Source: Echinicola pacifica DSM 19836 (GTDB lineage Bacteria; Bacteroidota; Bacteroidia; Cytophagales; Cyclobacteriaceae). Taken from it: a DNA stretch of 64,000 nucleotides. The notes under the pieces are model-generated. The model was not told where the DNA came from and made no database searches. It saw only the letters and a list, made by a program, of their open reading frames with translations. The position numbers and the translations under genes were made by a program. Shown here piece after piece: positions 1 to 64,000 of the stretch. The DNA lies in the NCBI RefSeq assembly GCF_000373245.1, contig NZ_KB890739.1:410441-474440 (forward strand), given 5' to 3'. Within the stretch, counting starts at the first letter, position 1. The number at the start of each line of letters is the position of its first letter.

Positions 1-214
1 GGCATTTGGACTTCGGCTGCTCTGGTTTGCCGCGAATAGCACATGGTGATAGTCCAAACTGGCTCCCATCAGCCTTAAACCTATTAATTATTTTAGCACT
101 TCTCACCTTGCTCACTGCTCCGGAAGGGACAATAAGCCAAAGCTTTTTCTGCTCATTTCTGTTAGGAAAATCAAGGGCAATAGAAGATAGCTCTTTATTG
201 CCCCGATTCTTTAT
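1..214. other. Window edge downstream of batA, no gene assigned
   Basis: No gene is called here. On the minus strand the frame of batA stays open past its stop codon at 215-217 to the window edge (about 70 codons, no stop and no convincing start). A batB gene would be expected next in a standard bat operon, but the translated frame does not show a VWA MIDAS motif in the part visible. It may be non-coding, a remnant, or the 5' region of the next gene. Confidence 0.3.
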
Positions 215-1261
215 TTAATCCAAAAGGAAGTTATTCATAAAGCTGTTTTTCAATCCTAACCAAATAAGGAAAAACATAATCCCGAAGAACAGATATACGC
301 GATAGTAATCCTGGGTTTCTTTATAGCGAGACTCTAGGATTTCGGCTTTCTCCAGGAGGTCAATCTGCTCAAAGATATTTTCTAAGGCTAGATCATCGGA
401 AGCTCGGAAGAACTGCCCTTTTCCGATTCTGGCCAAGTCTCGTAAGGTAGATTCATTCAAATAGGACTCCACCATTTGGGGCCTTCCAAAGAAGTCGGTA
501 CCATAGGGTACCATGCCGTCTTTTCCCACAGCGATGGTATAGATCTTGATATCCATGGCGGAGGCAAGTTCCGCCGCAAAAACAGGGTCCACATTCCCCG
601 CATTATTATCTCCATCACTGAGCAGGACCATCACCTTGGATTTGGATTGGGACTCCCTCATTCGGTTGGTAGCTGTGGCCACGGCGCTCCCGATTGCGGT
701 CCCCTTGGCATCCATCATATCAAAGGAGATGTCCTCAATCAGGTCTGTCAATAATTCATAATCGGTGGTGAGTGGAGCTAAAGAAAAGGCTTCTCCGGCG
801 AAAATCACCATCCCGATTCGATCACCAAACCGTCCATTGATAAAGTCAATGGCTGTGGACTTTGCCGCTTCTAGTCGATTAGGCTCAAAATCCTGCAAAT
901 CCATAGACTCGGAAATGTCCATGACCAGCATAATGTCTATACCCTCTGTGGACTGCTCCACTTTTTCATTTGACCGCTGAGGTCTTGCTAGCGCAATAAT
1001 GACCATCCATACCGCCAGGAGGAAGAAGAGCGTGGGGATCAGCCGAAGGTAAGTCCAGGGATTACTTGCGGATACACTTCCGGGAAGAGAAAGCTCCAGT
1101 GAAGGGTTTTTGAGAAATTTGGTGAATTTACGGATTAATAGAATTAAGGGTACCACCCATAGCAGGTGGAGGACCCATAGATTTTGCCATTCGTAAGTAC
1201 GAAGGGTCTCAGGTAAAAACCAATCCCATGAAAACCATTCGATAACCTTATTTGCGTTCAT
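215..1261 (-). CDS. batA: BatA-like von Willebrand factor A domain membrane protein
   Basis: A 348-residue membrane-anchored VWA protein of the Bacteroidota aerotolerance (Bat) family. Two membrane segments lie near residues 28-44 and 74-92, and a third near 318-340. The VWA domain between them has a full MIDAS metal site: DISES at 115-119, a threonine at about 165, and SDGDN at 215-219. BatA is thought to work with BatB and MoxR-type ATPases at the inner membrane in envelope stress tolerance; the exact biochemical role is not settled. The start overlaps the end of the upstream BatD-like gene by 14 bp, so the three genes are probably translationally coupled. batB is not visible before the window edge. 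Confidence 0.85.
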   Translation of the reverse strand: MNANKVIEWFSWDWFLPETLRTYEWQNLWVLHLLWVVPLILLIRKFTKFLKNPSLELSLPGSVSASNPWTYLRLIPTLFFLLAVWMVIIALARPQRSNEKVEQSTEGIDIMLVMDISESMDLQDFEPNRLEAAKSTAIDFINGRFGDRIGMVIFAGEAFSLAPLTTDYELLTDLIEDISFDMMDAKGTAIGSAVATATNRMRESQSKSKVMVLLSDGDNNAGNVDPVFAAELASAMDIKIYTIAVGKDGMVPYGTDFFGRPQMVESYLNESTLRDLARIGKGQFFRASDDLALENIFEQIDLLEKAEILESRYKETQDYYRVYLFFGIMFFLIWLGLKNSFMNNFLLD

Positions 1262-2147
1262 GGATTTCTTGTGTTTTTTGGTTGTACATGCTTGTGCATT
1301 CGGCTTTTAGTTGCTCGCAAGTGTTTTTAAGATCTTCGGCGGGTCTATTAGCATAAACTACAATTTCGATTTTCCTCAGCTCATCTTTTAGCTGTGGTTT
1401 TTGAAGGTGCTCGGCGATTTCGGTAGCGGTCCATTCTTTATAAGGCTGCCCACTGAGGCGCTCCATATAGCCTCTCCATAATGCTAGCAGGTGCTCGGCC
1501 TCGGCCAGGCTTGGGGCTTTTTGCATAGCCGCCACAGCCTTATTCCACTGCTCAAGGAAGGCCGCATGTTGCTTGCCTAGTTTTCGGACCTGCCATTGCT
1601 TCTTGATTTTCTTACCAAAAGCCAGCAATATTACTAAGCCTACCAGCAGCAGACCACCCAGTACAGCGATCAATATCGGATAATTGAATGCCCTTGGTAC
1701 GGGAAGGTACTTGTCATTATGCTTAAAGGTCAGCTCTTCCGGCAAGGGATCGATGGTGAGCTGAAGCGATAGACTGTCTTCATTAGCGTAATGTACCAAG
1801 CTATCAAATTTCAGGATCTCAAACACCGGTAAAGCGTAGGGCTTTACGGGGTCCAGCGAAAAGTTTGATAGGAAATATACCGCGCTATCCACCGTCATGC
1901 TATCCGGCGTATAGGAGGTGAAGGTTTGCTTTCCAAGGAATGAAAAGTCCCTGTATCCAAAGGTGGAATCCGGAAAGACGATATTGGTCTGTTGGGGATA
2001 GGTGGCCTTAAGTACATAGCCCACTCGCTCTCCCAGTTTAGCAGAATCCTGAAGGAAATATCCTTCCACCTTGAGGTTTTGACCCATGGCGGAGGATATG
2101 CTAATGATAAATAAAATGCTGAAGATTATATTATTTCTCTTACCCAC
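1248..2147 (-). CDS. BatD-like / DUF4381-like membrane protein of the bat operon
   Basis: A 299-residue protein with an N-terminal signal peptide (about residues 1-22, ending SSAMGQ), a periplasmic beta-rich region of about 130 residues, one transmembrane helix near 157-178, and a basic cytoplasmic alpha-helical tail. This matches the single-pass protein usually encoded between the DUF58 and batA genes in Bacteroidota; the periplasmic part resembles the start of BatD. It overlaps the DUF58 gene by 8 bp and batA by 14 bp, so all three are likely made from one message. Its role is inferred from position only: a periplasmic partner of the VWA proteins. Confidence 0.7.
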   Translation of the reverse strand: MGKRNNIIFSILFIISISSAMGQNLKVEGYFLQDSAKLGERVGYVLKATYPQQTNIVFPDSTFGYRDFSFLGKQTFTSYTPDSMTVDSAVYFLSNFSLDPVKPYALPVFEILKFDSLVHYANEDSLSLQLTIDPLPEELTFKHNDKYLPVPRAFNYPILIAVLGGLLLVGLVILLAFGKKIKKQWQVRKLGKQHAAFLEQWNKAVAAMQKAPSLAEAEHLLALWRGYMERLSGQPYKEWTATEIAEHLQKPQLKDELRKIEIVVYANRPAEDLKNTCEQLKAECTSMYNQKTQEIHERK

Positions 2148-3018
2148 GTTTCATGGTTTTATTCCTGAACTTAAACAATTCGATCAAAGGAAGCACGATG
2201 TCTTCACGGGTGTCAATGGAAAGGTAATTGATCTGGTTTTTTTTGCATATTTCTCTCAGATTATGACGTTCTGTAGTGAAAGATTCGGAGATTTTTTTTG
2301 AAAAGCTACCAAAAGCGGTATTTACCCAGGTGGTTTTGCCTTCTTCCTTATCATACACGGGGATGATTCCGAGAGAGGGCAAGGCGGATTCCCGTGGATC
2401 GGTCACCTGGATGGCCACCACATCGTGTTTTTCGCCCATGGCTTTTAGCGATCTCTCGTAATTTTCATCGATAAAGTCGGAAATAATGATGATGATACTT
2501 CGTTTTTTGAGCAGGTTTAGCGAGAAGGTAAACATCTCGTTTAGGTCAGTTTTGATAGACTTATTATCATGCTTGAATATTCCCCGGATTACTTTTACCC
2601 CTTGCTTAGGGCCTTTGCCAGGAAGGATGACCTTTTCTTTTTGGTTGGAGAAGGAGATTAGTCCCACTTGACTGCCCTCATGGATGGCCGCTAGGGTGAG
2701 GACTCCAGCGATCTCTTTTCCAAGGTCAATTTTCTTTCGATTTTCATCACCGATATCCTGCGAACCACTGATGTCTAACAAAAAATATACGGACTGATCT
2801 TTATCTTCCCTGAAGGTTTTTACGAAGGTTCCATGGCCTTTTGCGGAGACTTTCCACTCAATGGTCCGAACATCATCGCCATATTGGTAAGGCCTGAGGT
2901 CGTCAAACTCCAAGCCTGCCCCTTTGAAAATGGATTGATAATCCCCCTGTAAGTGGTTATTAGCCACTTTTCTGATCATAATTTCGTATTTCCTGAGTTT
3001 TTTCAGTAGTTGATTCAT
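2140..3018 (-). CDS. DUF58 domain-containing protein (VWA-like)
   Basis: A 292-residue cytoplasmic protein. The DUF58 signature spans about residues 34-59 (GLEFDDLRPYQYGDD followed by RTIEWK), and a MIDAS-like DISGS motif at 82-86 begins the VWA-like half. DUF58 proteins accompany MoxR AAA+ ATPases and BatA/BatB and probably bind a metal and a partner protein. It is first in the minus-strand group. Unusually, no moxR gene precedes it: the upstream neighbour is a plus-strand DUF4296 lipoprotein, so the ATPase must be elsewhere or absent. Confidence 0.85.
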   Translation of the reverse strand: MNQLLKKLRKYEIMIRKVANNHLQGDYQSIFKGAGLEFDDLRPYQYGDDVRTIEWKVSAKGHGTFVKTFREDKDQSVYFLLDISGSQDIGDENRKKIDLGKEIAGVLTLAAIHEGSQVGLISFSNQKEKVILPGKGPKQGVKVIRGIFKHDNKSIKTDLNEMFTFSLNLLKKRSIIIIISDFIDENYERSLKAMGEKHDVVAIQVTDPRESALPSLGIIPVYDKEEGKTTWVNTAFGSFSKKISESFTTERHNLREICKKNQINYLSIDTREDIVLPLIELFKFRNKTMKRG

Positions 3019-3114
3019 GGGCGCATTTATTCCGAAGGCCTAAATTTAATGGACTCTATTGAATAATAAAACGAGTTATGACTATCATATTATCTAAATT
3101 TCAACGGAAATGGC

Positions 3115-3122
3115 TAATTTTG
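3115..3122 (+). promoter_or_regulatory. Bacteroidota -7 promoter element (TAATTTTG)
   Basis: TAATTTTG matches the TAnnTTTG -7 element exactly. It ends 4 bases before the GTG start of the DUF4296 gene, so transcription would begin at or very near the start codon, giving a leaderless or almost leaderless message. No clear -33 TTTG is visible at the usual spacing. Confidence 0.45.
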
Positions 3123-3126
3123 AATT

Positions 3127-3468
3127 GTGAAAAAACTTATATTCTTTATAGCGGCCTCTCTGATCGCCTTTTCATGTAAGGATGAGAAGGCTCCAAAGTA
3201 CTTGCTATCCGAGGACGAAATGGTAAATATCATGGTGGATATCCATATGGCAGAAGGCATGGCCAGCTCCCTGCCCGTGTCTTATGACTCCTCCAAAAAA
3301 CTTTATCCTTTATTTGAAAGTCGGGTGTTTGAAAAACATCAGGTGGAAGATACAGTGTACACCAAAAGCCTGGAGTACTACCTTCGCGATACCGAAAAAA
3401 TGAAGGACCTTTACAGTCGGGTGATAGATTCACTCAGTGTAAGAGAAAAAATAGGAGAAAGCGAGTAA
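3127..3468 (+). CDS. DUF4296 domain-containing lipoprotein
   Basis: A 113-residue protein starting with GTG. Residues 1-17 form a lipoprotein signal peptide with a lipobox ending LIAFSC, so the mature protein begins at Cys17. The rest matches the DUF4296 pattern found throughout Bacteroidota: LLSEDEMVNIMVDIHMAEG, then a helical region with conserved tyrosines and a C-terminal IDSL. Function unknown. It is a single-gene unit divergent from the bat group. GTG was taken as the start because it gives the complete lipoprotein signal and no upstream ATG is in frame. Confidence 0.8.
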   Translation: MKKLIFFIAASLIAFSCKDEKAPKYLLSEDEMVNIMVDIHMAEGMASSLPVSYDSSKKLYPLFESRVFEKHQVEDTVYTKSLEYYLRDTEKMKDLYSRVIDSLSVREKIGESE

Positions 3469-3717
3469 ATTAGCCTTGCCCCTAAAACCTAATCCGCCTA
3501 AGGGCAATGACTCACAGCTAACCCAATTCTAAGAAGCTATGAGACATTGTGTGCCTCTTTTGATAAGAGTAATTTAGACGAGGAGATGGTTCAATGAAGG
3601 CAGTGACCAATTGATTTCTACTTACTGTGGCCTTTCTTTTGTTAGAAACTTCCGTATAGAAAAGGTCAATACTCTATTCCTTCAATAATAATTTAAATTC
3701 CCCAAAACAGTAATAGC

Positions 3718-6111
3718 ATGCAATATCCGGAAAATCTGGAGGCCAAGATAAATTTTGATAAAATCAAGGACTGGATCAAAGAGGAGTGCTCCAGCAGTCT
3801 GGGCACAGACATGGTGCAAAATGTCACCTTTACCACAGACCTCAATCTGCTGAATAAGCTTCTGGACCAAACGGAGGAGTTTCGCCAGATATTGGTCTCA
3901 GGAGAGATGTTTCCTTCCTCGAATTTCCTGAATATTTATCCTTTTTTGGACAAGGCCAAAATTGAAGGGACCTTCCTATATGAGGAAGATTGGCACCTGA
4001 TCCGACTGTCTTTGGAGACCTTGCATTCCTGCGTTTCTTTCTTCACCAAAAATCAGGAGGAGTATCCTCAGCTTTTTCAGCTCTTGGGGATGGTGCGCCT
4101 TGATAATAGCCTCCTGCGAGCGATCGAGAGAGTGCTGGATGACAAAGGGCGAATAAAAGACAATGCAACTCGGGAGCTGGGCCTGATCCGTAGCCAGATT
4201 ATCTATGAAGAAAATAGGCTGCGGAAAGTACTAGACCGGATATTTAGAGAGGCCAAAGCCAAAGGGATGACCCCGGATGATGCCTCCATTACCATACGTG
4301 GGGGGCGGATGGTAATGCCCGTTTTGGCAGAAAACAAACGTAAGATCAAAGGCTTCGTGCATGATGAGTCTTCCACAGGGCAGACGGTGTTTATGGAGCC
4401 AGCAGAGGTGCTGGACATCAATAATGAACTGAAAGAACTCGAGTATATGGAGCGTCGGGAGATTCAGAAGATACTGATGAAGCTTACCGATACCCTGCGA
4501 CCCTTTATTCCGGAATTAAGAAGTGCCTATAAGTTTTTGGGGATGGTGGATTTTATTCGTGCCAAGGCCAAATTGGCGGTGAAGATGGACGCCTCGAAGC
4601 CAGAACTGCAAAAGCCAAAAGAAATAGAATGGTATAATGCCCGTCACCCTGTGCTTGAGCATGCTCTAAAGCAACAAAACAGGAAAATCGTCCCATTAAA
4701 TATCCACTTAGATCATAATAGCCGATTATTGGTCATCTCCGGCCCCAATGCCGGTGGTAAATCAGTAACACTCAAAACCGTGGCCCTGGTGCAGTATATG
4801 CTGCAATGCGGCTTATTGGTTCCTATGGATCCACATTCCAAATGTACTATTTTCAGTAACTTTTTTATCGATATTGGAGATGAGCAGAATATCGAAAATG
4901 ACCTTAGTACCTATAGCTCTCACCTGATGAGCATGAAGTATTTTACCCAATTTGCTGATAAGAAAAGTATATTTTTTATTGACGAATTTGGTACGGGTAC
5001 GGAGCCTCAATTTGGCGGAGCCATCGCTGAGGCCATCCTAATGGCGCTCAACAAAACAGGCTCATATGGCATAGTCACGACTCACTATGGCAACCTGAAG
5101 CAAATCGCTGCAAAAAATCAAGGCATGACCAATGGTGCTATGCGCTTTGATATCGAGAAACTGGAGCCTATGTATCAGCTGGATATAGGAAAGCCAGGGA
5201 GCTCCTTCGCCCTGGAGATCGCCACCAAAATAGGGATCTCATCTGATATCATTGCTTATGCCAAAGAACAAATCGGGGATGAACGAGTACGCTATGATAA
5301 GCTGCTCAATAAATTGGAGTCAGAGAAAAACAAGTTTGAGCAATTAGTGGTGGAGTCTCAGCGGAAGGAGCGCATCCTGACCCAGCGGCTGAAAGAATAT
5401 AATGAACTCAAGCAAAGCCTCGAAGCCAATCAAAAGCAGCTGATTCAGCAAGCGAAACAGGAGGCCAAAGGAATCCTGGACGGGGCAAACCGTAAGATCG
5501 AAGAGACGATTCGGGAGATCAAGCAGAGTAAAGCCGAGAAAGAGGCGACTCTTGTGGCGCGGAAAAACCTGGAAACTCATAAGGCAGCGATCAAACCAGA
5601 AAAAGGACTGAAACCCAAAGCCGCCGATGCAGAAGTAAAGGTAATTGGCGGGACCATTGCCGCTGGCGATTATGTCCGATTGAAGGATAATGGCGCCATT
5701 GCGGAGGTGATTTCTATTCGAAATAAGGATGTGGAAATCAGTATCGGTGAGCTCAAGTCGAATGTAAAGCTGAATCGCCTCGAGAAAATTTCCAAGACCA
5801 CCCTAAAGAAAGAAAAGAAAGCGGTAGCCGCCAGGATGAGCTATGATACCACTGCAAAGATGCGGAATTTCTCACCCAACCTCGATTTGCGAGGTATGCG
5901 GGGAGAGGAGATAATGACCATCGTGCAGAACTTTATCGACGATGGCCATATGCTGGGGGTGAAGGACCTGAGGATCGTCCATGGCCGAGGCGATGGGATT
6001 CTCCGGCAGATCACCAGAAATATGCTGCAATATATGTCCGAAGTTCAGCGATTTGAGGACGAGCACGCTGATCGTGGTGGCTCAGGAGTGACCTTGGTAA
6101 CCCTGAAATAG
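3718..6111 (+). CDS. mutS2: Endonuclease MutS2 (Smr domain)
   Basis: A 797-residue DNA structure-binding ATPase and nuclease. Domains in order: MutS core/lever region (1-300), ATPase with Walker A GPNAGGKS near 342-350 and Walker B FFIDEFGTG near 419-427, a long coiled coil (about 520-630), a KOW-like patch (about 640-690), and a C-terminal Smr nuclease domain with LDLRG near 721 and HGRGDG near 754. It lacks the mismatch-recognition domain of MutS. MutS2 suppresses recombination, and in some bacteria it acts in ribosome rescue. It converges on the NTF2-like gene with only 15 bp between stop codons. Confidence 0.95.
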   Translation: MQYPENLEAKINFDKIKDWIKEECSSSLGTDMVQNVTFTTDLNLLNKLLDQTEEFRQILVSGEMFPSSNFLNIYPFLDKAKIEGTFLYEEDWHLIRLSLETLHSCVSFFTKNQEEYPQLFQLLGMVRLDNSLLRAIERVLDDKGRIKDNATRELGLIRSQIIYEENRLRKVLDRIFREAKAKGMTPDDASITIRGGRMVMPVLAENKRKIKGFVHDESSTGQTVFMEPAEVLDINNELKELEYMERREIQKILMKLTDTLRPFIPELRSAYKFLGMVDFIRAKAKLAVKMDASKPELQKPKEIEWYNARHPVLEHALKQQNRKIVPLNIHLDHNSRLLVISGPNAGGKSVTLKTVALVQYMLQCGLLVPMDPHSKCTIFSNFFIDIGDEQNIENDLSTYSSHLMSMKYFTQFADKKSIFFIDEFGTGTEPQFGGAIAEAILMALNKTGSYGIVTTHYGNLKQIAAKNQGMTNGAMRFDIEKLEPMYQLDIGKPGSSFALEIATKIGISSDIIAYAKEQIGDERVRYDKLLNKLESEKNKFEQLVVESQRKERILTQRLKEYNELKQSLEANQKQLIQQAKQEAKGILDGANRKIEETIREIKQSKAEKEATLVARKNLETHKAAIKPEKGLKPKAADAEVKVIGGTIAAGDYVRLKDNGAIAEVISIRNKDVEISIGELKSNVKLNRLEKISKTTLKKEKKAVAARMSYDTTAKMRNFSPNLDLRGMRGEEIMTIVQNFIDDGHMLGVKDLRIVHGRGDGILRQITRNMLQYMSEVQRFEDEHADRGGSGVTLVTLK

Positions 6112-6126
6112 TGGGCTAAATGAGGA

Positions 6127-6558
6127 TTATGGGAGTTTATAAGCCTGTCTGGCGAGGAGTTTCCAGGCTGTGCCGGTATCCTGCCAGATCATCATTATTC
6201 CTATACGCACCGTACCAGGCTGGCCGCCGTCATTGGTGCTGGCGGAGAGAATATGCCTTGCAATTCCGATTTCTCCATCTACCTCATACGTTTGATTTTG
6301 CAGATCTATCGATACGAAATCGGACTGCCCATCGACCAAAGCTGCTATAAATTCTGTTTGATTTTCAATCCTTCCACTCGAATGTCCGTACGAAAGCTTC
6401 TTATGGGTGATATCCTTGAGCTTGGAGGCTTGGGGATTTATCATCAATTGATTGAGCTGCTGCACGGCCTGGACCAATGCAATGGAATTCTTAGATTGAC
6501 CTTGTGCAAATGAGGCAGTGAAAAGGAGGGCGAGGAGGAATAAATACGTCTTTCTCAT
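6127..6558 (-). CDS. Secreted NTF2-like (DUF4440/SnoaL-type) protein
   Basis: A 143-residue protein with a clear signal peptide (about 1-20, ending SFAQGQ). The remainder fits the small cone-shaped NTF2 fold of DUF4440 proteins: an N-terminal helix with LVQAVQQLNQLM, a central KLSYGHSSG segment, and a C-terminal strand pattern with WKLLARQAYKL. Ligand and activity are unknown; members range from enzymes to ligand-binding proteins. It follows the lipoprotein gene with a 3 bp gap, so the two are likely co-transcribed and exported. Confidence 0.7.
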   Translation of the reverse strand: MRKTYLFLLALLFTASFAQGQSKNSIALVQAVQQLNQLMINPQASKLKDITHKKLSYGHSSGRIENQTEFIAALVDGQSDFVSIDLQNQTYEVDGEIGIARHILSASTNDGGQPGTVRIGIMMIWQDTGTAWKLLARQAYKLP

Positions 6559-6561
6559 AGT

Positions 6562-7044
6562 TTATTTCTTTTTGAGATCAAAAACATAGTCCCCAGCCAA
6601 AGCCATAATTCTACCGCCAGCAATACTAGGCTGAGGTACATTAAATTCCAATCGCAAGTTACTTCCTATGGTGGAGAAGCTTATAATCTGTCCTGCGGCT
6701 GGCTGAGCACCAGAAAGGACTATCTGATCGTAATTGCTACCAGAGAAATCCCAGCTTCCGCTATCGTCGAACAATAAGTGATTATTCAATGTCAGATAGG
6801 ATTGATTGCTTCCTGAGGCCGTGAAGGTCATCTCAAAATCAGCATAGTCAGAGGTCACTGTTTGGCCATTGTGTGTGACCATGCCGCCACCAGCCACCAC
6901 CCAGGTCTGTGAGCCATCTCCGGTAAGCTCCTCGATAGCGATCTCCTCAGCAGATTTTTGTGGCTCAGGATCATCTCCGCCACCACATCCTAATAGTAGA
7001 AAGAAGGTCAGGATGAAACTCAATTGGAAGACTTGTTTTTTCAT
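6562..7044 (-). CDS. Hypothetical lipoprotein, beta-rich
   Basis: A 160-residue predicted lipoprotein with lipobox LLLGC (Cys20) followed by GGGDDPEP, a Gly/Asp-rich start common in surface-exposed Bacteroidota lipoproteins. The mature part is rich in beta-strand-forming residues and contains TGDGSQTWVVAGGG, which resembles the opening of lipocalin-like or DUF5004-type domains, but I do not recognise a specific family with confidence. First gene of a two-gene unit with the NTF2-like protein. Function unknown. Confidence 0.65.
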   Translation of the reverse strand: MKKQVFQLSFILTFFLLLGCGGGDDPEPQKSAEEIAIEELTGDGSQTWVVAGGGMVTHNGQTVTSDYADFEMTFTASGSNQSYLTLNNHLLFDDSGSWDFSGSNYDQIVLSGAQPAAGQIISFSTIGSNLRLEFNVPQPSIAGGRIMALAGDYVFDLKKK

Positions 7045-7190
7045 GGTTTTGCTATTTTGGATTTTTAGATGCTTTGCAAATAGGATAATCGACTATCCGC
7101 TGACAGTGATAGACACACCGATATTTATGGGAGTTCCCGCATTTATCAATGAGAAATTATCAGCCTAAATATACAGATTCGGCCTTTAAA

Positions 7191-7826
7191 TCAAATGGCT
7201 TTTTTTAGCTTAAATGTTTCTATCTCTACCATCTGTGTACAGAAATCATATTCCCGCACATCATTAGAGGCGATTATGAGGGTTTTGTCACTGCCGTAGC
7301 CTTGTACTAAGTCGAGGTACCAGGCCAGGCCTTTTAGGTCAAGATTGGCGCTGGGCTCATCCAGAAGTAGGAGAGGTTTTGAGGAGAAAAAGCAGAGCCC
7401 TAGTTTAAGCCTTTGCTTCATTCCTGAGGAGAAATAACTCACCTGTTTATCTTTGGAATCGGTGAGGTACATGATTTCCATCATCTTGTTAGCGTCCAGC
7501 CCTTTGAGTGGGGAGGTGAAGCTAAAATGGAATTCCAGCAATTCGGACAAGGTAAATTCCTCAGGTAATTCGAGGTAAGGGGCAGCAATAGCGAGGTATT
7601 GGTAAATGTCATTGGCCGAGATTTCTTTGTTTTCCAAAAAATAAGTAAAGGAACCTTCGGTTAGAGGGGAGGTTCCGGCAAGGCACTTCAGAAGAGTGGA
7701 CTTACCGGAACCATTGCTGCCAATAATGGCAATATTCTCATTGGGAGTGATCTTCAGGGAAAGATCACGGAATATCCAGTCATATTGGAATCGCTTGGCG
7801 GCTTTATTAGCCTTGATTTCCAGCAT
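7191..7826 (-). CDS. ABC transporter-type ATP-binding protein
   Basis: A 211-residue ABC ATPase. Walker A GSNGSGKST lies near residues 36-44, the signature is SYFSSGMKQR, and Walker B is LLLLDEPSANLD. The H-loop position reads ASND rather than the usual histidine, so hydrolysis may be altered. No permease gene is adjacent. It lies 3 bp after lpxA at the end of the lipid A operon, suggesting a role at the envelope, but the partner is not in this window. Confidence 0.8.
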   Translation of the reverse strand: MLEIKANKAAKRFQYDWIFRDLSLKITPNENIAIIGSNGSGKSTLLKCLAGTSPLTEGSFTYFLENKEISANDIYQYLAIAAPYLELPEEFTLSELLEFHFSFTSPLKGLDANKMMEIMYLTDSKDKQVSYFSSGMKQRLKLGLCFFSSKPLLLLDEPSANLDLKGLAWYLDLVQGYGSDKTLIIASNDVREYDFCTQMVEIETFKLKKAI

Positions 7827-7829
7827 GAT

Positions 7830-8609
7830 TTAATTGATATATCCTTTCATCACTCCACGTTCGGAGGAGCGGATGAAATTAACGATTTCGTCTCTTTCTT
7901 TGGTGGCAGGAAGGTTGACCTCGATTTCCTCCAAAGCCCGGCTATTATTGAGGCTGTTGAGGAATAGGTACCGATAGACTTCCTGAATATGGCTGATGGA
8001 TTCGCTGCTGAAACCTCTTCTTCTCAGGCCTAGGGAGTTTACACCCGCATAGCTAAGGGGTTCTCTTGCGGCTTTGGTGAATGGAGGCACGTCTTTACGA
8101 ACGAGGGAGCCACCAGAGATCATGGAATGCATTCCTACTTTGACGAACTGGTGGATGGCGCTGCTTCCGCCGATAATGGCCCAGTCATCGATGGATACGT
8201 GTCCTGCCACCTGCACCGCATTGGCGATGATGACATTATCCCCCACAGAGCAATCGTGCGCAATATGCACATAAGCCATCAATAAGCAATTGCTGCCAAT
8301 TTTGGTGACCCTTTTGTCAATTGTCCCTCTGCTGATGGTGACACATTCACGAATGGTGGTGTTATTTCCAATTTCGACGGTGGATTCCTCACCCTGAAAT
8401 TTCAAATCCTGCGGGACGCCGGAGATGACCGATCCAGGGAATATTTTGCAATTTTCGCCGATTTTGGTGCCAGGGTAAATGGTGACATTAGATCCGATCC
8501 ACGTTCCTTTACCGATTTGTACGTTTTCATGAATTACCGTAAAAGGGTCGATGCTTACTTCATCGGCTATTTGGGTATTTTCATGTATTTCTGATAGCTT
8601 ACTTATCAT
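7830..8609 (-). CDS. lpxA: Acyl-ACP--UDP-N-acetylglucosamine O-acyltransferase
   Basis: A 259-residue left-handed beta-helix enzyme that transfers a 3-hydroxyacyl chain from ACP to UDP-GlcNAc, the first step of lipid A synthesis. Hexapeptide repeats run over the N-terminal two-thirds (for example IGKGTWIGSNVTIYPG). The catalytic-region segment MAYVHIAHDCSVGDN contains the expected histidine, and GGSSAIHQFVKVG is typical of LpxA. The C-terminal helical domain is present and the length is normal. The start overlaps the stop of lpxC-fabZ (ATGA), indicating translational coupling. Confidence 0.95.
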   Translation of the reverse strand: MISKLSEIHENTQIADEVSIDPFTVIHENVQIGKGTWIGSNVTIYPGTKIGENCKIFPGSVISGVPQDLKFQGEESTVEIGNNTTIRECVTISRGTIDKRVTKIGSNCLLMAYVHIAHDCSVGDNVIIANAVQVAGHVSIDDWAIIGGSSAIHQFVKVGMHSMISGGSLVRKDVPPFTKAAREPLSYAGVNSLGLRRRGFSSESISHIQEVYRYLFLNSLNNSRALEEIEVNLPATKERDEIVNFIRSSERGVMKGYIN

Positions 8610-10000
8610 GCGTCTTTTCTTACTATGCTTGCAGTCATTACGGCTTCACAGACCAATGTGTTGCCTACATAGGCTTCGCCTTTCATTTTTGCAATCCCTC
8701 TTCTGATTGGGGACAATAGTTCACATTTGAATACTAAGGTATCCCCAGGTAAAACCATTTTTCTGAATTTGCAACTTTCGATCCCTAAGAAATAGGTCCA
8801 GTAGTTTTCTGGATCATCTACGGTGCTTAGGACTAGAATTCCCCCTGTCTGAGCCATTGCTTCTACTTGAAGTACGCCAGGCATCACGGGATTGTTTGGA
8901 AAGTGCCCCATAAAAAACGGCTCGTTGATCGTAACGTTTTTTACTCCCGCTACCACGGTGTCATCCAGATAGATGATTTTATCCAGCAATTGGAAGGGAT
9001 AGCGATGAGGGAGAATATTTCCAATCTGGTTGATATCCAGGACGGGAGGCAGCTTAGGGTCATAGTGAGGGATATGACTAGGCCCCACTTTTTCCATGGC
9101 TCTTTTTAGTTTTTTGGCAAAAGCCACGTTGGCGGCATGGCCAGGTCGTGCAGCTAGGATCTGTGCCTTCAGTGGTCTGCCCACTAGTGCCAGGTCTCCC
9201 ACCACATCGAGTAATTTATGTCTGGCTGGCTCGTTTTTGTAGCGAAGCTCCACATTATTAAGGATCCCTTCCTTGCGGACTTCCACCTTAGGCTTGTTAA
9301 ACATTTTGGCGAGTCCTTCCAGTTCCTCATCGGTCACGACTCTGTCCACCACCACGATGGCGTTGTTTAGGTCTCCACCTTGAATGAGATTTTGCTTATA
9401 AAGCATCTCCAATTCATGCAAGAAACAGAAGGTACGGCAAGAGGCGATCTCCGCCTTAAACTGGCTGATATCAGTGATGGAGGCATGCTGACTTCCCAGC
9501 ACTGGGGAATTATAGTCCACCATGACCGTCACTCTGTAATCATCAAGGGGCAAAGCGGCCATTTCCACCTCTCTGGAGGAGTCGCGGTAATGGATGCTCT
9601 CGGGTACCTCAAAGAATCTTCTAAGAGCATTTTGCTCCCTCAAGCCGGCATCTTCCAGAATACTGATAAACTGGATGCTGCTGCCATCCATAATAGGAGG
9701 CTCAGGGCCATCCAGCTGGATGAGCACATTGTCGATCTCCAGACCTACCAAGGCTGCCAGGACATGTTCTACCGTATTTACCCTCGCGCCTCCTTGTTCG
9801 ATGGTGGTGCCTCGGGATACGTCCACCACATTGTCCACATCTGCGTCCACGATGGGGGATCCTTCCAGATCTATTCGTTGGAACTTATAGCCGTGGTTTG
9901 GTGGAGCTGGCATAAAGGTCATATTGGCTTCCACCCCGGTATGTAATCCTACGCCGGAGACGGTGACCTGCTTTCCAATAGTATGCTGTTTGACTTTCAT
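8606..10000 (-). CDS. lpxC/fabZ: Bifunctional UDP-3-O-acyl-GlcNAc deacetylase / 3-hydroxyacyl-ACP dehydratase (LpxC-FabZ fusion)
   Basis: A 464-residue fusion typical of Bacteroidota. Residues 1 to about 300 are LpxC, the zinc deacetylase that commits substrate to lipid A: VNTVEHVLAAL gives the first zinc ligand region and HKLLDVVGDLALVG the second. Residues about 315-464 are FabZ, the beta-hydroxyacyl-ACP dehydratase of fatty acid synthesis: LPHRYPFQLLDK and the hotdog active-site segment GHFPNNPVMPGVLQVEAMAQ. Fusing the two couples the supply of hydroxyacyl chains to lipid A synthesis. It lies between lpxD and lpxA on the same strand. Confidence 0.96.
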   Translation of the reverse strand: MKVKQHTIGKQVTVSGVGLHTGVEANMTFMPAPPNHGYKFQRIDLEGSPIVDADVDNVVDVSRGTTIEQGGARVNTVEHVLAALVGLEIDNVLIQLDGPEPPIMDGSSIQFISILEDAGLREQNALRRFFEVPESIHYRDSSREVEMAALPLDDYRVTVMVDYNSPVLGSQHASITDISQFKAEIASCRTFCFLHELEMLYKQNLIQGGDLNNAIVVVDRVVTDEELEGLAKMFNKPKVEVRKEGILNNVELRYKNEPARHKLLDVVGDLALVGRPLKAQILAARPGHAANVAFAKKLKRAMEKVGPSHIPHYDPKLPPVLDINQIGNILPHRYPFQLLDKIIYLDDTVVAGVKNVTINEPFFMGHFPNNPVMPGVLQVEAMAQTGGILVLSTVDDPENYWTYFLGIESCKFRKMVLPGDTLVFKCELLSPIRRGIAKMKGEAYVGNTLVCEAVMTASIVRKDA

Positions 10001-10044
10001 TTATGATGATTTTTGAGCATCTGTCATTAATTGATGCCGCAAAT

Positions 10045-11067
10045 TTATTGTTTTTTTTCCAGTTCTTTTATTTTCTCTTGTAGAGAAGGTAGGTTTTTGA
10101 AGATTGAATATGACTTTAAGAAGTCTTTCATCTCAAATCCCATATATCCAAGGATAGTCCTGCCAGGCTTAGTGATGGACTTGCTGATCCCCGTATTGGC
10201 ACCGATGATGGTGTTATCGGCGATCTTCAGGTGTCCCACAAGGCCGGCCTGACCTGCTATGATACAGTTTTTGCCAATCTCAGTAGATCCCGAGATCCCC
10301 GCCTGAGCAGCGATCACCGTATTCTCTCCTATGATGACATTATGTGCAATCTGTACCAAATTGTCAATTTTAACCCCCCTGCGAATAATTGTGGAACCTA
10401 TCGTCGCACAATCAATGGTCGTGTTGGACCCTACACTTACATGGTCTTCTAGTATGACATTGCCCAGCTGGGGCACTCCCTTATAGGTTTTGTCATCCTG
10501 TGGGGCAAAACCAAAACCGTCGGCTCCGATCACCGTATTAGGATGGATCTCGCAGTCATTTCCTATGACACTGTCCTTGCAGATCCTAGCGCCGGAGTGT
10601 ATGATGGTGCGGTCTCCCACTTGTACATTGTCACCAATATAGGAATTGGGATGAAGGATCACCTCTTGCCCGATTTTGCAGTTTTTGCCAATATAGCTGA
10701 ACGCTCCCCTATAGCCATTCTCTCCCATGCTGCTGTTTTCTCCAATAAATGAAGGCTCCTCTACTCCGGATAAATGCTGCTTATTCAACTGAGAATAGGC
10801 CTCTAGAAGCTGGGTGAAGGCGGTATAAGGGTTGCGTACCTTTATTAGGGTGGTGGAAAGTGCTTTGTCTGGCACATAGTCTTCCGCTATAATCACCGCC
10901 GAGGAATTGGTGGTGTATAGGTGCGGTTCGTATTTCATATTGGACAAAAAACTCACCCCGCCTGTAGTTCCCTCTTGGATCTTATCAAGCCGGCTGACTT
11001 TTGTCGTGCCATCACCTTCCACTGTACCGTTTAAAAGTTCTGCAATCTGACTGACAGTAAATTCCAT
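10045..11067 (-). CDS. lpxD: UDP-3-O-(3-hydroxyacyl)glucosamine N-acyltransferase
   Basis: A 340-residue enzyme that adds the second hydroxyacyl chain to the deacetylated sugar in lipid A synthesis. It has an N-terminal uridine-binding domain (about 1-100, [16 protein letters not shown] at the start), a left-handed beta-helix of hexapeptide repeats (about 105-300), and a C-terminal helix. [17 protein letters not shown] carries the catalytic histidine region. It precedes lpxC-fabZ by 44 bp and follows the HD-domain gene by 15 bp, all on the minus strand. Confidence 0.95.
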
Positions 11068-11082
11068 TGGTTTAAAATTATA

Positions 11083-12312
11083 TTAACGCAAAGTTAAATT
11101 TTTAGCCCGACAAGCATAATACTTTTTTACAATTTTGCTCATCGCTTTGATATTTGGAAGGTCCGCAGCCTGGGCCACATCGATCACTTCTCCTTTTTTG
11201 GTAAGGATCAATACTTTTTCCTTTGCCATATAGGCATTGTTTGAGATGAATCCTGAGCTTACAAAATAAGGTAATTCCTCAGGACTGATCTTGAGATTTT
11301 TGATTACTTCGGCTTCCATCTCGGCGAGCTGCTCTTCTGTAAATGGCGTATTGCTAAGTTTGATCTTAAACAAATTACGGGTCAAAAACATCTGTGAGAT
11401 GCTTCTAAGCACAAAATCAGGGTGGTTTTTCCAGTATTTAATGGCTCCCCAAATATCGTAATCATCCAAATTGGCAAATATCTCTTGTAAATCCTCCGAC
11501 TTCTGGAAGTCCTTTAAGGTATAGTTGTTCTGCAGGAAATGCCTGAATGCTTCCGAGCCTTCCACATGCACGCCTCCCTGCTGGAGGTCCTTCGCGCGGG
11601 TGATGAGGTTGATGAGCATTTTTTCGGCACTTACAGTGGTTTTGTGCAGGTAAACCTGCCAATACATGAGTCTTCGGGCACTGAGAAAATTCTCTATACT
11701 ATAAAGCCCTTTTTCCTCTACCACGATTTGATCATCCTTAATATTCATCATTTTGATGATACGATCCGCACCAATGGTCCCCTCGGATACACCCGTGAAG
11801 AAACAATCCCGCTGAAGGTAATCCAATCGGTCTATGTCCAACTGGCTGGAAACCAGTTGATAGAAGAATTTACGCTCGTATTTATTCTTAAATATTCTTA
11901 AAGCAAGATCTAATTGGCCGTTTAATTGTTTATTTAAAGTCTCCATTAGGAGTAGCGAAAGCGACTCGTGAGGAATACCTTTGAGTAAGGTGTATTCCAG
12001 GGCATGGCTAAAAGGGCCATGGCCAATATCATGCAAGAGAATTGCAATCAGCGAAGCTTCATATTCCTTATCACTGATTTCATGTCCTTTATTTCGTAGA
12101 TTGTCTAAGGTGATGCTCATCAGGTGCATAGCGCCGATAGCATGGTGAAACCGCGTATGCAATGCACCGGGATAAACCAAATCAGTCAAACCAAGCTGCT
12201 TAATCCGCCGTAACCTTTGGAAGTAAGGATGATCGATGATGGTGAATATTAGCTCACTTGGAATAGTGATGAAACCGTAAACCGGGTCGTTGAGTATTTT
12301 ATGGCTTTTCAA
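11083..12312 (-). CDS. HD domain-containing phosphohydrolase
   Basis: An approximately 409-residue HD-superfamily protein related to dNTPase/SAMHD1-like hydrolases: HTRFHHAIGAMHLM (first metal-binding histidine), LLHDIGHGPFSHALE (the HD pair) and QLDIDRLDYLQRD (the distal aspartate). I place the start at TTG 12310-12312, giving MKSHKILNDPVYGF, where the family conservation begins. An ATG at 12384 is in frame, but that extension would overlap the start of divergent porX and is not family-like. It heads the lipid A operon, an arrangement I have seen associated with porX in Bacteroidota. The substrate is unknown. Confidence 0.85.
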   Translation of the reverse strand: MKSHKILNDPVYGFITIPSELIFTIIDHPYFQRLRRIKQLGLTDLVYPGALHTRFHHAIGAMHLMSITLDNLRNKGHEISDKEYEASLIAILLHDIGHGPFSHALEYTLLKGIPHESLSLLLMETLNKQLNGQLDLALRIFKNKYERKFFYQLVSSQLDIDRLDYLQRDCFFTGVSEGTIGADRIIKMMNIKDDQIVVEEKGLYSIENFLSARRLMYWQVYLHKTTVSAEKMLINLITRAKDLQQGGVHVEGSEAFRHFLQNNYTLKDFQKSEDLQEIFANLDDYDIWGAIKYWKNHPDFVLRSISQMFLTRNLFKIKLSNTPFTEEQLAEMEAEVIKNLKISPEELPYFVSSGFISNNAYMAKEKVLILTKKGEVIDVAQAADLPNIKAMSKIVKKYYACRAKNLTLR

Positions 12313-12327
12313 TTGCCTAGTAATTAG

Positions 12328-12358
12328 TTGATAGAATTCAAAAGTAATTATAAATTTA
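12328..12358 (+). promoter_or_regulatory. Likely porX promoter
   Basis: TTG at 12328-12330, a 20 bp spacer, then TAAATTTA at 12351-12358 (7 of 8 to TAnnTTTG). It ends 20 bases before the porX ATG. It lies in the 66 bp divergent gap with the HD-domain gene. Confidence 0.45.
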
Positions 12359-12378
12359 AAGGATTTAAACCTCTGAAG

Positions 12379-13941
12379 ATGCAAAAATTTAAAATACTAT
12401 GGGCTGACGATGAGATTGACTTATTAAAGCCTCATATAATGTTTCTGGAACAAAAGGGATATGAGATCACCACCGTCAATAGTGGTCTCGATGCTGTGGA
12501 GATGGTAGAAGAAACCAATTTTGATGTGATATTTTTGGATGAGATGATGCCAGGGATGACTGGTCTGGAGACCTTGCAGCAGGTCAAAATCCTTAAACCT
12601 CAGACTCCTGTGGTCATGATCACCAAAAGTGAGGAAGAGCATATCATGGATGATGCCATCGGTGGAAAAATCGCCGATTACCTGATCAAGCCCATCAATC
12701 CCAATCAAATACTGCTTTCTGTAAAGAAAATCCTGCAGAACAAACAGCTCATCAGTGAGAAAACAAACTTGTCTTATCAGCAGGATTTCTCCAAAATCAG
12801 CATGGCCTATAATGATGCCATTGACCATCAGGAATGGGCCGATATCTATAAGCGTCTGACGTACTGGGAGCTGGAGATCGATAAGACCGAAAACAAAAGT
12901 ATGCAGGAGGTTTTGGATACCCAAAAAACCGAAGCCAATGCGAATTTTGCCCGCTTTATCAAGGAAAATTACCTTGACTGGCTCAATGATGCAGACTCTG
13001 ACAAGCCTATCCTATCCCATCGTGTGATGAAAGAAAAGGTGTTTCCCCACCTTCAGGAAGGCAAAAAGCCCCTGTTTTTTGTGGTTATTGATAATTTGCG
13101 CCTGGACCAATGGGAGGTTATTGAGCCGATATTAAGTGATTATTTTAATATCAAAAGCGAAGACACCTATTATAGCATTCTTCCTACGACCACCGCTTAT
13201 GCGCGGAATGCCCTCTTTAGTGGCATGATGCCCATGGATATGGCTCGCTTTCACCCGGATTTATGGGAAAATGAGGATACCGACGAGAGCAAAAACAACC
13301 ATGAGGCGGAGTTTTTGGAGGTGAACCTCAAGAAAAACAGACTTCCTATTAAGTTTAGCTATAATAAGATCCTGCAAGCCAACCAAGGCAAAAACGTATT
13401 GGAGCAATTTCCCAATATGATGAATAACGATCTGAATGTGCTTGTCTATAATTTTGTAGACATGATGTCCCATGCTAGGACGGATATGAAGATGATTCGT
13501 GAGCTAGCACCCGATGAGTCGGCTTATCGATCCATCACCGAAAGCTGGTTTTTACACAGTTCATTATTCGAATTATTCAAGAAGGTGAGTGATGCCGGCT
13601 GTGAGGTGATCGTCACTACAGATCATGGAACGAAGAAGGTGAATCGCCCTTACAAGATTATTGGTGATCGTAAAGTAACTACCAATTTAAGGTACAAACA
13701 AGGGAGGAATCTGAACTTTGAATCCGGCAAAGTATTCGAAATTAGTAAGCCGGAAGATGCAAAGCTTCCGAGATTTAATGTCTCCACAAGTTATGTTTTT
13801 GCGGTAGAAGATTATTTCTTTGCATATCCGAACAATTACAATTATTATGTAAATTACTACAAAGATACCTTTCAGCATGGGGGAGTATCCTTGGAGGAGG
13901 TAATTGTTCCTATTATGCATTTGTCACCAAAGCAATATTGA
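12379..13941 (+). CDS. porX: PorX-type response regulator with PglZ domain
   Basis: A 520-residue two-component regulator controlling the type IX secretion system in Bacteroidota. Residues 1-120 are a receiver domain: acidic pair ADDE at 9-12, phospho-acceptor Asp54 in IFLDEMMPG, Lys104 in YLIKP. A helical linker leads to an alkaline-phosphatase-like PglZ domain (about 230-510) with FVVIDNLRLDQW, PTTTAYARNALFSG and TTDHGTKK, which carry the metal-binding acids and threonine. PorX is reported to be a phosphodiesterase that signals to the T9SS through SigP. The start was moved to ATG 12379 from an in-frame ATG at 12328 because the receiver fold begins at once. Length agrees with known PorX (about 518). 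Confidence 0.93.
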   Translation: MQKFKILWADDEIDLLKPHIMFLEQKGYEITTVNSGLDAVEMVEETNFDVIFLDEMMPGMTGLETLQQVKILKPQTPVVMITKSEEEHIMDDAIGGKIADYLIKPINPNQILLSVKKILQNKQLISEKTNLSYQQDFSKISMAYNDAIDHQEWADIYKRLTYWELEIDKTENKSMQEVLDTQKTEANANFARFIKENYLDWLNDADSDKPILSHRVMKEKVFPHLQEGKKPLFFVVIDNLRLDQWEVIEPILSDYFNIKSEDTYYSILPTTTAYARNALFSGMMPMDMARFHPDLWENEDTDESKNNHEAEFLEVNLKKNRLPIKFSYNKILQANQGKNVLEQFPNMMNNDLNVLVYNFVDMMSHARTDMKMIRELAPDESAYRSITESWFLHSSLFELFKKVSDAGCEVIVTTDHGTKKVNRPYKIIGDRKVTTNLRYKQGRNLNFESGKVFEISKPEDAKLPRFNVSTSYVFAVEDYFFAYPNNYNYYVNYYKDTFQHGGVSLEEVIVPIMHLSPKQY

Positions 13942-13948
13942 TCAAGCC

Positions 13949-14371
13949 TTGAAAGAACTAATTTGTGAGAGCAGCAATGACCTTTCGGCGATAGCCGAGG
14001 AAGTAATAAATACCTGTAAGGATTTACCTGTATGGGTATTTAGAGGTGAGATGGGCGCTGGAAAGACCACACTCATCAAGGCCATTGCTGCTCATTTTGG
14101 TATCCATGACACGGTAAGTAGCCCGTCGTTTTCGATAGTAAATGAATATCAGGGAGAGCAGGGAGAGGTTTTTTATCACTTTGACTTTTACCGTATCAAA
14201 GAGCAGGAGGAAGCCATTGAGATAGGAGTAGATGAATATTTTTATAGTGGGAAATACTGCTGGGTGGAGTGGGCTGAGAAGATTCCGGATTATTTGCCGG
14301 AGGATTTTTACCTGATTGACCTATCGATCGAAGAGGGTGAAAAAAGGAGATTGGAAATAAATAAGATTTAA
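13949..14371 (+). CDS. tsaE: tRNA threonylcarbamoyladenosine biosynthesis protein TsaE
   Basis: An approximately 140-residue P-loop ATPase needed for the t6A modification of tRNAs reading ANN codons, working with TsaB and TsaD. Walker A is GEMGAGKTTL near residues 33-42. The family segments SSPSFSIVNEY, FDFYRI and WVEWAEKI follow. I choose TTG at 13949, 7 bases after the porX stop; the longer in-frame ATG at 13904 overlaps porX and adds a tail that does not fit the family. Alternative starts cannot be excluded. Co-transcription with porX and ald is likely. Confidence 0.88.
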   Translation: MKELICESSNDLSAIAEEVINTCKDLPVWVFRGEMGAGKTTLIKAIAAHFGIHDTVSSPSFSIVNEYQGEQGEVFYHFDFYRIKEQEEAIEIGVDEYFYSGKYCWVEWAEKIPDYLPEDFYLIDLSIEEGEKRRLEINKI

Positions 14372-14376
14372 AGAAG

Positions 14377-15594
14377 ATGGGAGCTAATATGGCTGAGATT
14401 AGTAAAGAAGCTAGTATATATCCTCAGGAGGCAGTCGCAAAAATTGCTACTTCCGGGCATTCAGTGTTGGTCGGGATACCAAAGGAGACCGAGTCGCAGG
14501 AGAGGAGAGTGGTACTCACCCCTGAAGCCGTGGCTTTATTAGTGAATAATAATCAGCGGGTGATGGTGGAGACAGGGGCGGGAGATGCCTCTAAATTTAG
14601 CGATAAGGAATATTCTGATGCTGGCGCCAAGGTGGTTTATTCCTCTAAGGAAGCTTTTGAGGCGCAGGTGGTGCTGAAAGTGGAGCCGCCGACAGAGGTG
14701 GAGATTAACTATATGAAGCCTGGGGCTTGTTTGATTTCGGCCTTGCAGCTTGGCAAGCAAAATGCGGAGTATATCCATGCCTTAAACCGCAAAAAAATCA
14801 CGGCCGTATCTTTCGAGCATTTGGAGGATAAGGTGGGAGGAATGCCCGTGGTAAGGGCCATGAGTGAGATCGCCGGAAGCTCGGTGATGCTCATAGCCGC
14901 CGAATACCTTTCCAGTGCCAAAAGTGGCGGAAAAGGCCTTATCCTCGGAGGAATCACCGGGGTGCCTCCGACCAAAGTCGTGATTATTGGGGCAGGTACA
15001 GTCGCTGAATATGCAGCCAGAACGGCCTTGGGCCTCGGGGCGAGCATTATGATTTTTGATAATCATCTGTATAAGTTGAGAAGAATCAAGCAGCTTCTGG
15101 GGCAGCAGGTTTATACTTCCACTATTGATAATTACACTTTGGGTGAAGCGTTGAAAGAGGCGGATGTGGTAATCGGCGCTTTAAGGGCCGAAAAAGGCCG
15201 CGCCAAAGTGGTGGTGAGTGCAGAGATGATCTCCGCTATGATGCCAGGAAGCGTGGTGATCGATGTAAGTATTGATCAGGGAGGATGCTTAGAGACTTCC
15301 CAAATGACGAGTCATGAAAATCCCATCTATTTTGTGGATGACATCATCCATTATTGTGTTCCAAATATAGCCTCCAGAGTTGCTAGAACCGCCTCCATGT
15401 CACTTTCTAATATTTTTACGCCCATACTTCTCCAGATGTCTGACCATGGTGGAGCAGAGGAAATGGTGTTTAATTATAAGTGGTTTATGAAGGGCGTGTA
15501 TACCTATAGAGGTAGTTTGACTAATGCTCATTTGGCCAGAAAATTCCAGATGAACCATAAGGAACTTCAGCTTTTATTGGCCGCTAGGTACTAA
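14377..15594 (+). CDS. ald: Alanine dehydrogenase
   Basis: A 405-residue NAD-dependent alanine dehydrogenase interconverting L-alanine and pyruvate plus ammonia. The N-terminal catalytic domain has GIPKETESQERRVVLTPEAV, and the Rossmann nucleotide-binding motif VVIIGAGTVAEYAA is near residue 200. IDVSIDQGGCLETS and VPNIASRVARTAS are family hallmarks. The Bacteroidota version has an extra N-terminal stretch of about 30 residues, as here. It begins 5 bp after tsaE, so it is probably in the porX transcript. Confidence 0.92.
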   Translation: MGANMAEISKEASIYPQEAVAKIATSGHSVLVGIPKETESQERRVVLTPEAVALLVNNNQRVMVETGAGDASKFSDKEYSDAGAKVVYSSKEAFEAQVVLKVEPPTEVEINYMKPGACLISALQLGKQNAEYIHALNRKKITAVSFEHLEDKVGGMPVVRAMSEIAGSSVMLIAAEYLSSAKSGGKGLILGGITGVPPTKVVIIGAGTVAEYAARTALGLGASIMIFDNHLYKLRRIKQLLGQQVYTSTIDNYTLGEALKEADVVIGALRAEKGRAKVVVSAEMISAMMPGSVVIDVSIDQGGCLETSQMTSHENPIYFVDDIIHYCVPNIASRVARTASMSLSNIFTPILLQMSDHGGAEEMVFNYKWFMKGVYTYRGSLTNAHLARKFQMNHKELQLLLAARY

Positions 15595-15649
15595 TATTTT
15601 TGTTGCAAAAAGGGTGATAGGACGAGGGTTTTCTGCAAGCGATTTATGA

Positions 15650-16123
15650 CTACGAGAGTAGTTTTTGTCTAAGCAAAAATTCAAGCTGATCATTTGCACG
15701 TAATAAATCATCTGTCAGCTTTTTGTTTTCTTTACGTAAAGAATACACTTCAAATGCATTTTTTATTACGGTTTTGATATACTCTTCCTCCCAGGGTTTG
15801 GTGAGGTAATGGTACACTTGACCTTTATTGATAGCGTCTATAACTGCCTGAATATCAGTGTATCCTGTAAGTAGGATCCTGATCGGCTCGGGATGCTTAT
15901 AAATAATAGACTCCAAAAACTCCACACCCGTTTCTTCAGGCATACGCTGATCGGTCACGATAATGTCGATTTTGTTTTGCTCTAATATTTCTCTTCCCTT
16001 ATCAGCTGATACCGCAAGGTGGATTTTAAAGTCCCTCCGAAAAGTTGCCTTAAAAGCCTGCAAATTATTCTCTTCATCGTCCACATAAAGAATGCGGATT
16101 TTTTCATTCGTTTCTTCACTCAT
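15650..16123 (-). CDS. Single-domain response regulator with C-terminal coiled coil
   Basis: A 157-residue protein made of one receiver domain (VDDEEN at 14-19, phospho-acceptor Asp58 in VTDQRMP, Lys109 in LTKPW) and a short helical tail (about 120-155) likely to form a coiled coil. There is no DNA-binding or enzymatic output domain. It is strikingly similar to the receiver at the start of the hybrid kinase at 20291-21373 (shared RILLTGY, VIDAINKG and DQRMP), so the two are close paralogues. It is divergent from the ThiF-like gene and probably belongs to the same signalling system. Confidence 0.88.
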   Translation of the reverse strand: MSEETNEKIRILYVDDEENNLQAFKATFRRDFKIHLAVSADKGREILEQNKIDIIVTDQRMPEETGVEFLESIIYKHPEPIRILLTGYTDIQAVIDAINKGQVYHYLTKPWEEEYIKTVIKNAFEVYSLRKENKKLTDDLLRANDQLEFLLRQKLLS

Positions 16124-16346
16124 GAGGATGTAATATTTAATGCCAAAGTTTAGAAATGGTATGAGTGCTTTAGGGTAATTATGCCAATTCTTGTTGATTT
16201 CTGATACAAATATATACGTAATTTACTTATTCAACTCGAAAAACAACAATTCTGTTTCCATTAAATGCATGTTTGAACAGCAAATTTTTTAATTTTTTAT
16301 TTATTTCTGCAACATATAATATAACTTTACTTGTATTAATTACCTG

Positions 16347-17456
16347 ATGTACCACCAACTTAGTGAAATGAACGCAATCAATATTGATGGGTTAGACCTG
16401 AATTATCAAGCGCTGGTAGTCCCCGCAGCGGATGCAGAAAGTCATCCATTTTTGATCCAATTGTTGGAGAATCAGTCAGTTGAGAAGCTTGATGAATTGG
16501 ATATCCAGGTGGCCGAACTCATGAAGATCAATAGCCCTAAAGAGAAGCTTTCACAAGAGGAATTGATGATTAAAGTGGGTGAATTTTATGGTAAACACAA
16601 TAGGGATAATTATGGTTCCTGGGTCTATTTCCATTGGCGGAAGCAGTTAATTAGGATTTTGTCTAAGGAAGATTTCATTCAATTAAGAACCTCCCGCAAC
16701 AGGTATAAAATCACCCAGGAGGAACAAGAACTTTTATACAGCAAAAAAATCGGAGTAATTGGTCTTTCGGTAGGTCAGAGTGTGGCCCTAAGTTTAGCGA
16801 TGGAGCGCTCTTTTGGAGAGCTGAGGATTGCGGATTTTGATACGCTGGAACTGAGCAATATGAATCGCATCAGAACTGGTATTTATAGCCTGGGGCTGAA
16901 GAAGGTATGGGTAGTGGCTAGAGAAGTGGCAGAAGTGGATCCTTACCTGAAGGTGAGTATCTATGACCAAGGCATCACGCCCGAGAATATGGAGGAGTTT
17001 TTTGAGAAAGACGGTGGGCTCGACCTGCTGGTGGAGGAGTGTGATAGCCTTCCGATCAAGATCCAAAGCCGCCTAAAGGCTAAGGCAATGGGGATACCCG
17101 TGATCATGGATACGAGTGATCGGGGGATGATGGATATAGAGCGATATGATCTAGAAAAGGACAGGCCGATCTTTCATGGATATCTCAAGGATTTTGGAGA
17201 TGAAACGGAGTTGCTCACCAAATTAAATGATAATTATAGGGAAATATTGTTTGCAATTTTGCATTTTGAGCAATTATCCGAGAGATTAAAATATAGTATG
17301 AGCGAAATCGGCAAAACTATTACCACATGGCCGCAGTTGGCCTCTTCTGTGATAATGGGAGGGGCTATGGGCGCACATTATGCCAGGGCAATATTCTTAA
17401 ACCAGGATGTTCCCTCTGGCAGGTTTTATGTCGATTTGGATTCGATAAAATGGTAG
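16347..17456 (+). CDS. ThiF/MoeB-family E1-like adenylyltransferase
   Basis: A 369-residue protein with a helical N-terminal region (1-125, no family recognised) and an E1/ThiF Rossmann domain. The nucleotide loop is IGLSVGQS at 138-145, followed by ADFDTLELSNMNR at 162-174, which holds the Mg/ATP aspartate and the conserved Asn and Arg. These enzymes adenylate a C-terminal carboxylate of a protein or peptide. The zinc-binding CxxC pairs of MoeB are absent; Cys230 in EECDS is a candidate thioester residue. It resembles the ThiF half of Rv1355c-type fusions, but the nitroreductase half is missing. It is followed after 7 bp by an acyltransferase-like gene and then sensor kinases, so it may make a signal molecule. 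Substrate unknown. Confidence 0.78.
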   Translation: MYHQLSEMNAINIDGLDLNYQALVVPAADAESHPFLIQLLENQSVEKLDELDIQVAELMKINSPKEKLSQEELMIKVGEFYGKHNRDNYGSWVYFHWRKQLIRILSKEDFIQLRTSRNRYKITQEEQELLYSKKIGVIGLSVGQSVALSLAMERSFGELRIADFDTLELSNMNRIRTGIYSLGLKKVWVVAREVAEVDPYLKVSIYDQGITPENMEEFFEKDGGLDLLVEECDSLPIKIQSRLKAKAMGIPVIMDTSDRGMMDIERYDLEKDRPIFHGYLKDFGDETELLTKLNDNYREILFAILHFEQLSERLKYSMSEIGKTITTWPQLASSVIMGGAMGAHYARAIFLNQDVPSGRFYVDLDSIKW

Positions 17457-17463
17457 TTAAAGC

Positions 17464-18150
17464 ATGAGGGTTAGGATAAGGGCAGTTAGATCTATAAATG
17501 ATACTACCACAACTGATAAGTATATTGACGGACATTTTTCGGTGTTGGAATCATATGGGGTGACCAAGGTGACCTCTGCTGATAGGTCTTGGGCCAATAA
17601 CCCCAATGTGTATTTATTGGTGGTAGAGTCAGAAGATGGATCTAAGGTATTTGGCGGCGGAAGAGTTCAGATTAAAAATGAAGCATATAATTTACCTTTA
17701 GAGCCTGCGATCGTAGAGAAGGATACCCGCATAGTGGAGTACATGAGCCAGTATTCAGATATGGAAGTGGCAGAACTCTGCGGGGTATGGAATTCCAAAG
17801 AGATCGCTGGCTATGGTATTGGGGCCATATTTCTGATTAGAGCAGGGGTAGCTGTGGCTTCTTTGCTCGATCTGAAGTGCCTGATGGGGTTTTGTTCCCC
17901 TTTTACCTTGCAAAATTGCCAGAAATTAGGTTTCAAAATTATAGAAAACCTAGGTGATAATGGAACCTTTTTGTATCCTAAAGAAGGCCTTATCGCGACG
18001 ATTCTGGATATCAAAAACCTAAAGGATTTGCCCAATGCCAAAGAGGAGGAAAGGGACAATATCTTTTATTTGAAAAATAACCCTGTCCATTCCTCAAATG
18101 AAACAAGCCCAAAAGGTGAGTTTACAATAATGTATGACCTGAATGTCTGA
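17464..18150 (+). CDS. GNAT-like acyltransferase (putative)
   Basis: A 228-residue protein. I read it as a GNAT-fold acyltransferase: EVAELCGVWNS at 101-111 is the usual strand before the cofactor loop, IAGYGIG at 114-120 fits the (R/Q)xxGxG/A acyl-CoA pyrophosphate loop, and SPFTLQNCQKLGF at 145-157 resembles the distal GNAT motif. The layout is also reminiscent of N-acyl amino acid or acyl-homoserine lactone synthases, but no signature residue set proves that. It lies between the ThiF-like gene (7 bp) and the 7TM sensor kinase (5 bp) in an apparent operon. The substrate is unknown; the GNAT call is by eye. Confidence 0.55.
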   Translation: MRVRIRAVRSINDTTTTDKYIDGHFSVLESYGVTKVTSADRSWANNPNVYLLVVESEDGSKVFGGGRVQIKNEAYNLPLEPAIVEKDTRIVEYMSQYSDMEVAELCGVWNSKEIAGYGIGAIFLIRAGVAVASLLDLKCLMGFCSPFTLQNCQKLGFKIIENLGDNGTFLYPKEGLIATILDIKNLKDLPNAKEEERDNIFYLKNNPVHSSNETSPKGEFTIMYDLNV

Positions 18151-18155
18151 TCTAT

Positions 18156-20294
18156 ATGAAGATTTTTACCTTAAATGTAAAGGTGCTTATTAGACTCATA
18201 GTAATAGTGGTCGGGGCATTGCCTTTTATTGGCTGTTCTGAGGCTATTGAAAATGATAAAAAACAAGAGTTTAAAATAGATCAATATGCCATCCTCGATG
18301 TAGAAAATGGGGACCTAACTAATTTTTCCATCAAAGAAGGTCTTCACGATAACCTTGTGGTTTCTCTAGGGATTCAGACCGATACGGTCTATATATTAGC
18401 CCATTTGGATGACAAATTAGCGTATCAGGGTCAGGCAGCTTATCTGGAACTTAAGAGCCCTACTCTTAGAAGCATAGAAGTATTTCATAAAAATGAGGAA
18501 GGGGAGCATACCTCTCTAGGCCTCGATGGTACCGCCTATTCGGTGGATATCCATGGGATTAGTGACCATCTCAATCCCGTATTTCATCTGTCGCAACTTA
18601 AAGAGGGTGAGTTTATCCTTAAAATATACTCTAAAGAACCCATCGCCTTTGAGACCTCCGTTTACCCAGAGCGGGTATTCCAAAGGATAAATACTCGTAG
18701 ATTACTATTGGCCAATATATACATCGGTATAATGTTGGCCTTATTTCTTTATAATCTGGTACTGTATTTTTCTATCAAAGATAAAGTGTACCTCGTGTAT
18801 TGTCTTTATACTTTATTTATCTCCCTGGCCCAGCTGTCCCTGTCAGGATATTCGATGATTATCCTTTTTGGTGACAATTATCAGTTATTTGAGCAGAGTG
18901 CTGTTATATTTTCTGGTATTTCTGGTATTTTTGCAGTGACCTTTGTTAGAACCTTCTTGAAAACCAAGAAGATAACACCTGCATTAGATAAAGCATTACT
19001 GGGTATTGGGGTTTTATACGTGCTGGTCCTTGTTTCTAGCCTATGTAGTCTGGTAGAGCTGAGCTATAGACTTACCGATCTGGCGGGAATGCTGGTGGCC
19101 ATCGTGTTTTTCATGACTGGAGTGATGGCCGCGAGAAAAGGCTATCGCCCTGCGGTTTATTTTCTGATTGCCTGGTCTTTCTTCCTGATAGGCGTTGTGA
19201 TGTTCGTTCTGCGGAACCTGGGCATAGAGCTGTTTCAGGATTTAGCCAACTTCCCTATGCTGATAGGGACGGCACTGGAAGCGATATTGCTTTCCCTTGC
19301 CTTGGCTAATAGAATTAATATTCTCAAAAAAGAGAAAGAACAGCAGCAACAGGGGAAATTGGAAGCCCTAAAGGAAAACGAACGCTTGATAAGAGAGCAA
19401 AATGCCCTCTTAGAAGATAAGGTAAAAATGAGGACTGAGGAGTTAGAAATGACCCTCAAAAACCTCCAGAATACCCAAACTCAGTTGGTTAATCAAGAAA
19501 AAATGGCTTCTTTGGGACAACTTACCGCAGGTATAGCTCATGAAATCAATAATCCGATTAACTTCGTAAGCAGTAATATTTCCCCTCTCAAGAGGGACCT
19601 GCAGGATGTCTTAGAAATCATGCAGACCTATAGAGAAAAAGGGAAAGTTGAATTTTGTGAGGCAACTCAATCTGAGATCAAAGAGCTGGAGGAAGATTTA
19701 GAATTTGATTATTTAATAGAAGAAATAGACATGCTTCTCAAAGGCATGGAGGATGGCGCCAAGAGAACGGTGGAGATCGTCAAGGGATTACGCTTATTCT
19801 CTAGAGTGGATGAGCAGGATGTCAAAAAAGTGGATCTTCATGATGGAATCAATAGTACTTTAGTATTGCTTAACAGTACTATGGGTAGGGTGGAAGTGGT
19901 CAAAAACTACAAGGAAATCCCCATGGTGGAGTGTCTGGCTGGGAAAATCAACCAGGTCTTTATGAATATCATTAGCAATGCTATTCAGGCCCTGACCGAA
20001 CAAGGATCAGCCAACAGTAATCCACAGATTACCATTAATACCTCGGTGGACAAGGACCGTGTTCGCATGGAAATAGCAGATAATGGCCCCGGAATGCCGG
20101 AGCATGTGAAAGAGAGAATTTTTGAGCCTTTCTTTACCACCAAAGCGGTGGGAAAAGGCACGGGCTTGGGACTATCTATAGTATATAAAATAATAGAAAA
20201 TCATCAAGGGACTTTAGAAGTGGTCTCGCAGGAGGGTAAAGGAACAACTTTTGTGATAACATTGCCAATTTACCAAAAAAACACCAAAGAATGA
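18156..20294 (+). CDS. 7TMR-DISM sensor histidine kinase
   Basis: A 712-residue membrane sensor kinase. It has a signal or lipobox-like start (PFIGC near residue 24), an extracellular 7TMR-DISMED2-type beta domain (about 40-180), a seven-transmembrane 7TMR-DISM module beginning with the helix at about 185-205 and ending near 400, a coiled coil (about 395-450), and a HisKA domain with phospho-acceptor His in GIAHEINNP near 462. The HATPase domain has ADNGPGMP and GTGLGLSIV. 7TMR-DISM proteins bind extracellular ligands, often carbohydrates or other small molecules. It sits immediately after two possible biosynthetic genes and overlaps the next kinase by 4 bp. Confidence 0.9.
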
Positions 20295-21373
20295 GTGGTA
20301 AAATACACGTTTTATATCTGGATGACGAGGATAACAACCTCAATTCTTTTAAGGCCAGTTTAAGAAGGGATTTCAAAATCTTCACTGCTCTCAATGCAGA
20401 GGAAGGTCTTATAATCGCCCAACGGGAAGAAGTGCATGTGGTGATTGCTGATCAGCGTATGCCTGGCATGACGGGGGTGGAGTTTTTTGAGAGGCTGGTG
20501 CAAGTTAAGCCTGACCCCATAAGGATCCTTCTTACTGGATATTCGGATATTGCCAGTGTGATAGATGCAATCAATAAAGGCGAAGTATATCGCTTTATCG
20601 ATAAGCCTTGGAATATTGAGCAAATTAAAAATGCCATAAAAAATGCTGCTGATATTTACTTTACGCGGCAGGAACTTAAAGAGAAGAATACAAGGTTGGA
20701 GAAAATGCACTCTGAGATGAATCAGTTTGTCTATAGCCTTTCTCACGAACTCAGAGGGCCACTGATGAGCATCTCTGGCGTGTCCAAATTGGCTAAGATG
20801 GAATGCTTTGACCCGACCATCCTGGAATATTTTGAGATGATCGACTCGGCCACCGTGAAGCTGGATGACTTTATCTATAAAATGCTGGACTTCTATCGCT
20901 CCACCAAGATCGATAATGTGGTCGCCAATGTGGATTTTGGAGAGCTCCTCAATCAACAATACGAGGCGTACCAAAATAAGTGGGACTTAGGCGAAATTGA
21001 AATCGAAACGATTATCGACCAAAAGGAGGAGTTTTATTCTGATGAGGCGAAACTCAGAGTGATCTTCAATAACCTCTTTAGCAATGCCTTTAAATTCCAA
21101 AAAGAAGATAATTCGGATAAGTATATCAAGATTAGAATCGAGGTCTCTGGTGGCAATGCAATTATCGAAGTGGCGGACAATGGTATAGGAATCGATGAGA
21201 AATATAGAGATGGCGTTTTTAACCTTTTTCATAGGGCCACACAGAAGAACGTGGGTTCTGGGATAGGCTTATATATGGTCAAGGAATCTGTCGAACAGCT
21301 GCGTGGCTCAATCGAGCTAAACACAGTCTTGGGTGAAGGTACCCAGTTTAGGATCACCATTCCTTCCTTATAG
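20291..21373 (+). CDS. Receiver-histidine kinase hybrid
   Basis: A 360-residue protein with an N-terminal receiver (LDDED at 10-14, phospho-acceptor Asp54 in IADQRMPG, Lys105 in IDKPW), a coiled coil (about 125-145), a HisKA domain with His152 in SLSHELRGP, and a HATPase with VADNGIGI and GSGIGLYMV. There is no membrane segment, so it is cytoplasmic and could be phosphorylated by the upstream kinase, then pass the signal on. Its start overlaps the 7TM kinase stop (ATGA-type overlap). The receiver is a paralogue of the one at 15650-16123. Confidence 0.9.
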   Translation: MSGKIHVLYLDDEDNNLNSFKASLRRDFKIFTALNAEEGLIIAQREEVHVVIADQRMPGMTGVEFFERLVQVKPDPIRILLTGYSDIASVIDAINKGEVYRFIDKPWNIEQIKNAIKNAADIYFTRQELKEKNTRLEKMHSEMNQFVYSLSHELRGPLMSISGVSKLAKMECFDPTILEYFEMIDSATVKLDDFIYKMLDFYRSTKIDNVVANVDFGELLNQQYEAYQNKWDLGEIEIETIIDQKEEFYSDEAKLRVIFNNLFSNAFKFQKEDNSDKYIKIRIEVSGGNAIIEVADNGIGIDEKYRDGVFNLFHRATQKNVGSGIGLYMVKESVEQLRGSIELNTVLGEGTQFRITIPSL

Positions 21374-21466
21374 CAGTCCACTCTAGAGTAGCCAGTGTGG
21401 GGATATACTTTTCTTTAGGGAAGAATTACTCTCCACTTTGGGTCCGCTAAGGCACTAATAAATGCT

Positions 21467-21521
21467 AAGGCATAGAAAAGGCGTCAAGATTTCCTGACGC
21501 CTTTTCTATGCCTTGTTTTTT
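21467..21521 (+). terminator. Rho-independent terminator after the sensor-kinase operon
   Basis: A perfect 20 bp inverted repeat at 21467-21486 and 21495-21514, with an 8-base loop, is followed by G and six T. It ends the plus-strand signalling operon; the SIMPL gene converges on it from the right. Confidence 0.9.
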
Positions 21522-21531
21522 GAAGGTATTA

Positions 21532-22248
21532 TTAATCTTGGTCGTAGCTAAATACCACCATTATATTATCAGTGAGTTTTTGCTCCTCCGGATTGAAACT
21601 TGGAGCGGCATCTGCAGCTTCGGCCTTCATCATCCTATATTCCATCTGCGGTCTGGGGAAGTCGAAGCTTCCACCAGAGGAATAAGTGATATTGCTGACC
21701 TTAATGGGGCCTAAATCCATGGTGCTGGCTATGAGTTCTGCCTTATATCGAGCATCCTTAATGGCGCTTTGGAGAAGTGTTTCTTTATAGGACTTAGTCT
21801 TTTCTTCTGAGATCCCAAACTGCACATTAAAGGTGATTTCTTCATTTTCACCTAAAACCTGCACGGCCTTCACTAAATCCACCTCTGGATTAGAAATTTT
21901 TATTTTTACGTTTTGTCTCGCCACATAGCCGCTGTCTTTGCTGGTGCCTTTAGTATATATCCTGTTGATATTTACCTGATAATTATCGGTGGTCAATTTA
22001 TAATCCTTAAGCTTGGACTTATTGATTTGTTTCTGGATATCTTCGACCTGCTGATTCAGCATCTTTGTTGCTTCGGAGGCAGTCATGGCCTTTTTTATGG
22101 CGGATATATTGATAATAGCCTCATCAGGGATAATGGCAATTTCGCTGAAACCATTGACTTGAATGGTGTTTTTTTCTTTAGAGTCTTGCGCCATAAGAGT
22201 AGTAATGTTTACCAAAAGTACTGCTAATATTAGAGTTATTTTTTTCAT
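21532..22248 (-). CDS. SIMPL domain (DUF541) secreted protein
   Basis: A 238-residue protein taking the ATG at 22248, where MKKITLILAVLLVN starts a signal peptide cleaved near TTLMAQ. The rest shows the SIMPL/DUF541 pattern: IQVNGFSEIAIIPDEAIINISA at the mature N terminus (shown only in part as family evidence), VQVLGEN, and a C-terminal pattern with DARYKAELIAS. These are periplasmic or outer-surface proteins of unclear role, sometimes linked to oxidative stress or signalling. An in-frame ATG 7 codons upstream is less likely because it puts polar residues before the signal peptide. Confidence 0.82.
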   Translation of the reverse strand: MKKITLILAVLLVNITTLMAQDSKEKNTIQVNGFSEIAIIPDEAIINISAIKKAMTASEATKMLNQQVEDIQKQINKSKLKDYKLTTDNYQVNINRIYTKGTSKDSGYVARQNVKIKISNPEVDLVKAVQVLGENEEITFNVQFGISEEKTKSYKETLLQSAIKDARYKAELIASTMDLGPIKVSNITYSSGGSFDFPRPQMEYRMMKAEAADAAPSFNPEEQKLTDNIMVVFSYDQD

Positions 22249-22356
22249 GTTATATTGGTTTGTTTCCATGTTCTATACGTCAAAAGACCAGCCAATATAA
22301 CAGTGGAAACAAAAATTATAATAAATTCAGCTTTTTTTGCTTTGTTAACTTCATAA

Positions 22357-22387
22357 TTGGCAGTAATTTGCCACCCATATAATTTTG
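22357..22387 (+). promoter_or_regulatory. Likely ppa promoter
   Basis: TTG at 22357-22359, a 20 bp spacer, then TAATTTTG at 22380-22387, an exact TAnnTTTG -7 element. It ends 27 bases before the pyrophosphatase ATG. Confidence 0.65.
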
Positions 22388-22414
22388 AACACAAAAACAT
22401 AAAAAGTTTTTAAT

Positions 22415-22954
22415 ATGATCAATCCATGGCATGACGTCAATATAGGAGAAGAAGCCCCTGAATTTGTTCAAGGCGTCATTGAAATTCCAAAAGGAAGTAA
22501 GGGAAAATATGAATTGGATAAAGAAACCGGTATGTTGAAGCTGGATCGTGTGCTGTTTTCTGCAGTTCACTACCCTGCCAATTACGGTTTTATTCCACAG
22601 ACTTTTTGCGAAGATCATGATCCTTTGGATATTTTGATAATTTCACAAATTGATATTCCATCCATGACTTTGGTGAAAGCCAAGGTGATCGGTGTGATGC
22701 GAATGATTGATGGCGGAGAGGCAGATGATAAGATTATCGCTGTGGCTGCTGATGATCAGTCGGTAAATTATATCAACGATATCGATGAGTTGCCTCCGCA
22801 CTTGATGAAGGAAACGCATAGATTCTTCGAGGATTATAAGAAATTGGAAAGTAAAGATGTAAAAGTGGAAGATTTCCTTGGCAAAGAAGATGCGATGAGA
22901 ATTATCCGCGAAAGTGTAGAGCTCTATAATAAAAGCTTCCGAAATAAGAAGTAA
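22415..22954 (+). CDS. ppa: Inorganic pyrophosphatase (family I)
   Basis: A 179-residue soluble enzyme hydrolysing pyrophosphate to phosphate, which pulls biosynthetic reactions forward. [18 protein letters not shown] holds the active-site lysines and glutamate, [13 protein letters not shown] is typical, and DHDPLDILI carries the metal-binding aspartates. Length matches bacterial family I enzymes. Single-gene unit with a good promoter upstream and a terminator hairpin downstream. Confidence 0.95.
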
Positions 22955-23314
22955 TTCCCTTTTCGAAAGATAGATGGTCCCAAAACTTTATTTTGGGCCT
23001 ATAAGCTCTATCCTCACAAAAAAAGCAGCTGTCTTCGTATAGCTGCTTTTTTTATTTAAAGCGCTTAGCAAATAGGCTCAGCTTAATGAGATCTGGGCGG
23101 AGCTTACGTCTGGTGTCAATAGAGAGGTAGGCGGAGAGAGTGGCTTGAGCACTGCGTGAGAGGGTGAGGGAATGGGCCTTCTATAGGCGACTTATTCGTG
23201 TGTTGGATTGGTTTTTGGAATCCGGGGGAAGGTCCTCTCCATAACTTAATTTGTAGGTAAAGTTCAGCCTACACATATTTTTTTGTAATTTGCGACTTTG
23301 TAAAGAAAAACAAC
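22955..23314. other. Intergenic region between ppa and the PlsC-like gene
   Basis: It holds the ppa terminator near 23018-23053 and then about 260 bp with no supported gene. A short minus-strand open frame over 23181-23369 overlaps the next gene start and looks spurious. Confidence 0.6.
23018..23053 (+). terminator. Rho-independent terminator after ppa
   Basis: Inverted repeat AGCAGCT/AGCTGCT flanked by an A-run and a T-run: stem arms 23018-23030 and 23041-23053, 10-base loop. The symmetric A/T tracts would let it work in either direction. Confidence 0.85.
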
Positions 23315-24451
23315 ATGTCAAAATTTGATCATATAAGACCGTTTTATGATACTGAGGTGAATCAGGCATTGCGCAGTATAGCCGATGATCCGATGATGAA
23401 AGCCATTATGGCCTTTACCTTCCCTGAGTTGGAGGAGGCAGAATGGGTAAAGGAGCTCCATCGGACTTATTCTATCCGTGATTTCCAGATTAATTTCATC
23501 TATCCTGCGATCAATATGGTGCTGAAAAAGAGCTCAGAAGGGCTTTCTTATTCAAAATTGCAACATTTGGATCAGCATACCCCCTACCTGTTTATCTCTA
23601 ATCACCGAGATATAATTCTGGATACCTCCTTATTAAACTATGTCCTATATAGTGAGGACTTGATGATGACCTCCAGTGCTATTGGGGATAACCTGGTGAA
23701 GCGTCCGCTGCTTTTGGCCCTTTCTCGCTTGACCAGAAACTTTGTGGTTCAGCGGGGGCTACCGGCCAGAGAAATGCTGGAAAGCTCCAGGCTCATGTCC
23801 GAGTATATCGGAGAACTTATCTTCCATGAAAATCGATCGGTCTGGATCGCTCAGCGAGAAGGACGTACCAAAGATGGCAATGATGCTACCCATAAGGGCA
23901 TCCTGAAAATGATCGCCATGGGAAAAGGGGATCTGGCCGATTTGGAGTACTTCAAGAAACTTAATATCGTTCCCGTTTCTTTTTCTTATGAATATGATCC
24001 CACCGATGTATTGAAAATGCCTGAATTGATGGCCAAATCAAGATCTGAGGTATATGTGAAGCAAGATAATGAGGACTTTAATACCATCATCAATGGCATT
24101 ATGGGCCAAAAGAAAAGAATTCATGTCCATATCGATTCACCAATAAATGACGAAATAGACGCTATCCTCCAAAAAGGAGAGTCTGGAAATAAGCAGCTTC
24201 AAGAGCTCTGCGATGTCATCGATAGACGCATTATCAGTAATTATAAACTTTGGCCTTCCAATTATATAGCCTTTGACTTATTATATCCGGGCGAACTTTT
24301 CGCCAATGAATATACAGAGGCGGAAAAGCAGGACTTTGTCGCACGAATGAATAAGGGTGTGGACACTTCCGATGTGGTGGCGCTGGAGAACTTCCTGAAT
24401 ATGTATGCTAACCCTGTCAAAAATAAGCAAACCATCCTGAATGGGGAATAA
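23315..24451 (+). CDS. PlsC-like 1-acyl-glycerol-3-phosphate acyltransferase family protein
   Basis: A 378-residue protein of the glycerolipid acyltransferase superfamily. Motif I is NHRDIILD at 96-103 (NHx4D), and QREGRTKDGND is the motif III-type EGxR segment. It is longer than PlsC itself (about 240), with an N-terminal extension of about 90 residues and a helical C terminus, as in large cytoplasmic acyltransferases of Bacteroidota. It probably acylates lysophosphatidate or another lipid acceptor; the substrate is not shown by the sequence. No obvious membrane anchor. Confidence 0.82.
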   Translation: MSKFDHIRPFYDTEVNQALRSIADDPMMKAIMAFTFPELEEAEWVKELHRTYSIRDFQINFIYPAINMVLKKSSEGLSYSKLQHLDQHTPYLFISNHRDIILDTSLLNYVLYSEDLMMTSSAIGDNLVKRPLLLALSRLTRNFVVQRGLPAREMLESSRLMSEYIGELIFHENRSVWIAQREGRTKDGNDATHKGILKMIAMGKGDLADLEYFKKLNIVPVSFSYEYDPTDVLKMPELMAKSRSEVYVKQDNEDFNTIINGIMGQKKRIHVHIDSPINDEIDAILQKGESGNKQLQELCDVIDRRIISNYKLWPSNYIAFDLLYPGELFANEYTEAEKQDFVARMNKGVDTSDVVALENFLNMYANPVKNKQTILNGE

Positions 24452-24511
24452 TACAAATGATGATTAGGCCCTATTTTCATAAATAATGAGGGTATAAAAT
24501 ATCAAAACAAC

Positions 24512-24545
24512 AAAGACCGCTGAACGACTCTGTTTGGCGGTCTTT
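24512..24545 (+). terminator. Rho-independent terminator
   Basis: AAAGACCGC (24512-24520) pairs with GCGGTCTTT (24537-24545), followed by further T. It ends the acyltransferase transcript. Confidence 0.85.
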
Positions 24546-24688
24546 TTTTTAGCGGTTGCCACCAGGGAAATTGAGGTGTTTGGTAGGTGGGAACAATTTA
24601 CCAGTTAAATTTTGGGATTTGCTCACCGGGCTCTGGCTATCATTCGATGGAGTTTTGTTATCTTTAGTAGTTAATAAATCACAAGCAA

Positions 24689-25060
24689 ATGAAAAGTACG
24701 GGAGCCGCAATATTGGCAGCTAAATGTCCACGATGCCATCAGGGAAGTATCTTTCCTGTATCATTGATGAGTTTCAGGAAATTGACACAGGTGAATGACC
24801 ATTGTCCCAATTGTAATGCGACGCTGGAGCCAGAGCCGGATTTTTATTATGGAGCGATGTATATCAGTTATGCCCTTTCGGTAGCCCTAGTGGTCAATAT
24901 AATGCTCATTCTTAATTATGGTTTTGGTGACCCCGAGATTTGGGTGTATCTGGTGACCGTAGGAGTGACTAATGTGCTTCTGCTGCCTCTGATGCTGAGG
25001 TATTCTAAGGTGCTCTATTTGTATATTGCAGGAAAACTGAAATATGATCCTAATGCCTGA
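24689..25060 (+). CDS. DUF983 family membrane protein
   Basis: A 123-residue protein with an N-terminal zinc-ribbon-like pair of CxxC motifs (CPRCHQG near residue 13 and CPNCNA near 39), the DUF983 block PDFYYGAMYISYALS, and two transmembrane helices (about 55-75 and 85-105). DUF983 proteins are common in Bacteroidota and Alphaproteobacteria and have no firmly assigned function. It converges on the BCCT gene with 6 bp between stops. Confidence 0.88.
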   Translation: MKSTGAAILAAKCPRCHQGSIFPVSLMSFRKLTQVNDHCPNCNATLEPEPDFYYGAMYISYALSVALVVNIMLILNYGFGDPEIWVYLVTVGVTNVLLLPLMLRYSKVLYLYIAGKLKYDPNA

Positions 25061-25066
25061 TTTTTC

Positions 25067-26596
25067 TTAAAGATATTTGCTGGGTTGCCACATGATTTTC
25101 CAAAGGCTTATCATGATGGTGGCCAGCAAAAATAATGCAGGAAGGCCTCCCAAATTGGAGAGCATTTTTACGCCATCAATTCCTGCAAAAGTGATCATGA
25201 CCCAGGCCAGGATCCCTACGAGTAAGCCCCAGGTGACTTTTAGGCGGTTGTCGGAGTCCAGCTGCTGGAGATCAAACTTCTTCATGCTCAATGAGGCCAT
25301 CGCTTCCGTTCCCGAATCTGCCGCAGTCACATAGCTGATAAACATGGCAATGATAAAGGCAGGTTGGAGTAGCTCAGCATGACCAATTAGGCTGATTACT
25401 TCATAGATAATTGATTCCGGACCCATTGTTTTTAGCAATTCCCGAAAATTGACAGGGCCCTCACTGGCAAAATACAAGGTGCTCCCTCCAAAAATCCCCA
25501 TCCATGCAAGGCAAAAACAGGCAGGTAAAAACCAGTTGAATAGCAAGAATTCTCTCACGGTCCTTCCATAGGCTATTTTTCCCAAAAACAATGCGGTTAT
25601 GGGGGCCCAGGCCATCCAATTGGCCCAGTTGAATACTGACCAGGATTGTGTCCATTCGGAGTTTCTGATCTCTCCTAGTTGTAGGCTTAGCGGGATATAG
25701 CTGCCGATAAGCTCCTGGAAGCCCTGAAGGCTGAGCATGATGATCTGCTTACCTGGCCCGAGAAGAGCTATGGCTAAGCTGAAGAGGATAAAAAAGAAGA
25801 AATTAATTCGGCTGAGGTTCTTGATGCCATGATCTATCCCCGAGGAAGCTGAGAGGATGAAAGCGGTGATGATGCCAGTAGTGACTAAGGGGATAAGTAA
25901 GGGGCTGTTTAGCGCTGGCCACATACTGCCTAGTCCACCAGTAATGCTCAAAATCCCTGCACCTAATGAGGCCGACATACCAGAAACCAAGGCAAATAGA
26001 CAGATCATATCGATCAGATTCGCATAGCGTGGAGCATGTTTACCTAGAAGCGGTGATATGGGACTGCTAAGGCTGAAGGCTTGATTTCGATTATAGATCG
26101 CTAATGCCACGGCCAAGGCCGGAATGGAGTAAATCGCATAAGGCGTAAATCCCCAATGCAGGAAAATCGCTGACATAGCAAATACCGAGGATTCAGGGCT
26201 GGACTCGGGAATATGCGCAAATGCCGGGGGGGATAGAAAGTGAAATAATGGCTCAGCACTGCCCCAAAATAAAATCCCTACTGCGACCGTCGTACAGAGG
26301 ACAATCGAAAACCAACTTAATCTGCTGAACCGAGGCCTGGCATCTGCTCCACCAATTCTGTACTTCCCCAAGGGGGAAATCAAAACAGCAATACAGGTCA
26401 ATACCATGAAAAAAGAGGTATAGGAAAAGGCTAATGAAAAATGGTCAAGGATGAAAGTATTGATGGAACTCATCGCTAGCTCGAAAAGGCTGGGCTGCAC
26501 CAGACTCATCACCACTGCAAACGTTAATAGGATAAATGGCGGCCAAAACACCCATTTCTTAACTAGTTTATCGTATTTTTTCCAGTATTTATCCAA
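25067..26596 (-). CDS. BCCT family transporter (betaine/carnitine/choline type)
   Basis: A 509-residue, about 12-helix membrane protein. The BCCT hallmark is ILFWGSAEPLFHF in the fifth helix region, with WTQSWSVFNWANWMAW carrying the tryptophans that form the substrate box in this family, and a final YVTAADSGTEAM segment. It probably imports betaine, choline or a related quaternary amine with Na+ or H+ for osmoprotection. The exact substrate cannot be read from the sequence, and no betaine-synthesis genes are adjacent. Confidence 0.9.
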   Translation of the reverse strand: MDKYWKKYDKLVKKWVFWPPFILLTFAVVMSLVQPSLFELAMSSINTFILDHFSLAFSYTSFFMVLTCIAVLISPLGKYRIGGADARPRFSRLSWFSIVLCTTVAVGILFWGSAEPLFHFLSPPAFAHIPESSPESSVFAMSAIFLHWGFTPYAIYSIPALAVALAIYNRNQAFSLSSPISPLLGKHAPRYANLIDMICLFALVSGMSASLGAGILSITGGLGSMWPALNSPLLIPLVTTGIITAFILSASSGIDHGIKNLSRINFFFFILFSLAIALLGPGKQIIMLSLQGFQELIGSYIPLSLQLGEIRNSEWTQSWSVFNWANWMAWAPITALFLGKIAYGRTVREFLLFNWFLPACFCLAWMGIFGGSTLYFASEGPVNFRELLKTMGPESIIYEVISLIGHAELLQPAFIIAMFISYVTAADSGTEAMASLSMKKFDLQQLDSDNRLKVTWGLLVGILAWVMITFAGIDGVKMLSNLGGLPALFLLATIMISLWKIMWQPSKYL

Positions 26597-26616
26597 TTTA
26601 TATCCTTTCAGTAGAA

Positions 26617-26646
26617 TTGATTATGCTTAAGACTGACTTATCTTTG
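26617..26646 (+). promoter_or_regulatory. Strong Bacteroidota-type promoter
   Basis: TTG at 26617-26619, 19 bp spacer, then TATCTTTG at 26639-26646, an exact TAnnTTTG. It points toward the phosphatidate phosphatase gene but lies about 360 bp upstream of it. Confidence 0.6.
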
Positions 26647-26780
26647 GTAGGAGTATAGCCTGAATAGCTCGCTAGTGTAGGCATAAATTTTGAATTTAGC
26701 ATCAGCAGTCTTATTTTCTTTATTTAGTGATCTAAAATAAAGTATAAATGATGATTTCCAATGACTTTGGGATGATTGTT

Positions 26781-26808
26781 GATTGAATCTTTTAAGTCAA
26801 TCTTTTTT
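26781..26808 (+). terminator. Possible weak terminator or attenuator
   Basis: GATTGA (26781-26786) and TCAATC (26797-26802) form a 6 bp AT-rich stem followed by TTTTTT. It lies about 155 bp after the promoter at 26617-26646. The stem is weak, so this is tentative. Confidence 0.3.
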
Positions 26809-27005
26809 CAAATGATGATTTTACCTGAGTGATACATTTTGAGGTAGATAAAGTTTTGTAATGAATAGTGACCTCATGGATTGCACTGTATTTGAATACA
26901 GGACTTAAGTCACTTCAGGATATTGGCTTGGAATATATACTGAGCTGAGAGCCTTAGGGATTGTTGGAGAAAGAGAATTCGAGTCTATAAAATTATACCA
27001 CAGTT

Positions 27006-28052
27006 ATGATCATTAGATTACTTACTTTTCCATTTAGATATGCCATTTCAAAAATCAAGAAATGGTTAGGGAACCTTGATAAGATTAAAGTGGAGCCCTT
27101 ATATGCTTTTGGGAATGAGGAGTGCATATTTGTCAAGGCTAGGGTGGTGGAGGCCTACAGACAAAGTCGCCCCTCCGAGAAAAACAATCGCTTTCAGAAT
27201 GTGCTGGCGGCACTGCGGCGGTACGCAGGAAGTAGTGTGCCCGATGCGCGAGTCACGGTCACTTGTGCGGGTCAGCAGCATGTACTGGAGAGTGATGAGG
27301 AAGGGATCGTCTCAGGGAAATTCCGAGCTCCCATGGGCAAAAAACTCCATGCTGATTCGGTGATCTTTAAGCTGCAGGAGGAAGAAGGACTGGTAAGAGA
27401 GCATAAAGAAGAGGAGATTCCCGTTTGTCAGTTTTCCAAAAATCACCCCACTGGAATAATATCCGATATTGATGATACCGTATTAGTCTCTCACGCCACG
27501 GAAATTGGTAAGAAACTCTGGCTGTCAGTATCGAAAAATGCCTATACTAGACGACCCTTCCCAGGCGTTAGTAAGTTTTATCATGCACTTACCAATGCCG
27601 GCGAGCATCCCATCTTCTATGTGTCCAGCAGTGATTGGAATTTGTTTGATATGATCAAGGATTTTATGGATTTCAGAAATATTCCCTCAGGTCCTTTATT
27701 ACTTCAAGATTTACATCTTAATTTGAAAAATATATGGAAATCAGGAGGCGGAAATCATGAGCATAAGCTAGAAAAAGTAAGAATGTTACTGGCGATCTAT
27801 CCGGGGATGAATTTTTTCTTGATCGGTGACAGCGGTCAGCATGATCCAGAACTATATGAGCAGGTCATCAAAGAGCATCCCGGAAGAGTGAAGACGGTGT
27901 ATATCAGGAAAGTAAAGCATGAGATCACTGAGGAGCGAATGGAGATGGTCCATAATCTCAAAGAAATACCAAATTCACCAGAAGTAATATTCGTTAAGGA
28001 TACCGAGGAGGCACTGAAGCATGCCTTGGAGCATTCTTTTATTGTTCAATAA
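27006..28052 (+). CDS. App1-type (DUF2183) phosphatidate phosphatase family protein
   Basis: A 348-residue protein of the HAD-like App1 family. The N-terminal beta-sandwich region (about 40-145) is followed by the catalytic domain: SDIDDTVLVSH near residue 154 (DxDxT nucleophile motif), YVSSSDWNLFDM (second motif), HKLEKVR with the conserved lysine, and IGDSGQHDPELY (final aspartate motif). Yeast App1 removes phosphate from phosphatidate and diacylglycerol pyrophosphate. It is followed after 2 bp by a diacylglycerol kinase, the opposite reaction, suggesting control of the phosphatidate/diacylglycerol ratio. Confidence 0.87.
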   Translation: MIIRLLTFPFRYAISKIKKWLGNLDKIKVEPLYAFGNEECIFVKARVVEAYRQSRPSEKNNRFQNVLAALRRYAGSSVPDARVTVTCAGQQHVLESDEEGIVSGKFRAPMGKKLHADSVIFKLQEEEGLVREHKEEEIPVCQFSKNHPTGIISDIDDTVLVSHATEIGKKLWLSVSKNAYTRRPFPGVSKFYHALTNAGEHPIFYVSSSDWNLFDMIKDFMDFRNIPSGPLLLQDLHLNLKNIWKSGGGNHEHKLEKVRMLLAIYPGMNFFLIGDSGQHDPELYEQVIKEHPGRVKTVYIRKVKHEITEERMEMVHNLKEIPNSPEVIFVKDTEEALKHALEHSFIVQ

Positions 28053-28054
28053 AT

Positions 28055-28930
28055 ATGAAAAAGAAATTTTTGTATGTCGTAAACCCTATCTCAGGAGATG
28101 GGGATGACAGGGAGGAAGTCAGTGACTTGCTTTGTAACAGCCTTCATGATGTGGAATTCCAAACCTGGGAAACCACAGGGAAAGAATCGGATCCTGAGCA
28201 AATCAGAGAAATGCTAAATAGTAATGCTTTTGACGGCGTATTGGTAGGAGGAGGAGACGGTACCATCAAGATGGTGGTGCAGGCCATCAAAGGAATGGGG
28301 GTGCCAGTGGGGATTATCCCTCTGGGGTCTGCCAATGGATTAGCCACAGATTTTGGGATTCATGGAATCTCGGATGCTTGTCATGCCATCAAAAACGGGA
28401 TTGAAAAGCGGGTAGATCTTTGGGATATCAATGGGGAACTGTGTATTCACCTAAGTGACTTTGGTTTTAATGCTGGCTTGGTAAGAAAGTCCTCAGACCA
28501 GGAGGGTAGAGGAATGCTGTCCTATGCAAAGGGCTACCTCGCCCAACTTCAGGAGATTCAGTCGTATCGTTTTAGACTCCTGGAGCAAGGAGACGCTCGA
28601 GAAGTAACTGCCAAGATGCTAGTCATCGCCAATGCTGCCAAATATGGTACTGGCGCAAGGATCAACCCTTTCGGCGATATCTCTGATGGACAATTTGAGA
28701 TTATTGCATTAAACCCTGAGGGGATTGACCAGATAATATCCCTTTCTATAAGCCTGTTTAAAGATAATATTGAGGAACTTGATTTTGTGAAATCCTGGAG
28801 TTTTAACGAGCTGGAGATTGAAAACCTCGACGGGGCCGATTTTCAGGTGGATGGAGAGGTGATGCCTCAAACAGATAAAGTCAAGATTACTAAGATCAAT
28901 GAACCCATTGTATTTTATGCCCTTGAATAA
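28055..28930 (+). CDS. Diacylglycerol kinase family lipid kinase
   Basis: A 291-residue lipid kinase of the DAGK/YegS/LCB5 type. VNPISGDGDD begins the catalytic domain, GGGDGTIKMV is the nucleotide-binding loop, and IPLGSANGLATDFG is the conserved GTxNDxA-type segment with SAN in place of TxN. The C-terminal beta-sandwich domain ends with DGEVMPQTD. It is predicted to phosphorylate diacylglycerol or a similar lipid alcohol with ATP. It is the second gene of a pair with the App1-type phosphatase. Confidence 0.88.
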   Translation: MKKKFLYVVNPISGDGDDREEVSDLLCNSLHDVEFQTWETTGKESDPEQIREMLNSNAFDGVLVGGGDGTIKMVVQAIKGMGVPVGIIPLGSANGLATDFGIHGISDACHAIKNGIEKRVDLWDINGELCIHLSDFGFNAGLVRKSSDQEGRGMLSYAKGYLAQLQEIQSYRFRLLEQGDAREVTAKMLVIANAAKYGTGARINPFGDISDGQFEIIALNPEGIDQIISLSISLFKDNIEELDFVKSWSFNELEIENLDGADFQVDGEVMPQTDKVKITKINEPIVFYALE

Positions 28931-28949
28931 ATCTGCCTGAGGCTATTTG

Positions 28950-29405
28950 TTATCCTTTTAATGCTCTTCGCTGGGCTAGCGCATAGCCTAAGTGCATGGC
29001 TTCATGGAGACCATTGAACTCCACTGCATCGTGGATAGACTTTACTGTAATGCCAAAACTCGTGGAGTATTCTGTGAATTCTTTGAATATCCCGATCATA
29101 AGGTCATTCTTGAAGCTTTCTAAGGTGGATAATGAAAGTATCTTCAAATGCTCAAGCTCCTTTGCCGAAATGGGTCCCTCAGGTTTGGTGCCCTTTCGGT
29201 ATTTTTGCACTAGTTCATCTTCTATCAATAACTCCTGACCAGCAAGTCGGTAGCATAACAACTGCTGCGTGACAATGATATGGCCAAAATTCCAAGCAAT
29301 ATTATTGTTGAATCCTGGAGGTATTCGGTTAACTTCCTCCAGACTTAGGTCATTGATGAGGTTAATGAAGTTTTCTCGGGTTTTAATAACGGGGTGGATG
29401 TTCAT
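28950..29405 (-). CDS. DinB family protein
   Basis: A 151-residue four-helix-bundle protein of the DinB/YfiT superfamily. The metal-ligand histidines are in WNFGHIIVTQQ and in EAMHLGYALAQRRAL near the C terminus. Members include thiol-dependent S-transferases, with the metal binding the thiol; the bacterial thiol used here is not known. It converges on the lipid kinase gene with 19 bp between stops. Confidence 0.82.
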   Translation of the reverse strand: MNIHPVIKTRENFINLINDLSLEEVNRIPPGFNNNIAWNFGHIIVTQQLLCYRLAGQELLIEDELVQKYRKGTKPEGPISAKELEHLKILSLSTLESFKNDLMIGIFKEFTEYSTSFGITVKSIHDAVEFNGLHEAMHLGYALAQRRALKG

Positions 29406-29887
29406 GTTGATTTGCTGTTGGTAAATTAATATTAGGTGTATAATTATTCTATGAATAAGGCATTGCCTCTAAATTCTTCATGGCAAATTAATCGGAGTTG
29501 CCTGTTTTCCTGTTCCCTGCCAAATAGTGAGGCTAAAGGAAATAGGCTAAAAAAAGAGCCAGACAGATTCCATCGCCAATCGGGGCTCATAAATAGAGGC
29601 ATGTGTACTGAGAAATAATATCTAAAATAGATATATTTTTTATATTATCGTACAGAATACACTTCTACTTAGGAGCTTATGGGTTTTTCAATAGGCTTCA
29701 AATAGGTCTTTAGTAAAAACTTAAGGTAATTAAATAAGTAGGGTTAATAAGCGTTTTTACCAATTATTTGTACCAAAAAATGGTGAATAGTAATTGTTAT
29801 TGGGCTATTGCCTAATAGCAATTATTTATTCACCACTTTATAATATAATTTAGGGAAGGATTTCCTTCTAGTAATAGGGTTGTTGCC
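29406..29887. other. Intergenic region between DinB and Gfo/Idh/MocA genes
   Basis: A 482 bp AT-rich gap containing the terminator at 29775-29835. A 60-codon plus-strand open frame at 29436-29618 has no family-like features and low-complexity flanks; I reject it as a gene. No other feature supported. Confidence 0.6.
29775..29835 (-). terminator. Long-stem terminator of the Gfo/Idh/MocA gene
   Basis: An imperfect inverted repeat with outer arms TGGTGAATA (29781-29789) and TATTCACCA (29827-29835) and a nearly complete inner stem using several G-T wobbles. Read on the minus strand it is followed by a T-run (29775-29780). It lies 53 bp after the stop of the gene at 29888-31348. Confidence 0.7.
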
Positions 29888-31348
29888 TTACATTTTCAAG
29901 GACCAGTCGCCTCGATATTCTCTTTTTACAAATTGGTTGGCTTCATCGAAGTTCGTTACTTTCATATTCGGTCCGTCCCACACTAGTTTTATACCTCTTC
30001 CCGGATAGTTATGTCCTCCATTTTCCTTAGGCGTGCGAATGTCATAGCTTCTTATAGCCAGGTTGCCCATAAGCACAGATTCGGTCAATGGTCCAGCGAC
30101 AGAGAAAGGAGAGCTCAAAGCTTTGAATTCCTTACTGCCATGACCGGCCACGCAGGCTTTCACCCATTGGGCGTAGTGGCCATTGGCTCCATCTTCCACT
30201 CTTGCTAAGGTCTCAGGGACTTTGTCCCCATCCTCCCTGGAGGTTGGGAGTAATTTTGGGTTGATACCATAGGTAGAGCACATCATTTTGCCTTTAGTAC
30301 CTTCGATAATCACGCCATTTCCGCCGTCTCCCATTTGCTCATTTGGTCCGAGCTCTTCGGGTCTGGTGGGTTGGATACCACCATCCATCCAGTGAAATTC
30401 GATGTCCCGGCCTTGAGGAGAATTGAATCTCAGGGTAACATGAGAGGAAGGAGGGCAGCCATCAGGGAAATAGCCTCGTTGGAATTCTCCCACATATACG
30501 GATCCCACGCTGCATTCTGCTTCAGACGGATATCCTAATCCTAGAACTCTAAACGGAGGCTCCATAATATGACAGGCCATATCGCCAAGGGCGCCCGTAC
30601 CATAGTCCCACCATCCTCGCCAGTTGAACGGCACTAGATTGTCCACGTATTCTCGGTGAGGGGCAGTCCCTAGCCATAGATCCCAATCCAGTTCGGCTGG
30701 GGGAGTGCTGCCTTGCTCTGGCCATTTGATGCCTTGAGGCCATACTGGTCGATCGGTCCAGCACCATACCTTGGTAGCCTCTCCGATAAGCCCGGCCTCA
30801 TACCATTCGACCATTCTTCTTACCCCATCACCGGAGGAACCTTGATTGCCCATTTGAGTGACCACCTTGTATTTTTCGGCTGCCTGAGTGAGCATCCTTG
30901 CTTCATATATATCGTGGGTAAGCGGCTTCTGTACATAGACATGCTTGCCCAGCTGCATCGCCGCCATAGCCTGTACTGCGTGATTATGATCCGGCGAGGA
31001 TACGGTCACCGCATCGATGTGCTTATGCTCCTTTTCGAGCATTTCACGGAAATCCTTATAATACTTGGCTTTGGGAAAGCGCTTTCTGGAGGTGGCCGCT
31101 CTTCTGTCATCCACATCACATAAATAACCTATTTCTGCCTGGCCACTTTTATACATCATATTGATGTCACTTTCTCCCTTGCCACCCACTCCTATGCCTG
31201 CTACCACGATCTTGTCACTAGGAGCCGTAAATCCCGGGCCGCCAAGTACATGACGGGGAACCAAGTAAAATCCGGCAGCAGCTGTCGCCGCTCCCTTCAT
31301 AAAATTTCGTCTGGAATTTTCCTGGCTTACTTCTTTTTTCTTTTTCAT
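29888..31348 (-). CDS. Gfo/Idh/MocA family oxidoreductase, Tat-exported
   Basis: A 486-residue NAD(P)-binding oxidoreductase. A twin-arginine signal (SRRNFMKG, residues 12-19, then an Ala-rich stretch) should send it folded to the periplasm. The Rossmann domain begins with VVAGIGVGGKGESDI; VSSPDHNHAVQAM and YVQKPLTHDIYEA carry the conserved EKP/QKP-type lysine, and DMACHIMEPPFRVLG is the C-terminal catalytic histidine block. Exported members in Bacteroidota usually act on sugars or glycan derivatives with tightly bound cofactor. Substrate unknown. It is divergent from the GH20 gene. Confidence 0.88.
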   Translation of the reverse strand: MKKKKEVSQENSRRNFMKGAATAAAGFYLVPRHVLGGPGFTAPSDKIVVAGIGVGGKGESDINMMYKSGQAEIGYLCDVDDRRAATSRKRFPKAKYYKDFREMLEKEHKHIDAVTVSSPDHNHAVQAMAAMQLGKHVYVQKPLTHDIYEARMLTQAAEKYKVVTQMGNQGSSGDGVRRMVEWYEAGLIGEATKVWCWTDRPVWPQGIKWPEQGSTPPAELDWDLWLGTAPHREYVDNLVPFNWRGWWDYGTGALGDMACHIMEPPFRVLGLGYPSEAECSVGSVYVGEFQRGYFPDGCPPSSHVTLRFNSPQGRDIEFHWMDGGIQPTRPEELGPNEQMGDGGNGVIIEGTKGKMMCSTYGINPKLLPTSREDGDKVPETLARVEDGANGHYAQWVKACVAGHGSKEFKALSSPFSVAGPLTESVLMGNLAIRSYDIRTPKENGGHNYPGRGIKLVWDGPNMKVTNFDEANQFVKREYRGDWSLKM

Positions 31349-31648
31349 GTGGAATATTGTCGATTTCTTATTATTTCAATTTGACCAATCAATTTATTGA
31401 ATTCTTTTTTTACTTCTAGCTAAAAAATTATTTTTCCCATCGAATGGTAAATATTTTATTTGGACGGACTTAGATTTTATCCCCTTATTTGACCAAAAAC
31501 CGCCTATACCTCTGCGGCTAAATCGATAAAATCTACATTATATCAGTGGATTTACCCTTTATAAGAATGTTGTTTAGCTTGCTAAGTTTTGAAAAAAAAT
31601 TGATTAAGTTTAGGTTTCGTAAGAATTTAATATAAAAATAATAAACCG
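31349..31648. other. Divergent intergenic region, Gfo/Idh/MocA to GH20
   Basis: 300 bp, AT-rich, between two divergently transcribed export-linked genes. A TAAGTTTA sequence near 31606 resembles a -7 element for the GH20 gene, but the upstream element is not convincing. No open frame or hairpin that I can support. Confidence 0.5.
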
Positions 31649-33208
31649 ATGGTCCTGATGAAATGGAGTAAGTTGCTTGGTCTAGGTCTGTGTATTGCTG
31701 CGATGGTAGCATGCGAGCCAGATCCCAAAATGGAGGATGCAGTTCTGCTGCCCCTGCCACAGGAAGTGAGTTCCGCTAAAGGCTCCTTCGAAATCGATGG
31801 AAACACCGAGGTATTGATTGGCTTTGATATGGAGGGCATGGATTTGAGTGCAGGTTTCCTGGCTAATTTGCTAAAAAATTCTACAGGTCTCAATCTGCAG
31901 GTAAAGAACCAAAAACTTCCTTCTGATGGGAGTATCTGGCTCACTTTAAATGATGATTTTGCTGCGGAGGGCTATCAAATTGAGGTATCCGAAAATCAGG
32001 TGATCATCCAGGGAGGAAGTCCCGCAGGCTTGTTCTATGCCGTGCAGACTTTACGAATGCTCTTACCCAATGAGGTTGAAAAAGCAGGTAGCTATGAAGG
32101 TGTGAGCTGGAAAATCCCTGCTGGCATTATTAAAGATGCTCCTACCTATGATTATAGAGGAAGTATGCTGGATGTGTCCAGACATTTCTTTGAGGTGGCG
32201 GATGTGAAGAAGTATATTGATTATCTGGCGATGTATAAGTACAATTACCTTCATCTTCACCTATCAGATGACCAGGGTTGGAGGATCGAAATTAAATCTT
32301 GGCCAAAGCTAACAGAAATCGGAGGCTCTACCCAAGTAGGAGGTGGTAAGGGTGGATTCTATACCCAAGAGGATTATAAGGATATCGTACAGTATGCCGC
32401 AGATAGATTCATTACCATCGTTCCGGAGATCGATATGCCTGGGCATACCAATGCGGCATTGGCGAGTTATCCAGAACTTAATTGCGACGGGGAGGCTCCG
32501 GATCTGTACACTGGCACTGAGGTTGGTTTTAGTACATTCTGCACCGATAAGGAAGTGACCTATCAGTTTGTGGATGATGTGATTCGCGAATTGGTGGAGA
32601 TTACTCCCGGACCCTATATTCACATTGGTGGTGATGAGTCTCATGTGACCGCTTTGGAGGATTATATTCCCTTTATAGAGCAGGTGCAAGATATGGTAAC
32701 CTCCTATGGTAAGCAGGTGATAGGCTGGGATGAGATCGCTCATGCTGCACTGAGACCAAGCGCTACGGCTCAGTACTGGGCCAAGGCCGAGAATGCTAAG
32801 ATGGCCGTGGAGCAGGGTGCCAAAGTATTGATCTCGCCAGCCACCCGCGCTTATCTAGATATGCAATATGACTCTACAACACGTTTGGGGCTTCACTGGG
32901 CTGCCTATGTGGAGCTGGATAGCGCCTATCTTTGGGAGCCATCAGAATTGGTAGAGGGAATTAATAAGGAGAATATTCTGGGCGTAGAAGCCCCATTGTG
33001 GACGGAGACGATTTCTACCCTGGATGAGGTGGAGTATATGGTTTTCCCAAGGCTTATCGCCATATCAGAAGTAGCATGGACGGATGCAAAAGACCGTAAC
33101 TGGGAGAGTTTTAAGAAAAGGTTGAAAAGCCATTATAAGCGGATGGAGTTAATGGATATTGACTTTTATAAATCTCCGCTGATCGATAGTGTAGAAGTTA
33201 AGAAATAA
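31649..33208 (+). CDS. Beta-N-acetylhexosaminidase, glycoside hydrolase family 20
   Basis: A 519-residue lipoprotein (lipobox region MVACE, Cys at about 24) removing terminal GlcNAc or GalNAc from glycans. The N-terminal GH20b-type domain runs to about 165 and the catalytic barrel follows: GSMLDVSRHFF, HLHLSDDQGWRIEI, VPEIDMPGHTNA and HIGGDESH, where the Asp-Glu pair near residue 328 is the catalytic site of this substrate-assisted family. Family size is normal. It could act with the neighbouring exported Gfo/Idh/MocA enzymes on amino-sugar glycans. A second possible start is three codons downstream. Confidence 0.93.
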   Translation: MVLMKWSKLLGLGLCIAAMVACEPDPKMEDAVLLPLPQEVSSAKGSFEIDGNTEVLIGFDMEGMDLSAGFLANLLKNSTGLNLQVKNQKLPSDGSIWLTLNDDFAAEGYQIEVSENQVIIQGGSPAGLFYAVQTLRMLLPNEVEKAGSYEGVSWKIPAGIIKDAPTYDYRGSMLDVSRHFFEVADVKKYIDYLAMYKYNYLHLHLSDDQGWRIEIKSWPKLTEIGGSTQVGGGKGGFYTQEDYKDIVQYAADRFITIVPEIDMPGHTNAALASYPELNCDGEAPDLYTGTEVGFSTFCTDKEVTYQFVDDVIRELVEITPGPYIHIGGDESHVTALEDYIPFIEQVQDMVTSYGKQVIGWDEIAHAALRPSATAQYWAKAENAKMAVEQGAKVLISPATRAYLDMQYDSTTRLGLHWAAYVELDSAYLWEPSELVEGINKENILGVEAPLWTETISTLDEVEYMVFPRLIAISEVAWTDAKDRNWESFKKRLKSHYKRMELMDIDFYKSPLIDSVEVKK

Positions 33209-33246
33209 AAAAAAGCCCAATCAAATTAATGATTGGGCTTTTTTTT
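33207..33246. terminator. Bidirectional Rho-independent terminator
   Basis: GCCCAATC / GATTGGGC stem extended by A-run and T-run: arms 33207-33222 and 33231-33246, 8-base loop. It is shared by the convergent GH20 (plus) and metZ (minus) genes. Confidence 0.9.
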
Positions 33247-33252
33247 GAGCAT

Positions 33253-34428
33253 TTATTTTGACTTGTCGAGAGCCTGCTGCACATCGGCTATGATGTCTTC
33301 ATGGTGCTCTAGACCAGTGGATAGTCGTATCAAACCTGGCAGGATTCCTACGCGCTGCCTTTCCTCTTCGGTGAGTTTGCTATGAGTGGTGGATGCCGGA
33401 TGCGTTATGATGCTTCTGCTGTCTCCTAGATTGGCAGTGACCGTGATCATCTGTAGCTGATCGATGAATCGCTGAGCGCGTTCTATGCCCCCTTTAAGGG
33501 TAAGTGTGATGATGCCTCCCCCTTGTTTCATTTGTTTTTTGGCCAGCTCATGTTGAGGATGACTTTTTAGAAATGGGTATTTGACAAATTCCAGTTCTGC
33601 ATTACCTTCGAAATAGGAGGCCACTTCGAGGGCGTTTTTGCAATGCCTATCCATCCTTACGGCGAGGGTTTCCATGCTTCGGGAAAGTATCCATGCATTG
33701 AATGGAGAGATGGAAGGGCCAGTATGGCGGGCAAAGAAATTGATCTCGTCAATAAGTTCTTTCTTGCCTAAAATCAATCCGCCTAATACCCGGCCTTGAC
33801 CGTCGATGTATTTGGTGGCGCTATGGGCCACGATATCCGCTCCCCATTGGGCTGGCTGCTGCAGGTAAGGGGTCGCAAAGCAGTTGTCCACCACCAGGAT
33901 TAGATTATGAGCTTTCGCAAATTTACCTACCCATTCCAAGTCGATGATTTCCAGACCAGGATTAGATGGGGTTTCGATAAATAGCATTTTGGTATTAGGC
34001 TGGACGAGTTTATCCCAGTTTTCTATATCAGAAATATCCCCATAAGTGGAGCTGATGCCCCATTTAGGAAATACCCTAGTCAATAATTGGTGCGTGGATC
34101 CAAAGAGCGAGCGTGAGGCCAGGATATGGTCCCCTTGCTGCAAGAGCGCAGCCATGCTTGCAAACATCGCTGCCATACCAGAGGCAGTGGCTAGTCCAGC
34201 TTCTGTGCCTTCCACGGCGCAGACCTTCTCTATTAGGTCAGTGCTGTTTGGATTGGCATAGCGAGAATAGATATTGCCAGGGATTTCCTCAGCAAACATC
34301 TGTCGGGCTTCCTCGGCACTGTCAAAAGTGAAAGAGGAGGTAAGGTATATCGGAGCGCTGTGCTCTCTTTGGTTTGATTTGGAGGAGGCAATGCGGATTG
34401 CTTCCGTTTCAAAATGCTTCTTGGACAT
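33253..34428 (-). CDS. metZ: O-succinylhomoserine sulfhydrylase / trans-sulfuration PLP enzyme
   Basis: A 391-residue PLP enzyme of the Cys/Met metabolism family. HSATKYIDGQGRVLGG holds the PLP lysine (near residue 207), VDNCFATPYLQQPAQWGAD precedes it, and SRSIITHPASTTHSKL is the substrate-binding segment. This subgroup makes homocysteine from activated homoserine and sulfide in one step; the sister families (MetB, MetC, MetY) are similar, so the exact acyl donor is inferred. A SAM-I riboswitch upstream on the same strand supports a role in methionine synthesis and repression by S-adenosylmethionine. Confidence 0.88.
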   Translation of the reverse strand: MSKKHFETEAIRIASSKSNQREHSAPIYLTSSFTFDSAEEARQMFAEEIPGNIYSRYANPNSTDLIEKVCAVEGTEAGLATASGMAAMFASMAALLQQGDHILASRSLFGSTHQLLTRVFPKWGISSTYGDISDIENWDKLVQPNTKMLFIETPSNPGLEIIDLEWVGKFAKAHNLILVVDNCFATPYLQQPAQWGADIVAHSATKYIDGQGRVLGGLILGKKELIDEINFFARHTGPSISPFNAWILSRSMETLAVRMDRHCKNALEVASYFEGNAELEFVKYPFLKSHPQHELAKKQMKQGGGIITLTLKGGIERAQRFIDQLQMITVTANLGDSRSIITHPASTTHSKLTEEERQRVGILPGLIRLSTGLEHHEDIIADVQQALDKSK

Positions 34429-34557
34429 GAGTGAGATCTTTCTTGATGAATATTGATTTGGAATACAGGAAAAAATTGCCCCGCATCGAATAGATCCTGG
34501 ACTGTGTGTGATGAATGAGGAAAAAAAAGTGTACGTATAACTGTGTCATAATTTCTA
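34429..34557 (-). other. metZ leader between riboswitch and start codon
   Basis: About 130 nt between the riboswitch and the metZ ATG. I see no strong intrinsic terminator here, so the switch may act on translation start or through a structure I cannot fold by eye. Confidence 0.4.
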
Positions 34558-34662
34558 ATTTATAGCTCCCTATTTTTTTGGGCAGGTTTTGGCACCTTTT
34601 TGTAGTTACAAATGGTTGCCAGAGGGTCTCAGAGCCTGGTCTCTCGCCTCTTCTTTATAAAT
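34558..34662 (-). ncRNA. SAM-I (S-box) riboswitch upstream of metZ
   Basis: On the minus strand the sequence shows the S-box core: P1 arms TATAAAT (34558-34564) and ATTTATA (34656-34662); AAGAAGAGGCGAGAGACC at the 5' side; GAGACCCTCTGGCAACC as the P2/P3 region; then AAGGTGCCAAAACCTGCCC (P4 and the SAM pocket) before the closing P1 strand. These are the conserved blocks of SAM-I riboswitches, which lower expression of methionine genes when SAM is high. It sits before metZ, the expected target. Confidence 0.88.
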
Positions 34663-34680
34663 CAGTTTCCTGAAGTAGTG

Positions 34681-34712
34681 CAAAGTAACAGTGGCAAATC
34701 GTATTTTCCAAA
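34681..34712 (-). promoter_or_regulatory. Likely promoter of the riboswitch-metZ transcript
   Basis: Read on the minus strand: TTTG (34709-34712), 20 bp, then TTACTTTG (34681-34688), 7 of 8 to TAnnTTTG. The transcript would start about 10 nt before the riboswitch P1 stem. Confidence 0.5.
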
Positions 34713-34875
34713 CGATTGCCTTCTTGATATAAAATAAAGTATATCTGGTGTTTTTTCAGCAATAATAAAAATACCATGCTGCCATAGGTGACATTACCCC
34801 TCAATATTTTTATTTAGCAAGTAAATAAGCTGTTGCAACCCAAGGTTTGCCTACTCATACGTTAAGGGATGATCT

Positions 34876-35544
34876 TTACTTAAAGTATTTTCCGATGACC
34901 TTAGCCCAGTCATCATAGCCATTTTTATTCATATGAAGGCTGTCCTCTAGGAAGATTTCTGGCTTGGGACGCCCCTGAGGATTGATGGCTATATCCCATA
35001 CGTTCGCAAATTCCACCTTGCTGTCCGTATTTGCATATACCTCAAGGAGTCGGTTGAGGTCGTTATATTCCTTCTTTAGGTGCCAGCGGGAGGGGCTTGG
35101 TTTTGGGCTGATCAGGACAATGCCAGCCTCTGGCAGTGCTTCTTGGATTTTTGCGACTAGTGTCTTCATGGTCTTCAGGACCAGAGCAGGGCTTTTTCCA
35201 CTCGCCAGGTCATTGTCGCCTTCATAGATAAAGACCTTTTGTGGATGATAGTGCAAAATTAGCTCCTCTGCGAAGTGTAATAATTCATGGGTTTGAGAGC
35301 CTCCAAAGCCCGTATTTACGATAGTTTTGCCAGGGAAGTAGCTAGGCAGGTCTTTCCATAGTCTTACGCTTGAGCTGCCTGTAAAGAGATATATGGGACC
35401 CTGATCGGGGACGGGGGTGCTTTCTGTGATCTGCTTTACCTCGGCATCGAATCGCTCAGGACCCTGCTGGGCAAATCCATAGGAGCTGCATAATATGATG
35501 AGAGAGAATCCTAAGGCCTTCAGCCGCGCTTTCCATTTTTTCAT
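34876..35544 (-). CDS. Secreted SGNH/GDSL-type hydrolase
   Basis: A 222-residue protein with a signal peptide (about 1-25, ending YGFAQQ). SGNH blocks: FTGSSSVRLW with the nucleophile Ser, NTGFGGSQ (Gly block), YEGDNDL (Asn block) and DSLHMNKNGY with the catalytic Asp-His pair. It is a likely esterase or carbohydrate deacetylase in the periplasm or outside the cell; substrate unknown. It is a single minus-strand gene and may work on the same glycans as the nearby GH20 and Gfo/Idh/MocA proteins (inference from location). Confidence 0.85.
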   Translation of the reverse strand: MKKWKARLKALGFSLIILCSSYGFAQQGPERFDAEVKQITESTPVPDQGPIYLFTGSSSVRLWKDLPSYFPGKTIVNTGFGGSQTHELLHFAEELILHYHPQKVFIYEGDNDLASGKSPALVLKTMKTLVAKIQEALPEAGIVLISPKPSPSRWHLKKEYNDLNRLLEVYANTDSKVEFANVWDIAINPQGRPKPEIFLEDSLHMNKNGYDDWAKVIGKYFK

Positions 35545-36158
35545 TCTTTCTTCTAGCTTATTATTGAATATTCAATGTAAGGATATTTTGCAGAAGGATG
35601 AAATTCTATTTTAGCATGGCTTCCTTATGTTATTCATTTTGTCAATGGTGAAACTTGAATAGGGGTGTTTCTTACAATTACAAGCCGTTAAACCAGCTAG
35701 GTAAATATTCATTAAAAGCAGAACCAACAAAATAGGTCTGTTATTTGGCCTTTAGCTTGAATGGATCATTTGGTTTGAATATTAATTATTGGCCTATATC
35801 AGGTATTGTGCTAAGGTAAACCATAATAGGGTTTTAGATGGTTTTTGGAGGGAAATCCATTTGTCCTCGATAGTGTAAGTGTATATTTCTATATAGTTAT
35901 TTGGCGATTTTTGATTTTTTCCAATTACTGCTGTTTATTGAGATGCATTTTAAGAAATTGTTAAAGAAAATCCATTTTGTACACTAATTACGGTAATTAA
36001 TCGTTTTAGTGACTTTTTAGGGCGGGTTTTGGTGACTTTTCCCGGTGTTTTCCCTCTATTTTGATAGCTTTGACAGAAAGTTCCAGAGAAAATAATTATC
36101 GCATTTTATTGTATTAAAAAATATTTTTATTAAGTTTAAAGAAGTTTTGGTTCCAAAA

Positions 36159-36215
36159 ATGAGGATTTCAATCCTTTTTTCCAAAATATATACGGCTGTT
36201 AGTCAGTTAAAATAA
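36159..36215 (+). CDS. Possible 18-codon small open frame
   Basis: ATG at 36159 opens an 18-residue frame ending TAA at 36213-36215, 8 bases before a strong terminator hairpin. The predicted peptide is MRISILFSKIYTAVSQLK, mildly hydrophobic and basic. It may be a small protein, the tail of a small RNA, or chance; no homologue is known to me. Confidence 0.2.
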   Translation: MRISILFSKIYTAVSQLK

Positions 36216-36223
36216 ACCCATTC

Positions 36224-36255
36224 GAGGAATCTCTGCAAAGATTCCTCTTTTTTTT
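36224..36255 (+). terminator. Orphan Rho-independent terminator
   Basis: GAGGAATCT (36224-36232) and AGATTCCTC (36239-36247) pair perfectly around a 6-base loop, followed by eight T. No plus-strand gene of normal size lies upstream within 3 kb (the last ends at 33208 with its own terminator), so it should end an unannotated transcript. Confidence 0.8.
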
Positions 36256-36679
36256 GCCCTTTTTTGAACCGGGATTTATGGGAATTGCATAAATGACGTT
36301 AAATAAGGTTAAAATTTGAACCAGATTTTTAAGGTTTCGCAAAATGCCACCTGTTAATCTGCCCTTTTTTAGGCCTAAGTCCTTGTAATTGAGTCTATTT
36401 TGCTAAAATGAACCTAAAATCAAGCCCAAAAAGTGCCTTTAAAGTGGTTTTAATACGATAACAGTGATTTCTACGCTATATATTATCTTAATGTTATGCT
36501 ATTAAATCTAGCTGTTTTTATGTGTTATAGATACAGTTAATAGTTGCTGATTATTTGGCAGTCCTTGAAAAATTAATTTTCAGGAAGAAAAATTTTTTAC
36601 TCAGGTAGAAAAAAATACACAGAAGGAGTGATATCCTTCCTGCCTTTGGTTTAATTACATTGCCTAAAACCTAAAAACC

Positions 36680-36718
36680 AAAAAAAAAACCTCTGCAGCC
36701 TTAGGCTAAACAGAGATT
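36680..36718 (-). terminator. Terminator of the gene at 36762-37970
   Basis: On the minus strand CTCTG...CAGAG arms enclose an inner AGCC/GGCT pair and are followed by a run of ten T (36680-36689). It lies about 45 bp after the stop of the Gfo/Idh/MocA gene. Confidence 0.7.
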
Positions 36719-36761
36719 TTAGTATACGTCATATCACTTAAGAGGTCTTAAGCATTTTATC

Positions 36762-37970
36762 TTAGCTGTAATTATACTCAGGCTTCCATTCTTCTAAGGT
36801 ATTATGGAAGAGGGAATGGTTGGCGAGGTGGATACAGGTGGCTGTAGTGGCACCACTGATTACATTCGAAGCTGGCATCTGTTGCGTCTGGATGGATTTG
36901 TGGAAATCTTCCAGGGCGTAGATCGTTCCATCCTTGGTTTTTTCATCTAGAATAGGGATTCCTTTTCCGTCCTTCCAGGTAAGCTTAGTCGCACCAGAAA
37001 CTCCGTCCACAATTTGCAGCTCCTCCATTTTCTTTTGTTCAGGGTAGAAGTATCCTTCATCCATTAGGAGTTCGATGGTGCCTTCGGTTCCTTTGATACT
37101 GAAGGAATAGCCTTCACGGGCATTGCTGCAGGTCGCCCCAAAGTTACCGATCATTCCTGCCTTATCATATCGCAGGATTAATTGCACATTATCATAAGTC
37201 TCTCTGCCGTCCTTATAGTTATCAATGCCACCAGCACCCATGATGCGGTCTGGGTTGGTTTCGAATGCCCAGTTGATGAAGTCAATCTGGTGAGAGAGCA
37301 ATTCCGCGGGTAATCCCCCCGAATATTCCTTGTACATCCTCCAGTTGATGGCTCGCTCCATAGACGGATCCGGTACGGGTCTCTTCCAGTTCCAGTTACG
37401 ATCCCATCGGGAATCGATCTGGGTGATTTTGCCCATATATCCTGACTGGACCATATCTCGCACCTTATAGTATAATGGCGTATATCGATATTGGTGGCCC
37501 ACCTGTAGGGTAAGTTTAGGGTTTTGTTTCACCAGCTGGATGAGCTCCTGAGCTTCTGGGATGTCATAAGTCATGGTTTTTTCCAGATAGACATGGAGTC
37601 CAGCCTGCAAGGAGGCCTTCGCTGGGGCAAAGTGCATGTTTAGAGGAGTGGCGATCACCACTGCATCCAGATCCACCTTGTCTAGCATATCCTGATAGTG
37701 CTTATAGGATTTGCCCTTAAGTTTAGGGAATTTTTGGTAAACCTGCTCTAGCCTAAAGTCCATAATGTCACAGGCAGAAACAAGGGTATATCGGTCTGGC
37801 ATTCGACTAATTACGTGCATGATGCCTTTTCCTCGGTCACCACATCCGATGACTCCGACCTTAAGTGGTCCTTTATCTGAATTGGCGTTGAATGCACTCG
37901 CAATTGGGTAAGGGAATATGGAACCTCCTACAACCAAGCCCCCCGATTTGATAAAATCCCTTCTATTCAT
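36762..37970 (-). CDS. Gfo/Idh/MocA family oxidoreductase, Tat-exported
   Basis: A 402-residue NAD(P)-dependent oxidoreductase. A short twin-arginine signal NRRDFIKSG (residues 2-10) precedes a hydrophobic stretch, so export is likely. The Rossmann loop is VGVIGCGDRGKG, VVIATPLNMHFAPA follows, and YLEKTMTYDIPEA carries the lysine of the EKP-type motif (here EKT). GGLPAELLSHQIDFINWA provides the catalytic histidine region. It is the second exported member of this family in the window, only distantly similar to the one at 29888-31348. Substrate unknown; probably a sugar or glycan-derived compound. Confidence 0.87.
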   Translation of the reverse strand: MNRRDFIKSGGLVVGGSIFPYPIASAFNANSDKGPLKVGVIGCGDRGKGIMHVISRMPDRYTLVSACDIMDFRLEQVYQKFPKLKGKSYKHYQDMLDKVDLDAVVIATPLNMHFAPAKASLQAGLHVYLEKTMTYDIPEAQELIQLVKQNPKLTLQVGHQYRYTPLYYKVRDMVQSGYMGKITQIDSRWDRNWNWKRPVPDPSMERAINWRMYKEYSGGLPAELLSHQIDFINWAFETNPDRIMGAGGIDNYKDGRETYDNVQLILRYDKAGMIGNFGATCSNAREGYSFSIKGTEGTIELLMDEGYFYPEQKKMEELQIVDGVSGATKLTWKDGKGIPILDEKTKDGTIYALEDFHKSIQTQQMPASNVISGATTATCIHLANHSLFHNTLEEWKPEYNYS

Positions 37971-38449
37971 ACTTATTATTCATTATAATTTTAGTAACTA
38001 ATTTCTTGAATTCAATACCTGTCTATGCCCTAAATCCAGAATGCCTTGACAGAGGTCTGCTAGTCTATTTTTATAGTCTTTATGACCAAAACGAATGATT
38101 TTATATTGTATTATCCTTTCGAACTGCCTCAAAAAATCATTCTTTAGACTTTGGACAAAGTTTAAATATATAGTATTCTTTGATCAAAGAAAAGTAGATG
38201 ATTTTTAAATTGAAGTAAAAAGATGTTAATGGGTCATATATCTGGCTGTGAGGTAATTTATTAGGATTGCTTATCGTCCTATGGCGCCTCCTGCCAAGGA
38301 CGAGCCTTAAGCGATCACTTCTTGATCTTTGGGGGATTTTCTTCGAATATGATTCTTAAGTTTATATTTACATTAGTTTTGTAATGGCTGTTTTCCTCAA
38401 ATAATGAGAAAGGAGCGACAAGGTAATAAAGCATAAATAAGGTGATTAT
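37971..38449. other. Intergenic region, Gfo/Idh/MocA to NeuD-like gene
   Basis: A 479 bp divergent gap. An exact -7 element TAGTTTTG lies at 38374-38381, about 70 bp before the NeuD-like start, without a clear -33 element. No open frame, hairpin or repeat that I can support. Confidence 0.5.
38374..38381 (+). promoter_or_regulatory. -7 promoter element (TAGTTTTG)
   Basis: Exact TAnnTTTG match upstream of the NeuD-like/Crp gene pair; the -33 side is not convincing. Confidence 0.35.
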
Positions 38450-39046
38450 ATGTATCTATTCGGCGCTTCAGGTCATGCCAAAGCCATAATTTCGGCTCTC
38501 GAAAGCCAAAATATCCCTTTGATGGGGGTTTTTGATGATAATCCTGAGCTTGAGCTATGCCTAGGCTATCCTGTCCAGCGCTGGCCGGAGCAGGGGCTTC
38601 CTGCTGATACCAAGCTGATCCTAGCGATTGGCGTCAATAAAACCCGGGAGAAATTGGTTCAGAGGATAGGTGCGAGTCATAATTACGGGAATATAATTCA
38701 TAGGATGGCTTTTGTGAGTCAGCATAGCAGGGTAGGGCAGGGCACAGTCATCATGGCTTCAGCGACTGTCCAGGCAGCGGCACACATAGGAGACCATGTC
38801 ATTATAAATACCTCCGCCTCGGTGGATCATGATTGCCAGATAGGTGACTTTGTCCATATTGGCCCCAATGCCACTCTATGTGGTGGGGTATCTGTGGGTC
38901 ATGGAAGCTTGATCGGGGCAGGATGTACGATAGTGCCCGGGATACGGATCGGGCGAGACGTGGTCATTGGCGCAGGAAGCGTAGTATTGCGAGATGTGGA
39001 GGATGGTCAGCATCTAAATGGTCTTATAAAAATTGAAAAGAAATGA
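38450..39046 (+). CDS. NeuD/PglD-family acetyltransferase
   Basis: A 198-residue sugar O- or N-acetyltransferase. The N-terminal PglD-type nucleotide-sugar-binding fold begins LFGASGHAKAII, and a left-handed beta-helix of hexapeptide repeats follows (SASVDHDCQIGDFVHIGPNA with the catalytic histidine). Members acetylate UDP-linked sugars or sialic acids for surface glycans. No glycan synthesis cluster surrounds it. It overlaps the Crp/Fnr gene by 4 bp (ATGA), so both are probably co-translated. Confidence 0.85.
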   Translation: MYLFGASGHAKAIISALESQNIPLMGVFDDNPELELCLGYPVQRWPEQGLPADTKLILAIGVNKTREKLVQRIGASHNYGNIIHRMAFVSQHSRVGQGTVIMASATVQAAAHIGDHVIINTSASVDHDCQIGDFVHIGPNATLCGGVSVGHGSLIGAGCTIVPGIRIGRDVVIGAGSVVLRDVEDGQHLNGLIKIEKK

Positions 39047-39699
39047 ATAAATCATCTATACAATCAGTGCTTCCCGGATTCAAGGATCAGAAGTTATTAG
39101 ATGCGATAGAGGAGGTGGGGCAGGTCATCACTATGCCCGCCGGCACCGTTCTGATGGAGCCCGGCCGAACCATCGACAGGGTGCCTTTGGTGCTGGAAGG
39201 AGCCATCAAAGTCCTGAGGATGGACGAGGAAGGTAAGGAGCTGTTTCTGTACTATATCTACCCTGGAGAGACCTGCGCCTTATCGCTGAGCTGTTGCCAA
39301 AGTCGGCAGCTAAGTGAGATCAGGGCGGTGCTAGAGGAGGATTCCTTATTGCTTACCGTCCCTGCGGAGGTTCACGAGGCCTGGAATCAATCTTTTCCTG
39401 ATTGGAAGAATTTCGTTTCCCAAACCTATCAAAAGAGATTTCAGGAAATGCTGAAGGTCTTAGATTCGGTCGCTTTTCTGAAAATGGATCAAAGATTGGT
39501 CCGGTACCTTGTCGCCAAAAAAGAGAAAAATGGAGGTACAGAGCTGCATCTTACTCATCAGGAAATAGCAAATGAACTCGGCACTTCTCGAGAGGTGATT
39601 TCGCGCTTATTAAAGCAGCTGGAAAAGAAGAAATGGATTGAGCTAGGTAGAAATAAGATTGATGTAAGAGCTGATTTGGAGGAGCTGGACTGGAAATAG
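39043..39699 (+). CDS. Crp/Fnr family transcriptional regulator
   Basis: A 218-residue regulator with a cNMP-binding-like beta-barrel (about 20-115), a dimerisation helix (about 115-145) and a C-terminal winged helix-turn-helix: LTHQEIANELGTSREVISRLLKQLEKKKWI. CALSLSCCQSRQLSE in the effector domain contains three cysteines, but the classic FNR N-terminal iron-sulfur Cys set is missing. It may sense redox or a sulfur compound and could control the sulfur genes at 41-44.8 kb; that link is inferred from position only. Confidence 0.85.
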   Translation: MNKSSIQSVLPGFKDQKLLDAIEEVGQVITMPAGTVLMEPGRTIDRVPLVLEGAIKVLRMDEEGKELFLYYIYPGETCALSLSCCQSRQLSEIRAVLEEDSLLLTVPAEVHEAWNQSFPDWKNFVSQTYQKRFQEMLKVLDSVAFLKMDQRLVRYLVAKKEKNGGTELHLTHQEIANELGTSREVISRLLKQLEKKKWIELGRNKIDVRADLEELDWK

Positions 39700-39731
39700 A
39701 GTAAGCGCCCGCCGCTTTCCCAAGGTCATTA

Positions 39732-40538
39732 TCACTCTGCTTTCAGCACAAGCATGGGGACCGTCACCTGCTGAGCCATTTGAGCGCAGCGACTGGTCTT
39801 AAATAGATAATCCAAAAATCCCTGCTGCTTGGAAACCATCACCAATATGGTTTTTGGATGTTGCTGACAGTAGGCAAGGAGGGTTTCGCAGGTCTCTGAT
39901 CCCTCCAGAGACATGAAGCTGAAGTGTCGGCTGGGGTATTGCTTTTGGAGGTTTTTGGTAAGGCTAGTGAGCGATTGTTGAAGATCCGTTTTTTCCTGAT
40001 TGATGTGGATGAGGTTATATGGAAGGTTAAACTGCCGCGTAATTTCTATGATAGAAGTGAATTTGGAGGCTTTCAGGTCTTTTGCCGCCACAGCAAGTGA
40101 TAGGCTGCTGATATGTTTGAATTTGGATTTTCCGGGAATCATCAGCACCGGAGTCTGGCTGCTGCGGATGAGATCGGAAGCCGTGGAGCCAAGCAATACC
40201 TTGGATAGGCCAGACTTCCCAGTGCTCCCTATCACTATCATATCGTACTTTTCCTCTTCAGCAATTTGAATTAGCGCATCGCTAGGATTTTTTTGGAGGA
40301 TAAGGCTATTGCTTTTGATCCCTTTTCCTTCTAAGACATCAGACCATTTCCTAATAAGTATTGCCCCTTGCTTTTCCATATCAGCAGCATAACTGGCCGT
40401 TTGAGCTGCAAAATCATAGATTAAGGTATAGGCATGTACCAAAGTGATGCTGGCATCGAGTGCTTTGGCCAGGCCAGAGGCAAACTTAATTGCATTCTTT
40501 GACGATTTAGAGAAATCCACTCCTACTAATATCTTCAT
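39732..40538 (-). CDS. Universal stress protein with two UspA domains
   Basis: A 268-residue tandem-Usp protein. The first domain (1-145) starts ILVGVDFSKSSKNA and ends with the ATP-binding loop GSTGKSGLSKVLLGSTAS. The second (about 150-268) lacks that loop. Two-domain forms are common in Bacteroidota and respond to stress or energy limitation. It converges on the Crp/Fnr gene. Confidence 0.9.
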   Translation of the reverse strand: MKILVGVDFSKSSKNAIKFASGLAKALDASITLVHAYTLIYDFAAQTASYAADMEKQGAILIRKWSDVLEGKGIKSNSLILQKNPSDALIQIAEEEKYDMIVIGSTGKSGLSKVLLGSTASDLIRSSQTPVLMIPGKSKFKHISSLSLAVAAKDLKASKFTSIIEITRQFNLPYNLIHINQEKTDLQQSLTSLTKNLQKQYPSRHFSFMSLEGSETCETLLAYCQQHPKTILVMVSKQQGFLDYLFKTSRCAQMAQQVTVPMLVLKAE

Positions 40539-41070
40539 GTCTTGGGTTTTTGTGAAATCAATTAAATATACTTTTTTACCAACAAAAGACCATAGCCATT
40601 TTCATTACTTTTTTGGTTCCATTTAGATTCCTGAGGAAGTTGTTTTATAGCCTTTCGGCAAATAAAAGGACTGTAATATGCTGGTAGTCAATGGTAGCGA
40701 GACCTTTTTGTGAAGAAAGTGTTTGAAGTGATAATAAGCAATCTTCATCTATATAGACCTTCTTGTTGACCAATATAAAATGCAGGAATATGCAAGCGAT
40801 CATGCTTTGCATAGCCCTTTGTGATTTAAAAGACCTGAGTTTTTTTGGCCATCTAACCAATGTCAGAGCCATTTGTGACGGTTTTTGGTAAGTTCTTTGC
40901 AGTTATTTTTTTCAAAATAAATCGGTGATCCAAATCTAAAAGAATCAATCGTTGTTTTTCAGCATGATTAAATAAGGGTGTTTTTAAAACTATAGTGCTT
41001 AATGTAACATTTATCACTGTGGATCCGCTTTCATTGGAGTAGTTTTGGAGTATCAAAATGAGATTATCAA
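40539..41070. other. Intergenic region, Usp to TSUP transporter
   Basis: A 532 bp divergent gap. Two short minus-strand open frames (40645-40872 and 40853-41107) lack family features; I do not call them. The TAGTTTTG -7 element at 41040-41047 probably serves the transporter gene. Confidence 0.5.
41040..41047 (+). promoter_or_regulatory. -7 promoter element (TAGTTTTG)
   Basis: Exact TAnnTTTG 23 bases before the TSUP transporter start; the upstream -33 element is not clear. Confidence 0.4.
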
Positions 41071-41871
41071 ATGGAGATACAACAGATAATAGGGTATTTG
41101 GCGGCAATATTAATCGGTCTTAGCTTAGGCATGATTGGTGGTGGTGGGTCGATATTGACTGTGCCAATTTTAGTTTATTTACTTCATGTGGAGCCGGTTT
41201 TGGCAACGGCCTATTCCTTATTTGTGGTGGGGCTGACCTCATTAGTAGGCTCTGCCAAGTATATGAAGGCCCAGCTGATCTCTTATAAGGCAGCCTTAAT
41301 CTTTGGCTTGCCCTCCATGGTCGCGGTGTTTGTCATTCGCAAATTCCTCATTCACGCGCTTCCGGACGTTATAGGTACATTTTGGGGCTATGAGCTGTCC
41401 AGAGATGTCTTCATACTCTTGCTATTTGCGATTTTGATGATGCTGGCCGCGATATCCATGATCAGAAACGGGGAAAAATCCGAGCCTTCCGATCAGAATA
41501 GTTCGCTTAATGTTAAGGTGATCTTTCTTGCTGGCTTATTGGAGGGAAGTATCACAGGGATCGTTGGTGCCGGGGGAGGGTTTTTGATTATCCCAGCCCT
41601 GGTATTATTAGCACATCTCCCCATGCGGACGGCTGTGGGAACCTCCTTATTGATTATCGGCGTGAAATCCCTCATTGGATTTACTGGTGATGTGATGGAG
41701 CAGTCGATCGACTGGATGTTTTTGGTTTGGTTTTCGGCCTTGAGTGTGGTTGGGATATTCATAGGCGCACGATTTGCTAGCCGAGTTGATGAGTCCTCCC
41801 TTAAGAAAGGATTTGGATGGTTTGTGTTAGTGATGGGGATATATATAGTCATCAAAGAGCTGGTTTTATAG
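41071..41871 (+). CDS. TSUP (TauE/SafE) family sulfite/organosulfonate exporter
   Basis: A 266-residue membrane protein with about eight helices. It shows the TSUP repeat architecture: GLSLGMIGGGGSILTVPIL in the first half and SITGIVGAGGGFLIIPALV in the second, each with the glycine-rich signature. It probably exports sulfite or another small sulfur anion. The next gene makes a sulfur-oxidation enzyme, supporting a role in sulfide or persulfide detoxification. Confidence 0.9.
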   Translation: MEIQQIIGYLAAILIGLSLGMIGGGGSILTVPILVYLLHVEPVLATAYSLFVVGLTSLVGSAKYMKAQLISYKAALIFGLPSMVAVFVIRKFLIHALPDVIGTFWGYELSRDVFILLLFAILMMLAAISMIRNGEKSEPSDQNSSLNVKVIFLAGLLEGSITGIVGAGGGFLIIPALVLLAHLPMRTAVGTSLLIIGVKSLIGFTGDVMEQSIDWMFLVWFSALSVVGIFIGARFASRVDESSLKKGFGWFVLVMGIYIVIKELVL

Positions 41872-42010
41872 CTTGATGGCACATAATTACCGCCTTAAGT
41901 GACAAAAATCACTGAACTTTAGTACTAATAAAATTAGTTTTACAATAGAAATATCAGAAAGCCTTTATAGGTTTTCATTTCAATAAACCGCAACTATAAA
42001 CACAGATATT

Positions 42011-43435
42011 ATGAAAGTAGAACAGATTTATACAGGATGTCTGGCCCAGGGAGCTTACTATATAGAGTCAGACGGGGAAGCCGCCATCATTGATCCACTT
42101 CGTGAAGTGGCGCCTTATATTAAGAAGGCTGAGCGCAATGGGGTGAAGATCAAGTATGTATTCGAAACTCATTTTCATGCAGACTTCGTGTCTGGACATA
42201 TAGACCTGGCTGAGAAGACCGGGGCACAGATTGTTTTTGGCCCTACCGATGCCAAATTGGGCTTTGAGGCCAAAATCGCCAAAGACGAGGAGGAGTTTTT
42301 TATTGGCAAAGCCAAAATAAAATTGATCCATACTCCGGGGCATACCATGGAGAGTTCATGCTATCTGCTATTCGATCCAGAAGGAAAACCAGAAGCTATT
42401 TTCACGGGTGACACCTTATTCATTGGAGATGTGGGGCGTCCGGATTTAGCACAGAAGGTTTCTTCAGACCTCACCGAGGAGAAGCAAGCTGGACATTTAT
42501 ATGATTCGCTGCGCAATAAAATTATGCCTCTGCCAGATCATTTGACAGTATTCCCCGCACATGGAGCAGGAAGTGCCTGTGGCAAAAATATGAGTAAGGA
42601 GACTTCTGACTCTCTTGGGAATCAGAAAAAAGAAAATTATGCCTTGCAGGAAATGTCCAAGGAGGAGTTTATAGAGAAGTTGACCGAGGGGCTTACTCCA
42701 CCGCCGGCGTATTTTCCTGAAAATGTGAAGATGAATATCGAAGGCTATGATAGCATCGATACCGTACTCGAGAGAGGGGCGACTCCACTGGATCCTAAGG
42801 CCTTTGAGGCGACTGCCAATGATACCGGGGCCGTCATGCTTGACACACGCTCACCGCAGGAATTTGCTAAGGGCTTTGTGCCCAATAGTATCAATATCGG
42901 AATCGATGGGAATTTTGCCGTATGGGTAGGGACCATGTTGCCGGATATTAAACAAAAAATACTCGTAATCGCTGAGAAGGGACGTGAAGAAGAAGTGATC
43001 ACCCGATTGGCGAGAGTGGGCTATGACTATGCCCTTGGATACCTCGAGGGAGGCTTTGAACAGTGGGAGAAGGCTGGTAAGGAAGTGGATCAGATCAAGG
43101 TCGTCTCTCCGGAAGAGCTGGCGGAGATCGCTCAGGACTCCGATCAGGAAGTAAATATCCTTGATGTGCGTAAGGAGAGTGAATATGAAAGTGAGCATGT
43201 GAAAGATGCCAAAAATGTCCCCTTGGACTATATCAATGAAAACATGGATGAGGTGGACCGCAATAAAACTTACTATGTCCATTGTGCAGGCGGATATCGC
43301 TCCATGATTTTCACCTCAGTACTGCGTGCAAGAGGCTATGACAATCTAGTGGATATCAAAGGAGGCTTTAAGGCCATTAAGGACTCCGAGGAATTTGAAC
43401 TTACGGATTTCGTCTGTCCTTCCACCAAACTCTAA
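42011..43435 (+). CDS. Persulfide dioxygenase-like MBL fold protein with two rhodanese domains
   Basis: A 474-residue enzyme. The N-terminal metallo-beta-lactamase fold has FETHFHADFVSGH near residues 51-63 and HTPGHTMESSCY, matching persulfide dioxygenases (ETHE1/BLH type) that oxidise glutathione persulfide to sulfite. Two rhodanese domains follow. The first (about 263-355) has lost the catalytic cysteine: the loop reads VIAEKGREE. The second (about 367-465) keeps it in HCAGGYRS. It sits between the sulfite-type exporter and two YeeE/YedE genes, all on the plus strand. Confidence 0.9.
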   Translation: MKVEQIYTGCLAQGAYYIESDGEAAIIDPLREVAPYIKKAERNGVKIKYVFETHFHADFVSGHIDLAEKTGAQIVFGPTDAKLGFEAKIAKDEEEFFIGKAKIKLIHTPGHTMESSCYLLFDPEGKPEAIFTGDTLFIGDVGRPDLAQKVSSDLTEEKQAGHLYDSLRNKIMPLPDHLTVFPAHGAGSACGKNMSKETSDSLGNQKKENYALQEMSKEEFIEKLTEGLTPPPAYFPENVKMNIEGYDSIDTVLERGATPLDPKAFEATANDTGAVMLDTRSPQEFAKGFVPNSINIGIDGNFAVWVGTMLPDIKQKILVIAEKGREEEVITRLARVGYDYALGYLEGGFEQWEKAGKEVDQIKVVSPEELAEIAQDSDQEVNILDVRKESEYESEHVKDAKNVPLDYINENMDEVDRNKTYYVHCAGGYRSMIFTSVLRARGYDNLVDIKGGFKAIKDSEEFELTDFVCPSTKL

Positions 43436-43556
43436 TCACCTTCTTGATAAGGCTTAGGGAGCTCCAGGGCCTATATATCGGGAAATCCGACCCTGGCTGA
43501 GTACCTATGACTTTGACGAAGTCAGTATACTACAGTAGGCTAAGCCACCCAATCCC

Positions 43557-43587
43557 AGGAACGGCCTTGCACACAAAGGCCGTTCCT
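43557..43587 (+). terminator. Rho-independent terminator
   Basis: AGGAACGGCCTT (43557-43568) pairs with AAGGCCGTTCCT (43576-43587), followed by CTTTATTT. It follows the MBL/rhodanese gene, separating it from the YeeE/YedE pair. Confidence 0.8.
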
Positions 43588-43690
43588 CTTTATTTCTCCT
43601 CAAATGTCTCTGCCCGCCGTAGGTAATGGTTTAAGATGAGGGCTTGGGGAGAAAGGGATTAATTCTAAAATCACCCAAATTAAAAATCAA

Positions 43691-44275
43691 ATGTTAGAAA
43701 TTATGAATTGGCTGCGAGAGCCGTGGCCATGGTATATTGCCGGGCCTTTATTAGGACTTACAGTGCCTGTACTATTATTGATAGGAAATAAGTCATTTGG
43801 GGTTTCCTCATCACTTCGGCATGTATGCGCGGCATGCGTTCCTGCCAAAATCCCCTTCTTTAGCTATAATTGGAAGAAGGAGATGTGGAACCTATTATTT
43901 GTAGCGGGCATCGTAATTGGTGGTTTCTTAGCCGCCACCGTGCTGACCAATCCCGCGTCTATGGTCGTTGCTGAAAGTACTCAGACGGACTTAAGAGCTT
44001 TGGGAATTACTAATTTCAATGACTTACTGCCTCATCAATTGTTCAGCTGGGAAGAAACGAACTGGTCCATTGTATTGATATTCTATGTATTGGGCGGTTT
44101 CTTGGTAGGATTTGGAACCCGTTATGCAGGCGGTTGTACTTCTGGCCATGCTATTATGGGAATCAGTACCCTGCAAGGTCCCTCTTTGGTGGCCACCATC
44201 TTCTTTATGATTGGGGGAATAGTGATGACTCACCTTTTTCTCCCCACTTTACTTCAGTTTGCCTTAGGCAATTGA
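43691..44275 (+). CDS. YeeE/YedE family thiosulfate transporter, first half
   Basis: A 194-residue membrane protein with about five helices and the conserved cysteine motif RYAGGCTSGHAIMG near residue 150, plus SLRHVCAACVPAK. In this family the cysteines bind and pass thiosulfate or sulfur anions. The Bacteroidota version is split over two genes; this is the longer half, followed after 28 bp by the second. Confidence 0.88.
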   Translation: MLEIMNWLREPWPWYIAGPLLGLTVPVLLLIGNKSFGVSSSLRHVCAACVPAKIPFFSYNWKKEMWNLLFVAGIVIGGFLAATVLTNPASMVVAESTQTDLRALGITNFNDLLPHQLFSWEETNWSIVLIFYVLGGFLVGFGTRYAGGCTSGHAIMGISTLQGPSLVATIFFMIGGIVMTHLFLPTLLQFALGN

Positions 44276-44303
44276 TAGATTTTCAGCAGCAAAATATATA
44301 GCC

Positions 44304-44759
44304 ATGAATGCAAAAACAATAGATAAGGCTCCTTCAGAGGAAAAAGGCCTTCAATTACTTAAATACTTGATCGTCGGGATATTTTTCGGCTTGATTCTGG
44401 TCAAATCAGAAGTGGTAAGCTGGTTTAGAATTCAAGAAATGTTTCGTTTCCAGTCCTTTCATATGTATGGAGTCATTGGTGCGGCGATCGCCGTGGGGAT
44501 GCTATCGGTATTCTTAATTAAGAAATTCTCCATAAAAACCCTGGCAGGAGAAACTGTCGAGATCAAAGATAAGGTGTTTAAAAAAGGACAAATTATTGGT
44601 GGTTTTATATTTGGATTGGGCTGGGCAGTGACTGGCGCATGTCCAGGGCCTATTTTTGCCCAAATAGGAGCCGGGTATTCCGTGACTTTGATCACCTTCA
44701 TCAGCGCTTTAGCCGGGACTTGGGTGTATGGTCGTTTTGCACATAAACTCCCTAATTGA
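44304..44759 (+). CDS. YeeE/YedE (DUF6691) family protein, second half
   Basis: A 151-residue membrane protein with about four helices and the cysteine motif WAVTGACPGPIFAQIG near residue 112. It completes the split YeeE/YedE transporter with the preceding gene, likely for thiosulfate or another reduced-sulfur anion. Confidence 0.88.
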   Translation: MNAKTIDKAPSEEKGLQLLKYLIVGIFFGLILVKSEVVSWFRIQEMFRFQSFHMYGVIGAAIAVGMLSVFLIKKFSIKTLAGETVEIKDKVFKKGQIIGGFIFGLGWAVTGACPGPIFAQIGAGYSVTLITFISALAGTWVYGRFAHKLPN

Positions 44760-44764
44760 CAATT

Positions 44765-44808
44765 AGCAAAGCCTAAGAGAGGAATCGATTCCACCCTTAG
44801 GCTTTGCT
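44765..44808 (+). terminator. Rho-independent terminator after YeeE/YedE pair
   Basis: AGCAAAGCCTAAG (44765-44777) pairs with CTTAGGCTTTGCT (44796-44808); the loop holds a smaller GGAATCGATTCC palindrome. A T-run follows at 44811. Confidence 0.88.
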
Positions 44809-44986
44809 GCTTTTTATCTGCTTTTTTGGCGGCCCTTTTTTAATAGTCCCATGTAGAACTAAATCTGAAATAGTATTTTATCATAGCTAATCCTTCTTGC
44901 CTCTTGAGGAAATAATCAGCCATGGGGCTGTAGTGAATAGCTAATGTTTCGAGTAGCGATTGTAGAGTTTACTTCCGCTTAGCTTT

Positions 44987-45022
44987 ATTTATGCTTATTA
45001 CTTCATTTATGCTTATTACTTC
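44987..45022. repeat. 18 bp perfect tandem repeat, two copies
   Basis: ATTTATGCTTATTACTTC occurs twice in direct succession (44987-45004 and 45005-45022). Probably a recent slippage duplication in non-coding sequence. Confidence 0.9.
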
Positions 45023-45173
45023 CAAAGCTTAAGCGAGAACAGATGTTACTGAGCGTGTTAAGCCATAGCTTTTTTGAAATCTAAAAATAGAGTCTAAGCT
45101 TAAGAGCGATGGTAGAGGCCAGGTGATATTACTTAAACGGGTCTCGTTAAGGAGATATTTTTTTTACGACCTA

Positions 45174-45251
45174 TTAAAAGACTTTTTTATAGATAAATCG
45201 GATAAGAATGACGGCGGCAATAATGACGATGCCTGCGATTACTAGTTCCAT
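45174..45251 (-). CDS. Predicted 25-residue single-pass membrane peptide
   Basis: ATG at 45251 (minus) opens MELVIAGIVIIAAVILI, followed by RFIYKKVF and a TAA stop at 45174-45176. The peptide is one hydrophobic helix with a basic C terminus, the pattern of a small inner-membrane protein with its tail in the cytoplasm. The frame has no rare or repeated codon pattern. No upstream in-frame ATG; a TAG lies 20 codons upstream. No homologue recognised; coding status is unproven. Confidence 0.4.
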   Translation of the reverse strand: MELVIAGIVIIAAVILIRFIYKKVF

Positions 45252-45709
45252 GATTTCTGAGAGTTTGTCTAGTTGATAACCAATATCTGATCCAAATGGT
45301 TTGCACTAGGATTATGTTTGAGGAAGATATTGGATTAAATGGTAGATGGAGAATTTATCTTGTACTTTGTAATGGAATCTTCCCTAAGCTACTTTGAGGA
45401 TTATTAAGGTTAGGCATTAAGAAAATGAATGGCTGATCTTAGGATGTTGAAGCATGATGGAAGTTGGTTAGTTTTTAAGCAGTCCTGGGAAAGGAGCTGA
45501 GTTAAGGCTTACTTTATAGATTAGGAGGTTTTTTATTATGGCAAGAGGCAGGAGTTTTGGAAGCGAAATGGGGGCTTAATTTTATGAATGCATTTTATTT
45601 TCCGAAAAATATCGGATGCAACCGATTGATATATTAATTATCAAAAATGGATAGCCAGAAATGGTAAAAAAGTCCTTTTCTTTGTAGTGCAAACCTATAC
45701 CAACGAATT

Positions 45710-46879
45710 ATGAACTTATTAAGAAAGAGACGAGTAGCGTTAAGCGGACTCTTTTTTCTGGCAGGATTAAGCTTTGCATCCTGGGCTTCCAGAATTCCCG
45801 ATTTTCAGCAGCATTTTGATTTGAGTGAGGGGCAATTGGGCACCTTATTACTAGGGATGCCTCTTGGATCTTTGCTGGCATTGCCATTAGCGGGCTGGGC
45901 AGTAGATAAATATGGTAGCAGGCGGGTGATTGTGGCCGGAAGTATTTTTTATGCGATCTCACTTTTGAGCCTCGGTTATACCCAGAGTATCATTCAGCTG
46001 GGGGTAGCCGTGATGTTTTTTGGGATGATGGGAAACATCATGAATATCTCCCTTAATACCCAGGCTTTGCTGGTGGAGGATGGATATCAGCGAAGTATTT
46101 TGGCCTCTTTTCATGGTTTATGGAGTTTTGCTGGGTTTGCGGGTGCCGGTATTGGCGCCTTGATGATCCAGTTAGGCTGGGCGCCAGTGTATCATTATTG
46201 GGTGGTCAGTATCTTAATGCTGGTGATTCTCGGCAGCAGTTTTCAATTGTTATTTAAGGAAGAAAAACGTACCGGCTCCGGCGGTTTAGTACTGCGGAAG
46301 CCCGATGCTTTATTGCTACGAGTGGGTTTGATAGGCTTTTTTGGGATGATGTGTGAAGGATGTATGTTTGATTGGAGCGGGGTATATCTGAAAAAAGTCG
46401 TGATGGCCGAGCCACATTTGGTGCCCTTAGGATATGTGACTTTTATGGCAGCGATGGCTTCAGGAAGATTTGTATCTGACTTTCTCGCCAATAAGTGGAC
46501 AAAAATTGTGATGCTGCGGATTTCTGGAGGTCTAATATTTTCGGGCCTTTTGATAGCGGTGGCTTTTCCCTCATTTATCAGCTCAGTGATTGGCTTTCTT
46601 TTGGTGGGTTTTGGGACTGCATCAGTGATTCCGCTCTCTTATAGTATTGCAGGAAGGTCTAAGATGTATGCGCCTAGCATAGCCTTGGCCTTGGTATCCA
46701 CCATTTCCTTTTTTGGATTTCTATTGGGACCTCCCTTGATTGGATTTATCGCCGAGCTATTTAATTTGCAGATTTCATTCGCCTTTATAGCGGTGATGGG
46801 GATGTGTATTACCTTATTAGCTACGGTAAAAACGGATATATTTTTCGCCTATAAGAAGAACGCCGACAGCTTGACCTAG
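45710..46879 (+). CDS. MFS transporter
   Basis: A 389-residue, 12-helix major facilitator protein. The A-motif between helices 2 and 3 is GWAVDKYGSRRVIV. The start ALSGLFFLAGLSFASWASRIPD resembles the YbjJ/bypass-of-stop-codon-6 group. Substrate unknown. It is about 4.4 kb from the biosynthetic gene cluster with metG between, so a role as its exporter is possible but weakly supported. Confidence 0.85.
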   Translation: MNLLRKRRVALSGLFFLAGLSFASWASRIPDFQQHFDLSEGQLGTLLLGMPLGSLLALPLAGWAVDKYGSRRVIVAGSIFYAISLLSLGYTQSIIQLGVAVMFFGMMGNIMNISLNTQALLVEDGYQRSILASFHGLWSFAGFAGAGIGALMIQLGWAPVYHYWVVSILMLVILGSSFQLLFKEEKRTGSGGLVLRKPDALLLRVGLIGFFGMMCEGCMFDWSGVYLKKVVMAEPHLVPLGYVTFMAAMASGRFVSDFLANKWTKIVMLRISGGLIFSGLLIAVAFPSFISSVIGFLLVGFGTASVIPLSYSIAGRSKMYAPSIALALVSTISFFGFLLGPPLIGFIAELFNLQISFAFIAVMGMCITLLATVKTDIFFAYKKNADSLT

Positions 46880-46952
46880 GATTGTTCTCCTTCTATGGGG
46901 GATTTGGAAGGACTAAGGAAGGGAAACCTTACGAAAAAAAGTCAATTTTACC

Positions 46953-46960
46953 TATCTTTG
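46953..46960 (+). promoter_or_regulatory. -7 element (TATCTTTG) immediately before metG
   Basis: An exact TAnnTTTG that ends 6 bases before the metG ATG, implying a leaderless or near-leaderless message. It also argues for the ATG at 46967 over an in-frame ATG at 46895, which would lie upstream of the promoter. Confidence 0.55.
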
Positions 46961-46966
46961 CAGCCT

Positions 46967-49027
46967 ATGAGCAAATCAGAATTTAAGAGATATACCGTAA
47001 CTTCAGCCCTTCCTTATGCCAATGGCCCCTTGCATATTGGTCACTTGGCGGGCTGTTATATACCTTCAGATATTTATGTGCGTTATTTGAGGTCCCTGGG
47101 CAAGGACGTGCTATACATCTGCGGCTCCGATGAGCATGGCGTGGCCATTACCATCAAAGCCAAAAAAGAGGGGCTGAGCCCTCAGGAAATCGTGAACCGA
47201 TATCATCAGATGATGAAAGGGAGTTTCGAAGAATTTGGGATTAGTTTTGACCATTATTCTCGTACTAGCTCGCCTGTTCACCATGATACTGCCTCTGGTT
47301 TTTTTAAGGATTTGTACGATAAAGGCGAATTCCTGGAGCAGTCTACCGAACAATATTATGATGAAGAAGCCGGCCAATTTTTGGCTGACCGATATATAGA
47401 AGGGACTTGTCCTAAGTGTGGATTTGAACATGCCTATGGCGATCAGTGTGAAAAGTGTGGCTCCTCGCTGAGCCCTACCGAACTGATCAACCCTAAGTCG
47501 AAGCTGAGTGGAAACTCCCCCGTGCTGAAGGAAACGAAGCATTGGTTTTTGGACTTGGGTAGGTATTCTTCTTTCCTGAAACAGTGGATTCTTACAGATC
47601 ATCAGGCAGATTGGAAAAACAATGTCCTCGGCCAGTGCAGGTCCTGGCTGGAGGCCGGTGAAGGCTTGCAGGCACGCTCCATGACGCGAGATATGGACTG
47701 GGGTGTACCAGTTCCTGTAGAAGGCGCAGAGGGCAAAGTGCTTTATGTATGGTTTGATGCACCGATTGGTTATATCTCCTCCACCAAAGAGTGGGCGGCA
47801 GAAAAGGGTGTCGATTGGGAGCCGTATTGGAAGGATCAGGATACCAAATTAGTACATTTCATTGGTAAGGATAATATTGTATTCCACTGTATCATCTTTC
47901 CTGCTATCCTCAAGACTCATGGAGAATATGTATTGCCTGATAATGTGCCTGCCAACGAGTTTTTGAACCTGGAAGGTGAAAAAATCAGTACCTCCCGAAA
48001 CTGGGCCGTGTGGCTGCATGAATATCTCGAAGACTTCCCTGGAAAGCAGGATGTATTACGGTATGTGCTTACCGCCAATGCCCCGGAAACTAAGGACAAT
48101 GACTTCACTTGGAAGGACTATCAAGAAAGGAATAATTCTGAGCTGGTAGCAATTTACGGAAACTTCGTCAATCGTGCCGTGGTGCTTACGCACAAGTATT
48201 TTGACGGCGCAGTGCCGGCCTGTGGAGAACTGTCGATGTTTGATGACGAGACCCTGGCTGAGTTGAAAGCTTTCCCGGATAAAATTGCTGCCTCTATTGA
48301 AAAATACCGTTTTAGAGAGGCCTTGAGTTTCGTGATGGATTTTGCCCGATTAGGAAACAAGTATCTGGCAGACACAGAACCTTGGAAAACTATCAAAACA
48401 GATAAAGAGAGAACCGGTACAGTACTTAATATAGCACTAAACATTGCAGCGAATCTTGCAGTGGTTTCTGAGCCCTTCCTGCCATTTACTTCTAGCAAAC
48501 TATCCAGTATGCTTGGTACAGAAGGCCTAAGGTGGGCTGATGCTGGACAGGCAGATTTGCTTAAAGCAGGGATGAAAATTCAGCCTGGCGAATTATTATT
48601 TGAGAAAATCGAAGACGAAACTGTGGAACAACAAGTAAATAAGTTGCTAGATACCAAAAAAGCGAATGAGGCTGCCGCAGCCACCGTTCCTCCCGTTAAA
48701 GACACCATTTCATTTGATGATTTCACCAAACTTGATCTCAGGGTAGTTACAGTTTTAGAAGCTGAAAAGCTGAAGAAATCAAAAAAATTGATCAAGCTTT
48801 TGGTGGATACAGGATTGGAAAAGCGAACAGTCCTTAGCGGGATTGCTGAACATTTTGATGCTGCTGACCTAATTGGAAAGCAGGTGACGATGTTGATAAA
48901 TCTTGCTCCAAGAAAAATGATGGGGATTGATTCCGAAGGAATGATCTTAATGGCTGAGGATAAAGATGGCTCCTTGAAGCTACTAAAACCTAGTGATGAT
49001 ACCGCTCCTGGGTCTTCCATCAGTTAA
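46967..49027 (+). CDS. metG: Methionine--tRNA ligase
   Basis: A 686-residue class I aminoacyl-tRNA synthetase charging tRNA-Met. HIGH motif PLHIGHLAG near residue 20, zinc-binding CPKC and CEKC pairs near 146-164, KMSKS-type motif KISTS near 338, anticodon-binding helices, and a C-terminal Trbp111-type tRNA-binding domain (about 580-686, [15 protein letters not shown]). The start at ATG 46967 is chosen because the family begins at [20 protein letters not shown] and a promoter element lies just before it. Confidence 0.95.
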
Positions 49028-49040
49028 TCAGAAATAATAG

Positions 49041-49074
49041 AAAACACCTTCTTATTCTTTTAAGAAGGTGTTTT
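49041..49074 (+). terminator. metG terminator
   Basis: AAAACACCTTCTT (49041-49053) pairs with AAGAAGGTGTTTT (49062-49074), then further T. Confidence 0.88.
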
Positions 49075-49598
49075 TTTATGCTGAAAAATGAATTTTTACA
49101 GCTTATATTTTTATTTACGTGATTATCAGTGCGTTATATTAAAATAGTTATTTTTATACAATTTTCTTTTTGTCGCCTATTTTGAAGCTGGGGGCTTAGT
49201 GAGGAAGAGGCGCTTATTCTTTTTTCTATTTTGTTATTTATTAAAATCAAAAGCACGTTCCTCTAATTAGATGACTGATCATGGAGCTTATAATTTATTC
49301 CTTCACCAGCTTCTACTTTTTTGTAATTTCTAAAAATGTCTCGTGGACCTCTTGATTTTTGAATTCATTTTGGGACGAAAAAATATTATTCAGGAGGTAC
49401 TGGATTTGTATGAAGTTCCTATGCTAAGCGATGTGATGAAGCGCAAATTTTAGTATTTTCAATACAGAAAAAAATATTTTTTAATCAAACAGGATTTTTT
49501 TTCTGTTAAATATCACTGATTATTAGAAGTTATTCACCCTCAGCTGGTATATAAGGCTTTTTACCTTTTATTAAATACGTGTTTAAGTAAGCGAAACG

Positions 49599-49624
49599 AA
49601 AAATACCCCAAATTGGGTATTTTT
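49599..49624 (+). terminator. Orphan Rho-independent terminator
   Basis: AAAAATACCC (49599-49608) pairs with GGGTATTTTT (49615-49624) around a 6-base loop, followed by TT. It lies 52 bp before the start at 49677 and about 520 bp after the metG terminator, with no gene in between. Confidence 0.65.
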
Positions 49625-49676
49625 TTATAGGGCTCTTTGACCTAAATTTACAGCATACATTATAATACATAGTTAT

Positions 49677-49904
49677 ATGATATTCTATTATTTATCTAAT
49701 TTTTACAAGAAGACAGGAGCGCATAAGGTGCATGCGATGAGCTGTCCAGAGATGCCGGATATGAATGAGTTATCTTATCTAGGGCCCTATAATAATTCAG
49801 GGGAAGCAGTGAGAAATGCTTCTAAGAAATATGAAAATGTGGAGACCTGCGAACACTGTTGTGGAAACAAGGTGAAATCTATCGTGGAGAAACTTCGGGA
49901 TTAG
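49677..49904 (+). CDS. Small Cys/His protein of a recurrent bacterial family
   Basis: A 75-residue protein with the pattern HxVHxxxCPxMP, YLGPYNNSGEAVRNASKKY and CEHCC. I recognise this as a family of short proteins with HxVHxxxCxxLP, YLGxFxxCxxAVxxAK and GCxxC blocks, often found alone or near mobile DNA; no function is established. Here the central Cys of the FxxC block is replaced by Ser-Gly (NNSGEAV), so one likely metal-ligand position is lost. The Cys/His set suggests a small zinc-binding fold (inference). The start at 49677 is kept because the N-terminal tail is family-like. Confidence 0.6.
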   Translation: MIFYYLSNFYKKTGAHKVHAMSCPEMPDMNELSYLGPYNNSGEAVRNASKKYENVETCEHCCGNKVKSIVEKLRD

Positions 49905-50040
49905 ACGTACAAAGAATACAATTTTTAATCCCTGATGCTCATCTTGGATATCAAATTATAATACGATCTGCGAATCCTATTATAGCTAGTTTTTTGGGAG
50001 CAGTAGTTTCACTAGCTTTCTCGCAGGGATTTTTCCCATA

Positions 50041-50063
50041 AAAAAATCCCCCTAATCAATAGG
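50041..50063 (-). terminator. Terminator after the phosphopantetheinyl transferase
   Basis: On the minus strand TCCCCCT pairs with AGGGGGA around a 7-base loop and is followed by a T-run (50040-50046). It ends the gene at 50102-50881. Confidence 0.75.
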
Positions 50064-50101
50064 GGGAGATCTTATTATATTCTTGTTGTTAACTTTTATT
50101 T

Positions 50102-50881
50102 TTAAATATGACTCTTGATCATTTGTTCGACGAGTTTATCACTCGTTTCGTAGAACCTGATTTTCCTGTATTTGACAGGGAAAGCAAGGCTGATAAGGTA
50201 GAGCTCATCCATTAATAAGCTCTTGATCTTCCAGTCAGAGAAGCCACCACCTATTTCGTAAGGGATATACTGATATCCGTCAAGGCAGTTAATCGAGTGA
50301 AGGTTATCCACCATTCCAATGGAGGTAGCCTTCAGCAATGATTCCTTTCGGGTCCATAATTTATAGAACTCATGACGAGGAGAATAGGCATTTTCGATAT
50401 AATGAGTTTCTGGCTTAGTAAAGCAGTTGTTCATCATCGACATAAAGTCAAATTCGCTATTTACATATTCTATATCCACCCCTAGCTCATCCGTACAAAA
50501 CCCAAAAACCAGCCAGTCGTGGGAGTGAGAAATGTTAAAATGGATGTTTTTCTTATCCTTTAGAATAGGCTTATGATTGATTCCTTCGGTAAATTCAATC
50601 TCTTCTGGCTTGCAGTCCAGGTATTTAGCGAGGAGCACCTTAAGGTATCCCTTACCGATGATATATCGAGTACGGTCACTTTCCTTGTGGTAGCGTTCCA
50701 TGGTTTGGATTTCGGCCTCAGTAAGGTATCCTTGAAGGAGGTCTATCTCTTCCATCAATTTCTTGACAGATACCCTCCATAAGTCCACATGATCATTGAT
50801 CAGGTAATCCGATTCCTGGCTCCAGTTTGGAAGTAAAACTGTGCTGCAATGAATTTTGCTGATATATAGTGAGCTATTCAT
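50102..50881 (-). CDS. Sfp-type 4'-phosphopantetheinyl transferase
   Basis: A 259-residue enzyme that transfers 4'-phosphopantetheine from CoA to carrier domains. LGVDIEYV near residue 130 holds the Mg-binding Asp and Glu, NISHSHDWLVFGF precedes it, and YKLWTRKESLLKA near 172-183 is the second signature (W(T/S)xKExxxKA). Length and motif spacing match the Sfp/Gsp group that activates NRPS and PKS proteins. It lies 850 bp from the end of the synthetase genes on the same strand and is probably dedicated to them. Confidence 0.9.
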   Translation of the reverse strand: MNSSLYISKIHCSTVLLPNWSQESDYLINDHVDLWRVSVKKLMEEIDLLQGYLTEAEIQTMERYHKESDRTRYIIGKGYLKVLLAKYLDCKPEEIEFTEGINHKPILKDKKNIHFNISHSHDWLVFGFCTDELGVDIEYVNSEFDFMSMMNNCFTKPETHYIENAYSPRHEFYKLWTRKESLLKATSIGMVDNLHSINCLDGYQYIPYEIGGGFSDWKIKSLLMDELYLISLAFPVKYRKIRFYETSDKLVEQMIKSHI

Positions 50882-51731
50882 GGGATGTATTTATACCTGC
50901 TGTGAGTGTTTGATTTACCTGTAAGGGAACGTGCTGCTGTCGGTTAAAACTTGCTTTTTTATTTAGGATTAAACGCATAAGTACTTAGTGGTAAAACTGA
51001 ATTTACCGTTTTTTGTTCTGTTAAATCACAGAAGGGGATACTCATATTGCTATGGTAAGTCCATAAGGATTTTGCCTCTTTCTGCGTAGGATGATAATTG
51101 TAGTTTCTTTGGGGTTACCTCCCCAATCAAAATAGTGTTTTCGTAGAAGTAGTTTATCCTATGTTCTCCTTGTTTTGTACCGTGGTTATCGGTGGTGAAT
51201 CATTTAGTAAATCTAATTAATTTTTACACCAATAAAAATGTATTTTGTAATAAAAAAAATGAATTTATTTTTTTTGTCGGTAAAGAGTTTAAAAACGCTT
51301 ACCATTCAAGGTAAAAAGTATAAAACCTCAAGAAAAAATTGTCTTTTAATTAGCTCAACTTGCTTAAATAATTGATTGAAAATATGGGTTATAATTCATT
51401 TAATGATGGTTAAATCATGATTTAGCCATATTTAATTTTATTAATACCTCACTGCCCTATCCTTTATGGTACATTTCCTTAAATTCAAGTCAAAGCTTCA
51501 CTTTAACACTAATATCCAGCTCCAGCTCAGAGATTTTCCTTATTTCTATTAATAATCTGGTTTAAATCCTGAATTTTCCTGATTTATAGAGTGGCCAACC
51601 AAAAAGGATAAAGATCTAATTTAATCGGAAGCATTTGGTTAATGGAAGACGAGGATAAGTCGCAGGAATTATAATCTCAGTAAATAAATTTTACTTCTGC
51701 CTGCCTAGGATTAAACAGGCAGAAGCATAGA
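50882..51731. other. 850 bp region between PPTase and NRPS genes
   Basis: No supported open frame. It contains two short motifs, AATAAAAATGTATTT (51231-51245) and AAAGAGTTTAAAAA (51282-51295), that recur in the same order upstream of the first synthetase gene (62584-62598 and 62692-62705). A small GGGG/CCCC hairpin lies at about 51111-51124. The upstream part should hold the PPTase promoter, but I do not see a clean one. Confidence 0.5.
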
Positions 51732-54700
51732 TCAGAGTTCTCCATTCATTAATGCTTGTAGCTTATGAGTAAAGGGCTCCACATAAGGGCTTTCAAACAT
51801 GCTGTTATGATCCCCTTCCACATCGATCACCTTGACATGGTTTACAAAGGGAGCCCAGCCATAATATTTCTCCTCTTTTATAGGAGTTAGTTTGATGCTT
51901 GCTTTGAATAATATGCAATCAATGGAAAGGGGGCTGAGTCTGTAATTTTCCAAAGAAGCAGTATTTATCGCTTTAATTTTCTTGATGATTTCAGCCCTGT
52001 CTTTAGGTTGTTCTTCCACCTTTTTAAGACCTATTTTTTGAAGTAGGTTTTCCATTTTGCGCTTGATCATCCTAGCCTTGGTGATCCGGAAGGTTTTTGG
52101 TGCTTTCCATAATAACTGCAATTCCACCTTGCGCTGCTCAATCTGGGCCGCGATAACATCCATCATACCTTTTTTTGGCACTAGCTCGTCGTCTTGGTCC
52201 ACATTTGTGTCGAAAATAATCAGGTTTTGCACCGTTTTTCCCCTTTGGATAAACTGCTTGGCCATCTCAAATGCCACATAGCCTCCAAATGAATATCCTC
52301 CTATCTGGTAGGGGCCTTCGGGGTTATGCTGGATTATTTCATTTACATAATGCTTAGCGATATTTTCAATTCCTATATTAGGTGAATCGATTCCGTTCAG
52401 CCCTTTAGCTTGTAAGCCGTATAGCGGCTGCTCTGCATCTACATAATCGATGAGCTTATAGTAGTTAGTGATATTAGCTGCCACTCCGTGGATGAGGTAT
52501 ATGGGGTTCTTTTTGCCCTGTGGTTTGATGGGGATCAGAGAGCTCCATTCCTGGCTAAGTTCCTCGGTGACATCCTCTCCATCGATGAGCGCACAAAAGT
52601 CCCTTAATATGGGGCTTTTAAATAGACTAGTTAATGGAAGCGTTTGGCCAAGTGCCTTGTCCAATTTGCTCATCACTGCAACCGCTAAAATGGAATGCCC
52701 TCCCAAGGAGAAAAAGTCATCGTCTAATTGAATATTATTGATTTTTAAGCCCTCTTGCCATATTTTAGCGACCATTTTTTGGGTTTCCGTCCACTCGTCT
52801 TTGCTTTGGGAGGAGCTGATATTAACTTTTTTAGATGGTTTGGGCAGGGCTTTTTTATCTATTTTCCCATTGGTATTGAGCGGAAAGTATTCCATTCCTA
52901 CCCAGTCTGTCGGAAGCATATATTCAGGTAGCTTACGCGAAAGTGCTGTTTTCCAACTGGAGATTTGCTCGGGGCTTATTTTTACCGTTTGAGGTAAGCT
53001 GTCTGAGGTCTCATTGTCCGTAAGCATGAGGACCTCATTTGGTATGATATAAGCGACGAGGGACTTAGAGCCGTTACTTTGGTCCAATACTCCCACATGG
53101 CCATTGCTTATCCCCGGGAGGGTGTTTAAGAGCAGCTCTATTTCACCAAGTTCTACTCGGTTTCCCCGAATCTTCACCTGATGATCGATTCTTCCAAGGC
53201 ATCTCAATTCCCCATTAGGCTTGAAAGCCCCCATATCGCCAGTTTTATAAAGACGTTTGCCAGGCAAGGAAGGGCTTTCAACAAAGGCCTCTTGGGTTTG
53301 TGCCGGATTGTTAAGGTATCCTATGGTTACCCCTTCGCCAGCAATATAAATTTCCCCTTGCTTACTAATAGGAAGCAGTCGCTTTTGAGGGTCAAGCAGG
53401 TATATTTCTGTATTTCCAATAGGCTGTCCAATAGAATCATAATCTTCCTCTGTTTCAAATAGTTTTGCAGTGGACAAGATCGTCGTTTCTGTAGGACCAT
53501 AAGCATTCCATACTTCCTTGCAGAGCCCCAAAAGTTGCTTTGCGAGGGGTTTTGAAAATGGCTCTCCGCCAGACATAATTTTGAGTGGCAAGGGACTATT
53601 CCATCCCACTTGGATCAACATCTGATAGGTGGCGGGAGTGGAAAATAATCGTGTGATCTGATGGTCCTTAAGTGCCTTAAGCAATAATCGGCCATCTTTA
53701 GCCATATCATGGTCAGCCATGATTACCGTGCCTCCTCCTATTAATAAACAAAATAGCTCAATCTGAGCGACATCAAAAGAGATGGAAGTGATACTCAGTA
53801 CCTTATCATCCGAATCGATCCTTAGCTTACGCCTCATATAATACAAGGTGTTGCAGAGGTTACGATGACTCACCAATACTCCTTTGGGAAGACCCGTGGA
53901 TCCGGAGGTATATAGGATATAGGCTGCAGCATCGGTATCCACCTTGACATTTGGCGTCGAAGCCTCCTTCTTGGTAGCTTCTTCCTGTAGCTTTGATACT
54001 TCCAGTAGTTGAAGATTACCTTCCAGACCTTCCTTTAAACTGCGACTTGTGATGACTGCCGCCGCCTGGGAGTCTTTTAAAATATGATTTACTCGCTCTG
54101 CTGGCAGCTGGCCATCCAATGGAATATAAGTGTTCCCAGATTTAGCTATGGCTAATAAGGCGATGACCATATCGGCGGAGCGTGGTAGGAAGACCCCGAT
54201 CCGAGATTGGTCTTTGAGGCCCTTGGAGAGGAGCAGGTTGGCGACTTGGTTTACCCGTCGATTCAGTGCTGAATAACTTAATTTTTGGGTTTTAAATTGT
54301 AAGGCTATTTGATCGGGGTATAAGTGAGCCACCTCTTCAAATAACTGTGTGATCGGGGTATTGACAGGGAAGTCGGTAAAGGTTTGATTGAATTTTTCGT
54401 ATTGATCCAGTAAGGGTTTTCTATCGATAATCTCTAGGGATCCCAGTGTTTTGCTCGGCTCGGCAATGAGCAGGTCCAATAGCTTCATATAGCTTGCCAT
54501 CATCCCTTCGATGGTTTCTGGCTTGAACAAATCGGTCTGATATCTCCATATGAACTGGAAATCATCCTTAGAATTCGTCAGGTTTAGCGTAAGCTCAAAG
54601 TTATCGTAAGCTCTTGGGTTGGAAATCAATTGGTACTCAATTCCATCAAAATTTAATTTAGCATCCATCCCCATGTCCAAGTTAAAAATAACCGGTACCA

Positions 54701-55799
54701 AGGTGGTTTTGCTAAGGTCTCTTTTTAGCCCTATGGTCTGGATCAATTCACTATAAGTAAATAGCTGATGATCATAGCAGTCAAGGATTTGCTGATTTCT
54801 TATTGCTAAATACTCATCAAAACCCAAGTCTTCCTGAATTTTGCTCTTTAAGGGTAACAGGTTTACACAATGGCCTACCAGATCAAAATTACCCGTCGCA
54901 GCCTGTCCAGCAGCAGGTACGCCGAGTATTATTTCTTTGCTGTCGCAATAGTTAGATAAGAATATCTCAAAGGTCGTAAGCAGGGTGTTGACCAGGGAGC
55001 TTTTGCTTTTTTGTCCCAGTTTTTTGATGGCGTCCAATTTAGCCTTAGGCACCTTGAAATCCATCCTTTTACATTTAAAGGACCTCTCCTCAGGACGTAC
55101 AAAGTCAGTCGGTAGAACCATTTCCTCCGAAAAATCAGCGTATAGGTTTTTCCAAAACGACTGTATTTCCTGCTGGGCGGGGGAAGATTTATGCTCCTCC
55201 AGCTGTTTAGCATATTCACTCAATTGATCGGCAGGAGCCTTCACTGAGGTTTTTTTCTGAACAATATTATTATAAATCCTGCCTAGGTCTTCCAGCAGCA
55301 CACCGATGGACCAGCCGTCTCCGATGATATGGTGAATGGTCAGGGTCAGCCGGTTTTTATCATCTGCAAGTTCGTGCAAATGAATACGGAACAAAGGCCC
55401 TTTTTCCAAGTTAAAGGCGATTAATGAATTGGCAAGGAGAAAATCAGATAGATGCTTTTCCTGCTCTTTTTCGCTCATCGCACGAAGATCCTCCTGCTGG
55501 AAAGGCAGGTTGATTTCGGTATGAATAAGTACCATTTTGCCATCGGCACTAAAAGAGGAGCGTAAGGCCTCATGGCGATCGACGATTTGTGTCATCGCAG
55601 CACGTATTGCCTCTGGTTTTAGCGGCCCCTCCAGCACGAGCGAAACAGACTCGTTATAAGATTTGTTCGCCTGCTCCCCACCGATCTTACATGCAAGCCA
55701 GATTTCCTGTTGGGATATTATCGTCGGAAATACTTTGTCCAGATGCCCATCCTTAAATGGATTAAAGTCGATAGGGATTAGTTTTAATGGGTTATTCAT
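51732..55799 (-). CDS. Nonribosomal peptide synthetase, C-A-PCP-TE
   Basis: A 1355-residue terminal NRPS module. Condensation domain (about 1-450) with HHIIGDG near 158. Adenylation domain (about 470-980) with LYTSGSTGLPKG near 631 and GRIDHQVKIRGNRVE near 875. Peptidyl carrier domain with FSLGGHSILAV (Ser near 1031). Type I thioesterase (about 1090-1355) with GYSFGG (Ser near 1171) and GDHNSM as the catalytic His. By eye, the adenylation code aligned to GrsA positions reads D-V-I-F-M-G-A-I-L plus Lys, which I cannot assign. It should add one amino acid to the intermediate from the upstream protein and release the product. It starts 4 bp after the upstream stop. Confidence 0.93.
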   Translation of the reverse strand: MNNPLKLIPIDFNPFKDGHLDKVFPTIISQQEIWLACKIGGEQANKSYNESVSLVLEGPLKPEAIRAAMTQIVDRHEALRSSFSADGKMVLIHTEINLPFQQEDLRAMSEKEQEKHLSDFLLANSLIAFNLEKGPLFRIHLHELADDKNRLTLTIHHIIGDGWSIGVLLEDLGRIYNNIVQKKTSVKAPADQLSEYAKQLEEHKSSPAQQEIQSFWKNLYADFSEEMVLPTDFVRPEERSFKCKRMDFKVPKAKLDAIKKLGQKSKSSLVNTLLTTFEIFLSNYCDSKEIILGVPAAGQAATGNFDLVGHCVNLLPLKSKIQEDLGFDEYLAIRNQQILDCYDHQLFTYSELIQTIGLKRDLSKTTLVPVIFNLDMGMDAKLNFDGIEYQLISNPRAYDNFELTLNLTNSKDDFQFIWRYQTDLFKPETIEGMMASYMKLLDLLIAEPSKTLGSLEIIDRKPLLDQYEKFNQTFTDFPVNTPITQLFEEVAHLYPDQIALQFKTQKLSYSALNRRVNQVANLLLSKGLKDQSRIGVFLPRSADMVIALLAIAKSGNTYIPLDGQLPAERVNHILKDSQAAAVITSRSLKEGLEGNLQLLEVSKLQEEATKKEASTPNVKVDTDAAAYILYTSGSTGLPKGVLVSHRNLCNTLYYMRRKLRIDSDDKVLSITSISFDVAQIELFCLLIGGGTVIMADHDMAKDGRLLLKALKDHQITRLFSTPATYQMLIQVGWNSPLPLKIMSGGEPFSKPLAKQLLGLCKEVWNAYGPTETTILSTAKLFETEEDYDSIGQPIGNTEIYLLDPQKRLLPISKQGEIYIAGEGVTIGYLNNPAQTQEAFVESPSLPGKRLYKTGDMGAFKPNGELRCLGRIDHQVKIRGNRVELGEIELLLNTLPGISNGHVGVLDQSNGSKSLVAYIIPNEVLMLTDNETSDSLPQTVKISPEQISSWKTALSRKLPEYMLPTDWVGMEYFPLNTNGKIDKKALPKPSKKVNISSSQSKDEWTETQKMVAKIWQEGLKINNIQLDDDFFSLGGHSILAVAVMSKLDKALGQTLPLTSLFKSPILRDFCALIDGEDVTEELSQEWSSLIPIKPQGKKNPIYLIHGVAANITNYYKLIDYVDAEQPLYGLQAKGLNGIDSPNIGIENIAKHYVNEIIQHNPEGPYQIGGYSFGGYVAFEMAKQFIQRGKTVQNLIIFDTNVDQDDELVPKKGMMDVIAAQIEQRKVELQLLWKAPKTFRITKARMIKRKMENLLQKIGLKKVEEQPKDRAEIIKKIKAINTASLENYRLSPLSIDCILFKASIKLTPIKEEKYYGWAPFVNHVKVIDVEGDHNSMFESPYVEPFTHKLQALMNGEL

Positions 55800-55803
55800 G
55801 ATT

Positions 55804-58800
55804 TTAGCTTAGGCTTTTTCCATAATCCAACTGAAGAAATTTACCCGGTCTTTTAGGGTCAGCAATAAACCATGCCAGCTCACCCTCGGGAGTTTTTCCT
55901 AATTGAGCTCCCGGAAGGGGAGGCTCAGCAGTGTTTACAGCTTCCATTTTAGGCCCATCATGGCCTGATCCTGAAAGCTTAAATTCTCCCCAAAATCCAG
56001 CTTCCACAATTTCCTTTATCCCTTCTTGGAGGACACGAATGATCGTGTCGATATCTTTTTCTTCATAAGCTGCTGTGGCAAAACAAGGGAAGCCATCATA
56101 GATATGAAGTCCTTTTTCTCTAAACAAGGTAAACAATAACTCTGTGAAAGGCAGCTCTTCATGGTATTTGATTTTCCAAAGAGAGCCAAAATTGGCAATA
56201 TATGCTGGAATATTGCTTTCGGTGAAGAACGAATTCATCTCGTCGGCTAACTTTTGAATATATTGGCCAAGCCTGATTTGAAGCTTTCCTTGGTCTTCTT
56301 TTAGGAATTTTAAGGACGCTTTTGCTGTGGCAAGTACCAGTGGATGACGTACAAAAGTGCCTGCAAAATAAGTCACCCCAATCTCAGGTACCGACTCATC
56401 TCCATATTGCCAAAATCCTCCATCCAGGGCATCCATGAAGTCTTTGCTACCAGCGATCACGCCAATAGGTAGTCCGCCGCCGACCACCTTACCATAGGTG
56501 GCGAGGTCAGCCTGAATTCCAAAGAGCCCCTGAGCGCCACGTGGGTGCATTCGGAAACCTGTAATTACCTCATCAAATATCAAGGCCGTTCCTGATTCCT
56601 TGGTGATCTGCCTTACCTTCTTCAAAAAGTCTATGGGTTGAAATTCTGGACGACGGCTTTGGACAGGCTCTACTAGCACTGCGGCGATTTCATCTTTTCG
56701 TTCTTCGATAATCCTCAAAGCCTCATCAGTGCCGTAATCCAATATCAGGATGTTTTCCACAGACTCGGCCATGATTCCGGCTGCAGCAGGGAATGATTTT
56801 AGGGATTTGGTTCCCCGAACGATTACCTCATCAAAGGTTCCATGGTAGGAGCCGTTAAAGGCTACCACAAGTGGGCGCTGGGTGATCGTCCTGGCGATTC
56901 TCAAAGCTCCCATCACCGCTTCTGAGCCAGTATTACAAAGCGCAGATCGCTCATGCCCTGTCAGCTCACATACCAGCTGACATACTTCCGCCGATAGCTC
57001 ATGCTGGGGGCCGATCTCGTAGCCTTTTTCGATTTGCTCTTTTAATGCCTCATTGATGAAATCTGGCCCATGGCCAAATAAAACGGATCCAAAGCCATTT
57101 AAAATATCTAAATACTCGTTTCCATCGATATCCCAGAGTTTGGTGCCTTTGGATTTGTTCACTACCAAAGAGTACACCGCTTCTTTGATGGCCGGGTTAA
57201 AGCCACTCACTACTCTTGGGTCGGCCATATGGCTTCGGTTTTCCTGAGTATAAGCCTTGCTCTTGGCGGTTTTACTGGTGTATTTTTTTATAAAATCACT
57301 GATAAACTCCTGCTGTTTTGCAGGTAAGGTTTGTTTGTTTTTATCGATTCGCGCCGTAGCTCCAAATGGTTTCTTGATGGCAGCCTCTTCGGCCGCGTCC
57401 ATCGGTGCAGGACTTGCCTTAACAGGACTAGCAACTGGTAGGGGCATAGGCGCAGCTGCTGTCGGGGAGGGTGTGCCGTTCGTGTGGCTAGGACTAGGAG
57501 CTCCTTGCTGCAAAAGTGCCAGTTGCTTGGATAAAATCTCCAGCTGCTGACCAATCAGGCCAATAGCAGAGTTGCTACCGTTTTGGCTAAAAGTCTGTAC
57601 AGAACCCATAGATGCGTAAGTAGCGCTAGCAGGCAAATGGTTTGAGGGGGCTAGCGCAGCTGCTTGAGTTACCTGCTGCGTTTGTACTGGAGCTGCAGGT
57701 CGATACTGGTCAGCAGGGAGCTGCTGATCCATATATCCCGCCAAATCCTGAATAGTATCATATTGGGAGGTCAGCTGTCTGAAGGTAACCTGGGTGCCAA
57801 ATTCCTTTTTGATAGTAAAGGAGAGCTGAGTCAACAAAAGTGAATCAAGCCCTAGCTCAGAAAAAGTAGCATCCAAGGGTGCATCATTTAATTCTAAACC
57901 TGAAGCTTCTTCTAAAATTTGCTTTACTTTTTCAATTAATGCGGGTAGTCTCATTAGAGTAGTAGTCTGTTGTGGTGTTGAGGGAGAATTTGAGGATTGA
58001 TTTTCTGCTTGCATGGAGGAGTTGTCGCGGTTTATGACCACGGGCTCGATCCAGCACCGCTGCCGGTCAAAGGCATAGGTAGGCAGTTTTAGCTTATTTC
58101 TGGATTGTCCTTTATAAAAGGAAGTTGGGTTGATCTCCACGCCGGCGGCATGTAACTGTCCTAAGCTATCCAACAGTTGCTTATATTCATGATCGTCCTG
58201 GCGTCTTTCCATGCTGCAGACGGTGGGTATTCCTTTGGCTTCGGGATGCTGTTTTGTAAGCGAGGAGAGTACATTTCCAGGTCCCACTTCCACCAAGGCC
58301 GTGCCTGGGGAATCATCCAAAAGAGCCGCAATTGCAGGGCTGAACTTGACCGTTGCGCGTAAGTGATTGGTCCAATAATCTGCTGAAGTGGCCTCCTCAA
58401 TTTTTAATTCTCTACCGCTGACGGTGCTGAATATTCTAATTTTGGGGGCTGAAAGTGTCGCCTTAAGCACTTCCTTGCGGAAGTCCTCCAGGACTGGATC
58501 CATCATCGCGGAATGAAAAGCATGGCTGGTAAACAGTTTTTTGTTTAATATCCCTTGCTGGTCTAGAAGTGAAATGAATTTCTGAATCTCCTCCTCAGGA
58601 CCCGCCACCACGCAGAGTTTTGGGGAATTGATAGCTGCCATAGATAGATTGGCAGGTAGGATCTTAGTTATTTCTTCGTGGTTTGCTCGTACTGACAGCA
58701 TATCGCCTGTAGGCAGTTTTGCTACCAGTTTGCCGCGAACTGCCACCAATCTTACCACGTCTTCCAAGGTAAATACTCCTGCCAAATGGGCGGCGACAAA

Positions 58801-61800
58801 TTCCCCAATGCTGTGTCCACAAAGGATATCAGGCTCATAGCCCCAGGAAATCCACTGCTTAGCCAGAGCGTATTCCATCGCAAAGATGGCCGGCTGGGTG
58901 TATTGGGTGTCTCTCAGCTGATCTTCTGCCACCGAATCTTCGATGTCAGGATAGATGATCTCTAATAGAGACTTGCCGATTAATGGCTCGAATAAGGCAC
59001 TGCAATGATCTAAGGCTTCCCTAAATATTGGCGCAGCATCATAAAGCTGTCTTCCCATATTAAGATATTGAGCCCCTTGGCCGGGGAAGAGGAAGCTTAG
59101 TTTATTCGATACGGTAGATAGTTTTTGCAAAGGTAAACCATGTGAAATAGCTCGCTCTAATTGGCGTACCAGATCCATTTGGTTTTGGAATACTAAATGA
59201 CTCTTTAGGGAATAATTTCCCACCTTTATATGATTGGAATAGCTGAGATCATCCAAATTGAGGGAAGGTGATTCCTTCAAAAATCTAAGTAGCTTTCGGT
59301 AATATAATTTGATACTGTTCTCAGTTTTGGCCTGGAAGGCCAATAAATGAAAAGGAGCAGTGCTGGCGTCGGAGGTCTGCTCGCTCTTGCTGACTTCCTC
59401 CAGGATAATGTGGACGTTGGTCCCACCGATGCCGAAGGAACTTACACCTGCTCGCAAGGGGAAGTCAGCCTTCCAAGGGCTACCCTTCTTTTGGATATAA
59501 AAAGGAGAGTCCGCCAGGTCTAATAATGGATTTGCAGAAGTAAATCCAATTGTGGAAGGAAGGTATTTATGCTGAATAGATAACACGGTCTTGATCAGCC
59601 CGACGATGCCGGAAGCGGCGGTAAGGTGACCCAAATTGCTTTTTACAGAGCCTACTGCGCAGTAATTGGTTTTCTCCTGAGGACCAAAAGCGATCTTTAA
59701 GCCTTCCATTTCTATAGGGTCTCCCACCGGCGTGCCAGTGCCATGTGCCTCAATATAGCTGATGGTGGCCGCAGAGATGTCAGCATCCTCGATGGCTGTA
59801 AGGACGGCACCTGCCTGTCCTTCCGCACTAGGGGCAGAGAATGAGCTCTTTTGGGCGCCGTCATTATTGACGCCTATTCCTGTGATGGTGGCAAGGATAT
59901 CATCTCCATCCTGAATAGCCAGGTCATAGTTCTTAAGCATGATGGCGCCTGCACCATCGCTGAATACCGTCCCAGAAGCCTGCTCGTCAAAAGGCTGACA
60001 ATGCCCATCCTTACTGAAAATAGCGCCTTCTTGGTAAAGATGACCAGCATGGATGGGAGAAGAAACGGTGGCTCCCCCAGCAATAGCCATATCACACTGT
60101 CCCGTACGAATGTACTGTACCGCTTGGGCCACGGCTAGCAAGGACGTGGAGCAGGCAGAATGTACACTCACCGCTGGGCCATTAAGGTCAAAATGATAGG
60201 CCGTACGCGTGGTGACATAATCTTTTTCATTAAGAGCCATGACATTTAGCTCTCCATGCCGATCCATCAATTGCTGATTGGGAAGGAGGTTTTTCTGGAA
60301 ATAGGTATTGTTATTGGTTCCTCCAAATACCCCTATTTTATAATCATCAGCAGTGTATTTATGCTGCGTTTTTTCTAATAATTCCCATGAAAGCTCCAGA
60401 AAGATTCTTTGCTGGGGATCCATCAATGAGGCTTGGATTGGGTTGATCCCGAAGAATGCTGGGTCAAAATCCGTAGCATTTTCGAGTATTCCACGAGCCT
60501 TAATATAGTTGGGGTCACGAAGCTTTTCTTCAGAGACCATAGGGTCGATCTCTTCCTCGCTGAAGAAACGGATCGATTCCTTTTCTTCCACCAGATTTTG
60601 CCAGAAGCTAGCAATATCCTCCGCTCCTGGGAATCGGCCGGACATCGCGATGATAGCCACCTTTTTACCTGATTTCTGCGGTTTTGCTTTGTGAGATTTT
60701 TTTGATTTTTTACCAGTATTGCTGATGAGCTGGGCTATTCCAGCGACACTTGGCTTATGGTATATTTTGGTGACCGGTACCTCTTTGCCTAGCTGATCTT
60801 TGATTTCTATAGATAAGCGCTGCGCCAAGAGGGAGTTTCCTCCCAAGTCAAAGAAATTATCAGAAGTACTTACTTGATCATAATGCAGGATCTTGCTGAA
60901 TATCTTGCAGAGAGAAGCTTCCAATTCACCCAATGGCCATACCACCGGGCTGTTGATGTTTTCTCTTTTGTTGACAGGATTGGGCAGGGCCTTACGGTCA
61001 ATTTTGCCACTGATGGTCCTTGGGAATTCCCGTACCTTAAAGAATATGGAGGGGACCATATATTCAGGTAGGAGATTAGCCAAATAGCCACTTAGGGCTT
61101 GTGAAGATAGTTTTGAGCTACCAGAACTGTAGTAAGCCGCCAGGTATTTTTGGCCGTCCTCATATTCACGGGCAGTTACTGCCACTTGCTCTATTTCCGG
61201 ATGGCGAGCCAGGACGGTCTCGATCTCCCCTGGTTCGATGCGATGCCCACGGATTTTTACCTGATCGTCTTTTCTTCCCAAGAAGATGACTTCCTGGCTA
61301 TCCTTGATCTTCACCAAATCACCTGTGAGATATACTCGAAGGCTGTTTTTGTCGCCATCGACGATAGAGATAAACTTAGACTCCGTAAGCTCTGGCTTAT
61401 TGAAATAGCCATCGGCTAAGCAAATCCCACCTATCGCCAGTTCTCCTTCCTGGCCATTGGCTAGAGGTTGATGGTTTGCATCCAAAGCCCACAGCCTTAC
61501 GCCATCGATTGGGAAACCGATGGAGGGAAGTTCCGGCCATTGTGCCAGATCTTTTGGCGCCAAGGTTAGTTGAGATACCACATGGGTTTCCGTGGGACCA
61601 TATTGGTTCTGAAGGGTACACTGATTTAATTCTCCGAAAAAGCGACGCACTTTTTCGGTAACTTTAAGCTGTTCTCCAGCCGTAATTACTTCCTTTAGAG
61701 ATTGGGGATAGACGCCATGAGCCACTGCCGTATTGGCAAGAGACTGGAGGCTCACAAATGGCAAAAATAACCTTTCGATCTGTTGTTTATCCAATAGACG

Positions 61801-62505
61801 CAAGAGCGCTAAGGGGTCTTTTACAGTATCCTCATCGATCAATACCAGACATCCGCCCGTACTTAGCGTGGCAAATATCTCCTGAAAAGATACGTCAAAA
61901 GTAAATTTGGAAAACTGTATGGTTCTGGCCGGAGAAGGAGATTGGGCGACCTTCTTTTGCCATAGAAGGAGGTTTACCAATGGCTGATGAGCCATCTTTA
62001 CCCCTTTAGGCTCTCCAGTACTTCCGGAGGTGAATAAGACATACGCAGGATGCTCAGGAAGGATTTTTACCTGCGGAGCTAGGATGCTATTCCCTTCTTT
62101 TAGCTGATCCTGAATGATAAATGCGCTCGCTAAAGTAGAGGCTTCGGAGGAGGTGGCTAAGGTGTAAAGTGCCAACTTGCTTTGGCAAGCGGCAATAATA
62201 TGATTCTTCCGCTCCTCCGGGAATTCTGGAGCCACAGGTACATAGCCCGCACCGCATTTCAGAATAGCAAGGATACCAATAATCATTTCTATGGAGCGCT
62301 CTGCACAGATGGGCACCGTATCCCCTGGCTTGATTCCTTGAAGGACCAGCTGGTTTGCCAGGAGATTACTCCGGTCTGCTAGTTGCTGGTAAGTCAAAAA
62401 AGTCTGGTCATGCTGTAAAGCGACCTCTTGGGCATGAAAGCTTAAACTTTCATTGACCAAATCTATAATGGTTCTTTTATTTCGTTGCTCTGTTGTAGTA
62501 ATCAT
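55804..62505 (-). CDS. Hybrid NRPS-PKS with aminotransferase: A-PCP-KS-AT-ACP-AMT
   Basis: A 2233-residue assembly-line protein. Adenylation (about 1-510; [12 protein letters not shown] near 158, [15 protein letters not shown] near 410); peptidyl carrier ([10 protein letters not shown], Ser near 556); ketosynthase (613-1040; active Cys in HSACSTSL near 782, [11 protein letters not shown] near 920, [10 protein letters not shown] near 957); acyltransferase (1138-1430; GHSIGEF near 1230, HAFH near 1327, the malonyl-type signature); acyl carrier ([10 protein letters not shown] near 1549); an Ala/Pro/Gln-rich linker (1600-1740); class III PLP aminotransferase (1745-2175; [23 protein letters not shown] Lys in TYGKVVGGG near 2003). 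No ketoreductase, dehydratase or methyltransferase is visible. The C-terminal tail [18 protein letters not shown] resembles the linker usually seen before a C domain, which here begins the next protein. The predicted step is amination of a beta-keto thioester. Confidence 0.93.
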
Positions 62506-62781
62506 AACTACGATAATTTATGTGGCCCACCTAAAATTCTACTAGTGGAAAGTTTGGAGTATAAAATTAAGCATTTTTAAATAAATAAAAATGTATTTCA
62601 AATTATAAAAAATGAGATTTATAGCATTTTAAACCCTTACGTCTTATTGGCTTATTGGAGTCGTTGATAGGGTGGAGAATGTATTTGGTACAAAGAGTTT
62701 AAAAAATTGTTTTATTTAAAGTTAATTTATTAATAATAGGTAAATAAGTAGAAAATAAAAGCCCCGTAATTGGGGCTTTTA
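62506..62781. promoter_or_regulatory. Putative control region of the synthetase genes
   Basis: The 276 bp between the oligopeptidase stop and the first synthetase gene. It carries the two motifs shared with the PPTase-NRPS gap (62584-62598 and 62692-62705) and the oligopeptidase terminator (62755-62782). A TAGAATTTTA sequence about 35 bp before the ATG vaguely resembles a -7 element. Confidence 0.35.
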
Positions 62782-62782
62782 T
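62755..62782 (-). terminator. Terminator of the oligopeptidase gene
   Basis: ATAAAAGCCCC (62755-62765) pairs with GGGGCTTTTAT (62772-62782), 6-base loop, T-rich on the minus strand. It overlaps the stop codon of the peptidase gene. Confidence 0.75.
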
Positions 62783-64000
62783 TAGTTCGAAAATTTTAAA
62801 AGAAATGCATATTCCAAGGCTGTTTCTTTCAGGGATTGGAATCTTCCCGAGGCTCCACCATGTCCTGCATCCATATTGGTATAAAGTAGGACCTGGTTTT
62901 GATCGGTCTTAAGCTTCCTCAATTTGGCGACCCATTTGGTAGGTTCCCAATATTGCACTTGGCTATCATGAAGCCCGGAAGTGACCAGAATATTTGGATA
63001 GTCTTGTGCCTTTACATTATCATAAGGGCTATAGCTGAGCATATAGTCATAATATTCCTTGTTTTTTGGGTTTCCCCATTCATCAAATTCCCCAGTGGTC
63101 AGAGGGATGCTTTCGTCAAGCATCGTGGTGACCACATCCACAAATGGAACCGCTGCAATCACTGCTTTGTAGAGCTCGGGCTTGATATTGATGATGGCGC
63201 CCATCAGCAAGCCACCGGCGCTTCCACCCATGGCGAAGAGCTGCTCAGAGGATGAGTAATTATGTTTGATCAAAAACTCAGTACACGCTATGAAATCAGT
63301 GAAGGTGTTTTTCTTTTGAAGCATTTTACCCTCATCGTACCACTTTCGGCCCATTTCCTGCCCACCACGGATATGGGCAATGGCAAAGACAAATCCTCTA
63401 TCGAGAAGACTGAGCCTGTTAGAGCTGAATACGGCATCAGTGCTATATCCATAAGATCCGTAAGCATATTGCAAGAGCGGATTGGTGCCGTCTTTTTTGA
63501 ATAAGGATTTCTTATACACCAGGGAAATGGGCACCTGTGTCCCGTCCTCGGCGGTGGCCCAAAGTCGCTCGGCTTCGTAATCGGAAATGGAATATCCTCC
63601 GACCACTTCTTGCTGCTTTAGCAGCACCTGACTGCGGTCTTCCATATTATAGTCATAAGTGGAGGATGGCGTCGTCAGCGAATTGTACCCGAAACGAAGC
63701 AGGTGAGTGTCGAATTGTGGGTTATAACTAATCCATGCAGAATAAGTCGGATCCTGAAAGGTGATCTTATGGGCAGGACTTTGGTCCCACGGATGAATCA
63801 TGATCTGTGTAAGCCCCAGCTGGCGCTCCTCCAATACAAGGTATTGGCTGAAAATATCAAAACCTTCCACTAGGATATCTTCCCGATGGGAGATGAGGTC
63901 CTTCCAATTGTCTTTCGAAGGCTGTGTAACTGGCGTTTTTACAATTTTATAATTTTTGGCTCCTTCTGCATTGGTCCAGATGATGAAATCTTCCCCAAAG
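62782..64000 (-). CDS. ptrB: Oligopeptidase B / prolyl oligopeptidase family (S9A), partial
   Basis: The C-terminal part of a serine oligopeptidase; the frame stays open through the window edge, so the N terminus (propeller and early catalytic residues) is missing. Visible are the catalytic Ser in GGSAGGLLMG, Asp in SGLHDSQVQYWEP and His in DAGHGGASGR, with FSPYDNVKAQDYPNILV typical of oligopeptidase B. A GTG at 63870 is inside the gene and not the start. It cleaves short peptides after basic or proline residues. It lies upstream of the synthetase genes; whether it processes their product is unknown. Confidence 0.9.
   Translation of the reverse strand, partial: FGEDFIIWTNAEGAKNYKIVKTPVTQPSKDNWKDLISHREDILVEGFDIFSQYLVLEERQLGLTQIMIHPWDQSPAHKITFQDPTYSAWISYNPQFDTHLLRFGYNSLTTPSSTYDYNMEDRSQVLLKQQEVVGGYSISDYEAERLWATAEDGTQVPISLVYKKSLFKKDGTNPLLQYAYGSYGYSTDAVFSSNRLSLLDRGFVFAIAHIRGGQEMGRKWYDEGKMLQKKNTFTDFIACTEFLIKHNYSSSEQLFAMGGSAGGLLMGAIINIKPELYKAVIAAVPFVDVVTTMLDESIPLTTGEFDEWGNPKNKEYYDYMLSYSPYDNVKAQDYPNILVTSGLHDSQVQYWEPTKWVAKLRKLKTDQNQVLLYTNMDAGHGGASGRFQSLKETALEYAFLLKFSN

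Follow-up and report, generated by a model that had tools for sequence, protein, structure and literature searches.

A two-protein NRPS-PKS-aminotransferase line in Echinicola pacifica predicted to make a beta-aminated pseudo-dipeptide

We analysed a 64,000-nt window of Echinicola pacifica DSM 19836 (contig NZ_KB890739.1, forward-strand positions 410,441-474,440), and all coordinates below are positions in this window. An earlier note on this DNA described two adjacent minus-strand synthetase genes 4 bp apart, and both open reading frames were recovered (Table 1), with the stop codon of the first gene (P0001) at 55804-55806 and the start of the second (P0002) at 55799, leaving 4 bases between them. 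The two frames run uninterrupted for 6.7 and 4.1 kb and the pair recurs in other genomes, which excludes a chance occurrence. Pfam detected AMP-binding, two PP-binding, ketosynthase (N and C), acyltransferase and class-III aminotransferase domains in P0001 and Condensation, AMP-binding, PP-binding and Thioesterase domains in P0002, which reproduced the order A-PCP-KS-AT-ACP-AMT then C-A-PCP-TE given in that note. As the note had also held, neither protein contained a ketoreductase, dehydratase, ER or methyltransferase domain by Pfam at E 0.001. A hidden reductase had been named as a possible refutation and was looked for. Residue 1457 is the last of the AT and residue 1525 the first of the ACP; the gap of 67 residues between them and the ACP-AMT linker of 133 residues are too short to hold a ketoreductase, so that a hidden ketoreductase in P0001 was ruled out.

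Table 1. Features of the two-gene line and the adjacent phosphopantetheinyl transferase gene (window coordinates)
Feature	Coordinates	Strand	Evidence
Synthetase 1, P0001, 2233 aa, A-PCP-KS-AT-ACP-AMT	55804..62505	-	ORF, Pfam
A1, loading adenylation domain, code DVQ(F/L)IAQVVK, proline-like	61003..62436	-	Pfam, TIGR01733 375.7 bits (cut-off 317.4), pocket matches
PCP1 (GGNSLL)	60715..60909	-	Pfam, motif
Ketosynthase, KS	59392..60666	-	Pfam, motifs
Acyltransferase, AT (GHSIGE, HAFH)	58135..59094	-	Pfam, motifs
ACP (GLDSLL)	57733..57933	-	Pfam, motif
AMT, class III, MycA-like, PLP Lys in TYGKVVGGG	55996..57333	-	Pfam, alignment to MycA
C-terminal tail, residues 2183-2233, motif [20 protein letters not shown]	55807..55959	-	alignment
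Synthetase 2, P0002, 1355 aa, C-A-PCP-TE	51732..55799	-	ORF, Pfam
Condensation domain (HHIIGDG)	54423..55715	-	Pfam, motif
A2, adenylation domain, code ~DVIFMGAILK	52845..54341	-	Pfam, alignments
PCP2 (GGHSIL)	52584..52772	-	Pfam, motif
Type I thioesterase, TE (GYSFG, GDHNSM)	51750..52505	-	Pfam, motifs
4'-phosphopantetheinyl transferase (PPTase), P0003	50102..50881	-	Pfam ACPS

The KS motifs (SACSTS, EAHGTGT and KSNLGH) and both AT motifs were intact, and the serines of all three carrier motifs were present. The AMT lysine lies in [24 protein letters not shown], and the motif check also found the GDHNSM motif. The HAFH motif of the AT is of the malonyl type. The C-terminal tail of P0001, which is also kept in three relatives that lack the AMT, is probably a docking element.

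Among solved structures the AMT matched MycA of mycosubtilin best (6kfm, E 1.6e-117), and the next group, the glutamate-1-semialdehyde aminomutases (GSAM), followed at 6e-51 or weaker. The catalytic PLP lysine was aligned between the two proteins (TYGKVVGGG in the AMT and TYGKIIGGG in MycA), and K306 was invariant in an 8-row alignment. This agrees with the comparison to MycA/ItuA drawn in the note, and a class-III (GSAM-like) aminotransferase after KS-AT-ACP is the arrangement of MycA/McyE-type modules. According to a passage of PMC3870968, a MycA-type AMT aminates the beta-keto thioester on the ACP. The stretch from the ACP-AMT linker through the AMT to the tail was 63-74% identical in seven relatives. 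In five congeners the AMT alone reached 76-80% identity, compared with 52-58% for A1, and it is the best conserved part of P0001. AlphaFold modelling from 8 sequences reached a mean pLDDT of only 61 for the AMT, too poor to add anything on this domain.

We investigated the substrate pocket of the loading domain. A1 passed the amino-acid adenylation model TIGR01733, and its pocket was matched best by gramicidin S synthase 2 (8p5o, 7e-26), followed by tyrocidine synthase 2 (9bfd, 3e-22), both of which we take to be proline-activating, and by an L-prolyl carrier ligase (7thn, 5e-11). The proline pocket code is DVQLIAHVVK. In its own alignment A1 reads DVQFIAQVVK, with F as the fourth letter (position 278) and Gln in place of His at 322. 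The letter at 278 depends on the register: in that of the 8p5o alignment it is L, and Gln322 is then the single departure from the proline code. A1 also has Val236 and Gln239, which proline codes mostly share (n = 59 of 71 domains, in a section of PMC12283262). These results suggest that the starter pocket is proline-like, so that the C4 nitrogen of the product would probably be the pyrrolidine nitrogen. They support the prediction in the note of an amino-acid starter loaded by an adenylation domain and narrow it to a proline-like residue. A fatty-acid or aryl starter was ruled out by the TIGR01733 match and the proline-enzyme pocket matches.

The code of A2 has a fourth letter that depends on the register. 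Its nearest sequences were those of the congeners, followed by domains of the DI.Q type, which are mostly Gly-like and from which A2 differs in its pocket residues. Residues 124-1336 of P0002 aligned with 4zxh, which we take to be the AB3403-type C-A-PCP-TE termination module and which was also the best match of the A2 pocket, although the pocket residues are altered in A2. A2 thus appears related to Gly-type pockets but altered, and its substrate is probably a hydrophobic residue. The glycine code given in PMC12283262 is DILQLGMIWK, and the part of that paper covered held no code close to that of A2. The exact A1 and A2 codes had no match in the literature searched, a search of low power because common codes, including a common proline code, were also not found.

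From these assignments a route can be proposed. A1 would activate L-proline or a close analogue and load it onto PCP1, and the KS would extend the prolyl unit by a single malonyl group that the AT selects, to give a 4-amino-3-keto thioester on the ACP. The MycA-like AMT would then transaminate C3. The resulting 3,4-diamino acid, 3-amino-3-(pyrrolidin-2-yl)propanoyl-ACP, would be coupled by the C domain to one residue, probably hydrophobic, held on A2-PCP of P0002, and the TE would release the product as a linear compound or a small lactam. The adjacent PPTase could prime the carriers. Support for this route comes from the Pfam order, the lack of other processing domains, the proline-enzyme pocket matches of A1, the MycA match of the AMT and the conservation of the line in relatives. 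Against it stand the Gln at 322, where the gramicidin S and tyrocidine synthase 2 pockets have His, the register-dependent residue 278, and the cyclisation of prolyl-beta-keto thioesters, which could compete with amination. Substrates, amination and release mode are read here from sequence, and we consider it likely that the line joins proline and one malonate, aminates the beta carbon, adds one further residue and releases the product by the TE. The logic set out in the note (amino-acid starter, malonate, beta-transamination, further residue, release) fits the domains found, and nothing contradictory was encountered.

The line was then followed through the 11 genomes of the genus that were searched, the window's included. 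Seven carried it at one chromosomal site, six in full (G000, G003, G004, G005, G007 and G010, the last with its first ORF split near the start as read here) and one without the AMT (G006), and four lacked it (G001, G002, G008 and G009). In the line-bearing congeners an oligopeptidase gene adjoins the line, and in all four line-less genomes (L235-L238, for G001, G008, G009 and G002, respectively) the site was empty, with the PPTase gene directly beside the oligopeptidase gene. G002 has two unrelated genes between those for MetRS and the PPTase. The PPTase P0003, which the note had left out, matched Pfam ACPS above its cut-off and is HetI-like, below the NCBIfam cut-off. Its gene was found in all 11 genomes, with or without the line, and therefore belongs to the site and not to the line; a PPTase dedicated to the line was ruled out.

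In G006 the order is the same, with the AMT missing between the ACP and the kept C-terminal tail (L041 8353-13605), and the first proteins of two genomes of other genera, G028 (L042 12035-16975) and G036 (L043 9069-14309), likewise end after the ACP with the same tail. The best AMT-like matches elsewhere in G006, G028 and G036 scored 201, 193 and 182 bits, respectively, versus 1059 for the window AMT. The absence of the AMT beside a kept tail indicates that the AMT is a gain-or-loss cassette, and these three relatives argue against beta-amination as a fixed, obligatory step of such lines. They also raise the alternative that the window AMT is inactive or skipped, in which case the product would be a beta-keto amide or a prolyl tetramic acid. 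With the PLP lysine and its neighbours intact and the AMT better conserved than A1 among the congeners, we regard this alternative as very unlikely.

Two further arrangements were seen around the line in the genus. A two-gene pair encoding proteins of ~500 and 240 aa, which on visual inspection look like an ABC permease and an ATPase, is divergent from the line in G003, G004, G005 and G010 (15947-18183 of L035 and the equivalent position of L036, L037 and L038) and is not in the window; one 503-aa member had no NCBIfam match. In G007 and G006 the line adjoins a stand-alone protein with one A domain, a carrier and TE motifs, and such a protein is also encoded on another contig of the window's genome (L034 4862-7522, L041 13786-16473 and L044 5810-8578).

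To survey the wider family, genome contigs were searched with a profile of the AMT alignment, which gave at least 514 relatives among at least 598 pattern matches, and the best 80 were kept. The full first protein was present in 76 of these best 80, and 63 of the 76 had the exact whole order, with a following C-A-T-TE protein in 60 and a fusion to C-A-T-TE in 3; the other 13 had longer or different second proteins. The four incomplete loci (L076, L092, L108 and L110) lay on short contigs, were cut by a contig end or had a broken frame. The best 80 include lines of Pedobacter, Mucilaginibacter, Spirosoma, Larkinella, Flavobacterium, Maribacter and two Lysobacteraceae; for the latter two a cephabacin-like origin was considered. 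When the phylum was sampled evenly, matches at E 1e-150 or better came from 15 of 395 genomes, one of them that of the window, and the weakest two (G291 and G309) were more distant. Identity to the window among the named loci of the best 80 was 32-52% for A1 (median 43), 50-60% for the KS (57), 39-58% for the AT (51) and 50-68% for the AMT (64). In the AMT tree, a quick tree with several long branches and many weak forks, the window clade grouped with Cognataquiflexum and G011 (SH-aLRT 99), which suggests Cyclobacteriaceae.

The loading domain varied in type. Among the best 80, A1 codes were proline-like by pattern in 44 of 76, and the others resembled what we take to be Ser, Asp/Asn and Val codes. 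On the AMT tree (82 scored rows) A1 switched between the proline and the non-proline state at least 16 times, which indicates a conserved chassis with exchanged loading domains. This variety in sister lines, together with the Gln at 322 of A1, could mean that the window A1 loads a non-proline starter such as pipecolate, a substituted proline or another amino acid, with a product that differs at the starter. The three best solved pocket matches are proline enzymes, and we consider a non-proline starter unlikely. Of 78 first A domains in the second proteins of the best 80, 57 fitted a loosely defined Gly-like pattern (DI.Q plus W or Y at 331). The window A2 lies outside this pattern, so that a Gly-like A2 is usual and not obligatory in the family. 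Other variants were also seen: a Cupin_8/JmjC-like protein, possibly a hydroxylase, is encoded between the two synthetase genes at L098 (11572-12450, by domain scan) and at L099 (11573-12484) and L121 (11567-12460), the latter two by clustering, and Parapedobacter soli (L060) carries a tandem pair of A-T-KS-AT-T-AMT genes with C-T-C after it, the second AMT being on a very long branch.

We compared the line with known systems. MycA (6kfm, 6kfr and 6kfu), the beta-keto-aminating AMT of mycosubtilin/iturin synthesis, belongs to a long lipopeptide line with a fatty-acid starter, whereas the window line begins with a loading domain for an amino acid and would add only one more residue. The fatty-acid (FAAL-type) starter domain of the iturin family is replaced by a domain that passes TIGR01733 and has a proline-like pocket, and in place of its downstream multi-module NRPS stands one C-A-PCP-TE module. 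McyE, of the microcystin type, shares beta-amination by an AMT after KS-AT-ACP with P0001 but differs in its polyketide intermediate and fused NRPS module. The proline A domains of GrsB and TycB, the best pocket matches of A1, differ from it by His322 to Gln, and in contrast to them A1 is a loading domain feeding a KS. The window line is therefore a known MycA/McyE module type in an amino-acid-primed variant, and the order of its first protein has already been tabulated. In Table 2 of Milano et al. 2013 (PMC3870968), C6XWU5 of Pedobacter heparinus has the order A-CP-KS-AT-CP-PLP1 and the predicted product Nrp-Mal-Gly-Pk; the entry was compiled from annotation and gives no product as characterised. 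By this entry, C6XWU5 resembles P0001 in domain order and class-III aminotransferase and differs from the window line in the predicted Gly, where the latter has a non-Gly second pocket. The window line has exactly this first-protein order followed by C-A-T-TE, as in such lines of Bacteroidota. In the literature text searched, the domain order was found only in PMC3870968 and a microcystin review, the microcystin AMT being named in a passage of PMC13291983, and the portions covered of surveys of Bacteroidota and Pedobacter clusters counted hybrids and did not describe the line. In keeping with the note, no characterised product of such a line was found in the open-licence literature searched. 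Rarity is the weak point of the earlier reading: the first-protein order stands in the 2013 table and many Bacteroidota carry the whole order, which rules out a unique architecture. Overall, the complete and conserved two-protein hybrid line would probably make a beta-aminated pseudo-dipeptide.

The surroundings of the relatives were examined for associated genes. Glycosyltransferases, flippases and export proteins were in strong excess around the lines of many relatives among L046-L119 (e.g., L048, L067, L081 and L104). At 39 named loci with matched controls (same-contig regions ~100 kb away, 211 of 269 control proteins scanned), Glycos_transf_2 (PF00535) was found in 39 of 212 flanking proteins (15/87 and 24/125), compared with 3/100 and at most 1/111 control proteins, together at most 4/211. 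The bound for the second control set reflects that PF00535 was not among the 25 families listed, of which the lowest count was 1. Group-1 glycosyltransferases (PF00534) differed less (3/87 and 7/125 in flanks versus 4/100 and at most 1/111 in controls). Six home-made glycan HMMs, which are biased because they were trained on case loci, matched 82 of 500 flank proteins versus 5 of 366 random controls and 1 of 226 proteins around ten NRPS/PKS loci without an AMT, and 25 of 39 loci had a match versus 3 of 39 controls. Counted over the 72 tree rows whose loci are at least 18 kb long, the glycan label changed at least 14 times on the AMT tree. In the even phylum sample, 8 of 13 loci opened (G309 left out, and some the same as loci of the named set) showed a glycan match within the 14-40 kb fetched. 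Of 50 plasmid-borne AMT relatives, 11 hand-picked ones were opened, two of them without annotation. The annotation places the lines of Variovorax paradoxus VAI-C (synthetases A-T-KS-AT-T-AMT and C-A-T-C-T), Aliiroseovarius, Loktanella, Rhodobacter and two Rhizobium within polysaccharide loci, and Variovorax WDL1 has one glycosyltransferase near its line. A separate condensation-domain protein follows four alphaproteobacterial AMT lines (L187, L190, L191 and L234).

On one reading of these data the pseudo-dipeptide would not be released free but would be moved, as an acyl group, onto a surface-polysaccharide sugar, with the TE, or the terminal C domain in proteobacterial relatives, acting as the acyltransferase. 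None of the six glycan families was found at the window, L002 or six congener loci in the stretches examined; among the best 80 of at least 514 relatives, 40 loci had no glycan match and only 16 had a same-strand glycan gene within 2-3 genes; and the annotations of Spirosoma linguale and Variovorax RA8 show no glycan genes. The loci are, moreover, related to each other, and the HMMs share families with the cases. Transfer to a glycan is a tentative reading that we hold to be rather improbable, and for the window copy the case for glycan decoration is weak. A broader reading, which seems a little more doubtful still, is that a KS-AT-ACP-AMT chassis with interchangeable loading A domains supplies vicinal-diamine pseudo-peptides that are put on surface polysaccharides in many Bacteroidota and some Proteobacteria, and that the window line is an offshoot which moved away from the glycan locus, took up a different second residue and makes a free product.

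Amino-acid-primed beta-amination, as predicted for the window line, would lead in few enzymatic steps to 3,4-diamino acids, such as aminostatine- or dolaproine-like units. The natural swaps of the loading domain and a deletion of the AMT that seems already to have been made offer a compact system for tests of assembly-line engineering. If the link to polysaccharides is real, a large, so far unassigned group of hybrid clusters in Bacteroidota would gain a function.
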